This document shows positions 1 to 38,666 of a DNA stretch of 38,666 bases, one piece after another. The DNA lies in contig JAJXWJ010000029.1 in the NCBI GenBank assembly GCA_021781655.1, positions 1 to 38,666 on the forward strand, written 5' to 3'. Positions within the stretch are counted from its first letter, which is position 1. Each line of letters starts with the position of its first letter. Source of the DNA: Bacillota bacterium (GTDB lineage Bacteria > Bacillota > Clostridia > Clostridiales > Clostridiaceae). The notes below the pieces were generated by a model. The model saw only the letters and a program-made list of their open reading frames with translations. It made no database searches and was not told where the DNA came from. Position numbers and translations under genes: made by a program.

Positions 1-312
1 GCTTTAAGAACAGAACTTGAAGAACATTTAGTAAAGGAAGAAGAGTTCGTATTTCCATTAATAAAACAATATGAGGTAGAAAAAGATTTAGATGTTAAAA
101 ACAAAGTGTTAAAATTAATTGACGAATTAGAGCAAGAGCATACAGGAGCAGGAGATATTATAAAGGAGTTAAGAGAAGTGACAGATCACTATAAAACTCC
201 TGCAGATGGGTGCAGAACTTTTGAGGAAACTTATAGAAAGCTAAAAAAAGTTGAAGTGCAATTATTCGAACATATTCACCTTGAAAATAATATTTTATTC
301 AAAAAATTTTAA
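1..312 (+). CDS. Iron-sulfur cluster repair di-iron protein (RIC/ScdA/YtfE family), 3' end only
   Basis: The reading frame is open from the first base, so this is the last ~103 residues of a gene that begins outside the window; a GTG at 106 is internal. The fragment is Glu/His-rich and helical. It carries hemerythrin-type ligand motifs in order: EEHLVKEEEFVFP, then EQEHTGAGDIIKEL, then FEHIHLENNILF. The spacing fits the C-terminal hemerythrin-like domain of the RIC/ScdA/YtfE proteins, which bind a di-iron centre and help repair Fe-S clusters after nitrosative or oxidative stress. The N-terminal ScdA domain cannot be seen, so a plain hemerythrin-domain protein remains possible. A strong hairpin follows the stop. 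Confidence 0.72.
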   Translation, partial: ALRTELEEHLVKEEEFVFPLIKQYEVEKDLDVKNKVLKLIDELEQEHTGAGDIIKELREVTDHYKTPADGCRTFEETYRKLKKVEVQLFEHIHLENNILFKKF

Positions 313-332
313 TAATTTTGTTATATAAATTC

Positions 333-369
333 AACATAAATAAGAGGGCGAACCCCTCTTATTTATGTT
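333..369 (+). terminator. Perfect 16-bp hairpin after the RIC gene
   Basis: Arms 333-348 and 354-369 are exactly complementary around a 5-base loop (CGAAC). It starts 21 bases after the stop at 312. No clear T-run follows on either strand (the 3' flank is A-rich), so it is a likely but not canonical intrinsic terminator or 3'-end stabiliser. Confidence 0.6.
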
Positions 370-404
370 ATAATAAAAAAAGAAAAAATTGGAGGTGAAT
401 ATTT

Positions 405-770
405 ATGCATAAATGTAGTTTAGTCGTTAGTTTATCCCCATTAGAAGTTATTGAAAAATTAAAAGAAGAAGAAGGAGCAGAATTCGTTTATGAAGAATTT
501 CATAAAATTGAAAATGGAAAGAATTTTGGAACCTTGATTTTCGAAAAATATTTTATCAGAGTAATGCGCAGCGTATCTTTAGTTGTATTAGTAAATAATA
601 TAAGTGGAAAAACTGTTGTTAATACCGTTGCAACTGGCAGTCCAAAGGGATTAATAAGCTTAGACTGGGGAGCTGGAGATAATTTTGCAAAAAGTATTAA
701 AGAAATTTTTACTGGTTATATAGTCGAAGAAATTACTGAAAATATTAAAAGTGGTAAAATTAAAAAATAA
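405..770 (+). CDS. Small conserved protein, possibly DUF6054 family
   Basis: A 121-residue protein begins at ATG 405 with a good ribosome site (TTGGAGGTGA) just upstream. There is no signal peptide or membrane segment. It has mixed alpha/beta character: a charged N-terminal half (LEVIEKLKEEEGAEF), a beta-rich centre (RVMRSVSLVVLVNNISG), a Gly-rich turn (GSPKGLISLDWGAGDNF) and a basic C-terminus. It resembles small clostridial proteins annotated as DUF6054, from memory only. No catalytic motif is evident and the function is unknown. It lies between the RIC 3' hairpin and the phosphodiesterase gene, 30 bases before the latter, so the two may be cotranscribed. Confidence 0.6.
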   Translation: MHKCSLVVSLSPLEVIEKLKEEEGAEFVYEEFHKIENGKNFGTLIFEKYFIRVMRSVSLVVLVNNISGKTVVNTVATGSPKGLISLDWGAGDNFAKSIKEIFTGYIVEEITENIKSGKIKK

Positions 771-800
771 GTTGTACCAATTTTGAGGGGGATTCACGAA

Positions 801-1343
801 ATGAAGCTTTTCTTTATTTCAGATATTCATGGTTCTTTGTACTTTACAAAAAAGGTATTAGAAATCTTTAAAGAGGAAGAGGCGGATTATTTAGTTATTT
901 TAGGGGATGAATTATATCATGGTGCAAGAAATCCCTTGCCGGAACAATATAATCCTAAAGAAGTAGCTAGTCTTTTAAATGAATTTGCTGATAAAATCAT
1001 TGCTATTAGGGGTAATTGCGATAGTGAAGTTGATGAAATGGTTTTAAATTTTCCAATGGCAGCAGCATATTCTACAATTTTATATAATAATAAACGTATA
1101 TTTATAACTCATGGACATATCTACAATGAAAATAATCTTCCAAAGCTTAAAGCTGGAGATGTTTTCGTTTATGGACATACTCATATACCAAAAGCAGAAA
1201 AGGTTAATCAAATTTTTATAATAAATCCTGGCTCCATTACTTTTCCAAAAGAAAACAACCCTAATTCATATGGAGTATTACAAAATAATATTTTTGAAAT
1301 AAGAGATTTAAACGGAATTATATTAAAAAAAATAACTATATAA
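801..1343 (+). CDS. yfcE: YfcE-like metallophosphodiesterase
   Basis: A calcineurin-type metallophosphoesterase of 180 residues. The in-frame TTG at 783 is rejected in favour of ATG 801, because the ribosome site GAGGGGG lies at 785-791 and MKLFFISDIHG is the normal family N-terminus. The two-metal site is complete: D8 and H10 (SDIHG), D36 (LGDE), N72 (RGNCD), H104 (THGH), and H126 and H128 (YGHTH). The insert GARNPLPEQYNP is typical of the YfcE subgroup, which hydrolyses phosphodiesters in vitro. The cellular substrate is not fixed. It is probably a soluble cytoplasmic enzyme. Family call is firm; the physiological role is inferred only at family level. Confidence 0.9.
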   Translation: MKLFFISDIHGSLYFTKKVLEIFKEEEADYLVILGDELYHGARNPLPEQYNPKEVASLLNEFADKIIAIRGNCDSEVDEMVLNFPMAAAYSTILYNNKRIFITHGHIYNENNLPKLKAGDVFVYGHTHIPKAEKVNQIFIINPGSITFPKENNPNSYGVLQNNIFEIRDLNGIILKKITI

Positions 1344-1461
1344 TATTGTAATCTTAAAAGGTTGATGATTAATAAATATAAAACTTATAAAAATGTGTTA
1401 TAATTTTATATTATTTTTCATATATCTATTATAGAAATATGATTTTAGAAGGATAGCTATT

Positions 1462-1782
1462 GTGGAATATATGAACTTAATTTACGGAATATTAGGATTA
1501 ATAATTGGGTTTTTAGTGCCAATAATATACGGTTGGTATAAAGAAAAAATTCCTTTTGTTGAAAATAAACTTGGTGTAAAAAAGTATAATGAATGTAAAC
1601 AGTTTTTAATAATGTTAGCCCAAATGCATCCTGAAGACTTTGCTGAGGATAAGCTTGCAGATTTATTAGATATTATAGATAACAGGTTTGGAAATCATTT
1701 AAGTAAAGTTCAAATAAAAGAAATAATAGATTTTGTTATAAAAACAATTATTATTGATATTAGCAAGGGAAGTATAAAGTAA
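1462..1782 (+). CDS. Small membrane-anchored protein of unknown function
   Basis: A 106-residue protein starts at GTG 1462 with AGAAGGA about 8 bases upstream. Residues 4-25 form one strongly hydrophobic segment (LIYGILGLIIGFLVPIIYGW) followed by KEK, which suggests an N-terminal anchor with the rest in the cytoplasm. The soluble part is helical and charged, with HPEDFAEDKLADLLDIIDNR and KVQIKEIIDFVIK. I do not recognise the family; small proteins of this build in clostridia and their phages resemble holin-like or LlhA-like membrane proteins, but there is no lysin nearby. The stop codon lies inside the left arm of a long hairpin. Confidence 0.6.
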   Translation: MEYMNLIYGILGLIIGFLVPIIYGWYKEKIPFVENKLGVKKYNECKQFLIMLAQMHPEDFAEDKLADLLDIIDNRFGNHLSKVQIKEIIDFVIKTIIIDISKGSIK

Positions 1783-1816
1783 AGAAGAGAGCATCTGCTC
1801 TCTTCTTTACTTTATA
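1773..1816 (+). terminator. 21-bp perfect hairpin overlapping the stop codon of the small membrane protein gene
   Basis: Arms 1773-1793 and 1796-1816 are exactly complementary with only two bases between them, so the practical loop is four or more bases. The TAA stop (1780-1782) is inside the left arm. The 3' flank is TTATAATAA rather than a run of T. It is very likely a transcript end or stabilising structure. Confidence 0.65.
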
Positions 1817-1914
1817 ATAAATAACAGTAGTTTTACTAAAACAAATTGAAATATAGGAAATTATATTATAAAATTTAGTAATAATAGTTAAGAGAAGAGA
1901 AAGCAGGGGGTTTT

Positions 1915-2523
1915 ATGAATTTTGATGATTTTGCTAACAATTGGGATACTGAAAGAAGGACAAAGCGTGCAAAAATAATTGCAGATGAAATTGCTGTGAC
2001 TGTAAATGCAAAGGAAAATAGCTCTGCAATGGAATTTGGCAGTGGCACAGGCTTAATAAGCTTTAATCTTAAAGATAATTTTTCGCATATAACTTTGATT
2101 GATATATCAAAATTTATGATTGATAATTTAGACTTTAAAATCGAAAATAACAAAATTAATAATATGGTTACAAGACAAATCGATATAATTGAAAATGACA
2201 TTGATGAAAAGTTTGATGTAATCTACAGCTCAATGGCACTTCATCATATTAAAGATACAAATGAAATATTAGGTAAGTTTTATAAATTATTAAATTCTGA
2301 AGGCTATTTGTGTATAGTTGATTTAGATGAAGAAGATGGAAGTTTTCATAAAAATGATGAAGATTTTGATGGACATAATGGCTTTAATCAGGAAGAATTA
2401 AAGCAAATGCTAATAAATATAGGATTTAGAGATGTAGAAGCTCATACATTTTTTAAGGATAAAAAGATTATTGATGGAGAGGAAATCGAATATTCGCTAT
2501 TTATATTAAAAGCTGAAAAGTAA
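1915..2523 (+). CDS. Class I SAM-dependent methyltransferase
   Basis: A 202-residue protein starts at ATG 1915 after GCAGGGGG. The SAM-binding motif I is EFGSGTGLIS (residues 40-49), followed by an acidic strand end (ITLIDISKFMID) and the motif IV/post-motif region VIYSSMALHHIKD near residue 100. The C-terminal half has GYLCIVDLDEEDGSFH and HNGFNQEELKQML, the usual layout of methyltransferase type 11/12 proteins acting on small molecules. The substrate cannot be deduced. It stands 34-48 bases before the acylphosphatase gene and may be read with it. Confidence 0.88.
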   Translation: MNFDDFANNWDTERRTKRAKIIADEIAVTVNAKENSSAMEFGSGTGLISFNLKDNFSHITLIDISKFMIDNLDFKIENNKINNMVTRQIDIIENDIDEKFDVIYSSMALHHIKDTNEILGKFYKLLNSEGYLCIVDLDEEDGSFHKNDEDFDGHNGFNQEELKQMLINIGFRDVEAHTFFKDKKIIDGEEIEYSLFILKAEK

Positions 2524-2571
2524 CAAATAAGATTTACAATATGTGTAAACTAAAAGATGGGTGGGGTATAT

Positions 2572-2847
2572 ATGGAAAGATATTTTATAAAGGTTGTTGG
2601 AAGGGTTCAAGGTGTAGGCTTTAGATATAATACTTTATTTGTAGCAAAAACTTTTGGTGTAACAGGTTGGGTAAAAAACTGTAATGATGGCAGCGTGGAC
2701 ATAGAAGTACAAGGAGAAGAAAACTCAGTTCAAAAATTTATTTCAAAGATAAAACAAGGCGGAAATCCGGTAGTAAAGGTAACTGATACAAAAATAGTTA
2801 AAATTGAATGCGTTGAAGGTGAAAGAACCTTTAAGGTAAATTATTAA
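2572..2847 (+). CDS. acyP: Acylphosphatase
   Basis: A 91-residue protein; ATG 2572 is chosen over the upstream in-frame ATG 2557 because GGGTGGGG (2559-2566) then sits at a proper distance and the protein takes the normal acylphosphatase length. The signature GRVQGVGFRY gives catalytic R18, and WVKNCNDGSV gives catalytic N36. The end GERTFKVNY is the typical C-terminal strand. The enzyme hydrolyses carboxyl-phosphate bonds such as those of acetyl phosphate or 1,3-bisphosphoglycerate. It is cytoplasmic. Confidence 0.93.
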   Translation: MERYFIKVVGRVQGVGFRYNTLFVAKTFGVTGWVKNCNDGSVDIEVQGEENSVQKFISKIKQGGNPVVKVTDTKIVKIECVEGERTFKVNY

Positions 2848-2879
2848 TTTGATGGAATTGTTAAATTGTACCCATACAT

Positions 2880-2909
2880 TTGAATAAGTTATAGTTTGTT
2901 ATTTATAAT
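2880..2909 (+). promoter_or_regulatory. Predicted sigma-A promoter for pdxST
   Basis: TTGAAT (2880-2885), an 18-base spacer and TATAAT (2904-2909) give a start near 2916 and a leader of about 70 bases ahead of pdxS. Confidence 0.55.
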
Positions 2910-2942
2910 AAAAATAATAAAGCGCTTATAAAAATAATTAAT

Positions 2943-2976
2943 CTTAGATCTAAGTAAATTTAAAATACTTAGGAGG
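2943..2976 (+). promoter_or_regulatory. pdxS leader with two mutually exclusive hairpins, one covering the ribosome site
   Basis: CTTAGATCTAAG (2943-2954) is a perfect 12-base palindrome. CTAAGTA (2950-2956) can instead pair with TACTTAG (2966-2972), whose last bases are the beginning of the AGGAGG ribosome site (2971-2976) of pdxS. The two structures share 2950-2954 and cannot form together, so translation could be switched. The pairing is seen in the sequence; any regulatory role is inference. The palindrome could also be a DNA operator. Confidence 0.35.
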
Positions 2977-2984
2977 CAAATTAA

Positions 2985-3854
2985 ATGGGAAAATACGAAG
3001 TTAACAAAAATCTAGCTCAAATGTTAAAGGGTGGAGTTATAATGGATGTTGTAAATAAAGAGCAAGCAATAATTGCTGAAAAAGCAGGTGCATGCGCTGT
3101 TATGGCATTAGAAAGAGTACCATCTGATATTAGAAAACAAGGTGGGGTAGCTAGAATGTCTGACCCGAAAATGATTAAAGGAATAATAGAAGCAGTATCT
3201 ATTCCAGTAATGGCTAAAGTAAGAATTGGTCATTTTGTTGAAGCTCAAATACTTGAACATTTAGGTGTGGATTTTATAGATGAAAGTGAAGTTTTAACAC
3301 CAGCAGATGAAGCTTATCACATTAATAAGTGGGATTTTAAGGTGCCATACGTTTGCGGTGCAAGAAATTTAGGAGAAGCACTTAGACGTATTGGTGAAGG
3401 TGCTGCCATGATTAGAACAAAAGGAGAAGCAGGTACAGGAAATGTAGTAGAAGCAGTTAGGCACATGAGAACAATAACAGATGATATTAGAAAAGTCATA
3501 AATGCTCCAAAGGAAGAATTAATGACCATTGCAAGAGATTTTGCTGCACCGTATGATCTTATAGAGTATGTGCATGAAAATGGAAAGCTTCCAGTTGTAA
3601 ATTTTTCAGCCGGCGGAATAGCAACCCCTGCAGATGCAGCACTCATGATGCAGCTTGGTGCAGAAGGAGTTTTTGTGGGCTCTGGTATATTTAAATCTGA
3701 GAATCCAGAAAAGAGAGCAAAAGCTATCGTGCTTGCAACAACTTATTATAATGACCCTAAAGTTTTAGCAGAAGTTTCAGAAGATTTAGGTGAAACAATG
3801 ACTAGCCTCGAATTAAGTGATTTAAAAGATAGATATTCAGAAAGAGGCTGGTAA
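2985..3854 (+). CDS. pdxS: Pyridoxal 5'-phosphate synthase, synthase subunit
   Basis: A 289-residue beta/alpha-barrel protein, full family length. Together with PdxT it makes PLP from ribose 5-phosphate, glyceraldehyde 3-phosphate and ammonia, in a cytoplasmic 12+12 complex. Active-site residues are present: D21 (GGVIMDV), Schiff-base lysine K78 (MAKVRIGH) and second lysine K146 ([10 protein letters not shown]). The phosphate-binding region [13 protein letters not shown] and [10 protein letters not shown] are typical. ATG 2985 follows AGGAGG with good spacing. pdxT begins one base after the stop, so the subunits are translated as a pair. Confidence 0.98.
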
Positions 3855-3855
3855 A

Positions 3856-4440
3856 ATGAAAATCGGTGTATTATCTCTTCAAGGTGGAGTGATTGAACAT
3901 TTGAACCACCTTGAAGCTATTGGACATGAGGCTGTAGAGATAAAAAAAGCTTCAGATTTAGTTAATATAGACGGGATTATAATTCCTGGAGGTGAAAGTA
4001 CTACTATTGGCAAGCTGCTTTTTGATACTGGGCTATTTAATCCTTTAAAGGAAAAAATACAAGAAGGAATGCCAGCTTGGGGTACTTGTGCAGGTATGAT
4101 TTTGCTTTCAAATAAAATTGAAGATTGCGATTATAATTATTTAGGATGTATAGATATTACTGTAAAAAGAAATGCTTATGGAAGGCAACTAGATAGTTTT
4201 GAAACAGAAGCGTCCATTCCAAAAGTATCAGATTGCAAAATACCTTTAGTATTTATTAGAGCTCCGTATATAACCGCTCTAGGTGAAGGTGTTGAAAATT
4301 TATGTGAAGTTGATGGAAAGATAGTTGCAGCAAAAAAAGATAATATACTCGTTACTGCTTTTCATCCAGAACTTACAAAAAATCTAGACTTCCACAAATA
4401 TTTTACCTCCTTAATTATAAAAAAAAATAAAATTAATTAA
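3856..4440 (+). CDS. pdxT: Pyridoxal 5'-phosphate synthase, glutaminase subunit
   Basis: A 194-residue class I glutamine amidotransferase that supplies ammonia to PdxS. The family signature [11 protein letters not shown] is at the N-terminus and PGGESTT (residues 44-50) follows. The triad is C78 (WGTCAGM), H170 and E172 (AFHPELTKN). The start lies one base behind the pdxS stop and its ribosome site (AGAGG) is inside pdxS, consistent with coupled translation. Confidence 0.97.
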
Positions 4441-4458
4441 AAAAAATCAAAAAAGGTA

Positions 4459-4487
4459 TTGCAATGTTAAAAATAATGTAATATAAT
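4459..4487 (+). promoter_or_regulatory. Predicted promoter of the ptsG leader
   Basis: TTGCAA (4459-4464), 17 bases, then TATAAT (4482-4487). Transcription would begin near 4494 and give a leader of about 285 bases, which holds the RAT site and a terminator. Confidence 0.65.
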
Positions 4488-4551
4488 GAAAACGTAATCA
4501 AGTGAGAGACATTAAATTAGGCAGTTCTCAGGAGGTTAAGTATTATATCTA

Positions 4552-4580
4552 GCGTGTTACTGATTAGATCAGGCATGAGC
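4552..4580 (+). promoter_or_regulatory. GlcT-type ribonucleic antiterminator (RAT) site
   Basis: The stretch GTGTTACTGATTAGATCAGG followed by CATGAG closely matches the GlcT-binding RAT of Bacillus ptsG leaders as I recall it (GTGTTACTGATT, one variable base, GATCAGGCATGAG). It folds with an upper stem CTGAT/ATCAG (4560-4564 with 4568-4572) and a lower stem CGTG/CATG (4553-4556 with 4574-4577). BglG-family antiterminators bind such a site when their sugar is present and block the overlapping terminator. No glcT gene is in the window, so the regulator must be encoded elsewhere. Confidence 0.82.
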
Positions 4581-4748
4581 ATAGGTAAATAAAATAATTT
4601 AATATTTGTTTTAGATTCAAGGTTTTGTGCAATATTTTGCTATTATAATTTTCGTTATGATATTTTTTGCCGCACGGATTCCGTGGATAACTTTAGACAA
4701 ATATTAGGTGCTTTTTATTTCCATATGTTCATGCCTTTTGTTGTTTTT
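4571..4748 (+). terminator. Long-looped terminator overlapping the RAT, upstream of ptsG
   Basis: Bases 4571-4583 (AGGCATGAGCATA, the 3' half of the RAT plus a few bases) pair with 4724-4736 (TATGTTCATGCCT) over 13 positions with a single G-U pair. The right arm runs straight into a T-rich tail (4736-4748). The antiterminator and terminator therefore share sequence, as in glcT/licT systems, but about 140 bases lie between the arms instead of the usual short loop. The inserted part has its own small hairpin CACGG/CCGTG near 4674-4685. Confidence 0.65.
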
Positions 4749-4779
4749 AATATGCTGAAGATCTAGGAGGATTATATTT

Positions 4780-6789
4780 ATGAAAAATGCCTTCGGTAAA
4801 GCACAGAAAATCGGTAGAGCATTAATGCTACCAGTTGCTATATTACCGGCCGCAGGTATATTGCTTGCTTTTGGAACAATGTTTCAAGAAGACAGTTTCC
4901 TAAAGTATGCACCAGCTTTTAAAGTTCATTGGTTTCAAACTATAGCTATGGTTATGAGCAATGCAGGTAATGCTGTATTTAATAACTTAGCAATCTTGTT
5001 TGCAATCGGTGTTGCAGTTGGGCTAGCAGAAGGTGAAGGGGTTGCAGGTCTTGCAGCATTGGTTGGTTTCTTAATAATGAATGAAACAGTAGGTACATTA
5101 TTAGGTATAACTAATGGCAATATAGATGGAAGTAAATATGTCCAGGTTCTAGGTATAAATACACTTCAAATGGGTGTTTTCGGCGGTATAGTAATGGGTG
5201 TAGTTGCAGCATTACTATATAATAAGTTTCATGCTATAGAACTTCCTTCGTATCTTGGTTTTTTTCAAGGAAAGAGATTTGTTCCTATTATAACAGCACT
5301 AACTTCAATATTAGTCGGAGCAGTAATGTGTGTGATTTGGCCGCCGCTTGGCAAGGCTATAAATTATTTTTCATTGCACATGGTTGATGCTGACCCAACA
5401 TTAGCAGCTTTTGTTTTCGGTGTTGTTGAAAGAGCTCTGGTTCCATTTGGATTACATCACATTTGGTACAACCCTTTCTGGTATATGTTCGGAAGTTATA
5501 CTACAAAAGCCGGGCAAGTTGTTCATGGTGATAACTTGATTTTCTTTGCTCAGATGAAAGACGGCGTTCCTTTTACAGCAGGAACCTTTATGACTGGAAA
5601 GTTTCCATTCATGATGTTTGGTCTTCCAGCAGCAGCACTTGCAATTTATCATGAAGCAAAACCAGAAAAAAAGCCAATTATAGCTGGCATTATGGCTTCA
5701 GCAGCATTAACATCTTTTTTAACAGGTATTACAGAACCAATTGAATTTTCATTTTTATTTGTTGCACCAGTATTGTATGGAATACATTGTATATTTGCAG
5801 GATTGTCTTTTGCAATAATGCAGTTGTTAAATGTAAAAATTGGTATGACATTTTCTGGTGGACTTATAGATTTTGTACTGTTTGGGGTTTTACAAAACAG
5901 AACAGCATGGTGGCTTGTAATCCCGGTTGGACTTTGTTTCTCTGCAATTTACTACTTTGGATTTAGGTTTGCAATAAGAACCTTTGACTTAAAGACACCA
6001 GGTAGAGAAGATGATGACTTAGAGTTTCAAAACTTTAAAGGTGCAGAACTGGCATATGGTGTTTTAAAGGCTTTAGGTGGAAATGAAAATATAACAGCTT
6101 TAGATGCTTGCATTACTCGCTTAAGAGTTTCTGTAAAAAATATAGGAAATATTGATGAACATAAGCTTAAGAGCTTAGGGGCATCAGGCGTTATGGTGAT
6201 TGGTAATAGTTTACAGGCTATTTTTGGACCAAAATCTGACAATTTGAAAACTCAGATGAGAGACATAATGGCTGGAAAAAAACCTACCATTATCAAATAT
6301 AAAGAAGATTCTTTGTCTTCTAATAAAGAAAGTGGTAACGCAGGTATTGTAGCACCAATGGATGGAAGATTAATTAGTATAACAGATGTTCCAGATATAG
6401 TTTTTTCTAAAAAATTAATGGGTGATGGTTTTGCAATAGAACCTCATAATGGTGAAATTGTTTCTCCTATTGATGGATTAGTTACAACGGTATTTCCTAC
6501 GAAGCATGCTGTTGCTATTACTGGAGACAATGGGCTTGAAGTATTGATTCATTTTGGAATCGATACGGTAAAGTTAAAAGGTGAGGGATTAACCGTTTTA
6601 GTTACTAAGGATTCAAAGGTTAAAAAAGGTCAGCCAATATTGAAAGCTGACATAGATGCAATAAAAGATAAAGTTCCTTCGTTGATTACTCCAATAATTT
6701 TCACAAATTTATCAGAAGGACGAAGTGTTTCCATTAAAGCAGGTAAAAAGATAAAACGAGGTCAAAAAAATATTATTGAAATAATATAA
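4780..6789 (+). CDS. ptsG: PTS glucose-family transporter, EIICBA
   Basis: A 669-residue membrane permease and phosphotransferase. Residues 1 to ~405 are the EIIC domain with many membrane segments (start [17 protein letters not shown]; substrate region [12 protein letters not shown]). EIIB follows with its phosphocysteine C444 ([13 protein letters not shown]). After a linker comes EIIA, with H576 (TKHAVAI) and phosphohistidine H591 ([10 protein letters not shown]). The domain order C-B-A matches ptsG/glcG-type glucose transporters; N-acetylglucosamine (NagE) is the main alternative. The RAT site of GlcT type upstream favours glucose. ATG 4780 follows AGGAGG closely. Confidence 0.92.
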
Positions 6790-6825
6790 CTTTAAATAAA
6801 TTGAATATTACAAATATTAATTTTG

Positions 6826-6869
6826 GTTACAGGTTTCTTTTAGAACTTATATATATATTTTTCTGTAAC
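6826..6869 (+). promoter_or_regulatory. Inverted repeat flanking a candidate -10 upstream of the mannose PTS operon
   Basis: GTTACAG (6826-6832) and CTGTAAC (6863-6869) are exact inverse copies 30 bases apart. A TATATA (6850-6855) that could serve as a -10 lies between them, while no good -35 is seen. This may be a split operator or a weak hairpin. There is no sigma-54 (-24/-12) promoter and no LevR/ManR gene here, unlike many mannose PTS operons. Confidence 0.3.
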
Positions 6870-6893
6870 AAATAAAAAATAGGAGGTATAAAA

Positions 6894-7859
6894 ATGGTAG
6901 GAATTATTCTTGCTAGTCACGGAGACTTTGCTAAAGGCATTTTGCAATCTGGTACTATGATTTTTGGAGAACAAGAAAACGTAAAAGCAGTTACGCTTAT
7001 GCCTAGTGAAGGACCTAATGATGTTAAAGCAAAAATGAAAGATGCAATCGCATCCTTTGACAATCAAGATGAGGTTTTAATCTTAGTAGATCTTTGGGGC
7101 GGTACACCATTCAATCAAGCAAACAGTCTATTTGAAGAACACAAAGATAAGTGGGCAATAGTAGCTGGGTTGAATTTACCAATGTTAATTGAAGCTTTTG
7201 GTTCTCGTCTTTCAATGGAATCAGCACAAGAGATTGCTGCTAGTATTTTAAATTCAGCTAAAGAAGGAGTTAAAGTTAGACCTGAGAAATTAGAACCAGT
7301 TGCTACAGCTGTAACAAATGGAGCTAATAATAGAAGTGCTGGTGCACCAGGATCCTTCGAATATGTTTTAGCTAGAATCGACTCTCGTTTACTTCATGGT
7401 CAAGTAGCAACTGCTTGGACAAAAGCTATGAATCCAACAAGGATTATTGTTGTTTCAGATGATGTTTCAAGAGATGAGCTTCGTAGAAATTTAATTACAC
7501 AGGCTGCACCTCCAGGAGTTAAAGCTCATGTTGTTCCAGTTGATCATATGATTAAATTGGCAAAAGATAAAGACCATTTTGGTGGACAACGTGCAATGCT
7601 TCTTTTTGAAAATCCACAAGATGTACTTAGAGCAGTAGAAGGTGGAATTCCACTTAAAACAGTAAATGTTGGTTCTATGGCACACTCTAAAGGTAAAGTA
7701 CAACCAAACAAAGTACTTGCTTTCGATCAAAATGATATTGATACTTTTAACAAACTTAAAAAAGCTGGACTTAATTTTGACGTTCGTAAAGTTCCAAATG
7801 ATTCAAAAGGAAATATGGATGAAATTTTAAAGAAAGCACAAGAAGAATTGAAGAAGTAA
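6894..7859 (+). CDS. manX: PTS mannose-family EIIAB (cytoplasmic)
   Basis: A 321-residue fused EIIA-EIIB protein. The EIIA domain (residues 1 to ~130) begins GIILASHGDFAKGI with phosphohistidine H9 and has DLWGGTPFNQA. A flexible linker rich in Ala/Asn/Gly (~135-155) leads to EIIB, with phosphohistidine H169 in RIDSRLLHGQVATAW. Phosphate passes from HPr to H9, then H169, then the incoming sugar held by EIIC/EIID. Strong AGGAGG upstream. The fused ManX/ManL architecture is typical of glucose/mannose permeases of this family; exact sugar not provable. First gene of the EIIAB-EIIC-EIID set. Confidence 0.95.
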   Translation: MVGIILASHGDFAKGILQSGTMIFGEQENVKAVTLMPSEGPNDVKAKMKDAIASFDNQDEVLILVDLWGGTPFNQANSLFEEHKDKWAIVAGLNLPMLIEAFGSRLSMESAQEIAASILNSAKEGVKVRPEKLEPVATAVTNGANNRSAGAPGSFEYVLARIDSRLLHGQVATAWTKAMNPTRIIVVSDDVSRDELRRNLITQAAPPGVKAHVVPVDHMIKLAKDKDHFGGQRAMLLFENPQDVLRAVEGGIPLKTVNVGSMAHSKGKVQPNKVLAFDQNDIDTFNKLKKAGLNFDVRKVPNDSKGNMDEILKKAQEELKK

Positions 7860-7918
7860 AATAATCGAAATAATCGAAATAATCAAAATAGTTAGAAAAA
7901 AAAGGAGGAGAAATAATC

Positions 7919-8725
7919 GTGACTCTTAATATAATTCAAATAATATTAGTAATTATTGTTGCGTTTTTAGCTGGTATGGAAGGTATACTAGATGAGTTTG
8001 AATTTCATCAACCAGTTGTTGCTTGTACATTAATAGGCTTGGTTACAGGTAATTTAGTACCTTGTCTAATTTTAGGTGGTACTCTTCAAATGATAGCCTT
8101 AGGTTGGGCAAATATCGGTGCTGCCGTAGCACCTGATGCAGCACTTGCATCTGTTGCATCTGCAATTATTTTAGTTCTTAGTGGACAGGGAAAAGCTGGA
8201 GTTGCTTCAGCTATGGCTATAGCTATTCCTCTAGCAGTTGCTGGTCTTTTATTAACAATTATTTGTCGTACTATAGCTACAGCATTCGTTCATTTCATGG
8301 ATGCAGCAGCAAAAGATGGAAATATAGGCTTAGTTGAATTTTGGCAAATTGCTGCAATTTGTTTACAAGGTATACGTATAGCAATTCCAGCTGCTATGAT
8401 TTTAGCAATCGGAGCTGGTCCAATCCATACACTTCTTAGCGAAATGCCTTCTTGGTTAACAGATGGACTTGCAATTGGTGGTGGAATGGTTGTTGCTGTT
8501 GGTTATGCAATGGTAATAAACATGATGGCTACAAGAGAAGTATGGCCATTCTTTGCAATAGGTTTTGTGTTAGCAACTGTTACACAAATTACTCTTATAG
8601 GTTTAGGTGCAATTGGAGTAGCTTTAGCTCTTCTTTACTTAGCACTTAGCAAACAAGGTGGCTCAGGTAATGGTGGAGGCACAAACACTGGTGATCCATT
8701 AGGCAACCTAATAGATAGTTACTAA
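7919..8725 (+). CDS. manY: PTS mannose-family EIIC (membrane)
   Basis: A 268-residue integral membrane protein starting at GTG 7919, with AAAGGAGGAG at 7901-7910. It has several hydrophobic helices and the EIIC signature region GTLQMIALGWANIGAAVAPD, close to the family's IG-rich permease motif. It forms the sugar channel together with EIID. The C-terminal tail is Gly/Asn-rich (GGSGNGGGTNTGD). The short repeats of ATAATCGAAA between the EIIAB stop and this gene (7860-7890) look like simple sequence. Codons such as CGT and GCT are more frequent than in neighbouring regions, as expected for a highly expressed operon. Confidence 0.94.
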   Translation: MTLNIIQIILVIIVAFLAGMEGILDEFEFHQPVVACTLIGLVTGNLVPCLILGGTLQMIALGWANIGAAVAPDAALASVASAIILVLSGQGKAGVASAMAIAIPLAVAGLLLTIICRTIATAFVHFMDAAAKDGNIGLVEFWQIAAICLQGIRIAIPAAMILAIGAGPIHTLLSEMPSWLTDGLAIGGGMVVAVGYAMVINMMATREVWPFFAIGFVLATVTQITLIGLGAIGVALALLYLALSKQGGSGNGGGTNTGDPLGNLIDSY

Positions 8726-8744
8726 GAAAGGAGAGAAGACGAAG

Positions 8745-9656
8745 ATGGCAAATGAAATAAAATTAACTAAAAAAGATCGTATGGCTGTATGGTTCCGTTC
8801 CTTTTATCTTCAAGGTTCTTGGAACTATGAAAGAATGCAAAATGGTGGTTGGGCTTTCGCAATGATTCCAGCAATCAAAAAATTATATAAAACTAAAGAA
8901 GAAAGAGTTGCTGCTTTAGAGCGTCACTTAGAATTCTTTAATACTCATCCATATGTAGCTTCACCAGTTGTAGGTGTTACTTTAGCTCTTGAAGAAGAAC
9001 GTGCAAATGGAGCACCAATCGACGATGTAACTATTCAAGGTGTTAAAATTGGTATGATGGGACCTTTAGCAGGTGTTGGTGACCCAGTTTTCTGGTTTAC
9101 TGTAAGACCGATTTTAGGAGCTTTAGCAGGTTCTATGGCAATGGCAGGAAACATTCTTGGACCAATAATATTCTTCTTTGCTTGGAATATTATTCGTATG
9201 AGTTTTATGTGGTATACACAAGAATTTGGATACAAAACAGGTTCTCGTATTTCTGAAGATTTAACTGGTGGCTTAATTCAAGACATCACAAAAGGAGCTT
9301 CTATACTTGGTATGTTCATCCTAGGAGCTTTAGTTAACAGATGGGTATCAGTTAAGTTTGCACCTACAGTATCATCAGTTAAGTTAAGCAATGGAGCTTT
9401 CATTGATTGGAGCAAGCTTCCTTCTGGAGCAGCTGGCATTCAACAAGCCCTATTACAACAAGCAGGTGGTTTGTCATTAACAGATCATAAGGTTACAACT
9501 CTTCAAAACAATTTGGATTCATTAATTCCTGGACTTTCTGGATTATTAATAACATTTATTTGTATGTGGTTGTTAAAAAAGAAAGTTTCACCAATTATAA
9601 TAATTCTTGGATTGTTCGCAGTTGGTATAGTTTTCCACTTGATCGGTTTAATGTAA
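8745..9656 (+). CDS. manZ: PTS mannose-family EIID (membrane)
   Basis: A 303-residue EIID protein. The N-terminal amphipathic part has FRSFYLQGSWNYERMQNGGW and HLEFFNTHPYVASPVVG. The conserved core GVKIGMMGPLAGVGDPVFW is the family signature. Two or three membrane helices are at the C-terminus (LSGLLITFICMWLL and IIIILGLFAVGIVFHLIGL). It completes the permease with EIIC. ATG 8745 follows AAAGGAGAG. A terminator follows the gene. Confidence 0.95.
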   Translation: MANEIKLTKKDRMAVWFRSFYLQGSWNYERMQNGGWAFAMIPAIKKLYKTKEERVAALERHLEFFNTHPYVASPVVGVTLALEEERANGAPIDDVTIQGVKIGMMGPLAGVGDPVFWFTVRPILGALAGSMAMAGNILGPIIFFFAWNIIRMSFMWYTQEFGYKTGSRISEDLTGGLIQDITKGASILGMFILGALVNRWVSVKFAPTVSSVKLSNGAFIDWSKLPSGAAGIQQALLQQAGGLSLTDHKVTTLQNNLDSLIPGLSGLLITFICMWLLKKKVSPIIIILGLFAVGIVFHLIGLM

Positions 9657-9666
9657 CAATTTTATT

Positions 9667-9695
9667 AGCCTAGGCTTCTTAGCCTGGGCTTTTGT
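9667..9695 (+). terminator. Rho-independent terminator after manZ
   Basis: AGCCTAGGCT (9667-9676), loop TCTT, then AGCCTGGGCT (9681-9690), with one G-U pair, followed by TTTTG. It ends the EIIAB-C-D transcript ten bases after the manZ stop. Confidence 0.85.
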
Positions 9696-9715
9696 TAACA
9701 TTACCTTTAAAATAC

Positions 9716-9744
9716 TTGATTGAAAGTTATAAAAAATGTATAAT
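9716..9744 (+). promoter_or_regulatory. Promoter of manO
   Basis: TTGATT (9716-9721), a 17-base spacer and TATAAT (9739-9744), placed right after the manZ terminator. manO can thus be transcribed apart from the permease genes. Confidence 0.6.
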
Positions 9745-9778
9745 GAAAACAATTTGTAAGCAGAAAAGAGGTGGTTGA

Positions 9779-10153
9779 ATGGTTGAATCACTAAATACAA
9801 AGGTAGATCTAGCAATAGATGCTACAGCTTTTATGGGTTTGCCAGAATACGGTAAAGTTATGATTGGAGATAAAGGTTTTGAGTTTTATAATTCTCGTGA
9901 TACCCACAAATATATTCAAATACCATGGGAAGAAGTTGACTATGTAATTGCATCTATAATGTTTAAGGGAAAATTGATTCCAAGATATGCAATCAAAACG
10001 AAAAAAAATGGAACTTACACTTTTTCTTCAAAAGATCCTAAGAAAGTATTACGTGTCATTAGAGATTATGTTGATCCAGCTCGTATGGTTCAATCATTAA
10101 GTTTTTTTGATGTAATTAAACGTATATTTACATCTAGATTTAAAAAAAAGTAA
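9779..10153 (+). CDS. manO: DUF956 family protein, ManO
   Basis: A 124-residue protein found almost only next to mannose-family PTS operons and usually named ManO. Recognisable parts are NTKVDLAIDATAFMGLPEYG, the central KYIQIPWEEVDYVIASIMFKGK and the basic end FFDVIKRIFTSRFKKK. It is predicted to be PH-like and cytoplasmic; a role as modulator of the PTS operon is assumed in the literature but the mechanism is not settled. ATG 9779 follows AGAGGTGG. It has its own promoter and a long hairpin terminator. Confidence 0.88.
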   Translation: MVESLNTKVDLAIDATAFMGLPEYGKVMIGDKGFEFYNSRDTHKYIQIPWEEVDYVIASIMFKGKLIPRYAIKTKKNGTYTFSSKDPKKVLRVIRDYVDPARMVQSLSFFDVIKRIFTSRFKKK

Positions 10154-10169
10154 TAATAAGTTTGTATTA

Positions 10170-10234
10170 ATATGAAAAGTCAAAGGGGTTGTCGTAAAAG
10201 AAAGAAAGTGCGACATCCCTTTGATTTTTCATAT
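10170..10234 (+). terminator. Long near-perfect hairpin after manO
   Basis: The region ATATGAAAAGTCAAAGGGG plus TTGTCG on the left pairs with CGACATCCCTTTGATTTTTCATAT on the right (10211-10234), with a one-base bulge and one or two mismatches. The stem has about 23 pairs around a purine-rich loop. A-rich and T-rich arm ends let it work in either direction. Confidence 0.7.
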
Positions 10235-10272
10235 GTTAAATTGCTTTGAAATAGAGGGCAAAGGGTGAGTAA

Positions 10273-10301
10273 TTGACACAAGTAATATTTGGAATTATAA
10301 T
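10273..10301 (+). promoter_or_regulatory. Consensus promoter of parE-parC
   Basis: TTGACA (10273-10278), 17 bases, TATAAT (10296-10301): a full match to the sigma-A consensus. Transcription would start near 10308, 46 bases before the parE start. Confidence 0.85.
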
Positions 10302-10353
10302 TTTAAGAGTAGTTTTTAAAAAAGGATAAAGATAATAAAGGAGACTGATTAGT

Positions 10354-12303
10354 TTGGACAATAATGAAAGCCAAATTTATGATGTAATGTCACTTACATC
10401 ATTAGAAAAATTAGAACCAGTTAGAGTTAGACCGGGAATGTATATTGGTTCAACAGGAAGTAAGGGCTTACATCATTGCATATGGGAAATTTTAGACAAT
10501 GCTATAGATGAAATAACAAATGGTTATGGAAAAAAAGCGGTTATAATTTTAAATAGAGATAAAAGTGTTACGATTTCGGATGATGGAAGAGGTATTCCTA
10601 CAGGGATGCACCCAGTAAAAAAGAAGTCTGGAGTTGAAATGGTTTATACAGAACTTCATACGGGTGGAAAGTTTGACAATAAAAATTATAAAACCTCTGG
10701 AGGACTTCATGGTGTAGGAGCTGCAGTTGTAAATGCATTATCTGAATGGCTGGAAGTGGAGGTTAAGCAAGGAGGCAAAATTTACAAACAGAGATTTGAA
10801 TATGCTTTTGATAAAGCTTTAAATAAATATATGCCAGGAACACCTGTCACAAAGCTTGACATAGTAGGAAAAACTGATGAAACTGGTAGTAAGGTAACCT
10901 TTAAGCCAGATAAAGAAATTTTCAACTCAATAGACTTTAAATTTGATATTATAGACGAAAGATTGCAAGAGATAGCTTTCCAAAACAAAGGAATGTATTT
11001 AGAACTTATAGATAATAGAGGTGACGAGCCTGTAATTAAAACTTATCATTCTGAGCGAGGACTGTTGGATTTTATTGATTATTTAAATGAAAGTAAAACA
11101 GTATTACATAAAGAGCCTATTATATTTGAAGGAGAAAAAGAAATAAACGGCATATATCTTTCAGCAGAGGTTTGTATTCAGTTTACAGATTCAACTACTG
11201 AATACATTGCTAGCTATGTAAATAATATTCCAACTACTGAGGCTGGAACTCATGAAACAGGCTTTAAAACTGGAATGACAAGGGCTTTTAAGGAATGGGG
11301 CAAAAAGCTTAATTTAACTAAGGACAAAGAAAAGGAATTTGAAGGTGATGACCTTAGAGAAGGTATGACAGCAATAATAAAAATTAAGCTTTCTAATCCA
11401 ATTTTTGAAGGACAGACGAAAACAAAGCTTGGTAACAATGAAGCTCATACTATGATGAATGAACTTGTTTATTTAAGAGCATCAGAATGGATAGAAGATA
11501 ACAAAGATTTAGCTACAATATTGATAAATAATGCAATTCAAGCATCCTTAAGAAAAGAAAAGATTAAAAAACTAAATGAGGCAGAAAAAAAGAAAGTTGG
11601 AAAAGGTACAGCACCTCTTGCTGGTAAAATTGCCGTTTGTACCTTAAAGGATTCAGCCTTTACTGAATTCATAATAGTGGAAGGAGACTCAGCAGGAGGT
11701 AGTGCAAAGCAGGCACGAGACAGGAGATTTCAAACTATTATGCCTTCAAAGGGTAAGATAATGAATACAGAAAAGCAAAAGATGGAAAATGTAATAGGTA
11801 GTGAAGAATTAAAAATTTTCACTTCGGCTATTGGTACTGGAGTTTTAGCTAATTATCGTGAAGAAGATTTGAAATACAATAAAATAATAATAATGAGCGA
11901 TGCAGATGTGGATGGTTATCATATAAGAACCCTTTGGATGACCTATATTTACAGATATATGAGACAGCTGATTTTAGATGGTCATTTATACATTGCCCTT
12001 CCGCCCTTATATAAAGTCTATAAGGCAGGTAAAAATGGAGAAGTAGTAAAATATGCGTATTCAGATGATGAACTTTCTTCTACTAAAAAAGAGGTGGGAA
12101 AAGGAGCACTTATTCAAAGATATAAAGGTCTTGGAGAGATGAACGCTGACCAACTTTGGGAAACAACCTTAAATCCTGCTACGAGAACCCTTCAAAAAGT
12201 GACTATAGAAGACGCTTCTAAAGCTGAAAAAATGGTATCACTTTTAATGGGTGACGTTGTAGAGCCTAGAAAAAATTACATGTATAAGTATGCTCAGTTT
12301 TAG
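10354..12303 (+). CDS. parE: DNA topoisomerase IV subunit B
   Basis: A 649-residue GHKL-ATPase topoisomerase subunit with TTG start (ribosome site AAAGGAG at 10338-10344). The ATPase domain has E45 and N49 (EILDNAIDE), D76-P82 (DDGRGIP) and the ATP lid GGLHGVG (116-122). The transducer loop holds QTKTKLGN (354-361) with its catalytic lysine. TOPRIM has E443GDSAGGS and D516ADVDG for metal. It lies next to parC and away from dnaA/recF, which favours topoisomerase IV over gyrase; ParE and GyrB are hard to tell apart by sequence alone. It decatenates replicated chromosomes. Confidence 0.9.
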   Translation: MDNNESQIYDVMSLTSLEKLEPVRVRPGMYIGSTGSKGLHHCIWEILDNAIDEITNGYGKKAVIILNRDKSVTISDDGRGIPTGMHPVKKKSGVEMVYTELHTGGKFDNKNYKTSGGLHGVGAAVVNALSEWLEVEVKQGGKIYKQRFEYAFDKALNKYMPGTPVTKLDIVGKTDETGSKVTFKPDKEIFNSIDFKFDIIDERLQEIAFQNKGMYLELIDNRGDEPVIKTYHSERGLLDFIDYLNESKTVLHKEPIIFEGEKEINGIYLSAEVCIQFTDSTTEYIASYVNNIPTTEAGTHETGFKTGMTRAFKEWGKKLNLTKDKEKEFEGDDLREGMTAIIKIKLSNPIFEGQTKTKLGNNEAHTMMNELVYLRASEWIEDNKDLATILINNAIQASLRKEKIKKLNEAEKKKVGKGTAPLAGKIAVCTLKDSAFTEFIIVEGDSAGGSAKQARDRRFQTIMPSKGKIMNTEKQKMENVIGSEELKIFTSAIGTGVLANYREEDLKYNKIIIMSDADVDGYHIRTLWMTYIYRYMRQLILDGHLYIALPPLYKVYKAGKNGEVVKYAYSDDELSSTKKEVGKGALIQRYKGLGEMNADQLWETTLNPATRTLQKVTIEDASKAEKMVSLLMGDVVEPRKNYMYKYAQF

Positions 12304-12340
12304 CAGGTAGAAGAGAATAGAAATAAAGGAGGAAGTAAAG

Positions 12341-15223
12341 TTGGGAAAAAAAATTGATATCCCAGTGGATAATAATATAATTGAAGTGCCACTTGAAGAA
12401 GCTATGCCAGACAATTATTTACCATATGCTGTTGAAGTGTCTAAAGACAGAGCACTTCCTGATGTTCGCGATGGCTTAAAGCCTGTTCACAGAAGAATAT
12501 TATATGGAGCACACATATTAAAGGCGTATCCTGATAAGCCCTATTATAAATCTGCAAGAATAGTAGGAGATATTTTGGGTAGGTATCATCCACATGGAGA
12601 TACTTCTGTATATGATGCTATGGTTATACTAGCTCAAGATTTTACAACTAGGTATCCGTTAATTGATGGACATGGAAACTGGGGAAGTCAAGATGGTGAT
12701 AGCGCTGCAGCCATGCGTTATACTGAAGCTAGACTTACACCTATTGCAATGGAAATGCTAAAGGATATTGATAAAGATGTAGTTAATATGGTAGAAAATT
12801 ATTCTGCCTCAGAGCTGGAGCCAGAGGTGCTTCCAGCAAAATATCCTAATCTTCTTGTAAATGGTGCCTTTGGAATTGCCGTAGGTCTTGCTACTAATAT
12901 TCCACCACATAACTTAAGAGAAGTTGTGGATGCCACACTTTTATATATAGATAATAATGAGGTTACTACTAAGGATTTAATGGAATATGTAAAGGCACCA
13001 GACCTTCCTACAGGAGGTATTATAATAGGTAAGGATTCCTTATATAATGCTTATGAAACAGGAGAAGGAAAAGTTACCCTTAGATCGAAGACAAAAATTG
13101 AACTTTTGGAAAGCGGAAGGCTCGGCATTGTAATAACAGAATTTCCTTATAGGAGAAATAAGGCTAAAATACTAGAAACTATATCTATTATGACTGGGGA
13201 CAAAAAGCATCAAAAAGCGCTAGAGAGCATAATAGACATTAGGGATGAATCTGATAGAACCGGTACTAGGGCAGTAATTGAATTTAAAAAATCCGTTGAC
13301 ATAGAGGCAGCAGAAAAGGTTTTAAAGTACTTATTTATGAAAACAGAGCTTCAAGTAAATATAAGCTTTAACATGGTTGCCTTAGCCTCTGGGAAACCTA
13401 TGACAATGGGACTTAAAACTATACTTATGCATTATGTAAATCATCGTAAAGAAGTTATAACAAGACGTACAAAAAAGGAACTTGAGATAGCAGAAAAAAG
13501 ATTTCATATAGTAGAAGGCTTTATAAAAGCTGTAGATATAATCGACAAAATAATAGCAACAATTAGAGCATCTAAGTCTAAAAAAGATTCTATAGAAAAT
13601 CTCGTTAAAGAATATGCCTTTACAGAAATTCAAGCAGAAGCAATAGTGGAGCTTATGCTTTATAGACTAACAGGTCTAGAAATTAAAACATTTTTAAAAG
13701 AATATAAGGAACTTGAAAAGTTGATAAAATATCTTAAAAATATTTTAGAAAATGAAAAAGAACTGTTAAAGGTTATAAAAAAAGAATTAAAAGAAGTTAG
13801 AGATACTTATGGAGATGACAGAAGAACAGAAATTATAGAAGATGATAGTCAAGGAAAAATAGATTTAGAAGAGCTAATAATAGTTGAAGATACAATAATA
13901 ACTATGTCAAATGAAGGGTTTATAAAAAGAGTTCCACAAAAATCATATGAGCGGTTTAATTACAAGGTAGAAGATATTGAATATAGAGAAGGAGACTTTA
14001 ATAAATTCCTGTTAAACTCAAATACTAAGCATATATTAATGTTTTTCACAAACCTTGGTAACATGTATCAGTTAAGAAGTGACATAATTAAAGAATTCAA
14101 ATGGAAGGAAAAAGGAGAAAGGTTGGATTCTTTAATAAAAGGTTTGGACTTTGCATCTGAACAAATTATAAATGTATTTTCTATTGAAAATACAACCATG
14201 CAAAAAGATTTTCAGTTATTTACTAGCAAGGGAAACATTAAAAAGACAGCGCTAGATAAATTTAATTCAAGTTATTCTAAAATAATGGCTTTGAAATTAA
14301 GAAATGGAGAAACCTTGGTAGATGTACAGCTCTTTGACAGAGAGAAGGCTGAAAGCTTTATAAAGGTTAATACAGAAATTGGACTGTGCTTTACTATTGA
14401 AGAGCCAAAGCTGGAGGCTGTTGAAAGGAATATTTTGGGCATAAGCTTATTTAACTTAAGTGAAAAAGATAATGTTACAAATATTGAATATATAAATAAT
14501 TATGAATTTGAACATTTTAAAATAAATGTAACTGAAAATGGAATTATAAAGCTTTCAAAGTATAGCAAATTAAATTCTAAAACATCTCAGTGCAGTACAG
14601 ATTCAAAAAGTTATTTACTGCTTTTTACCAACAAAGGTAATGTTATTAAAATGCCATCAGCTATGCTTCAAAATTTATCGCCTGAAGGAATATCCATAGC
14701 TTCAATTTGTGATGTTTACGATGAAAAGCATGAATTGATTTTAAATGTACTTTCCTTAAAAGATTTTAATGAAGGATTAGATGTAATGTTTTTCACTAAA
14801 AATGGTTTTATTAAAAAGACCAGCTTAAGTGAATTTGAAGGAGATTATTTAGTAACTACTGCCTATAGGTTTAGAGGTGAAAAGGACACTTTAATTAATG
14901 TTGAATTTGCAAATAAGGATGAAGATTGTGATATAATTATAGTAACAGCAAAAGCTATGAGCATAAGATTTAAATGCGATACAGTAAATTATATGGGTAA
15001 AATAGCATCAGGTGTAACTGCAATAAGCCTCAATGAAGATGATGAGGTCATTTATGGCTTTATATTTAATAAAAATTGCTCAAAAATTGAGCTTAAAGCA
15101 AAATCAAAAGAGGTTAGTTTAATACCTATAGATGATATTAAAATACAAAATAGAGCTGGTAGAGGTAAAAATATTATGCTTGTGGTGCTTGGAGACTACA
15201 TTATAGATGTAAAATTAAAGTGA
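12341..15223 (+). CDS. parC: DNA topoisomerase IV subunit A
   Basis: A 960-residue breakage-reunion subunit with TTG start after AAAGGAGGAAG. Catalytic Y127 follows R126 (AAAMRYTEARL). The quinolone-determining loop reads HPHGDTSVYDAMV (83-95), with Thr88, Ser89 and Asp92. PPHNLREV and LPTGGIIIG are standard. Residues ~430-490 form a long coiled region (KEYKELEKLIKYLKNILENE). The C-terminal blades (~500-960) are divergent and I see no GyrA-box (QRRGGKG-like), in line with ParC. At 960 residues it is longer than most ParC proteins (~800). It starts 37 bases after parE; the two form one operon. Confidence 0.9.
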   Translation: MGKKIDIPVDNNIIEVPLEEAMPDNYLPYAVEVSKDRALPDVRDGLKPVHRRILYGAHILKAYPDKPYYKSARIVGDILGRYHPHGDTSVYDAMVILAQDFTTRYPLIDGHGNWGSQDGDSAAAMRYTEARLTPIAMEMLKDIDKDVVNMVENYSASELEPEVLPAKYPNLLVNGAFGIAVGLATNIPPHNLREVVDATLLYIDNNEVTTKDLMEYVKAPDLPTGGIIIGKDSLYNAYETGEGKVTLRSKTKIELLESGRLGIVITEFPYRRNKAKILETISIMTGDKKHQKALESIIDIRDESDRTGTRAVIEFKKSVDIEAAEKVLKYLFMKTELQVNISFNMVALASGKPMTMGLKTILMHYVNHRKEVITRRTKKELEIAEKRFHIVEGFIKAVDIIDKIIATIRASKSKKDSIENLVKEYAFTEIQAEAIVELMLYRLTGLEIKTFLKEYKELEKLIKYLKNILENEKELLKVIKKELKEVRDTYGDDRRTEIIEDDSQGKIDLEELIIVEDTIITMSNEGFIKRVPQKSYERFNYKVEDIEYREGDFNKFLLNSNTKHILMFFTNLGNMYQLRSDIIKEFKWKEKGERLDSLIKGLDFASEQIINVFSIENTTMQKDFQLFTSKGNIKKTALDKFNSSYSKIMALKLRNGETLVDVQLFDREKAESFIKVNTEIGLCFTIEEPKLEAVERNILGISLFNLSEKDNVTNIEYINNYEFEHFKINVTENGIIKLSKYSKLNSKTSQCSTDSKSYLLLFTNKGNVIKMPSAMLQNLSPEGISIASICDVYDEKHELILNVLSLKDFNEGLDVMFFTKNGFIKKTSLSEFEGDYLVTTAYRFRGEKDTLINVEFANKDEDCDIIIVTAKAMSIRFKCDTVNYMGKIASGVTAISLNEDDEVIYGFIFNKNCSKIELKAKSKEVSLIPIDDIKIQNRAGRGKNIMLVVLGDYIIDVKLK

Positions 15224-15238
15224 AAAAGGAGTGTTATT

Positions 15239-15808
15239 ATGAAAAAAGTAATTTTATTTCTGGCTAATGGTTTTGAAGAAGTTGAAGCATTAACTGTAGT
15301 GGATGTTTTAAGAAGAGCAGAAATTATTTGTGATATGTGCTCTATTTCTGATAGTCTTAGCGTGAAGAGCTCTCATGGTATTGAAGTTAAAGCGGATATT
15401 TTATTAAAGGATGCTGATTTACAGAGCTATTTAGGATTAGTACTTCCTGGTGGAATGCCGGGCTCAACAAATTTAAGAGACAATGAAAAAGTTGTTACGG
15501 CAGTGCAAAGCTTTAATAACGACGGTAAAATTTTAGCAGCTGTTTGTGCTGCTCCAATAGTGCTTGAAAAGGCAGGGATAATAAATAAAAAGCGCGTAAC
15601 TTCCCACCCAAGTGTTAAGGGAGATTTAAAACCTTTAGAATATTTAGAAGAAATTGTTGTAGAAGATGGAAATATAGTTACTAGTAGAGGTGCAGGAACT
15701 AGCTTGCATTTTGGTTTGAAATTGGTAGAAAAAATTGTAGGAAAAGAAAAGGCAGATGCTATTAAGGATGGAATAATGCTTTTATTTTTGGAAGAAAAGA
15801 TAAAATAA
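15239..15808 (+). CDS. DJ-1/PfpI family protein (ThiJ/YajL type)
   Basis: A 189-residue DJ-1 superfamily protein. It has the conserved glutamate pair in NGFEEVEALT (E13/E14), the LPGGMPG loop (69-75) and the nucleophile-elbow cysteine C103 (AAVCAAPIVLE). The rest (VTSHPSVKGDL, VTSRGAGTSLHFGL) matches the YajL/DJ-1 group rather than PfpI proteases. Reported activities are glyoxalase/deglycase-like and oxidative protection; the specific one here is unknown. It starts 15 bases after parC with its own ribosome site, so it is probably the third gene of the parEC transcript. A clear terminator follows. Confidence 0.9.
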   Translation: MKKVILFLANGFEEVEALTVVDVLRRAEIICDMCSISDSLSVKSSHGIEVKADILLKDADLQSYLGLVLPGGMPGSTNLRDNEKVVTAVQSFNNDGKILAAVCAAPIVLEKAGIINKKRVTSHPSVKGDLKPLEYLEEIVVEDGNIVTSRGAGTSLHFGLKLVEKIVGKEKADAIKDGIMLLFLEEKIK

Positions 15809-15818
15809 AGGTAAATTT

Positions 15819-15857
15819 GAACAGAGATTATTTGTATGTGTATTCTCTGTTCTTTTT
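15819..15857 (+). terminator. Rho-independent terminator after the DJ-1 gene
   Basis: GAACAGAGA (15819-15827) pairs with TCTCTGTTC (15844-15852) and is followed by a run of T. It closes the parE-parC-DJ-1 transcript and marks the border to the restriction-modification genes. Confidence 0.85.
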
Positions 15858-15909
15858 CTATAATTTCATAAAATTATAGAAAAATTAGTTATATTCAACT
15901 TATTAAATA

Positions 15910-15956
15910 ATAACCATGTTTTTTTTCTTTACATAACCATTTAAAAATGTTAATAT
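15910..15956 (+). promoter_or_regulatory. Methylase promoter with paired direct repeats
   Basis: TTTACA (15928-15933), 17 bases, TAATAT (15951-15956) form a good promoter for the methylase gene. Two copies of ATAACCAT (15910-15917 and 15933-15940), 23 bases apart, lie just upstream of and overlapping the -35/spacer. They are candidate binding sites for the helix-turn-helix of the methylase itself. Promoter seen; operator role inferred. Confidence 0.45.
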
Positions 15957-15993
15957 ATTTTTGTAACAAATCAATGCGGATTGGGTGAGACGA

Positions 15994-17379
15994 ATGGATA
16001 AACTTTATATTAGCAAGCAAAAAATAAATGAAATTATGGTTAAGAAAAAAATTAAAACGCAGACTGAATTGGCAAAATTAATGGGAATTACAAAAAATCA
16101 GCTTTCAGTCATTTTATCTGGAAATTTCAGTCCAATTAAAAGTAATATTAGACTTCTTTGTGAAATATTAGATGTGAATTTAGATGAAATTATAGAGTAT
16201 AAATATAAGACTTCAGAACAGCTTAATAAATATTGTATAGCTGAAAAAAAAGAAAAATATGACTTAAAAACAATTACAGATGATTATTTAGATCTAAAAG
16301 AAATAGATTTCTATGACGTACTCAACTTAAAACAAGAAGAGTATGTGGATATTTCGGAAATAAAGCCGTTAAGAGGTTATAATGTAGTTGAACTTTTTGC
16401 TGGAGCTGGTGGGCTAGCATGTGGACTTGAAGAAGCTGGATTTAATTCAGTCGGATTAGTAGAAAATAATAAGTATTGCTGCCAAACTTTAAGAGCCAAT
16501 AGACCTAAATGGAATGTAATTGAGGGTGATGTGGTAAACATTGCTGAGAGAGGAATAAGAAATTTTATTCCTGATATTAATATAGATTTATTATCAGGTG
16601 GATATCCATGTCAGGCGTTCAGTTATTCTGGTAAGAAGTTAGGATTAAGTGATGTAAGAGGTACAATGTTTTACTATTATGCTGCTATACTAAAAGATTT
16701 AAAGCCTAAGATGTTTTTGGCTGAAAATGTAAGAGGGTTAGTTAGTCATGATGGAGGAAAGACATTAGAAACTATGAAAAATGTTTTTGAGGAAATTGGA
16801 TATAAAGTGGAACATAGAGTTTTAAAGGCATTGGATTATGGAGTTGCTCAAAAGAGGGAACGAGTAATTATTGTTGGAATTAGGAATGATTTTTGTGATA
16901 TTAAATATTACCCACCAAGGAAATTCTTGTATAAACCTACACTAAGAGATGCGTTAAAGAATGTGCCTAAATCTATTGGAGCAAAATATCCTGAAAGTAA
17001 AAGAAAAGTTCTAGATTTAGTACCACCAGGTGGATATTGGAGGGATTTAGACGAGGAGATAGCAAAACAATATATGGGAAAAAGCTATTATTCTACTGGT
17101 GGAAGGACAGGTATGGCTCGTAGAATTTCATGGGATGAAGCATGCTTAACACTCACTTGTAGTCCAGCTCAAAAACAAACAGAAAGGTGTCATCCAGATG
17201 AAACTAGACCGTTTACAATACGAGAGTATGCAAGAATTCAAAGTTTTGATGATAATTGGCAATTCTGTGGTTCTATGGCAGAACAATACAAACAGATTGG
17301 GAATGCAGTGCCAGTCAATTTAGCAAAAGCTGTTGGATTATCAATTATAAATACTCTCAATAAAATGGAATTAAAATAA
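15994..17379 (+). CDS. Type II DNA cytosine-5 methyltransferase with N-terminal HTH domain
   Basis: A 461-residue C5-methylase; ATG 15994 (MDKLYISKQK) is preferred to the in-frame GTG 15985. Residues ~8-70 are a Cro/C1-type helix-turn-helix (TQTELAKLMGITKNQLSVIL). The catalytic part starts near 128 with motif I VELFAGAGGLACGLEEAG, motif IV SGGYPCQAFSYSGK with nucleophile C206, motif VI LAENVRG (E244), motif VIII YGVAQKRERVIIVG and motif X KQIGNAVPVNLA. Known methylases of this build (SsoII/EcoRII type) repress their own gene through the HTH while protecting host DNA. The target-recognition region (~320-400) is short. The partner nuclease lies 124 bases downstream. Confidence 0.93.
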   Translation: MDKLYISKQKINEIMVKKKIKTQTELAKLMGITKNQLSVILSGNFSPIKSNIRLLCEILDVNLDEIIEYKYKTSEQLNKYCIAEKKEKYDLKTITDDYLDLKEIDFYDVLNLKQEEYVDISEIKPLRGYNVVELFAGAGGLACGLEEAGFNSVGLVENNKYCCQTLRANRPKWNVIEGDVVNIAERGIRNFIPDINIDLLSGGYPCQAFSYSGKKLGLSDVRGTMFYYYAAILKDLKPKMFLAENVRGLVSHDGGKTLETMKNVFEEIGYKVEHRVLKALDYGVAQKRERVIIVGIRNDFCDIKYYPPRKFLYKPTLRDALKNVPKSIGAKYPESKRKVLDLVPPGGYWRDLDEEIAKQYMGKSYYSTGGRTGMARRISWDEACLTLTCSPAQKQTERCHPDETRPFTIREYARIQSFDDNWQFCGSMAEQYKQIGNAVPVNLAKAVGLSIINTLNKMELK

Positions 17380-17471
17380 ATTTTGAAAATTATGCACCCC
17401 ATTTGGTAATTTGAAATAATAGGCATTTGCTTATATTATATGATTATATAGAAAAAGACATTTGAAAGTGT

Positions 17472-17477
17472 TATAAT
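17472..17477 (+). promoter_or_regulatory. Candidate -10 element of the restriction endonuclease gene
   Basis: TATAAT at 17472-17477 with a poor -35 would start RNA near 17484, too close to the ATG at 17486 for that codon to have a ribosome site. This supports the TTG start at 17504, which is preceded by AGAGGGGTG. A separate weak promoter would fit delayed nuclease expression. Confidence 0.35.
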
Positions 17478-17503
17478 TTTAATATATGAGAGGGGTGCTT
17501 TTT

Positions 17504-18211
17504 TTGAACGAGAACGAAAGATGTGATATTTTAGAACGATCAAAAATGTTTTTTAGAGATAAAATTGTAAAAAATCACGAAGATAACACAGCAAAGTTAA
17601 TAAAACTTGCGAAGTTTAATATAAACCCGTTTCTGGTGCACTATTTAGCTAATTTTCTAACTGGGAATAGTGATGCTCAAAGTTTAGCTAAGGTTTTAAT
17701 TTACCCTAGAGTGTTAGGAACTTCAATTAATACTTCATTTGGAACAAACATGCAATACTTTTGTAATACTGTACTTAAAGGATTTGCTTCAACAACATCA
17801 GGAATTGATATAGAATTTATTGATCAGATTGATGGGCATAAAAAATATTGCCAAGTAAAAGCAGGTCCTGATACTATTAATAAGGATGATGTTTTAACAA
17901 TATTATCCCATTTTAAAGGAGTAAAGAATTTAGCTAGAACTAATGGTTTAAATATTGGAATCGATGATCTTATTGTTGGAGTGCTTTATGGTGAAAAAAA
18001 CCAGTTGAATGCGAATTATAAAGCTATAGATAAAGAACATCCTGTTATAATAGGTCAAGACTTTTGGCATAGATTAACTGGACATTCTGATTTTTATTTA
18101 GAACTTGCTAATGCATTTGGAGAGGTTGCTGTTGAAGTTGATGGGACAGGCTTACTTAGAAAAACTATAGACAATTTAGCAAAAGAAATAGAAAATAGCA
18201 ATAAGCTTTAG
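17504..18211 (+). CDS. Type II restriction endonuclease, Eco47II-like family (probable GGNCC-type specificity)
   Basis: A 235-residue protein read from TTG 17504 (MNENERCDILERSK), because AGAGGGGTG (17489-17497) lies 7-8 bases before it; an in-frame ATG at 17486 is less likely. The nuclease core is GIDIEFIDQIDGHKKYCQVK, giving D102 and Q117-x-K119, a PD-(D/E)xK variant with Gln in place of the second acid. Other recognisable parts are LIYPRVLGTSINTSFGTNMQ and IGQDFWHRLTG. I recognise it as close to the Eco47II/PmeII family, some of whose members cut GGNCC; that specificity is inference. It pairs with the upstream methylase in the same direction and is followed by a terminator. Confidence 0.8.
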   Translation: MNENERCDILERSKMFFRDKIVKNHEDNTAKLIKLAKFNINPFLVHYLANFLTGNSDAQSLAKVLIYPRVLGTSINTSFGTNMQYFCNTVLKGFASTTSGIDIEFIDQIDGHKKYCQVKAGPDTINKDDVLTILSHFKGVKNLARTNGLNIGIDDLIVGVLYGEKNQLNANYKAIDKEHPVIIGQDFWHRLTGHSDFYLELANAFGEVAVEVDGTGLLRKTIDNLAKEIENSNKL

Positions 18212-18255
18212 TTATTAAGGAAAATGAAATAATAGAATTTTAAATTGATTCATAG

Positions 18256-18295
18256 CATCCATAGATTTATGTAGATTAGATATATGGATGTTTTT
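18256..18295 (+). terminator. Terminator of the restriction-modification genes
   Basis: CATCCATA (18256-18263) and TATGGATG (18283-18290) pair and are followed by TTTTTG, 45 bases after the nuclease stop. Confidence 0.75.
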
Positions 18296-18306
18296 GTATC
18301 GAATTA

Positions 18307-18525
18307 CTATTTTTTAACCTTTTTTTCAAAAATACATATAAGTCCCATTCCGATAAAACAAAAACTAGTAAAAGAGCAAAACTCCAATGATACTATGTTT
18401 TTTAAAATCAATTATGTCAAAATTTATAAAAATAGATGAATATGCTAAGTAAACTAAACCTCGAACATAAGGTGCATATTTTGATTTTCTAAATTTTCTT
18501 ATATATTCTATCAGAACTTTCTCCT
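18307..18525 (-). pseudogene. Frameshifted small two-helix membrane protein gene downstream of the GNAT gene
   Basis: On the minus strand AAGGAG (18521-18526) leads into an open frame with no ATG, GTG or TTG; the first possible start is CTG 18514 (LIEYIRKFRKSKYAPYVRG). The frame shows one hydrophobic segment (LVYLAYSSIFINF), then a second (SIIGVLLFY) and stops. Shifting by one base near 18370 restores a sensible end, CFIGMGLICIFEKKVKK, ending at 18307. It looks like a ~67-residue protein with two membrane helices broken by a one-base change. It follows the GNAT gene by ~20-30 bases and was probably in its transcript. Family unknown. Confidence 0.4.
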
Positions 18526-18545
18526 TGAAATAATAATTTTAAAAG

Positions 18546-19073
18546 CTAAAGTAGTTTTTCATATAACTTGAACCAATCTAGGCCATAAATTCCAAGGCCT
18601 AAATCAACGGTATCCACATATTTAAATCCGCATTTTTCATAAAGATTTATGGCAGGAATATTTTTTTCATAAACATCTAATCTTATGGATTTAAACTTTG
18701 ACTTAGCACAGTATTTTTCAGCAAATTCCAATAAAGTTTTACCAACACCATATTTCATAAATTTTGGATGCACAAGAAAGGTGTGAATTACACAAATTTC
18801 TGAATAATCATAATCAAATTCCCAATTAACATTATGATAAGCTGATTCAGCTTCGTGGTTAAGTATAATGGAACCAACTATATTTCCGTCATATGTTGCT
18901 ACAAAAAGATTTCCACTATTAACGCCATTAATTGCGTCTTGTCTCGAAGGATAAATTCCTTTTCGCCAGCCACAATAATTTGTTCCTTCAGCCAAATAAT
19001 CGTTAACACAATCGTATAAGTTTTCCAATTCATCAATATTGTTTGCTTGTCCTAATTTAATAGAAATATTCAA
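18546..19073 (-). CDS. GNAT family N-acetyltransferase
   Basis: A 175-residue GNAT enzyme starting at ATG (complement of 19071-19073), with AAAGGAGG ahead of it. The acetyl-CoA loop is VHPKFMKYGVGKTLLEFAEKYC (K-Y-G-V-G-K being the key part) after the strand EICVIHTFL. The typical end IRLDVYEKNIPAINLYEKCGF follows. The N-terminal region with YCGWRKGIYPSRQDA is common in clostridial proteins of this group, for which no substrate is known. It is convergent with the restriction gene and divergent from the M16 peptidase gene. Confidence 0.88.
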   Translation of the reverse strand: MNISIKLGQANNIDELENLYDCVNDYLAEGTNYCGWRKGIYPSRQDAINGVNSGNLFVATYDGNIVGSIILNHEAESAYHNVNWEFDYDYSEICVIHTFLVHPKFMKYGVGKTLLEFAEKYCAKSKFKSIRLDVYEKNIPAINLYEKCGFKYVDTVDLGLGIYGLDWFKLYEKLL

Positions 19074-19208
19074 AATATTACTCCTCCTTTTGTTAAATTA
19101 TATCATATGCAATATAATAAAAAAATTGATTTTTGCCTTATTCAAATATATAATATAGCAATGTAGAATAATAAAATTACCTAAATTCAAAAGCTGGTGG
19201 TGGAAATT

Positions 19209-20408
19209 TTGAAGAAAATACAACTTGATAACGGAATAAAACTTATTTATCATAAAGTAAATAGAAATATAACTTCTTTTTGTATTGGCTTTAATGCAGG
19301 TGCTTGTAAAGAGACTGAAAAAGAAATTGGACTCAGCCATGTGGTGGAGCATATGATTTTTAAAGGAACAAAAAAAAGAAGTGAATTTGAAATAAATGAG
19401 TGCTTTGATGAACTGTACGGCTTTAATAATGCTATGACAAATTTTCCTTATGCAATTTATTATGGAACTACGCTTTCTGAAAATTTTGAAGCTGCTTTTG
19501 AATTATATTCAGACATATTGGTCAACCCTACCTTTATGGAAGCAGGCTTTGAGGAAGAAATCAATGTAATTCTCGAGGAGCTTAAAGAGTGGAAGGATGA
19601 TAACTTTCAGTTTTGTGAAGATGAAATGCTAAAAAATGCCTTTAAGAAACGAAGAATAAAAGAAGGTATAATAGGTACAGTTGAAAGTATAAAAACCTTT
19701 AAGAGAGATGATGTAGAAAGCTTTTATAATAAATATTATACTAGTAAAAATTGTGTAATATGTGTAGTAACAAACTTAGAATTAGAACTTGTAGCACAGA
19801 TTATTGAAAAATATATGAATGGAATTAGTAATAGTAATGTTGAAAATAATGTGGTGATTTATGAAAATAATAAAGCAGGTATTTTTGAAAGTCATAAGGA
19901 AGGAATGCAAGGTGCAAAGCTTCAGTATATTTTCGATATACAAAATCTTTCAAATAGAGAACTATCAGCTTTGAAAATATTTAATCTTAAATTTGGGGAA
20001 GGTACAAGCAGCATATTATATGATGAAATAAGAACTAAAAAGGGACTTGCCTATGAAGTATTTAGTAAAATAAAATACGAAGAAGGAATTAAGCTTTTTA
20101 CGATTTGTGCTGGAACTTCAAAAGAAAATGTTGAAAAAGCAATAAAAATAATAAATAATGTAATAAATAGTTATGATACCTTGGAGGCTTATTTTAATGA
20201 CGAAACAATTGGTAAAATAATTAAAAGGCTTAAGTTAAAAGATGAATTAGCGGTGGAAAAATCAATTGAACTAGCAAAAAAAGTGTCAACCAATGAAATA
20301 ATGTTTGGAATTCCTGTATTAGAGAATATAGATAATATTACAAAGGACGAAATTATAGACACCATTAAAAAGGTTCTAAACAAGCCTACAATTCAAATAT
20401 TAAGTTAG
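19209..20408 (+). CDS. M16 family zinc peptidase
   Basis: A 399-residue pitrilysin-type peptidase. TTG 19209 (MKKIQLDNGIKL) is preferred to GTG 19197, since GGTGGTGG at 19196-19203 then serves as ribosome site and the N-terminus matches the family. The inverted zinc motif is H44-V-V-E47-H48 (GLSHVVEHMIFKG), with the downstream glutamate in EEINVILEELKEW. Homologues in Firmicutes (PqqL/YmxG type) act on small peptides or unfolded proteins. The second half has YDEIRTKKGLAYEVFS, the usual R-Y-region variant. It ends 55 bases before hydE. Confidence 0.88.
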   Translation: MKKIQLDNGIKLIYHKVNRNITSFCIGFNAGACKETEKEIGLSHVVEHMIFKGTKKRSEFEINECFDELYGFNNAMTNFPYAIYYGTTLSENFEAAFELYSDILVNPTFMEAGFEEEINVILEELKEWKDDNFQFCEDEMLKNAFKKRRIKEGIIGTVESIKTFKRDDVESFYNKYYTSKNCVICVVTNLELELVAQIIEKYMNGISNSNVENNVVIYENNKAGIFESHKEGMQGAKLQYIFDIQNLSNRELSALKIFNLKFGEGTSSILYDEIRTKKGLAYEVFSKIKYEEGIKLFTICAGTSKENVEKAIKIINNVINSYDTLEAYFNDETIGKIIKRLKLKDELAVEKSIELAKKVSTNEIMFGIPVLENIDNITKDEIIDTIKKVLNKPTIQILS

Positions 20409-20463
20409 GTAACTTGAAAAAAGAGAGGTAGTAAGTAAGAAATAGTCTTACCGAAGATAAATT

Positions 20464-21495
20464 ATGGATAAAATAATAGAACTTATTAATAAAGCAGAGA
20501 AGATAAATGAACTTTCAAAAGAAGAAATAATTTTAATATTACAGTCAAGTGAATTTGATCAGGAGCTTTTAAATGCTGCAGATAGAGCAAGAAAAAAGTT
20601 TGTTGGTGACGAAGTGCATTTAAGAGGTTTAATAGAGTTTTCTAATATTTGCAAAAGAAATTGCTTATATTGTGGCTTAAGAGCTTCCAACAAAAATGTA
20701 GATAGGTATAGACTTCAGCCAGATGAAATAATTGAATTAGCAAGAAAAGGGGTAAGCTATGGATATAAAACCTTTGTACTCCAATCAGGAGAAGATGAAT
20801 TTTATACTATAGATAAAATTAAATATATTGTTGAAAAGATTAAAGAGTTTGATGTTGCTGTAACCTTAAGCATTGGTGAAAAAAGCTTTGAAGAATATAA
20901 AGCTTATAAAGAATCAGGTGCAGATAGATTTTTAATAAGAATTGAAACTACAGATAAGGATTTATATGAGGCAATGGATCCAGGCATGAGCCATGAAGAA
21001 AGAAAAAGATGCTTAAGTGATTTAAAGGCTTTAGGTTACGAGGTGGGCTCAGGCTGTCTAGTTGGTCTTCCAAATCAAACCATTGAATCCTTAGCAGAGG
21101 ATATATTGTTTTTTAAAGAAATTGGTGCAGATATGATTGGAATAGGTCCTTTTATACCCAATGGAGACACACCGTTAAAGGATGAAAAAGGTGGGGATTT
21201 AAATTTAAGCTTAAAGGTAATGGCTATAACAAGACTTCTTCTCAAAGATATAAATATACCTGCTACAACTGCAATGGAAACTTTAAATCCTAACGGAAGA
21301 ATTATGGCACTTCAAAGTGGGGCAAACGTTGTTATGCCAAACGTTACAGAAGGAGAATATAGAAAGATGTATGCTCTATATCCTGGAAAAATTTGCGTTA
21401 ATGATACCCCTGCCCATTGCAGAGGCTGTATTACAGGTAAGATTCAAAGAATAGGTAGGACTGTTTCAAATACAAAAGGGTTCAGGAGAAAATAG
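20464..21495 (+). CDS. hydE: [FeFe]-hydrogenase H-cluster radical SAM maturase HydE
   Basis: A 343-residue radical SAM protein, full HydE length. The cluster motif CX3CX2C is C63-x3-C67-x2-C70 (NICKRNCLYCGLRASN). RYRLQPDEIIELA, FVLQSGED and SGADRFLIRIETT are typical HydE segments, as is GIGPFIPNGDTPL. The C-terminal Cys group CVNDTPAHCRGC matches the site of the second cluster in HydE. With HydF and HydG (not in the window) it builds the di-iron subcluster of [FeFe] hydrogenase, which marks an anaerobe. The ribosome site before ATG 20464 is weak (only GAAG), unlike most genes here. Confidence 0.95.
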   Translation: MDKIIELINKAEKINELSKEEIILILQSSEFDQELLNAADRARKKFVGDEVHLRGLIEFSNICKRNCLYCGLRASNKNVDRYRLQPDEIIELARKGVSYGYKTFVLQSGEDEFYTIDKIKYIVEKIKEFDVAVTLSIGEKSFEEYKAYKESGADRFLIRIETTDKDLYEAMDPGMSHEERKRCLSDLKALGYEVGSGCLVGLPNQTIESLAEDILFFKEIGADMIGIGPFIPNGDTPLKDEKGGDLNLSLKVMAITRLLLKDINIPATTAMETLNPNGRIMALQSGANVVMPNVTEGEYRKMYALYPGKICVNDTPAHCRGCITGKIQRIGRTVSNTKGFRRK

Positions 21496-21501
21496 AAAGA
21501 T

Positions 21502-21813
21502 ATTACGCACTAACTCTTAAGCTTAAATTGTTAAAAAGTGAAACGCATTATTTTTTAATTGACATTTGATAATGGACAATGATTGTGGATTTTCCTACGC
21601 TACTCTACGAAAAATCTTTAAACAATTTTGTTGCCTAAAGGCAATTAATTTCGGATGGTTTTGTTATGCAAAACCTAAAAATAATAATTTGTAGTTTTTC
21701 TGACTACAAGGAAGAAAAACATCCTTAATTGTCAATTCTCAATTGTCCATTGTCAATTAAAACTTCCTACGTTTCACTTTATAACTATTTTTAAAAGTAA
21801 CTTAGTTCGTAAT
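21502..21813 (+). repeat. 312-bp MITE-like inverted-repeat element with internal hairpins
   Basis: The ends ATTACGCACTAA (21502-21513) and TTAGTTCGTAAT (21802-21813) are imperfect inverse copies. The similarity continues inward for about 90 bases on each side: AGTGAAACG versus CGTTTCACT, TTAATTGACA versus TGTCAATTAA, TGGACAATG versus CATTGTCCA/CAATTGTCCA. The middle contains smaller hairpins: TTGCC/GGCAA, GTTTTG/GCAAAAC, TTGTAGT/ACTACAA and GATTTTCCTACG against CGAAAAATC. There is no coding frame. It fills the gap between hydE and the HAD gene. No clear target duplication was seen. Confidence 0.65.
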
Positions 21814-21890
21814 CTTTTGCAAAGCAAAACCTATAGTTAAGAAGTACAATGTTAAAATTTTAAGTACATATGATATAACTTTACAAACTT

Positions 21891-22688
21891 TTAAACATAT
21901 TTTTCTAGAATTTTATCTTCTATTACTCTAACAACACCTTCATCATCGTTGCTTTCGGCAGTAAAGCGGCCGTATTTTTTTACTTCTTCTGGAGCATTTT
22001 CCATTACATAGCTGTAATATGCACTTTGGAGCATATGAATATCATTAAAATTATCTCCAAATACCATTGTTTCCATTTCACTTATATTAAACTTATTTTG
22101 TAAAAATTTTATTGCTTCTCCCTTATTTACATCTGTTCTTCCTATATCAAGCCAGTTTTTTCCTGACACAGTTATTAAAGCTGCTTCTTTCCACTTAGGG
22201 TCTAATTTTAAATAAGAATTTTCTAAAGAACCTTCAAAATCATAAATTGAAATTTTTACAATATCATCTGAAACCTTATTTAAAGAATCAACTATATCAT
22301 AATTGTGGTAGTATTTTTCTACTTCTGTAATGAACTCTTTTTTAGTTGATTGTATATATGCTTTATGTTCAGCACATAAAACTAAATGGCAGTGGTTTAG
22401 CTTTTTACTGTCTTCAATAATGTCATTAACAATTTTTTTATCTAAAAACTTAGAAAAAAGTTCATTTCCGCCATGCATAATTACAGCTCCGTTTTCTGCT
22501 ACAAAATACACCTTGTCCTTCTCTTCTTCAAAATTATTTTCCAAAGTATAATAAGGTCGTCCACTTGCAGCAACAAAAATTATATTTTTTGAATTTAGTT
22601 TGTTAAGAATGTTAAAAAAATTTTTAGGAAGTTGTCCTTTATTGTTTAATAAAGTTCCATCCATATCAGTTGCTATTAGTTTAATCAT
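21891..22688 (-). CDS. Cof-type HAD-IIB family phosphatase
   Basis: A 265-residue HAD hydrolase; the minus-strand ATG at 22688 is chosen (GGAGGAA seven bases upstream) over an in-frame TTG at 22703. Motif I is ATDMDGTLLNNKG (D8, D10), motif II VAASGRP, motif III lysine in DVNKGEAIKFL, and motif IV VFGDNFNDIHML. The central cap is the IIB type. Such enzymes dephosphorylate sugar phosphates and PLP/FMN, mostly with broad range; the substrate here is unknown. It is divergent from the Wadjet operon. Confidence 0.92.
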   Translation of the reverse strand: MIKLIATDMDGTLLNNKGQLPKNFFNILNKLNSKNIIFVAASGRPYYTLENNFEEEKDKVYFVAENGAVIMHGGNELFSKFLDKKIVNDIIEDSKKLNHCHLVLCAEHKAYIQSTKKEFITEVEKYYHNYDIVDSLNKVSDDIVKISIYDFEGSLENSYLKLDPKWKEAALITVSGKNWLDIGRTDVNKGEAIKFLQNKFNISEMETMVFGDNFNDIHMLQSAYYSYVMENAPEEVKKYGRFTAESNDDEGVVRVIEDKILEKYV

Positions 22689-22840
22689 ACGCAATTCCTC
22701 CAAGTAAAATTTATGTACATCCTATTATAACATAAATTATTTAATCAGCTTTTTAATTGTTATAAATATTGATATAATAAAAAGCAAATAGTAAATAGTA
22801 AATATAAACCGTTAAGCTCATTTGAAAGTAAAGGTGAAAA

Positions 22841-24328
22841 ATGGATATAAATAATAAAGTTACTAAACAAATTGATGAAATGAGATATTTGACTGTAGAT
22901 AATACCTATAGATATCGTTCTATTTTAAGGTATTTTTATTTGCAGTATGAAAAAATGAAATATTGGTTATATAAAGAAGAGGTTTTTAATGAACTTAAAC
23001 AGCACGAATTGTTTAACGAATATACAATAGAGCAGTGTAAGCAAGATTTAGATGTACTTTTAAATTGGCGTAATCTCTTGGCAATCCAAGACACATCTAA
23101 GGTTACAACAGTTGAAGAATTTAAAAATAAGCAGTTTAGATATCAGTTATCTGAATATACAGTTGAAATAGAAAGATTGACTATACGTCTTGAAAACTTA
23201 TCTGTTGAAAGTGCTTCTTTAGAGCCTTCACTGCTTGAAAGAATAAAAGAAGAAATAAAAAAATTTCATGCTATGGTAAATGAAAATGATAAAGAAGTAG
23301 GTAGTTGGTGGAATGCTTTAAATAATGATTTTAAAAGGCTTAACCAAAATTATCAAGATTATATTAGAGATTTATATGGACTTAAAGCTGAAGAAATGAT
23401 GAAAACAAGAGAGTTTTTAGTATTTAAAGATAAGTTTATTGACTATTTAAGAGATTTTATAAAAGGACTTCAATATAATGCTAGTGCTATTGAGTATATT
23501 TTAAGTGAAATTACTGAAAAAGAAGTTGAAATAGTTTTCGATAAAGTATTTCAATATGAAAAAGCCATTCCAAGAATAGATACAGAAATCAGTGACGATA
23601 TTATAAAAGATAATATTGACGGCCGCTGGAAAAGTTTAAAGGATTGGTTTTTGGAAAGCAAAGGCTATGAGAGTGAAGCTGCAAAACTATTGAATATAAC
23701 CAACGAGATTATTAGAAAAATAACTAGGTTTGCCTCTCAGATTGCTGAAAGCAGAAACAGTGCTGCAAATAGAAAGGAAGAGTATAAAAAGCTTTCAGAA
23801 ATGTTTTTAAAATGTGAATCCATGGAGGAAGCTCATAAACTATCCGGTCTTGTTTTTGGTATTTTTAATATGAAGCATATAAAGGGTGAAACAATAAGAA
23901 AAACGGAAAGCATAAATAGTAGTATTTTTGAAGAAGCCCCAAATATAGAAACAGTTAAACCGAGAATTAGAGCTTATAGAGAAAAGTCAGTTAGAAGTCC
24001 AATCTCTAACAATAAAACGAAAAAAACTGAAATGTTAGAAAAAATAATTAAGCAAAGAGAAGAAGAAAGAAAAATAATACAAAGTTACATAGTTGAGAAT
24101 GTTATAGATTTTAGCAAGCTTCCAGAAATAGATGCTTATGTGAGATTTACTCTTTTAAGGTGGCTCAGCAAGGGAATGAATTCAAAAGATAGAAGGGCAA
24201 AAACAGAAGATGGAAGAGTTTATAAGATAGAAAATCCACAAAGCTCATTAGAAAAATGTAAGGTTAAATGCGTAGATGGTATATTTGAAATGCCAGCTTA
24301 TATTATAAAATTTGAAGGAAAGGAATAA
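22841..24328 (+). CDS. jetA: Wadjet anti-plasmid system, JetA-like (DUF2397/TIGR02677)
   Basis: A 495-residue protein, first of four tightly packed genes. The N-terminus RYLTVDNTYRYRSILRYFYL and the end ARVKFTLLRWLSKG-like region (real text YVRFTLLRWLSKG) with KTEDGRVYKIENP match the DUF2397 family, the kleisin-like subunit (JetA) of one Wadjet lineage, equivalent to MukF/MksF. Predicted mostly helical, with coiled stretches. It bridges the JetC heads in the plasmid-sensing SMC complex. ATG 22841 follows AAAGGTG; a TATAAT at 22773-22778 with a poor -35 may be the promoter. JetB starts 4 bases after the stop. Confidence 0.85.
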   Translation: MDINNKVTKQIDEMRYLTVDNTYRYRSILRYFYLQYEKMKYWLYKEEVFNELKQHELFNEYTIEQCKQDLDVLLNWRNLLAIQDTSKVTTVEEFKNKQFRYQLSEYTVEIERLTIRLENLSVESASLEPSLLERIKEEIKKFHAMVNENDKEVGSWWNALNNDFKRLNQNYQDYIRDLYGLKAEEMMKTREFLVFKDKFIDYLRDFIKGLQYNASAIEYILSEITEKEVEIVFDKVFQYEKAIPRIDTEISDDIIKDNIDGRWKSLKDWFLESKGYESEAAKLLNITNEIIRKITRFASQIAESRNSAANRKEEYKKLSEMFLKCESMEEAHKLSGLVFGIFNMKHIKGETIRKTESINSSIFEEAPNIETVKPRIRAYREKSVRSPISNNKTKKTEMLEKIIKQREEERKIIQSYIVENVIDFSKLPEIDAYVRFTLLRWLSKGMNSKDRRAKTEDGRVYKIENPQSSLEKCKVKCVDGIFEMPAYIIKFEGKE

Positions 24329-24332
24329 ACCA

Positions 24333-25493
24333 ATGAAGGAATTAGAAATTCTTTTGGAAAATTATTGGATTAATAAAGATGATAATAAAGAACTTTATTA
24401 TAAAGTAAAAGATAGTATACCTAGCTTTAAAAGCTTTCTTGCAGAAAAATTAGGTTATCAGGTTATAGTTAATCCAAATGTAATAAAGCTTGAAAAAATT
24501 CCAGGAAAAGCAGAAGGCTGGATGGGAATAAAGGCTTTTGAAAATAAAATGGAGTATGCATTTTTATGCATATTACTTATGTTTTTAGAGGATAAAGGCA
24601 GGGAAGAGCAGTTTGTACTTTCAGAAGTTACAGAATTTATAGAGGGAAATTATTTTGGAGAGGAAAAGGTAGATTGGACGTTATTTAGGCATAGAAAAAG
24701 TGTTATAAAGGTTTTAAGATTTGCTGCTGAATTAATGATGATACGATTAGATGATGGAAATGAACAAGGTTTTGCAAATTCAATAGAAACGGAAGTTTTA
24801 TATGAAAGCACTGGTTTGTCTAGATATTTTGTTAGAAGCTTCACAACTAATATTTTAGAATACACAAGCTTTAAAGATTTTGAAGCCGAGAAGTGGGGAG
24901 AAGCAGATACGGATAGGGGAGTTATTAGAAGACAAAGGGTTTACAGACGAATTATTATGAGCCCAATTGTTTATAATTTAGGTGCAGAAGATGCAGATTA
25001 CGATTATATAAAAAAACAAAGAGGCATGATAGAAAATGATTTAGAACTCTTTTTGGATTTTGACTTCCACGTACATAGAAATGGAGCTATGGTAGTTGTT
25101 AATAGGGAAAGAAACTTAAAAGATACCTTTCCAGGAACAAGAGCCATAAGCGATATAGTTTTGCTCTTTAATACTTTAATACTAGAAAAAATGAAAGAAA
25201 AAACTTTGGAAATAAAAGCCAATGACACTATTATCCTATCGAGAGCACATTTTGAGACTTTAGTAGAAGAACTAAAGTTACGGTTTGCCTTTGGATGGAG
25301 TAAAGAATATAGAGAAGAAAAATCATTAAAAGCATTATCGGAAGATATAATAAGTTATATGAGCGAATTTAACATGCTTAGGATGGTGAAATTGGATAAG
25401 GAAATAGAAATATTACCACTAGTAGGAAAGAATATTGGGGTTTATCCTGAAAACTTTGTAGAAGTGGCTTTAGAGAAGGAGATAGCAAATTAA
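24333..25493 (+). CDS. jetB: Wadjet JetB-like (DUF2398/TIGR02678)
   Basis: A 386-residue protein read from ATG 24333 (MKELEILLENYW), with AAGGAAAGGA upstream; an in-frame TTG at 24312 inside jetA is less likely. The signature RGVIRRQRVYRRIIMSPIVY and the end FNMLRMVKLDKEIEILPL fit DUF2398, the KITE-like winged-helix partner (JetB, MukE-like) that binds the kleisin subunit. It has no catalytic motif of its own. One base separates its stop from jetC. Confidence 0.85.
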   Translation: MKELEILLENYWINKDDNKELYYKVKDSIPSFKSFLAEKLGYQVIVNPNVIKLEKIPGKAEGWMGIKAFENKMEYAFLCILLMFLEDKGREEQFVLSEVTEFIEGNYFGEEKVDWTLFRHRKSVIKVLRFAAELMMIRLDDGNEQGFANSIETEVLYESTGLSRYFVRSFTTNILEYTSFKDFEAEKWGEADTDRGVIRRQRVYRRIIMSPIVYNLGAEDADYDYIKKQRGMIENDLELFLDFDFHVHRNGAMVVVNRERNLKDTFPGTRAISDIVLLFNTLILEKMKEKTLEIKANDTIILSRAHFETLVEELKLRFAFGWSKEYREEKSLKALSEDIISYMSEFNMLRMVKLDKEIEILPLVGKNIGVYPENFVEVALEKEIAN

Positions 25494-25494
25494 T

Positions 25495-28400
25495 ATGGAT
25501 AATAACAGATGGATAATAAATAAAGCGGGTCTGATTAATTTTTGGTATTATGATGAAGAAGAATTTGTATTTAGTGATGGCAAGTTGCTTTTAAGGGGTT
25601 CTAATGGCTCGGGAAAATCTGTAACTATGCAAAGCTTTATACCTCTTTTACTGGATGGAAATAAAAGTCCAGAAAGGCTTGACCCTTTTGGCTCAAAATC
25701 GAGAAAAATTGAAAATTACCTTTTAGGCGATGAAGATAGTGGTAAAGATGAATCTGTTGGTTACTTGTACATGGAATATAAGAAGAAAGAAACAGAAAAT
25801 TATTTAACTATAGGTATGGGTTTTAAAGCAGTAAGAGGTAAGTCTATTAAGTCTTGGGGCTTTTCTATTACTGATGGAAGAAGAATAGGAAAGGATGTAT
25901 TTTTGTATAAAAATGTTGGCGAAAAACTTCCTCTTACAATGAAGGAACTTGAAAATAGAATAGGAATTGGCGGGAGAGTTACGGATGCACAAGGTGATTA
26001 TGCAAAAATGGTAAATGATCTTCTTTTTGGATTTAATGAAATTGAAGAATATGAAGAACTAGTTAAGCTATTAGTGCAGCTTAGAACACCTAAGCTTTCT
26101 AAAGATTTTAAGCCCACAGTAATATATGAAATTATGGAAAATTCCTTGCAGCCGCTTTCAGAGGATGATTTAAGACCAATGTCGGAAGCTATAGAAAATA
26201 TGGATAATATAAAAAGCAGATTAGAGGAATTAAAAGAAGGAAAAAAGGCTGCGGAAAGAGTAAAAAGTGCTTTTGACAGGTATAATTTATCTGTTATACA
26301 AGGTAAAGCAAAAGCTTTTTTAGAAAGTAAGCTTCAAGTAGATAAGCTTAATAATAGTAAAACGTCTATTATTAAAGAAATAGAAAGAGCTGAGACTTCC
26401 TTTAGAGAAGCAGAAGAAGAAATAAAAAATCTTGATATTATGCTTAAAACAATTGAGGCAAAAAAGAAAGAATTAGACGAGCATGACAGTGTTAGAATAA
26501 GAGAAAAAATGGTGAACCTTGAATTAGAAATAAAAGAATTAGTTAAAGAAAAAAATGACAAAGAATTTCAGCTTCAAGGTAAAAAAGAAAATGAAATAGA
26601 GGTATTTAGTAAAATTAAGGAAGCTGAAAATGAAAATGAGCAAAGTATTAAAAAGTTAGAAGAAATACTTTGTAATATGGACGACTCAGCAGAGCAATTT
26701 TATTTTGACGAACAAGATTTTTTAAAAGATGAATTAAAGAAGGATTTAAATAAGGAGTACAAATTTTATTACATTAACGATGCTTTAAAAAAATATATTA
26801 TAGCTATTGATAATGCTATCAAAGCACTTCTAGAAGAAGAAAGAAAAAATAGAGAATACGACAATTCTCTTGAAGAACTTGAGAAAAGTAAAAGAAATAA
26901 AGAAGATAAAAATAGATTTTTGGAGCAGACAATAAAGCTTTTAAGTGAAATAAAGCAGGAATATATAGAGAAAGTATATAGCTTTAGAAAAGAAAATAAA
27001 GAATTTTTAATTTCTGATGAGGCTCTGATTAAGATTTCTCAAAAGGTAGAAAAATTTGATGATACCAATAGCTTTGATCTTGTCCTTGAGCCTATTAGAA
27101 AAGAATACAATGAGTTTTCTAGTAAGCTAAATGAAATGCTTTATGAAATGAAAAATGAAAAGGTTAAATGGAGCAAAAAAGGAGAAGAAAAGAAAAAGGA
27201 AATTGATGAGTGGAAAGCTAAAAAGGATCCAGAGCCATTAAGAAGCGAAAAGGTTATATTAAATCGAGAAAATCTAGTAAAAGAAGGAGTACCTTTTATT
27301 CCTCTTTATAAAGCGGTAGATTTTAATGATAATATAGATGAGTCTCTTAAAGGTATAATTGAAGAGGCACTTATGGATATGGGGCTTTTAGATGCACTTA
27401 TTATTCCAGAAAAATATAAAAAAAAGGTAATGGAGTTAAATGGAGATGGTGCAGATAAATATATTTTTGCTGAGCCAAATTTTTTAGCCTATGATTTATC
27501 TCAGTTTTTAAAGGTAGAAAAAATTGAAGAAAAAGGTATAGAAAGAAGCTATATAGAAAATGTATTAAAAGGTGTTTTATTAGATGAAAGTTCCGCTGGT
27601 ACATACATTAATGAAAAAGGAATATATGGTATAGGTATACTTAAAGGAAAAGTAACAAGTAGTTATTGTGCAAAATTTATAGGTACAGCGGCAAGAAAGA
27701 AATATAGAGAAGAACAAATAGAAAAACTATTGCTTGAGTTAAAGGAAATTGAAGGTGAAATAAATAATTATACCAATAAAATAAATGAAATAAATTTAAG
27801 AATAGAAGAGCTTTCAAGGGAATTTAAAAATATACCTTCCAACAAGGATATTTTAGTAGCAATTAAAGAAGAAAAAACTGCTCAGTTTAATTTTGACAGA
27901 AGTAACGAAGAAGTAATAAAGAGATCACAAGTTGAAAGAAACTTGTACGAAGAACTAAAAAAGATAAAAGAAAAGGTTTATGAATGTACTTTTAAGCTTC
28001 CTATTAAAGGTGGTATAGAGGTTTTTAAAGAAGCTTTAGAGGCAGCATACGATTATAAAGACGAACTTCATGAACTTGAAAAGGTACATTTTGTTATTTT
28101 AAAAGCATTAGAAAAGCATAGCATGTTAAAAAGTCAGCTGGAAAACATTCAAACGGATTTAGATAACCTATTATACGATATAAATTTAAAGGATAGAAAA
28201 ATTAGAGAAGCAGAAATTAACCTCAATAACTTAAAAAAGCAATTAAGCCTATCAGATTATGAAGCAATAAAATTGGAGTTAGATGAATGCATAAAGCTTA
28301 TTAGAGAAATTCCAGATAAAAAAATTATTGCAGTAAGAAAAAGTGAAAATGAAAAAAGCAATATAATTCAAAATAAAAACCAGCTTTTAAAATTAGAAGA

Positions 28401-29580
28401 AGATTTTAAATTTTACGAAAAGCTCAAGGGTTATAATGAAAGTTTCTTTATAGAAGAATATGAATTAGGTTATGTATTTCAGGGAAATGAAGAAAAGGAT
28501 TATTACAAGATTGCAAAAAAAATTATTAAAGATGAAACTGATTCTAAATTAATTAAGGATACAGAGGAATATGCAAACTTACTTTTTCAAAGATTTCAAG
28601 AAAACAATCAATATTTGAGAGAATATAATATTAAAACACTATATATTTTTGATAGTATCATTGAAGAGGAAAATAAAGATTTAATTAAAAACTTAAATGG
28701 AAGAAAAAGAATTGATATTTTAGCAAAGGTTAGAGGAAAAGATGTAGACTTTTATAAGCTTTTAGAGTTTATAATAGAAGGAATAGAAGAAAATGAAAAG
28801 CTGTTAAGAGAAAGCGATAGACAGTTATTTGAAGATATTCTTGTGAAAAATATTAGTAAAAAAATAAGAGCAAAAATCTTCCATAGTGAAAAATGGGTTA
28901 AGAATATGAATGAACTCATGGAAAGCATGAACACTTCCAGCGGCTTATCCTTTAGCTTAAAATGGAGCAATAAAAAAGCTGAAGCTGAAGGACAAATGGA
29001 TACAAAATATTTAGTAGAACTTTTAAAGCAGGATGGAAATCTAATGAGGGAAGAAGATTTAAATAGGCTATCAGAACACTTTAGGTCTAAAATTACAGAA
29101 GCCAGAAGAAGCTTTGAAGATAAAGGTCAAAGTCAAACCTTCCATAGTATTATGCGTGAAATTTTAGATTACAGAAAATGGTTTGAATTTAAATTGTCCT
29201 TTGTAAAAACCGGTCAAAATAAAAAAGAACTTACAAATAATGCTTTCTTCCAATTTAGCGGAGGCGAAAAAGCTATGGCTATGTATGTTCCATTATTTTC
29301 AGCAGTTTTTGCAAGATATGAAGGTGGAAGAAAGGATTGCCCACGACTTATATCCTTAGATGAAGCTTTTGCAGGCGTAGATGAGCAAAATATAAGCGAT
29401 ATGTTTAGACTTTTAGGAGAATTAGGCTTAGATTATGTTATTAATTCTCAAATATTGTGGGGAGATTATGCTACCGTGCCATCACTTTCCATATGTGAAT
29501 TAATTAGACCAGACAATGCAAGCTTTGTTACAGTAATAAGATATAATTGGAATGGAAAAATTAAAGAACTGGTGGTGTAG
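25495..29580 (+). CDS. jetC: Wadjet JetC, SMC-like ATPase (TIGR02680 family)
   Basis: A 1361-residue SMC-type motor. The N-terminal head has LLLRGSNGSGKSVTMQSF, with Walker A lysine K41, then SPERLDPFGSKSRKIENYLL typical of this lineage. Two long coiled-coil arms (~260-560 and ~740-1000; Lys/Glu-rich) flank a globular hinge-like part (~580-710, PFIPLYKAVDFND). The C-terminal head carries signature FSGGEKAMAMY (1254-1264) and Walker B ISLDEAFAGVDEQN (D1289, catalytic E1290). All ATPase residues are intact. JetC pumps DNA by loop extrusion so that small circular plasmids can be recognised and cut by JetD. Largest gene in the window; no frameshift. Confidence 0.93.
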   Translation: MDNNRWIINKAGLINFWYYDEEEFVFSDGKLLLRGSNGSGKSVTMQSFIPLLLDGNKSPERLDPFGSKSRKIENYLLGDEDSGKDESVGYLYMEYKKKETENYLTIGMGFKAVRGKSIKSWGFSITDGRRIGKDVFLYKNVGEKLPLTMKELENRIGIGGRVTDAQGDYAKMVNDLLFGFNEIEEYEELVKLLVQLRTPKLSKDFKPTVIYEIMENSLQPLSEDDLRPMSEAIENMDNIKSRLEELKEGKKAAERVKSAFDRYNLSVIQGKAKAFLESKLQVDKLNNSKTSIIKEIERAETSFREAEEEIKNLDIMLKTIEAKKKELDEHDSVRIREKMVNLELEIKELVKEKNDKEFQLQGKKENEIEVFSKIKEAENENEQSIKKLEEILCNMDDSAEQFYFDEQDFLKDELKKDLNKEYKFYYINDALKKYIIAIDNAIKALLEEERKNREYDNSLEELEKSKRNKEDKNRFLEQTIKLLSEIKQEYIEKVYSFRKENKEFLISDEALIKISQKVEKFDDTNSFDLVLEPIRKEYNEFSSKLNEMLYEMKNEKVKWSKKGEEKKKEIDEWKAKKDPEPLRSEKVILNRENLVKEGVPFIPLYKAVDFNDNIDESLKGIIEEALMDMGLLDALIIPEKYKKKVMELNGDGADKYIFAEPNFLAYDLSQFLKVEKIEEKGIERSYIENVLKGVLLDESSAGTYINEKGIYGIGILKGKVTSSYCAKFIGTAARKKYREEQIEKLLLELKEIEGEINNYTNKINEINLRIEELSREFKNIPSNKDILVAIKEEKTAQFNFDRSNEEVIKRSQVERNLYEELKKIKEKVYECTFKLPIKGGIEVFKEALEAAYDYKDELHELEKVHFVILKALEKHSMLKSQLENIQTDLDNLLYDINLKDRKIREAEINLNNLKKQLSLSDYEAIKLELDECIKLIREIPDKKIIAVRKSENEKSNIIQNKNQLLKLEEDFKFYEKLKGYNESFFIEEYELGYVFQGNEEKDYYKIAKKIIKDETDSKLIKDTEEYANLLFQRFQENNQYLREYNIKTLYIFDSIIEEENKDLIKNLNGRKRIDILAKVRGKDVDFYKLLEFIIEGIEENEKLLRESDRQLFEDILVKNISKKIRAKIFHSEKWVKNMNELMESMNTSSGLSFSLKWSNKKAEAEGQMDTKYLVELLKQDGNLMREEDLNRLSEHFRSKITEARRSFEDKGQSQTFHSIMREILDYRKWFEFKLSFVKTGQNKKELTNNAFFQFSGGEKAMAMYVPLFSAVFARYEGGRKDCPRLISLDEAFAGVDEQNISDMFRLLGELGLDYVINSQILWGDYATVPSLSICELIRPDNASFVTVIRYNWNGKIKELVV

Positions 29581-29583
29581 CAA

Positions 29584-30873
29584 TTGGAGAAGGATGAAGC
29601 TTTACTACTAGAATGTGTAAAGTATTTTAAGGAGAACAAAGGTTTAAAAAGAGCCATAGCTGGAATAAGAAAAAAATATGAATCACTAGGTACCTTTGGA
29701 GGAACGGTAGTTTTAAGTAATTTAAGTAATGAAGAAAAAGAGGCACTTTCCGGATTTTTCAAAAAAGATTACAATAAAAACAATGGCACCTTTAAAGTAG
29801 AAAATTTTATTTCTACTTTAAACACCACTAAATTTGGTGGTGTTTCCTTTGAAAAGGTAATGGAGCTATACTTTAGTGGAAAACTTATAAGTAAAAAAGA
29901 AGAAAATCAGTTATATATGGAAGAAAAAGAAGCTTTTATTAAAGAAATAGTAGAGGAGTTTCAAGGAACTAAAGCAGAAAAATGGATATTTTATATTTTT
30001 GAAACTAAAAAAAATGCCTATAGAATCCTTAGTAAACAATATGATGAGAATAGAGAACTTTTAAAGGAAAACTTTATTATTGTATGCAGAGCCTATAATA
30101 ATCTGAGTTTTCATAAAGAAAAAGCTATAAGACTTGCTATTTTTTCTTCTAATATAACTAAAAACCCTCATAGCTTCGATACCAATACAGACGCTGGAAA
30201 GCTATTAGTTTATGCTATTTGTTATGAATTAGAAATTAATTTTCCAGAAAATGCAGAGGAATTAAACGAATGTTTATATAATGCAGGAGTAATTAAGGAT
30301 GAAGTATCTAATTTTACTTTATGTAGCGGAATACTAGCATATATTGGAGAAAAAGAACATTTAGGCTGGAAAAACTTTTACGAAGAAGGGGAACCGCTTC
30401 AAATTTCTCTTTGGAATATAAGTAAGACTGATAAAATAGTTAGCCCTAGTAATAATGTATATGTTTTTGAAAATCCAACAGTATTTAGCGAAGTGCTTTT
30501 TAAAGTTGGACATAGGAAACCTTCTTTAATGTGTACCTTTGGTAATTTTAGATTAGCATCACTAATTCTAATGGATAAGTTAGTTGAAAGTGGTGCTACA
30601 ATATATTATTCTGGAGATTTTGATCCTGAAGGTTTAACCATGGCTGATAAATTGAAGCAAAGATATGGAGATAAGTTAGTTATTTGGGGCTATAGTATAG
30701 AAAATTATTTTAGTATAAAATCAACAGTTAACTTAGAGGATTACAGAATAAAAAAAATGGATAACATTAAAAGCAGTGAGCTTTTGGCATTGGCAGAAAC
30801 AATAAAAGATAGTAGATTGGCTGCTTATCAGGAGCTGCTGGTTGATTGGTATGTTGAGGAGATGACATTTTAA
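29584..30873 (+). CDS. jetD: Wadjet JetD nuclease (DUF2399/TIGR02679, TOPRIM)
   Basis: A 429-residue protein with TTG start three bases after jetC. The C-terminal TOPRIM fold is like that of topoisomerase VI A/Spo11: catalytic E296 in VFENPTVF, then D345-F-D347-P-E349 (YYSGDFDPEGLTMADKL), and the metal-pocket region WGYSIENYF. The N-terminal DUF3323-like part holds YESLGTFGGTVVLSNL. JetD is the effector that cleaves plasmids once the JetABC complex has detected a small circle. Key acidic residues are present, so the system should be active. A short A/T-rich hairpin follows. Confidence 0.9.
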   Translation: MEKDEALLLECVKYFKENKGLKRAIAGIRKKYESLGTFGGTVVLSNLSNEEKEALSGFFKKDYNKNNGTFKVENFISTLNTTKFGGVSFEKVMELYFSGKLISKKEENQLYMEEKEAFIKEIVEEFQGTKAEKWIFYIFETKKNAYRILSKQYDENRELLKENFIIVCRAYNNLSFHKEKAIRLAIFSSNITKNPHSFDTNTDAGKLLVYAICYELEINFPENAEELNECLYNAGVIKDEVSNFTLCSGILAYIGEKEHLGWKNFYEEGEPLQISLWNISKTDKIVSPSNNVYVFENPTVFSEVLFKVGHRKPSLMCTFGNFRLASLILMDKLVESGATIYYSGDFDPEGLTMADKLKQRYGDKLVIWGYSIENYFSIKSTVNLEDYRIKKMDNIKSSELLALAETIKDSRLAAYQELLVDWYVEEMTF

Positions 30874-30876
30874 GTT

Positions 30877-30899
30877 AAATAATACTTGTATTATTTTTA
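30877..30899 (+). terminator. Weak hairpin after jetD
   Basis: AAATAATAC (30877-30885) pairs with GTATTATTT (30888-30896) and is followed by TT. The stem is A/T-rich but perfect and begins three bases after the jetD stop. Confidence 0.4.
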
Positions 30900-30933
30900 A
30901 ACTTAAACTATAATTATTTATCAATTAATCTAG

Positions 30934-32112
30934 AATAGAAACGGAAAATATTTTTCGTGTAAAAAAGTTGCAGGGGTATATGGTCCAAACAATTCAGGTA
31001 AGACCTGCCTAGTAAGGTGTATTCGTGGTATAAAAAATATTTTATTAAACAAAGATTCAAAAATAATGAAAAATCTTTTTCAAGATAATTTTATTTGTGA
31101 ATTAGGAATTACATTTTTAGCTAAAGGGAAAAAGTTCTCTTATGATTTTAAATATGATACAAAGCAGAAAGAATATATTTATGAAAAGTTTGCTGAGATA
31201 CTAAAAGACCAACATGGAAATGAAAAAGAAGTTATTTGGTTATTAAAAGACGATGTTAATAGCAGTTATATTTGTGAGGACAATGACTTAGTTAATATGA
31301 TTCCTTTGATTTCTAAGAATAATTTGATATTTTATCTAGTTGATGTTAGTAAGTTTGAAAGTTTAGCTAAAATGAAGAAAATTATTATAGAATTTGCTTC
31401 AAAAATAGATATTGTTAATATGAATAATATTCCAATTCGCAAAACAATTGAACTTATGAAAAATAAAAATAGTTTACAGCAAAAAGTGGTTAATTTCATC
31501 AAGAATGCAGACCTATATATGGATGATTTTAGCTATGTTGATATGGATAAAATAAATTTAGAATATGATGAAGAAAATGAAAAGCCAGAAGAAAAAGTAC
31601 TTGATCTTCCTGAAAAAGTTATGGATCAAATTAGACTTGTATCTGTATATAAAGGAGTTCCAGTTCCAAGTATGTTATTTGATTCAACTGGAACAAAGAA
31701 AATCGCAGCATTGGCAAGTTATATAATTGAAGGATTAGAAAAAGGAAGAATTCTTGTTGTAGATGAGCTAGATAATAGTATTCACTTTAAGCTAACAAGA
31801 GCTATTGTAGCAATGTTTAATAATGAATTGAATTCAAATGCCCAACTGATTTTCACAGTACATGATATTAATCTTATGGATTGTAAAAAAATGTTTAGGA
31901 AAGAACAGATTTGGTTTATTCATAAAGATGAGAAAGAAGTCTATTTGTATTCGTTAGCTGATTTTACAGCACAACAAGGAATACGTGATACTACTGATGT
32001 TATAGAGAAATATCGTAAAGGTGCTCTAGGTGCACTTCCAGAACCAGATCTTATCAATTCTTTGTTAGAGATTAAAGGGAATGATAGGGAGGAATTAGAA
32101 TATGATGAATAG
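30934..32112 (+). pseudogene. AAA-family ATPase gene (AAA_21/RloA-like), 5' end lost
   Basis: An ATPase of the OLD/AAA_21 kind. The same frame as ATG 31066 is open back to a TAG at 30931 and encodes VAGVYGPNNSGKTCLVR, an intact Walker A, but there is no start codon before it. A sensible N-terminus (NLNYNYLSINLE) lies in another frame at 30898-30930, so a small deletion near 30930 probably broke the start. The C-terminal half is whole: GRILVVDELDNSIHFKL (Walker B, D-E), FTVHDINLMD, QIWFIHKD and GALGALPEPD. A protein from ATG 31066 (348 residues) would lack Walker A. Such ATPases usually work with a second, nuclease-like gene in defence modules; the stub of one follows. Confidence 0.65.
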
Positions 32113-32206
32113 ACTTCCTATTATTGATGATACTAGAAAGGTATGCTTTTCTTCGGAAGAGGATAGTTGGATTGAGGAGATAAATGGTAAGCCGGAAAAA
32201 AAATAG
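32102..32206 (+). pseudogene. Stub of the ATPase partner gene
   Basis: A 34-codon frame starts at ATG 32102, overlapping the ATPase stop by eleven bases, as the second gene of a coupled pair would. It reads MNRLPIIDDTRKVCFSSEED and ends with GKPEKK at a TAG (32204-32206). The length is far below any RloB-type partner, and about 40 bases later the recJ gene starts. It is most simply the first few dozen codons of a deleted gene; identity beyond that is not visible. Confidence 0.4.
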
Positions 32207-32249
32207 CCAATATTGCTTGAAAACTAAATTTAGGAGATGACATAAAAGT

Positions 32250-34010
32250 TTGAAGAAATGGTTTGTTAAAAATAAAAAAACTGATTATAAACTTTTGGCG
32301 AAGGAATTTGGGATTAGTGAAATAGTTGCAAAGTTACTTGTTAATAGAGATTTAGTAGAGGAAGAAGCTATAAAAAGTTTTGTAAATCCATCCTATGAAA
32401 ATCTTTATAATCCACGGGAAATGAAAGACCTAGAAAAAGGCGTTATGATTATGAAGCAAAAAATAGAAGATGGCAAGAAAATTATGGTAGTTGGTGATTA
32501 CGATGTTGATGGAGTCATTAGTTTATTTGAATTATTTACAGCTCTTAAAAGATGTAGTGCAGATGTTTTTTATGATATTCCAGATAGAATAAATGACGGT
32601 TATGGAATAAACACTAATATTATAGACAAAGCTTTTGAAATGGGAGTAGATACGATAATTTCTTGCGATAATGGAATCTCGGCAATTTCAGCTATTGAAT
32701 ATGGTAAAAAGCTTGGATTAACTATTATAGTTACAGATCATCATGATATTCCTTTCGTTGAAAAAGAAAATGGAGAAAGAGAAGTTATAAAATCTATGGC
32801 TGATGCCATAATTGATCCTAAACAGGAAGATTGTAAATATAAATTTAAAGCCCTTTGTGGTGCAGGAGTGGCTTTAAAATTCATAGAGGTTCTATATGAA
32901 GAAATGGGCATAGATAAAAAAGAAGCCTACAAATTAATTGAATTTGCAGCTATTGCTACAGTTTGTGATGTTGTTGATTTGATTTCTGAAAATAGAATAT
33001 TTGTAAAAAATGGGCTAAAGTTATTAAGTGAAACTTCTAATATCGGGTTAAAAGAATTAATAAAAGCGACAGGTATTGAAAACAAAGAAATATCTGTATA
33101 TCATTTAGGGTTTGTCATAGGTCCTTGTATAAATGCATCAGGTAGATTAGATAACGCAAAAAAGGGAGTAGCATTGTTACTTTCTGAGAATCAAGCAGAA
33201 GCAGCAAAACTGGCTAAAGAATTACATGACCTAAATGTACAAAGAAAAGATATAACAATCCAAGGTGTTGAAAGAGCAAATGAATTTATAGAAAAAAATA
33301 ATATGACTAAGGACAAAGTATTGGTAGTTTACACCCCAGAAACCCATGAAAGCATAGCTGGAATTGTTGCAGGTAGGATAAGAGAAGCATATAATGTTCC
33401 AACAATAATTTTAACGAGAGCTAAAGAAGGTGTGAAAGGTTCTGGAAGGTCAATTGAAGGATACAATATGTTTGAGGAACTTAATAAATGCAAAGAATTA
33501 TTAGGGAAATTTGGTGGACATCCAATGGCAGCTGGACTTTCATTAGAAGAACATAATATAGAACCTTTAAGAAAGAAATTAAATGAAATCACGACGCTAA
33601 CAGATGATGACGTAGTTCCTAAAATATATCTTGATATGCAATTGCCCTTAGAAAAAATAAGCTATGATTTGATAAATAAAATTGGCACACTTGAACCTTT
33701 TGGAAAAGGAAACTCAAAGCCTATATTTGGTGAGAAGCAAGTTACAATATTAAAGGGCTCTATACTTGGGCAAAATAAGAATGTGCTTAAGGTTAAAATA
33801 ATGATGAAAAATGGGATATATATTGATGGAATCTACTTTGGGAATATTGAAGAGTTTGAAAATATAGTTATAGATAGATATGGAGTTGAAGAACTTGATA
33901 GGTTATATAGTGGAAACTCAAGAATAAAGCTTGATATGGCATTTTATCCAAGTATTAATGAGTTTAATGGAAGGGTTAGCTTGCAGGTGGTTGTGGAGAA
34001 TTTTAGGTAG
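32250..34010 (+). CDS. recJ: RecJ-type single-strand DNA exonuclease (DHH family)
   Basis: A 586-residue nuclease, close to the length of E. coli RecJ and shorter than the ~780-residue Bacillus form. DHH motifs: VVGDYDVDGVIS (D83, D85, D87), PDRINDGYG, SCDNGIS (D140) and VTDHHD (163-166). DHHA1 has KFGGHPMAAGLSLE. The OB-like C-terminus is present (~460-586). The start is TTG 32250; its AGGAG is 13 bases away, longer than ideal. RecJ degrades 5' single strands in recombination and repair. It lies directly behind defence genes, so it may be an accessory copy. Confidence 0.85.
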   Translation: MKKWFVKNKKTDYKLLAKEFGISEIVAKLLVNRDLVEEEAIKSFVNPSYENLYNPREMKDLEKGVMIMKQKIEDGKKIMVVGDYDVDGVISLFELFTALKRCSADVFYDIPDRINDGYGINTNIIDKAFEMGVDTIISCDNGISAISAIEYGKKLGLTIIVTDHHDIPFVEKENGEREVIKSMADAIIDPKQEDCKYKFKALCGAGVALKFIEVLYEEMGIDKKEAYKLIEFAAIATVCDVVDLISENRIFVKNGLKLLSETSNIGLKELIKATGIENKEISVYHLGFVIGPCINASGRLDNAKKGVALLLSENQAEAAKLAKELHDLNVQRKDITIQGVERANEFIEKNNMTKDKVLVVYTPETHESIAGIVAGRIREAYNVPTIILTRAKEGVKGSGRSIEGYNMFEELNKCKELLGKFGGHPMAAGLSLEEHNIEPLRKKLNEITTLTDDDVVPKIYLDMQLPLEKISYDLINKIGTLEPFGKGNSKPIFGEKQVTILKGSILGQNKNVLKVKIMMKNGIYIDGIYFGNIEEFENIVIDRYGVEELDRLYSGNSRIKLDMAFYPSINEFNGRVSLQVVVENFR

Positions 34011-34063
34011 TACAAGCTATATTTAGAATTATTACTCAATAAATTAGAAAATAAATTAAATGT

Positions 34064-34114
34064 AAAAGGCTATGAAAAATCTATTTTAGATTAAAATTTC
34101 ATAGCCTTTTTGCG
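34064..34114 (+). terminator. Rho-independent terminator after recJ
   Basis: AAAAGGCTATGAAA (34064-34077) pairs with TTTCATAGCCTTTT (34097-34110), followed by T and GCG. It is a perfect 14-bp stem, 53 bases after the recJ stop. Confidence 0.85.
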
Positions 34115-34412
34115 TGGGAAGGAGTTTTTGATAAATTTATAAAGTTTGTAAAAACATTAATATTAATACAATTGTTAAAACTAGAAGAAATATATGAAAT
34201 TTTGTATAGTACATAAAGCAAGTAGTTAAAGTGCATCCGATAATGATGAGGATTGTTATTCCTATATTATCCTAACATAAGAATTTCGTTTTTTTTGAGG
34301 TTGTTAAAACACAAGAGTTATTTAGTATAATAAATGGTGTGTTCAATTAAACAAAAAATAATTATTATTTTTTTATAACTAATTTATTTTTGTAATTTTA
34401 ACTATAAAATAT
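34115..34412. other. Intergenic stretch with possible remnant of a small membrane protein
   Basis: There is no good gene here. On the minus strand 34137-34271 gives 45 open codons rich in hydrophobic residues (GITILIIIGCTLTTCF and FLLVLTIVLILMFLQTL), the pattern of two membrane helices, without a start codon or ribosome site and with a stop at its head. It may be a decayed small membrane protein or a chance A/T-rich frame. The remainder holds nothing I can name. Confidence 0.25.
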
Positions 34413-34455
34413 AAAAAAGTAAGCGTTAAGGCTTATTCTTGTTACTTAACGCTTA
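34413..34455 (-). terminator. Terminator of the minus-strand PEBP operon
   Basis: TAAGCGTTAAG (34420-34430) pairs with CTTAACGCTTA (34445-34455). Read on the minus strand the stem is followed by CTTTTTT (complement of 34413-34419), so it ends transcripts coming from 34557. A second short stem CAACACA/TGTGTTG (34469-34488) precedes it. Confidence 0.8.
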
Positions 34456-34556
34456 TCTTTTCAAATCACAACACAGTTAATTGTGTTGAGTCTATGTTTG
34501 TCAATCTAATTAAAAAAATCACCATTAAATCAAATTTTCAGTATTTTGAAATATAT

Positions 34557-35066
34557 TTAAGATTTTGCTAGTATTGTTAATTGATCAGATTCTATTACAT
34601 GTCCATTAATAGCCTTAAAAAAATCGTTCATAAAATATCCTTCGTTTAGATCTAATTTTTTATCAAGCCCATATACTGTAAGAGTGTAATGATGGTCCTT
34701 ATCTGGTGGAGTTGGACCTATATATCTATGTATTATATTAAGGTCTTTTTCACCTATAAATGAAGAAGCAAAACTATTTTGACCTTGTACAATATTCAAG
34801 CTATTATCTATACTTATATTCTCAGGGAGACTAAGGATTTTAGATGGTATATTGCAAGCCAACCAATGAATCCACGTAAATCCACATACAGGGATAGCAT
34901 CATGATCAAGAAAAGTAATAGCAAGTGATTGAATCTTGTTAGAAACATAATTAAATTCAATAGGAAATGATATACAAGGATTTCCTTTATATGTATATTC
35001 TTCTTTGGCAAATTTTGAGTATTTTTCTGGTAAATATCCGTTTTCCGTTATAACATTAATTTTCAT
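34557..35066 (-). CDS. YbhB/YbcL (PEBP) family protein
   Basis: A 169-residue phosphatidylethanolamine-binding-protein-like protein. The characteristic ligand-pocket sequences are present: LAITFLDHDAIPVCGFTWIH, WLACNIP, and YIGPTPPDKDHHYTLTVYGLD. No signal peptide is seen. Bacterial members bind small anions and have no proven enzyme role. The start overlaps the end of the transporter gene by 11 bases, so its translation is coupled. It is the last gene of a three-gene minus-strand operon. Confidence 0.85.
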   Translation of the reverse strand: MKINVITENGYLPEKYSKFAKEEYTYKGNPCISFPIEFNYVSNKIQSLAITFLDHDAIPVCGFTWIHWLACNIPSKILSLPENISIDNSLNIVQGQNSFASSFIGEKDLNIIHRYIGPTPPDKDHHYTLTVYGLDKKLDLNEGYFMNDFFKAINGHVIESDQLTILAKS

Positions 35067-35658
35067 TAATTTTCAGCGTCCTTCCTTTTTTATATTTTTG
35101 TAATGTAATTATTTTTACAATATATATTGCAAAAATAATTATTAAGATACATAAAAAGTAGTTAAATGAGTATTTTTCATATAAAAAGCCACCAATTAAT
35201 AATATTATTATGTTAATAATTGAATATAAGCTTTCCATTATATTTGAAGCAATTGAAATATTTGAATTTAAATGATTTAATTGATTATAGCAAATTGGAC
35301 GAATCGTTCCAGATGTAAAACCCAATAACAAAGTTCCAATAACAATGATAATTAAATTAGTTGAAAAGAACATTATTATTGACAATATAAGTAATATCTT
35401 AATTATTAATAAAGTTTTTTTAGAATTAATAAAATTCAAGATGTATTTTGAAGATAAGTTACCAACAAGTGTATAGCTTGTTAATATTAAAATAAAAGCA
35501 TATATTGGAATATTTAAATCTACAAATAAGTGATAAGGAAGAAATCCAGAGAAAAAAGTAAGAATTATGCCCCTAAAAAATGAATAAGTATAAATTATAT
35601 CTAATTCGCCATCTGCAATTTTTAGTTTTTTATCTGTATTTTTTGAAACCGTATCCAA
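35056..35658 (-). CDS. Half-size MFS-like transporter (C-terminal half, probably truncated)
   Basis: A 200-residue membrane protein with about six helices (FFRGIILTFFSGFLPYHLFV, ILILTSYTLVG, LIIKILLILSIIMFF, IIIVIGTLLLGF, IINIIILLIGGFLY, FLCILIIIFAIYIV). The pattern IMESLYSIINIIILLIGG matches the second half of major-facilitator transporters, while the first half is absent. The only start is a TTG at 35658 without a ribosome site, and the frame stays open for several codons upstream. A deletion between the DRE-TIM gene and this one is the simplest explanation. Probably non-functional alone unless it dimerises. Confidence 0.6.
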   Translation of the reverse strand: MDTVSKNTDKKLKIADGELDIIYTYSFFRGIILTFFSGFLPYHLFVDLNIPIYAFILILTSYTLVGNLSSKYILNFINSKKTLLIIKILLILSIIMFFSTNLIIIVIGTLLLGFTSGTIRPICYNQLNHLNSNISIASNIMESLYSIINIIILLIGGFLYEKYSFNYFLCILIIIFAIYIVKIITLQKYKKGRTLKINEN

Positions 35659-35678
35659 TTTTTCATTAGGAAGAAAAA

Positions 35679-36701
35679 TTATATAATTATTATATTATTT
35701 GTAATTTTAGAAATAGTTTTATAAAAAGTATCTATTTCATAAATATCATCAGTTGTAAGAGCGTTATAACATTCTTGTAAGCGAGAACTAATAATTTTAG
35801 AACTAGATAGACCAGAAATTGGTGAATGATGTATTCCAGATTCATGAACAAAAGCATTTTCCCCGATAATTGGTTTTAAAGGTGAAGATTTGTAGTTTAA
35901 TAAATCTTCTAATTCTTTGCTAATTTCAAATATTCGCTTTAAATCTAAATCAGTTTTAATATTATATTTTTTTGTTAAAAGATAGAGAATTTCATCAATT
36001 GCACAATTTCCAGCACGCTCTCCAATACCTAAGAAGGTTGTTTCAACTTGTGTTGCACCGTTTAATACACCGGCAATTGTATTTGCAGTAGCAAGTCCTA
36101 AATCATTATGGCAGTGAACACTTATTTCAAAAGGATATTTATAATTGCATATTTTTCTTATTAATCTTCCATACTCTTCTGGAGTAGAACATCCGACTGT
36201 ATCAGATATAGTTATAAAATTAATTGTATAATTTTTGCAAATCTCTAGTACTTTAATTAAATACTTTTCATCAGCTCTTGTTGCATCCTCTAAACAAACA
36301 GATACATTGATATTTAAGTTACATATATAATTTAAAGATTGTTTTAATTTTTCTAGCATGTTTCTTTTGGTAGAATGTAACTTTTTTGTTATGTGCAAGT
36401 CGGATATAGGAAATAGTAATTTTATAACTAGATTTTTATTTACCCTAACAAGTTTACAAGCCAATACAATATCGTTATGAACTAATCTGGTTAAAACAAC
36501 CATTTTTTGTGTTATACTTAAATGATTTGAAATTTCGCTTAGCAGGTTAAAATCTTCAATAGTTGAACACATACCTACTTCTAATGAGTCAATATTAACT
36601 GATTTTAATAAATCTAAGATTTTTAATTTTGTATTGAAATTCTTATTGACATTTCTTTGTTGCATACCATCTCTAATAGTATTATCTTGTATTTTAATCA
36701 T
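35679..36701 (-). CDS. DRE-TIM metallolyase, homocitrate/isopropylmalate synthase-like
   Basis: A 340-residue HMGL-like protein. The DRE motif is R10-D11 (DNTIRDGMQQ) and E41 (SLEVGM). The metal ligands are D11, H196 and H198 (SVHCHNDLGLA) and N232 (GIGERAGNCAIDE). CLEDATRAD is the common substrate-side motif, and FVHESGIHHSPI ends the catalytic barrel. The usual DGEQ at the start is DGMQ here. The C-terminus is short: the GKHSG-type region of homocitrate and isopropylmalate synthases is missing. Likely substrates are an acyl-CoA plus a keto acid, or the reverse lysis; not determinable. ATG 36701 follows AAGGAGG (36708-36714). Confidence 0.78.
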   Translation of the reverse strand: MIKIQDNTIRDGMQQRNVNKNFNTKLKILDLLKSVNIDSLEVGMCSTIEDFNLLSEISNHLSITQKMVVLTRLVHNDIVLACKLVRVNKNLVIKLLFPISDLHITKKLHSTKRNMLEKLKQSLNYICNLNINVSVCLEDATRADEKYLIKVLEICKNYTINFITISDTVGCSTPEEYGRLIRKICNYKYPFEISVHCHNDLGLATANTIAGVLNGATQVETTFLGIGERAGNCAIDEILYLLTKKYNIKTDLDLKRIFEISKELEDLLNYKSSPLKPIIGENAFVHESGIHHSPISGLSSSKIISSRLQECYNALTTDDIYEIDTFYKTISKITNNIIII

Positions 36702-36720
36702 AGTACACCTCCTTATAAAA

Positions 36721-36745
36721 AATTATATATTTATAACTTATAATT
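36721..36745. promoter_or_regulatory. LysR-type dyad over the DRE-TIM gene promoter
   Basis: AATTATA (36721-36727) and TATAATT (36739-36745) are exact inverse halves separated by 11 bases. The left half read on the minus strand is TATAAT (36722-36727), a fitting -10 for the gene starting at 36701. A separate TATAAT at 36766-36771 could serve the LysR gene. Position between divergent genes suggests the regulator's binding site; A/T richness makes chance possible. Confidence 0.4.
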
Positions 36746-36810
36746 TAAAATTAGTAATTTTTTGATATAATATTAAGAAAAAACTAATGATTTATTGGAA
36801 GGTGATGAAA

Positions 36811-37710
36811 GTGAATTTAGAATGGTATTATACTTTTTTAGTTGTTGCAAAGCATGAAAACTATAGAAAAGCTGCTGAAGAATTATTTATAACGTCAACA
36901 TCAGTATTTAATCATATAAAAAATTTAGAGAGTCTATTAAAAGTTAAACTTTTTGAACAAAATGGAAGGAATATTATATTAACAGAAGATGGTAAGAATT
37001 TTTTTCCAATTGCCACTAAAACTATTACAACTTATGAAAAAGGAATTTATGAAATGAAAAATTCTAAAAAAAAATATTCTTGTAGATTAAATTTAGTTGT
37101 AACTTCTTATGTTGCATCTTATCTAATGCCTAAATTTCTACCAGTATTTTTTAAAATTGCTCCTAACATAGATATATCAGTTTCTGTCATGGAAGATTAT
37201 ATACCACAAGCCGTTGAGAAAGGGGAATTTAATATAGGGATTGATAGGCAGTTACCAAATACTGATAAAATAATTTATAAAAATGTATGTGAAGGAAAAA
37301 TAAAATTGGTTGTTCCTAATACTGAAGATAATAAATATTTAAAAACTGAATTAGATTTTTTCAGAAAATATCGTATATTAGCTGGTAATCATCCATCTTA
37401 TTGGACTAACTTAATTGATAAAATACTGGGAGTATACCCTGAAGCTGATATTACAAATATATCATCAGTACATGCTAGTGAATGTTTAATAAAAGCAAAT
37501 CAAGGTATTTCATATTTACCTATATATATATTTAAAGATTCAGATAATAATAATATCAGAATAATTGAATCTAAAATTATAGATGATCCAATTTCTTTTA
37601 CATATTTTATTTGGAAAAAAGAAAGTTCTGAGATGAAGCTATTTTTGGAATTATTTACTCAGTTCACCAAAACTGAACAAAATAAAACGTTAAGAATTTA
37701 TAATTTATAA
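36811..37710 (+). CDS. LysR family transcriptional regulator
   Basis: A 299-residue LysR protein; GTG 36811 (MNLEWYYTFLVVAKHENYRK) is chosen as GGAAGGTG (36797-36804) lies six bases before it, whereas ATG 36787 and ATG 36805 have no suitable ribosome site. The winged helix-turn-helix is AAEELFITSTSVFNHIKNLE (residues ~20-40). The effector domain (~90-299) is of periplasmic-binding type, with the short start RLNLVVTSYVASYLMPKFLP. It is divergent from the DRE-TIM operon and likely controls it in response to a pathway metabolite, as CitR and similar regulators do. Confidence 0.9.
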   Translation: MNLEWYYTFLVVAKHENYRKAAEELFITSTSVFNHIKNLESLLKVKLFEQNGRNIILTEDGKNFFPIATKTITTYEKGIYEMKNSKKKYSCRLNLVVTSYVASYLMPKFLPVFFKIAPNIDISVSVMEDYIPQAVEKGEFNIGIDRQLPNTDKIIYKNVCEGKIKLVVPNTEDNKYLKTELDFFRKYRILAGNHPSYWTNLIDKILGVYPEADITNISSVHASECLIKANQGISYLPIYIFKDSDNNNIRIIESKIIDDPISFTYFIWKKESSEMKLFLELFTQFTKTEQNKTLRIYNL

Positions 37711-38061
37711 CTTTAAATTTAAACGTAAAAAAACTGTTTGCAGTAAGTAATAATTTATACTTAAAATAGACTTGATGAAAAATATAACTTCAAGTGTTAT
37801 TAATACTACATAATATTCTGGCAAATAGTATATGAACAAATTAACTTGAGTTGAAGATTCTAGCTAGATTTTGTATTAGGTAAAAAGTTGTTTCACTTTT
37901 TAGCATAACTTAAAAAATTTAACGTTAAATAAATACGCTAAATTGTATCAATATTTAAGTCTATAGACAGTCGATACGAGGGGACACTTTTTACTTTAAT
38001 TACTTTTAAATTAATAGCAAAAATAAAAAGTATTAAATAACAATTAATGAGGTGATCATTT
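37711..38061. other. Non-coding stretch without recognised features
   Basis: No frame of note is present on either strand. ACTTGA/TCAAGT (around 37771-37796) is a short hairpin that might end the LysR transcript. GTCGATACGAGGGGACACTT (near 37969-37988) is more GC-rich than its surroundings and resembles an end of a mobile element, but no partner end or transposase was found. Confidence 0.3.
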
Positions 38062-38271
38062 GTGAGTAAGGAAGAACGAAATAAAATAGATTATATGGTT
38101 GTTTGCGTAAATGAGTTTGCAGAAAGATTTCTTATCAATTAAAAAGAAGCTTTTAATTATCTACATAAATATAATGATATAAGGTTTCTTGACGATAATT
38201 ATGAAATTGAACACACATTAAGTATTGATGATGCAATTGATGATATTATTAAAATCACAAAAAATAATTGA
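38062..38271 (+). pseudogene. DUF3791-type gene with premature stop
   Basis: GTG 38062 follows GAGGTGAT and reads MSKEERNKIDYMVVCVNEFA then ERFLIN before a TAA at 38140-38142. Beyond it the same frame continues KEAFNYLHKYNDIRFLDDNY and HTLSIDDAIDDIIKITKNN to TGA 38269-38271. Together this is a full-length (~69-residue) DUF3791-like protein in which a sense codon (CAA would give Gln) has become TAA. DUF3791 genes commonly sit beside DUF3990 genes, a pair suspected to be toxin-antitoxin. Confidence 0.6.
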
Positions 38272-38418
38272 GGGAATAATGAGGATATTTATAATTTTGA
38301 TGAAGTAAATATGAAAAAATTGGTTAAAGAAATGAAATACAAGAAATTCTCAAATCAATATTCTTTCCATACTGAAAAGTCATTAACTTATTGTAGGACG
38401 TCAAATTTTAACTTTTAA
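38272..38418 (+). pseudogene. C-terminal remnant, probably of a DUF3990 gene
   Basis: The frame after the TGA reads GNNEDIYNFDEVNMKKLVKE, then KYKKFSNQYSFHTEKSLTYC, to TAA 38416-38418. The segment NQYSFHTEKSL recalls the end of DUF3990 proteins (an ART-like fold). About 48 codons remain; the N-terminal part is missing, so an internal deletion joined it to the DUF3791 remnant. Confidence 0.4.
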
Positions 38419-38434
38419 AAACAGCATTCCTAAG

Positions 38435-38504
38435 TCAAATTATTGCTATGGTTATAATAATTAGCTAGTAATTAAATGCATTTTGAGTAATCAAATTATT
38501 GCTA
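38435..38504 (+). repeat. Pair of 14-bp direct repeats
   Basis: TCAAATTATTGCTA occurs at 38435-38448 and 38491-38504, 56 bases apart, each preceded by TAA or TAAG. It may be a small duplication left by past insertion; no element is between them. Confidence 0.4.
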
Positions 38505-38516
38505 AGATAAAAAATC

Positions 38517-38550
38517 TCCTAATGAGTTGACATCATCAGGAATTTTTTTT
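38517..38550 (+). terminator. Rho-independent terminator after the DUF3990 remnant
   Basis: TCCTAATGA (38517-38525) pairs with TCATCAGGA (38533-38541) with one G-U pair, followed by a run of eight T (38543-38550). It is a strong terminator surviving behind decayed genes. Confidence 0.8.
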
Positions 38551-38578
38551 ATGCTTATTTTTATACTAAAGAAAGGAA

Positions 38579-38636
38579 AAGGAAGAACTGCCGACCAAAG
38601 CAAACGTTCTTCCTTAAAATAAGAGCAACAGCTCTT
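38579..38636. terminator. Two tandem hairpins at the window edge
   Basis: AAGGAAGAAC (38579-38588) pairs with GTTCTTCCTT (38606-38615), loop 17 bases. AAGAGC (38621-38626) pairs with GCTCTT (38631-38636). Read on the minus strand the second is followed by ATTTTAA, so they may belong to a minus-strand gene lying beyond the window. No such gene is visible here. Confidence 0.4.
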
Positions 38637-38666
38637 AAAACCCAATTATTATGATAAGATTATTTT

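Follow-up and report, generated by a model that had tools for sequence, protein, structure and literature searches.

The window analysed here, a stretch of 38,666 nucleotides from a member of the Clostridiaceae, carries on its forward strand a RAT leader, a glucose-type PTS gene and the genes of a mannose-type PTS. The gene that follows the RAT is ptsG (4780-6789), which encodes a glucose-type EII of 669 amino acids (TIGR02002, 778 bits, cut-off 591.8) with a IIA domain (TIGR00830, 143 bits, cut-off 97.5). The man genes downstream (6894-9656), assigned with NCBIfam models, encode EIIAB (6894-7859; IIA part by TIGR00824, 107.6, cut-off 98.35), EIIC (7919-8725; NF011647, 374.3, cut-off 278) and EIID (8745-9656; TIGR00828, 338.9, cut-off 292.75); the whole-IIAB model PRK15088 stayed below its cut-off on this EIIAB (310.6 vs 400). 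A 124-amino-acid open reading frame (9779-10153) lies 3' of the EIID gene. It is also present, at 71-81% identity, in 19 of 20 man loci that we fetched, and the stretch of the 20th stops at a contig end shortly after EIID.

Upstream of the RAT, a putative sigma-A-type promoter, TTGCAA-17-TATAAT (4459-4487), agrees with the consensus at 10 of 12 positions, and a cre-like site, TGAAAACGTAATCA (4487-4500), judged by what we take to be the cre consensus, lies over the presumed transcription start. By count alone, neither is above chance: the leader region holds four promoter-like sites against 3.1 in shuffled sequences, and the cre-like site is the only one in the window with at most one mismatch, 2.16 being expected by chance. 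The position of the promoter candidate ahead of the leader matters more than its score. A small hairpin (4503-4530, arms 4503-4508 and 4525-4530) appears in the MFE fold only.

The RAT itself (4552-4580, GCGTGTTACTGATTAGATCAGGCATGAGC) is a 29-nucleotide element with GTTACTG..CAGGCATGAG, and is of the GlcT type by the consensus that we presume for it. The initial annotation had called it near-identical to known elements, and its 21-nucleotide core, GTGTTACTGATTAGATCAGGC, indeed matches the search pattern with 0 mismatches. On its own the RAT hairpin folds at -7.2 kcal/mol. A looser 20-mer, allowing up to three mismatches, matched the window once and exactly (0.44 matches expected); this count is weak by itself because 37 of 100 shuffled sequences also had at least one match, and the weight of the predicted RAT lies in its exact match and its position. 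Two more RAT sites were found in the genome (up to two to three mismatches). Both lie on contig C147 and have CAGGCGARACC as their tail where the window RAT has CAGGCATGAG; no RAT found in this genome other than that of the window has a GlcT-type tail.

The same genome encodes three CAT_RBD antiterminators: a GlcT (C97:15641-16450, 330.6 bits, cut-off 320), a LicT on C147 (342.5 bits, cut-off 300) and, on C158, a GlcT-like protein whose 273 bits lie below the GlcT cut-off of 320. Every one of the 29 genomes that carry a RAT-man leader matches the GlcT model (E 1e-60 or better), compared with 151 of 204 genomes in total; this co-occurrence is weak because LicT also reaches E 1e-60.

A long predicted terminator that overlaps the RAT

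The predicted terminator begins within the RAT. The first 10 bases of its 5' arm (4571-4594) are the RAT 3' half, and its 3' arm (4713-4736) is followed by a T tract (4737-4748). The initial annotation had proposed that the RAT 3' half pairs over 13 positions with a distant segment that runs into a T tail. Both parts hold: the 13 pairs of 4571-4583 with 4724-4736 are all standard (one G-U), with 140 bases between them, and the T stretch TTTTGTTGTTTTT (4736-4748) follows, though two G interrupt it. The fuller arms, 24 nucleotides long and 88% complementary, ranked first in an inverted-repeat search. A generic terminator scan found nothing in the leader, as expected because its loop limit of 3-8 does not suit such a shape.

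Between the arms, the interior (4595-4712) is self-paired and, as judged from folding and covariation, continues the terminator hairpin. The leader (4500-4760) has an MFE of -72 kcal/mol against -50.5 +/- 4.1 in 200 shuffled sequences, none of which folded as well (z -5.22). In this fold the arms extend inward almost to the tip, giving an imperfect hairpin of ~166 nucleotides, and the stretch between the 13-nucleotide arms, folded alone, gave a z of -5.0 (100 shuffles). The nearly end-to-end pairing and the interior z argue that, in the computed structure, the 13-nucleotide arms are the base of a long rod and not a stem around a 140-base loop. The structured 140-base insert that had been placed in the loop appears instead as part of one rod, whose position, length and pairing are kept in relatives.

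The initial annotation had also suggested a domesticated insertion, that is, a mobile palindromic element or other insertion that entered the loop of a short RAT terminator. The inverted repeat is long, imperfect and A+T-rich, as such an origin would have it, and shorter RAT terminators (33-100 nucleotides) are commoner before ptsG. However, the genome holds no second full-length copy, the next matches being shorter than 65 bases with E 0.008 or worse, and a similar rod length and conserved pairing recur in man leaders of four genera. We regard an insertion as extremely unlikely, and this conservation already largely refutes it. A nucleotide search of plasmids gave no match. An Rfam riboswitch or known leader was considered and rejected: none of 4227 Rfam models reached its gathering score in the window, and the best on 4380-4900 was at chance level (E 4.3).

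Folding the leader with and without a RAT constraint, as had been proposed, showed that the RAT hairpin and the terminator base are mutually exclusive. The two states differ by 7 bp (4571-4577 with 4730-4736) and 9.3 kcal/mol; when the RAT is forced, the rod retains 4578-4583 paired with 4724-4729. In MFE folds of the growing transcript (steps of 8 bases, polymerase footprint and kinetics ignored), every step between 4578 and 4730 showed the RAT hairpin, or a variant retaining its core, with the rod growing alongside. At 4730 the two coexist; at 4738 the RAT core is lost and the rod base closed. These computed folds do not support the idea that the long span slows folding: the rod forms with the RAT hairpin intact and leaves 7 bp to exchange, and the span need not delay folding because the rod would bring the distal arm to the RAT foot.

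RAT leaders in related genomes

A search for the RAT core with at most two mismatches gave matches in 98 of 206 genomes of the family. We pooled 157 distinct sites, counting identical 120-nucleotide stretches once, covering every site listed by this search and including some loci from another family of the order. The next gene is man EIIAB at 29 sites and ptsG at 41 (window included); the other 87 precede PRD antiterminators, EIIB-first PTS genes, crr-like IIA or unresolved genes. The span of each hairpin was taken from the best arm pair with at least five T in the next 8 bases. All 29 man leaders with a RAT have the hairpin, with spans of 149-183 nucleotides (median 169, SD 5.9), and thus also the distal arm that the initial annotation proposed to look for in relatives. 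The median is 79 for the 40 ptsG leaders other than the window, all with a hairpin, and 57 for the other RAT sites, where an arm was found in 81 of 87. The earlier remark that classic RAT terminators have short loops stands as a tendency but fails as a rule, since these 40 ptsG terminators span 33-184 nucleotides. The tables retain the six of 157 sites without an arm and three crrIIA leaders with spans of 255-278, for which the arm choices are probably wrong. The window span of 166 is ordinary among man leaders and high among ptsG leaders, where comparable spans occur in L092 (173), L012 (175), L074 (183) and L089 (184). At four loci (L048, L053, L058, L069), two RAT sites separated by ~200-320 bases precede a single EIIB-first PTS gene, and the gene-proximal RAT of the pair gets no arm from the finder.

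In 16 of the 29 man leaders (17 of 30 when the window is counted), a cre-like site with at most one mismatch lies 58-81 bases 5' of the RAT. A related cre-like 15-mer (at most three mismatches) is found upstream in eight of the nine ptsG leaders with a span of at least 100 (window counted) and in one of the 32 with a shorter span.

The computed switching cost has a median of 10.1 kcal/mol in the 29 man leaders (5.7-14.3) and 9.4 kcal/mol in the 41 ptsG leaders (5.1-20.3). Forcing the RAT leaves every rod pair inside the 13-nucleotide arms in place in 25 of the 29 man leaders and 40 of the 41 ptsG leaders, the exceptions being L205, L065, L193, L216 and L106; strand exchange would be local because the rod pairs stay intact. 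Terminator interiors have a z at or below -2 in 26 of the 29 man leaders, three man rods lying above this value, and in 38 of the 39 ptsG leaders long enough to test. The span of RAT terminators can thus vary more than five-fold (33-184 nucleotides) while the computed cost keeps a median of ~10 kcal/mol (5.1-20.3), steady because the 'loop' is itself a stem.

Outside the RAT and the arms, similarity of the window rod to man rods reaches z 9.8, at 69-70% identity, and its interior gave z of 1.6-9.8 against shuffles with each of the 29 man leaders. Among ptsG rods, L092 (z 4.2) and L012 (z 3.5) are weakly similar in the interior, and six others with spans of at least 100 gave z of 2.9 or less. 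The bases 75 to 5 positions upstream of the RAT core have a median z of 3.9 (-0.1 to 6.6, 29 rows) against man leaders and -0.4 (best 4.3, 40 rows) against ptsG leaders. By sequence, the window leader appears closer to man-operon leaders than to ptsG leaders, although it precedes ptsG; by descent it belongs with the leaders found ahead of the man operon in related genera.

Alignment A1 (MAFFT) comprises the window and 23 man leaders, with the divergent L063, L065 and L110 retained. RNAalifold returned 37 pairs at default settings, 13 of them with two-sided changes, and 67 pairs at lenient settings, from which a 62-pair rod was obtained by leaving out five outer-end pairs. On A1, 90.4% of the cells of this rod are paired, against 86.8% after shuffling and 36-53% when the rod is slid. 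Two-sided changes occur in 22 pairs (12.0 +/- 2.2 shuffled) and 62 cells (22.4 +/- 4.4 shuffled), and none of 500 shuffles was as high on any of five measures. The terminator base covaries, columns 29/208 being A-U in 15 rows and G-C in nine; interior covarying columns are 73/175, 72/176 and 97/152. The rod structure is probably under selection, with the 62-pair structure being derived from the tested sequences and the shuffle test inflated by kinship. In the man leaders, the RAT 5' strand UGUUAC (columns 7-12) can also pair, beyond the U tract, with GUAACA (228-233) before the ribosome-binding site; this pairing holds in 97.9% of cells and is uninformative because the columns hardly vary. UGUUAC also belongs to the small man element described below, and GUAACA is absent after the window terminator.

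Model R1 scored six leaders outside its training at 70.0-193.7 bits (67.2-148.3 with a sequence-only model) and three rod leaders with a degenerate RAT at 80.1-109.8 bits (sequence-only 87.5-95.7). The gain from structure was 40-45 bits for L199, L201 and L221, 19 bits for L149, and small for L148 (70.0 vs 67.2 bits) and L153 (71.4 vs 67.9 bits); divergent leaders outside the training set gain little from structure compared with the sequence-only model. Among the leaders with a degenerate RAT, L194 gained 14 and L195 7 bits, and L227 scored worse (80.1 vs 87.5). These three are man leaders that keep the rod, and antitermination may be lost in them. R1 also gave 85.4 bits to the short ptsG leader L082 (span 92), 61.9 bits to the long L012 (span 175) and up to 49.7 bits to opposite strands of the symmetric hairpin; it is not specific to the long rod.

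Conservation of the rod invites the explanation that it hosts a second signal (a ligand, a protein, an sRNA or RNase III processing) and that antitermination is only one of its jobs. Pairing is kept along the whole rod though a short stem would terminate, man-leader length is tightly held (SD 5.9 nucleotides), and RNase III can act on a rod of some 60 pairs, the length reached here. However, no conserved unpaired motif was seen by eye within the rod, the best Rfam match (E 4.3) is at chance level, and the weak interior similarity of the other long ptsG rods (two at z 4.2 and 3.5, six at 2.9 or less) speaks for shape over a specific aptamer. We consider a second signal unlikely. It is less probable still that the hairpin is an ordinary strong terminator outside GlcT control with the RAT as a relic. 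Such a relic would fit the retention of the rod beside a degenerate RAT in L194, L195 and L227, but columns 7-17 of A1 are invariant in 24 of 24 rows, partly by selection (rows were picked by a RAT match with at most two mismatches), and a GlcT gene is present in the genome.

We hold it to be highly probable that the locus is a RAT attenuator of the GlcT type whose terminator is unusually long and paired over almost its full length. The basis of this explanation is sequence, homology, covariation and thermodynamic compatibility; GlcT binding, termination, a glucose response and co-transcription with man are predicted. The long rod appears real and conserved, its length being a trait of the homologous group.

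In the mechanism that we propose, the RAT hairpin would be made first during transcription. As the polymerase advances, later bases would fold into the rod beside the intact RAT, with 4578-4583 and 4724-4729 already closed. CATGCCT (4730-4736), the last 7 bases of the arm, would then emerge beside the RAT 3' half and could displace the RAT, so that the rod base closes at the T tract and transcription stops ahead of ptsG. With glucose entering, dephosphorylated GlcT would clamp the RAT hairpin and block the exchange, allowing read-through into ptsG and probably the man genes too. The length of the rod would mainly add time, ~150 transcribed bases between RAT synthesis and the decision, and this extra time may favour GlcT.

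The man operon and its leader

Before EIIAB, the window contains a small conserved man-operon 5' element (6821-6886) with a GGTTACAG..CTGTAAC stem, an A-rich tail and a ribosome-binding site. It scored 86.2 bits with model R2, whose training alignment includes the window row, and at E 0.01 the model has no other hit in the genome; under strict filters, R2 gave one match in each of 5 of 58 genomes (own genome included). The stem GUUACAG/CUGUAAC surrounds a 4-bp hairpin in which one pair varies (UA/UG/CG), and is followed by an A+U-rich strand and then by the strongly conserved A-rich tail and ribosome-binding site. The element has no Rfam match above chance, and its covariation is modest, 14 to 116 of 500 shuffles being as high on five measures.

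EIIAB genes occur in 70 of 204 genomes (E 1e-60). We inspected the upstream regions of 50 matches, namely the best 30 and 20 without a RAT-search match near EIIAB. A RAT (at most five mismatches) was present in 25 of the best 30 and absent from five, including the EIIAB of the window; among the 20 chosen for having no nearby RAT, one has a degenerate RAT. The small element TTTTGGTTACAGGTT..AAACTT..CTGTAACAAATAAAAAATAGGAGG, or a near variant, is carried by 20 of the 24 upstream regions without a RAT, and L225, L229, L230 and L236 have no clear small element. The small-element alignment A2 holds 19 of these regions, with L226, whose tail is duplicated upstream of EIIAB (CTGCAACAAATAAAAAACTGTAACAAATAAAAAATAGGAGG), and L227, which has a RAT, left out. 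RAT-man leaders retain only the 3' half of the small element. In the window, ptsG is preceded by the RAT rod and EIIAB by the small element in complete form.

Control by LevR and sigma-54 is the usual expectation for mannose-type PTS operons. Two man operons without a RAT (L210, L215) carry TTGGCAC-N5-TTGCT, which we take to be a sigma-54 promoter-like motif, ~150 bases before EIIAB; it looks as if this candidate motif and the RAT were two rival control systems for one operon.

The gene order of the window is pdxS-pdxT-RAT-ptsG-man-(124 aa)-parE, and that of G030 is pdxS-pdxT-RAT-ptsG-(123 aa)-parE, without man genes. In the 20 fetched man loci (of 70 genomes with EIIAB), pdxS, pdxT, ptsG and parE are absent within 7-10 kb (tblastn E 1e-8), and the notion that the man operon carried pdxST or parE along was rejected. 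A midpoint-rooted tree of EIIAB+C+D (21 rows) places the window in a group (97/97), unresolved within, that also holds 12 RAT-man rows and a single row lacking a RAT. L254 (G198), a RAT-man operon, falls among non-RAT rows (100/99 with L264), possibly through transfer or an independent gain of the RAT.

To us, the most economical history would be that a ptsG-type leader, RAT and rod, gained control of man by loss of an intervening ptsG, the window representing the unfused order. The alternative, that ptsG was inserted into a man leader, must also explain the complete small element. As the sole scenario it was set aside, because the small element of the window is complete and G030 has RAT-ptsG without man.

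Taken together, these observations might describe a separate class of RAT attenuators, with a rod of near-constant length as scaffold and timer and a leader that passed from ptsG to the mannose PTS. We put this combined reading forward tentatively, as possible but rather doubtful. If it is true, GlcT gets ~150 transcribed bases to decide before the displacing strand is delivered to the RAT foot, the switching cost stays near 10 kcal/mol at any span, the window shows the unfused order of leader, ptsG, small element and man, and the man leaders of relatives (rod plus 3' half of the small element) came from loss of the intervening ptsG. The analysis predicts that many clostridia place their mannose-type PTS operons under GlcT-type control, and the natural series of hairpin lengths offers tests of decision time in antitermination.

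Comparison with known systems

The leader mechanism is known in kind; the conserved long rod and the link to a mannose PTS were found neither in Rfam nor in open-licence papers, where our searches brought up no description of such a rod or of a RAT ahead of a man operon in clostridia. A review of sugar uptake in solventogenic clostridia describes, in the portion available, the roles of RAT sequences in a sucrose operon and before glcG as unverified (PMC4706839). The man operon of C. beijerinckii, Cbei_0711-0713, rises 11.6-31.6-fold after the onset of solventogenesis, and the available text of that paper has no hit to 'antiterminat' (PMC3395874). Mannose is absent from the main text of two transcript-mapping papers (PMC3271303, PMC9045289), and PTS from the available part of a survey of premature terminators (PMC2965389). 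In the NagY-nagE leader of Enterococcaceae, RAT terminators vary in length, and both compensatory changes and a covariance model are reported, but the system involves another gene and antiterminator, and the accessible part of its description has no near-constant long rod (PMC9981650). In bglG/bglT of Clostridium acetobutylicum, according to the part of the report available, the RAT 3' ends form large stem-loops with two sub-stems, and read-through was followed with reporters; unlike the window, this beta-glucoside PTS has the RAT tail CAGGCGAGACC and not CAGGCATGAG (PMC12628678).

The solved chain 3rio, named 'PtsGHI operon antiterminator', matches L243 and L244. The GlcT/RAT attenuator of Bacillus ptsG is a known antitermination system. 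The window leader presumably shares with it the RAT sequence, the PTS target, the use of the RAT 3' half in the terminator and a GlcT homologue, and presumably differs in its terminator of ~166 nucleotides, which is one rod. The man-operon leaders of related Clostridiaceae have in common with the window a homologous RAT, the rod, the rod length and, in part, the cre-like start; they run straight into EIIAB via a tail like TGTAACAAATAAAAAATAGGAGG, whereas the window has ptsG between.
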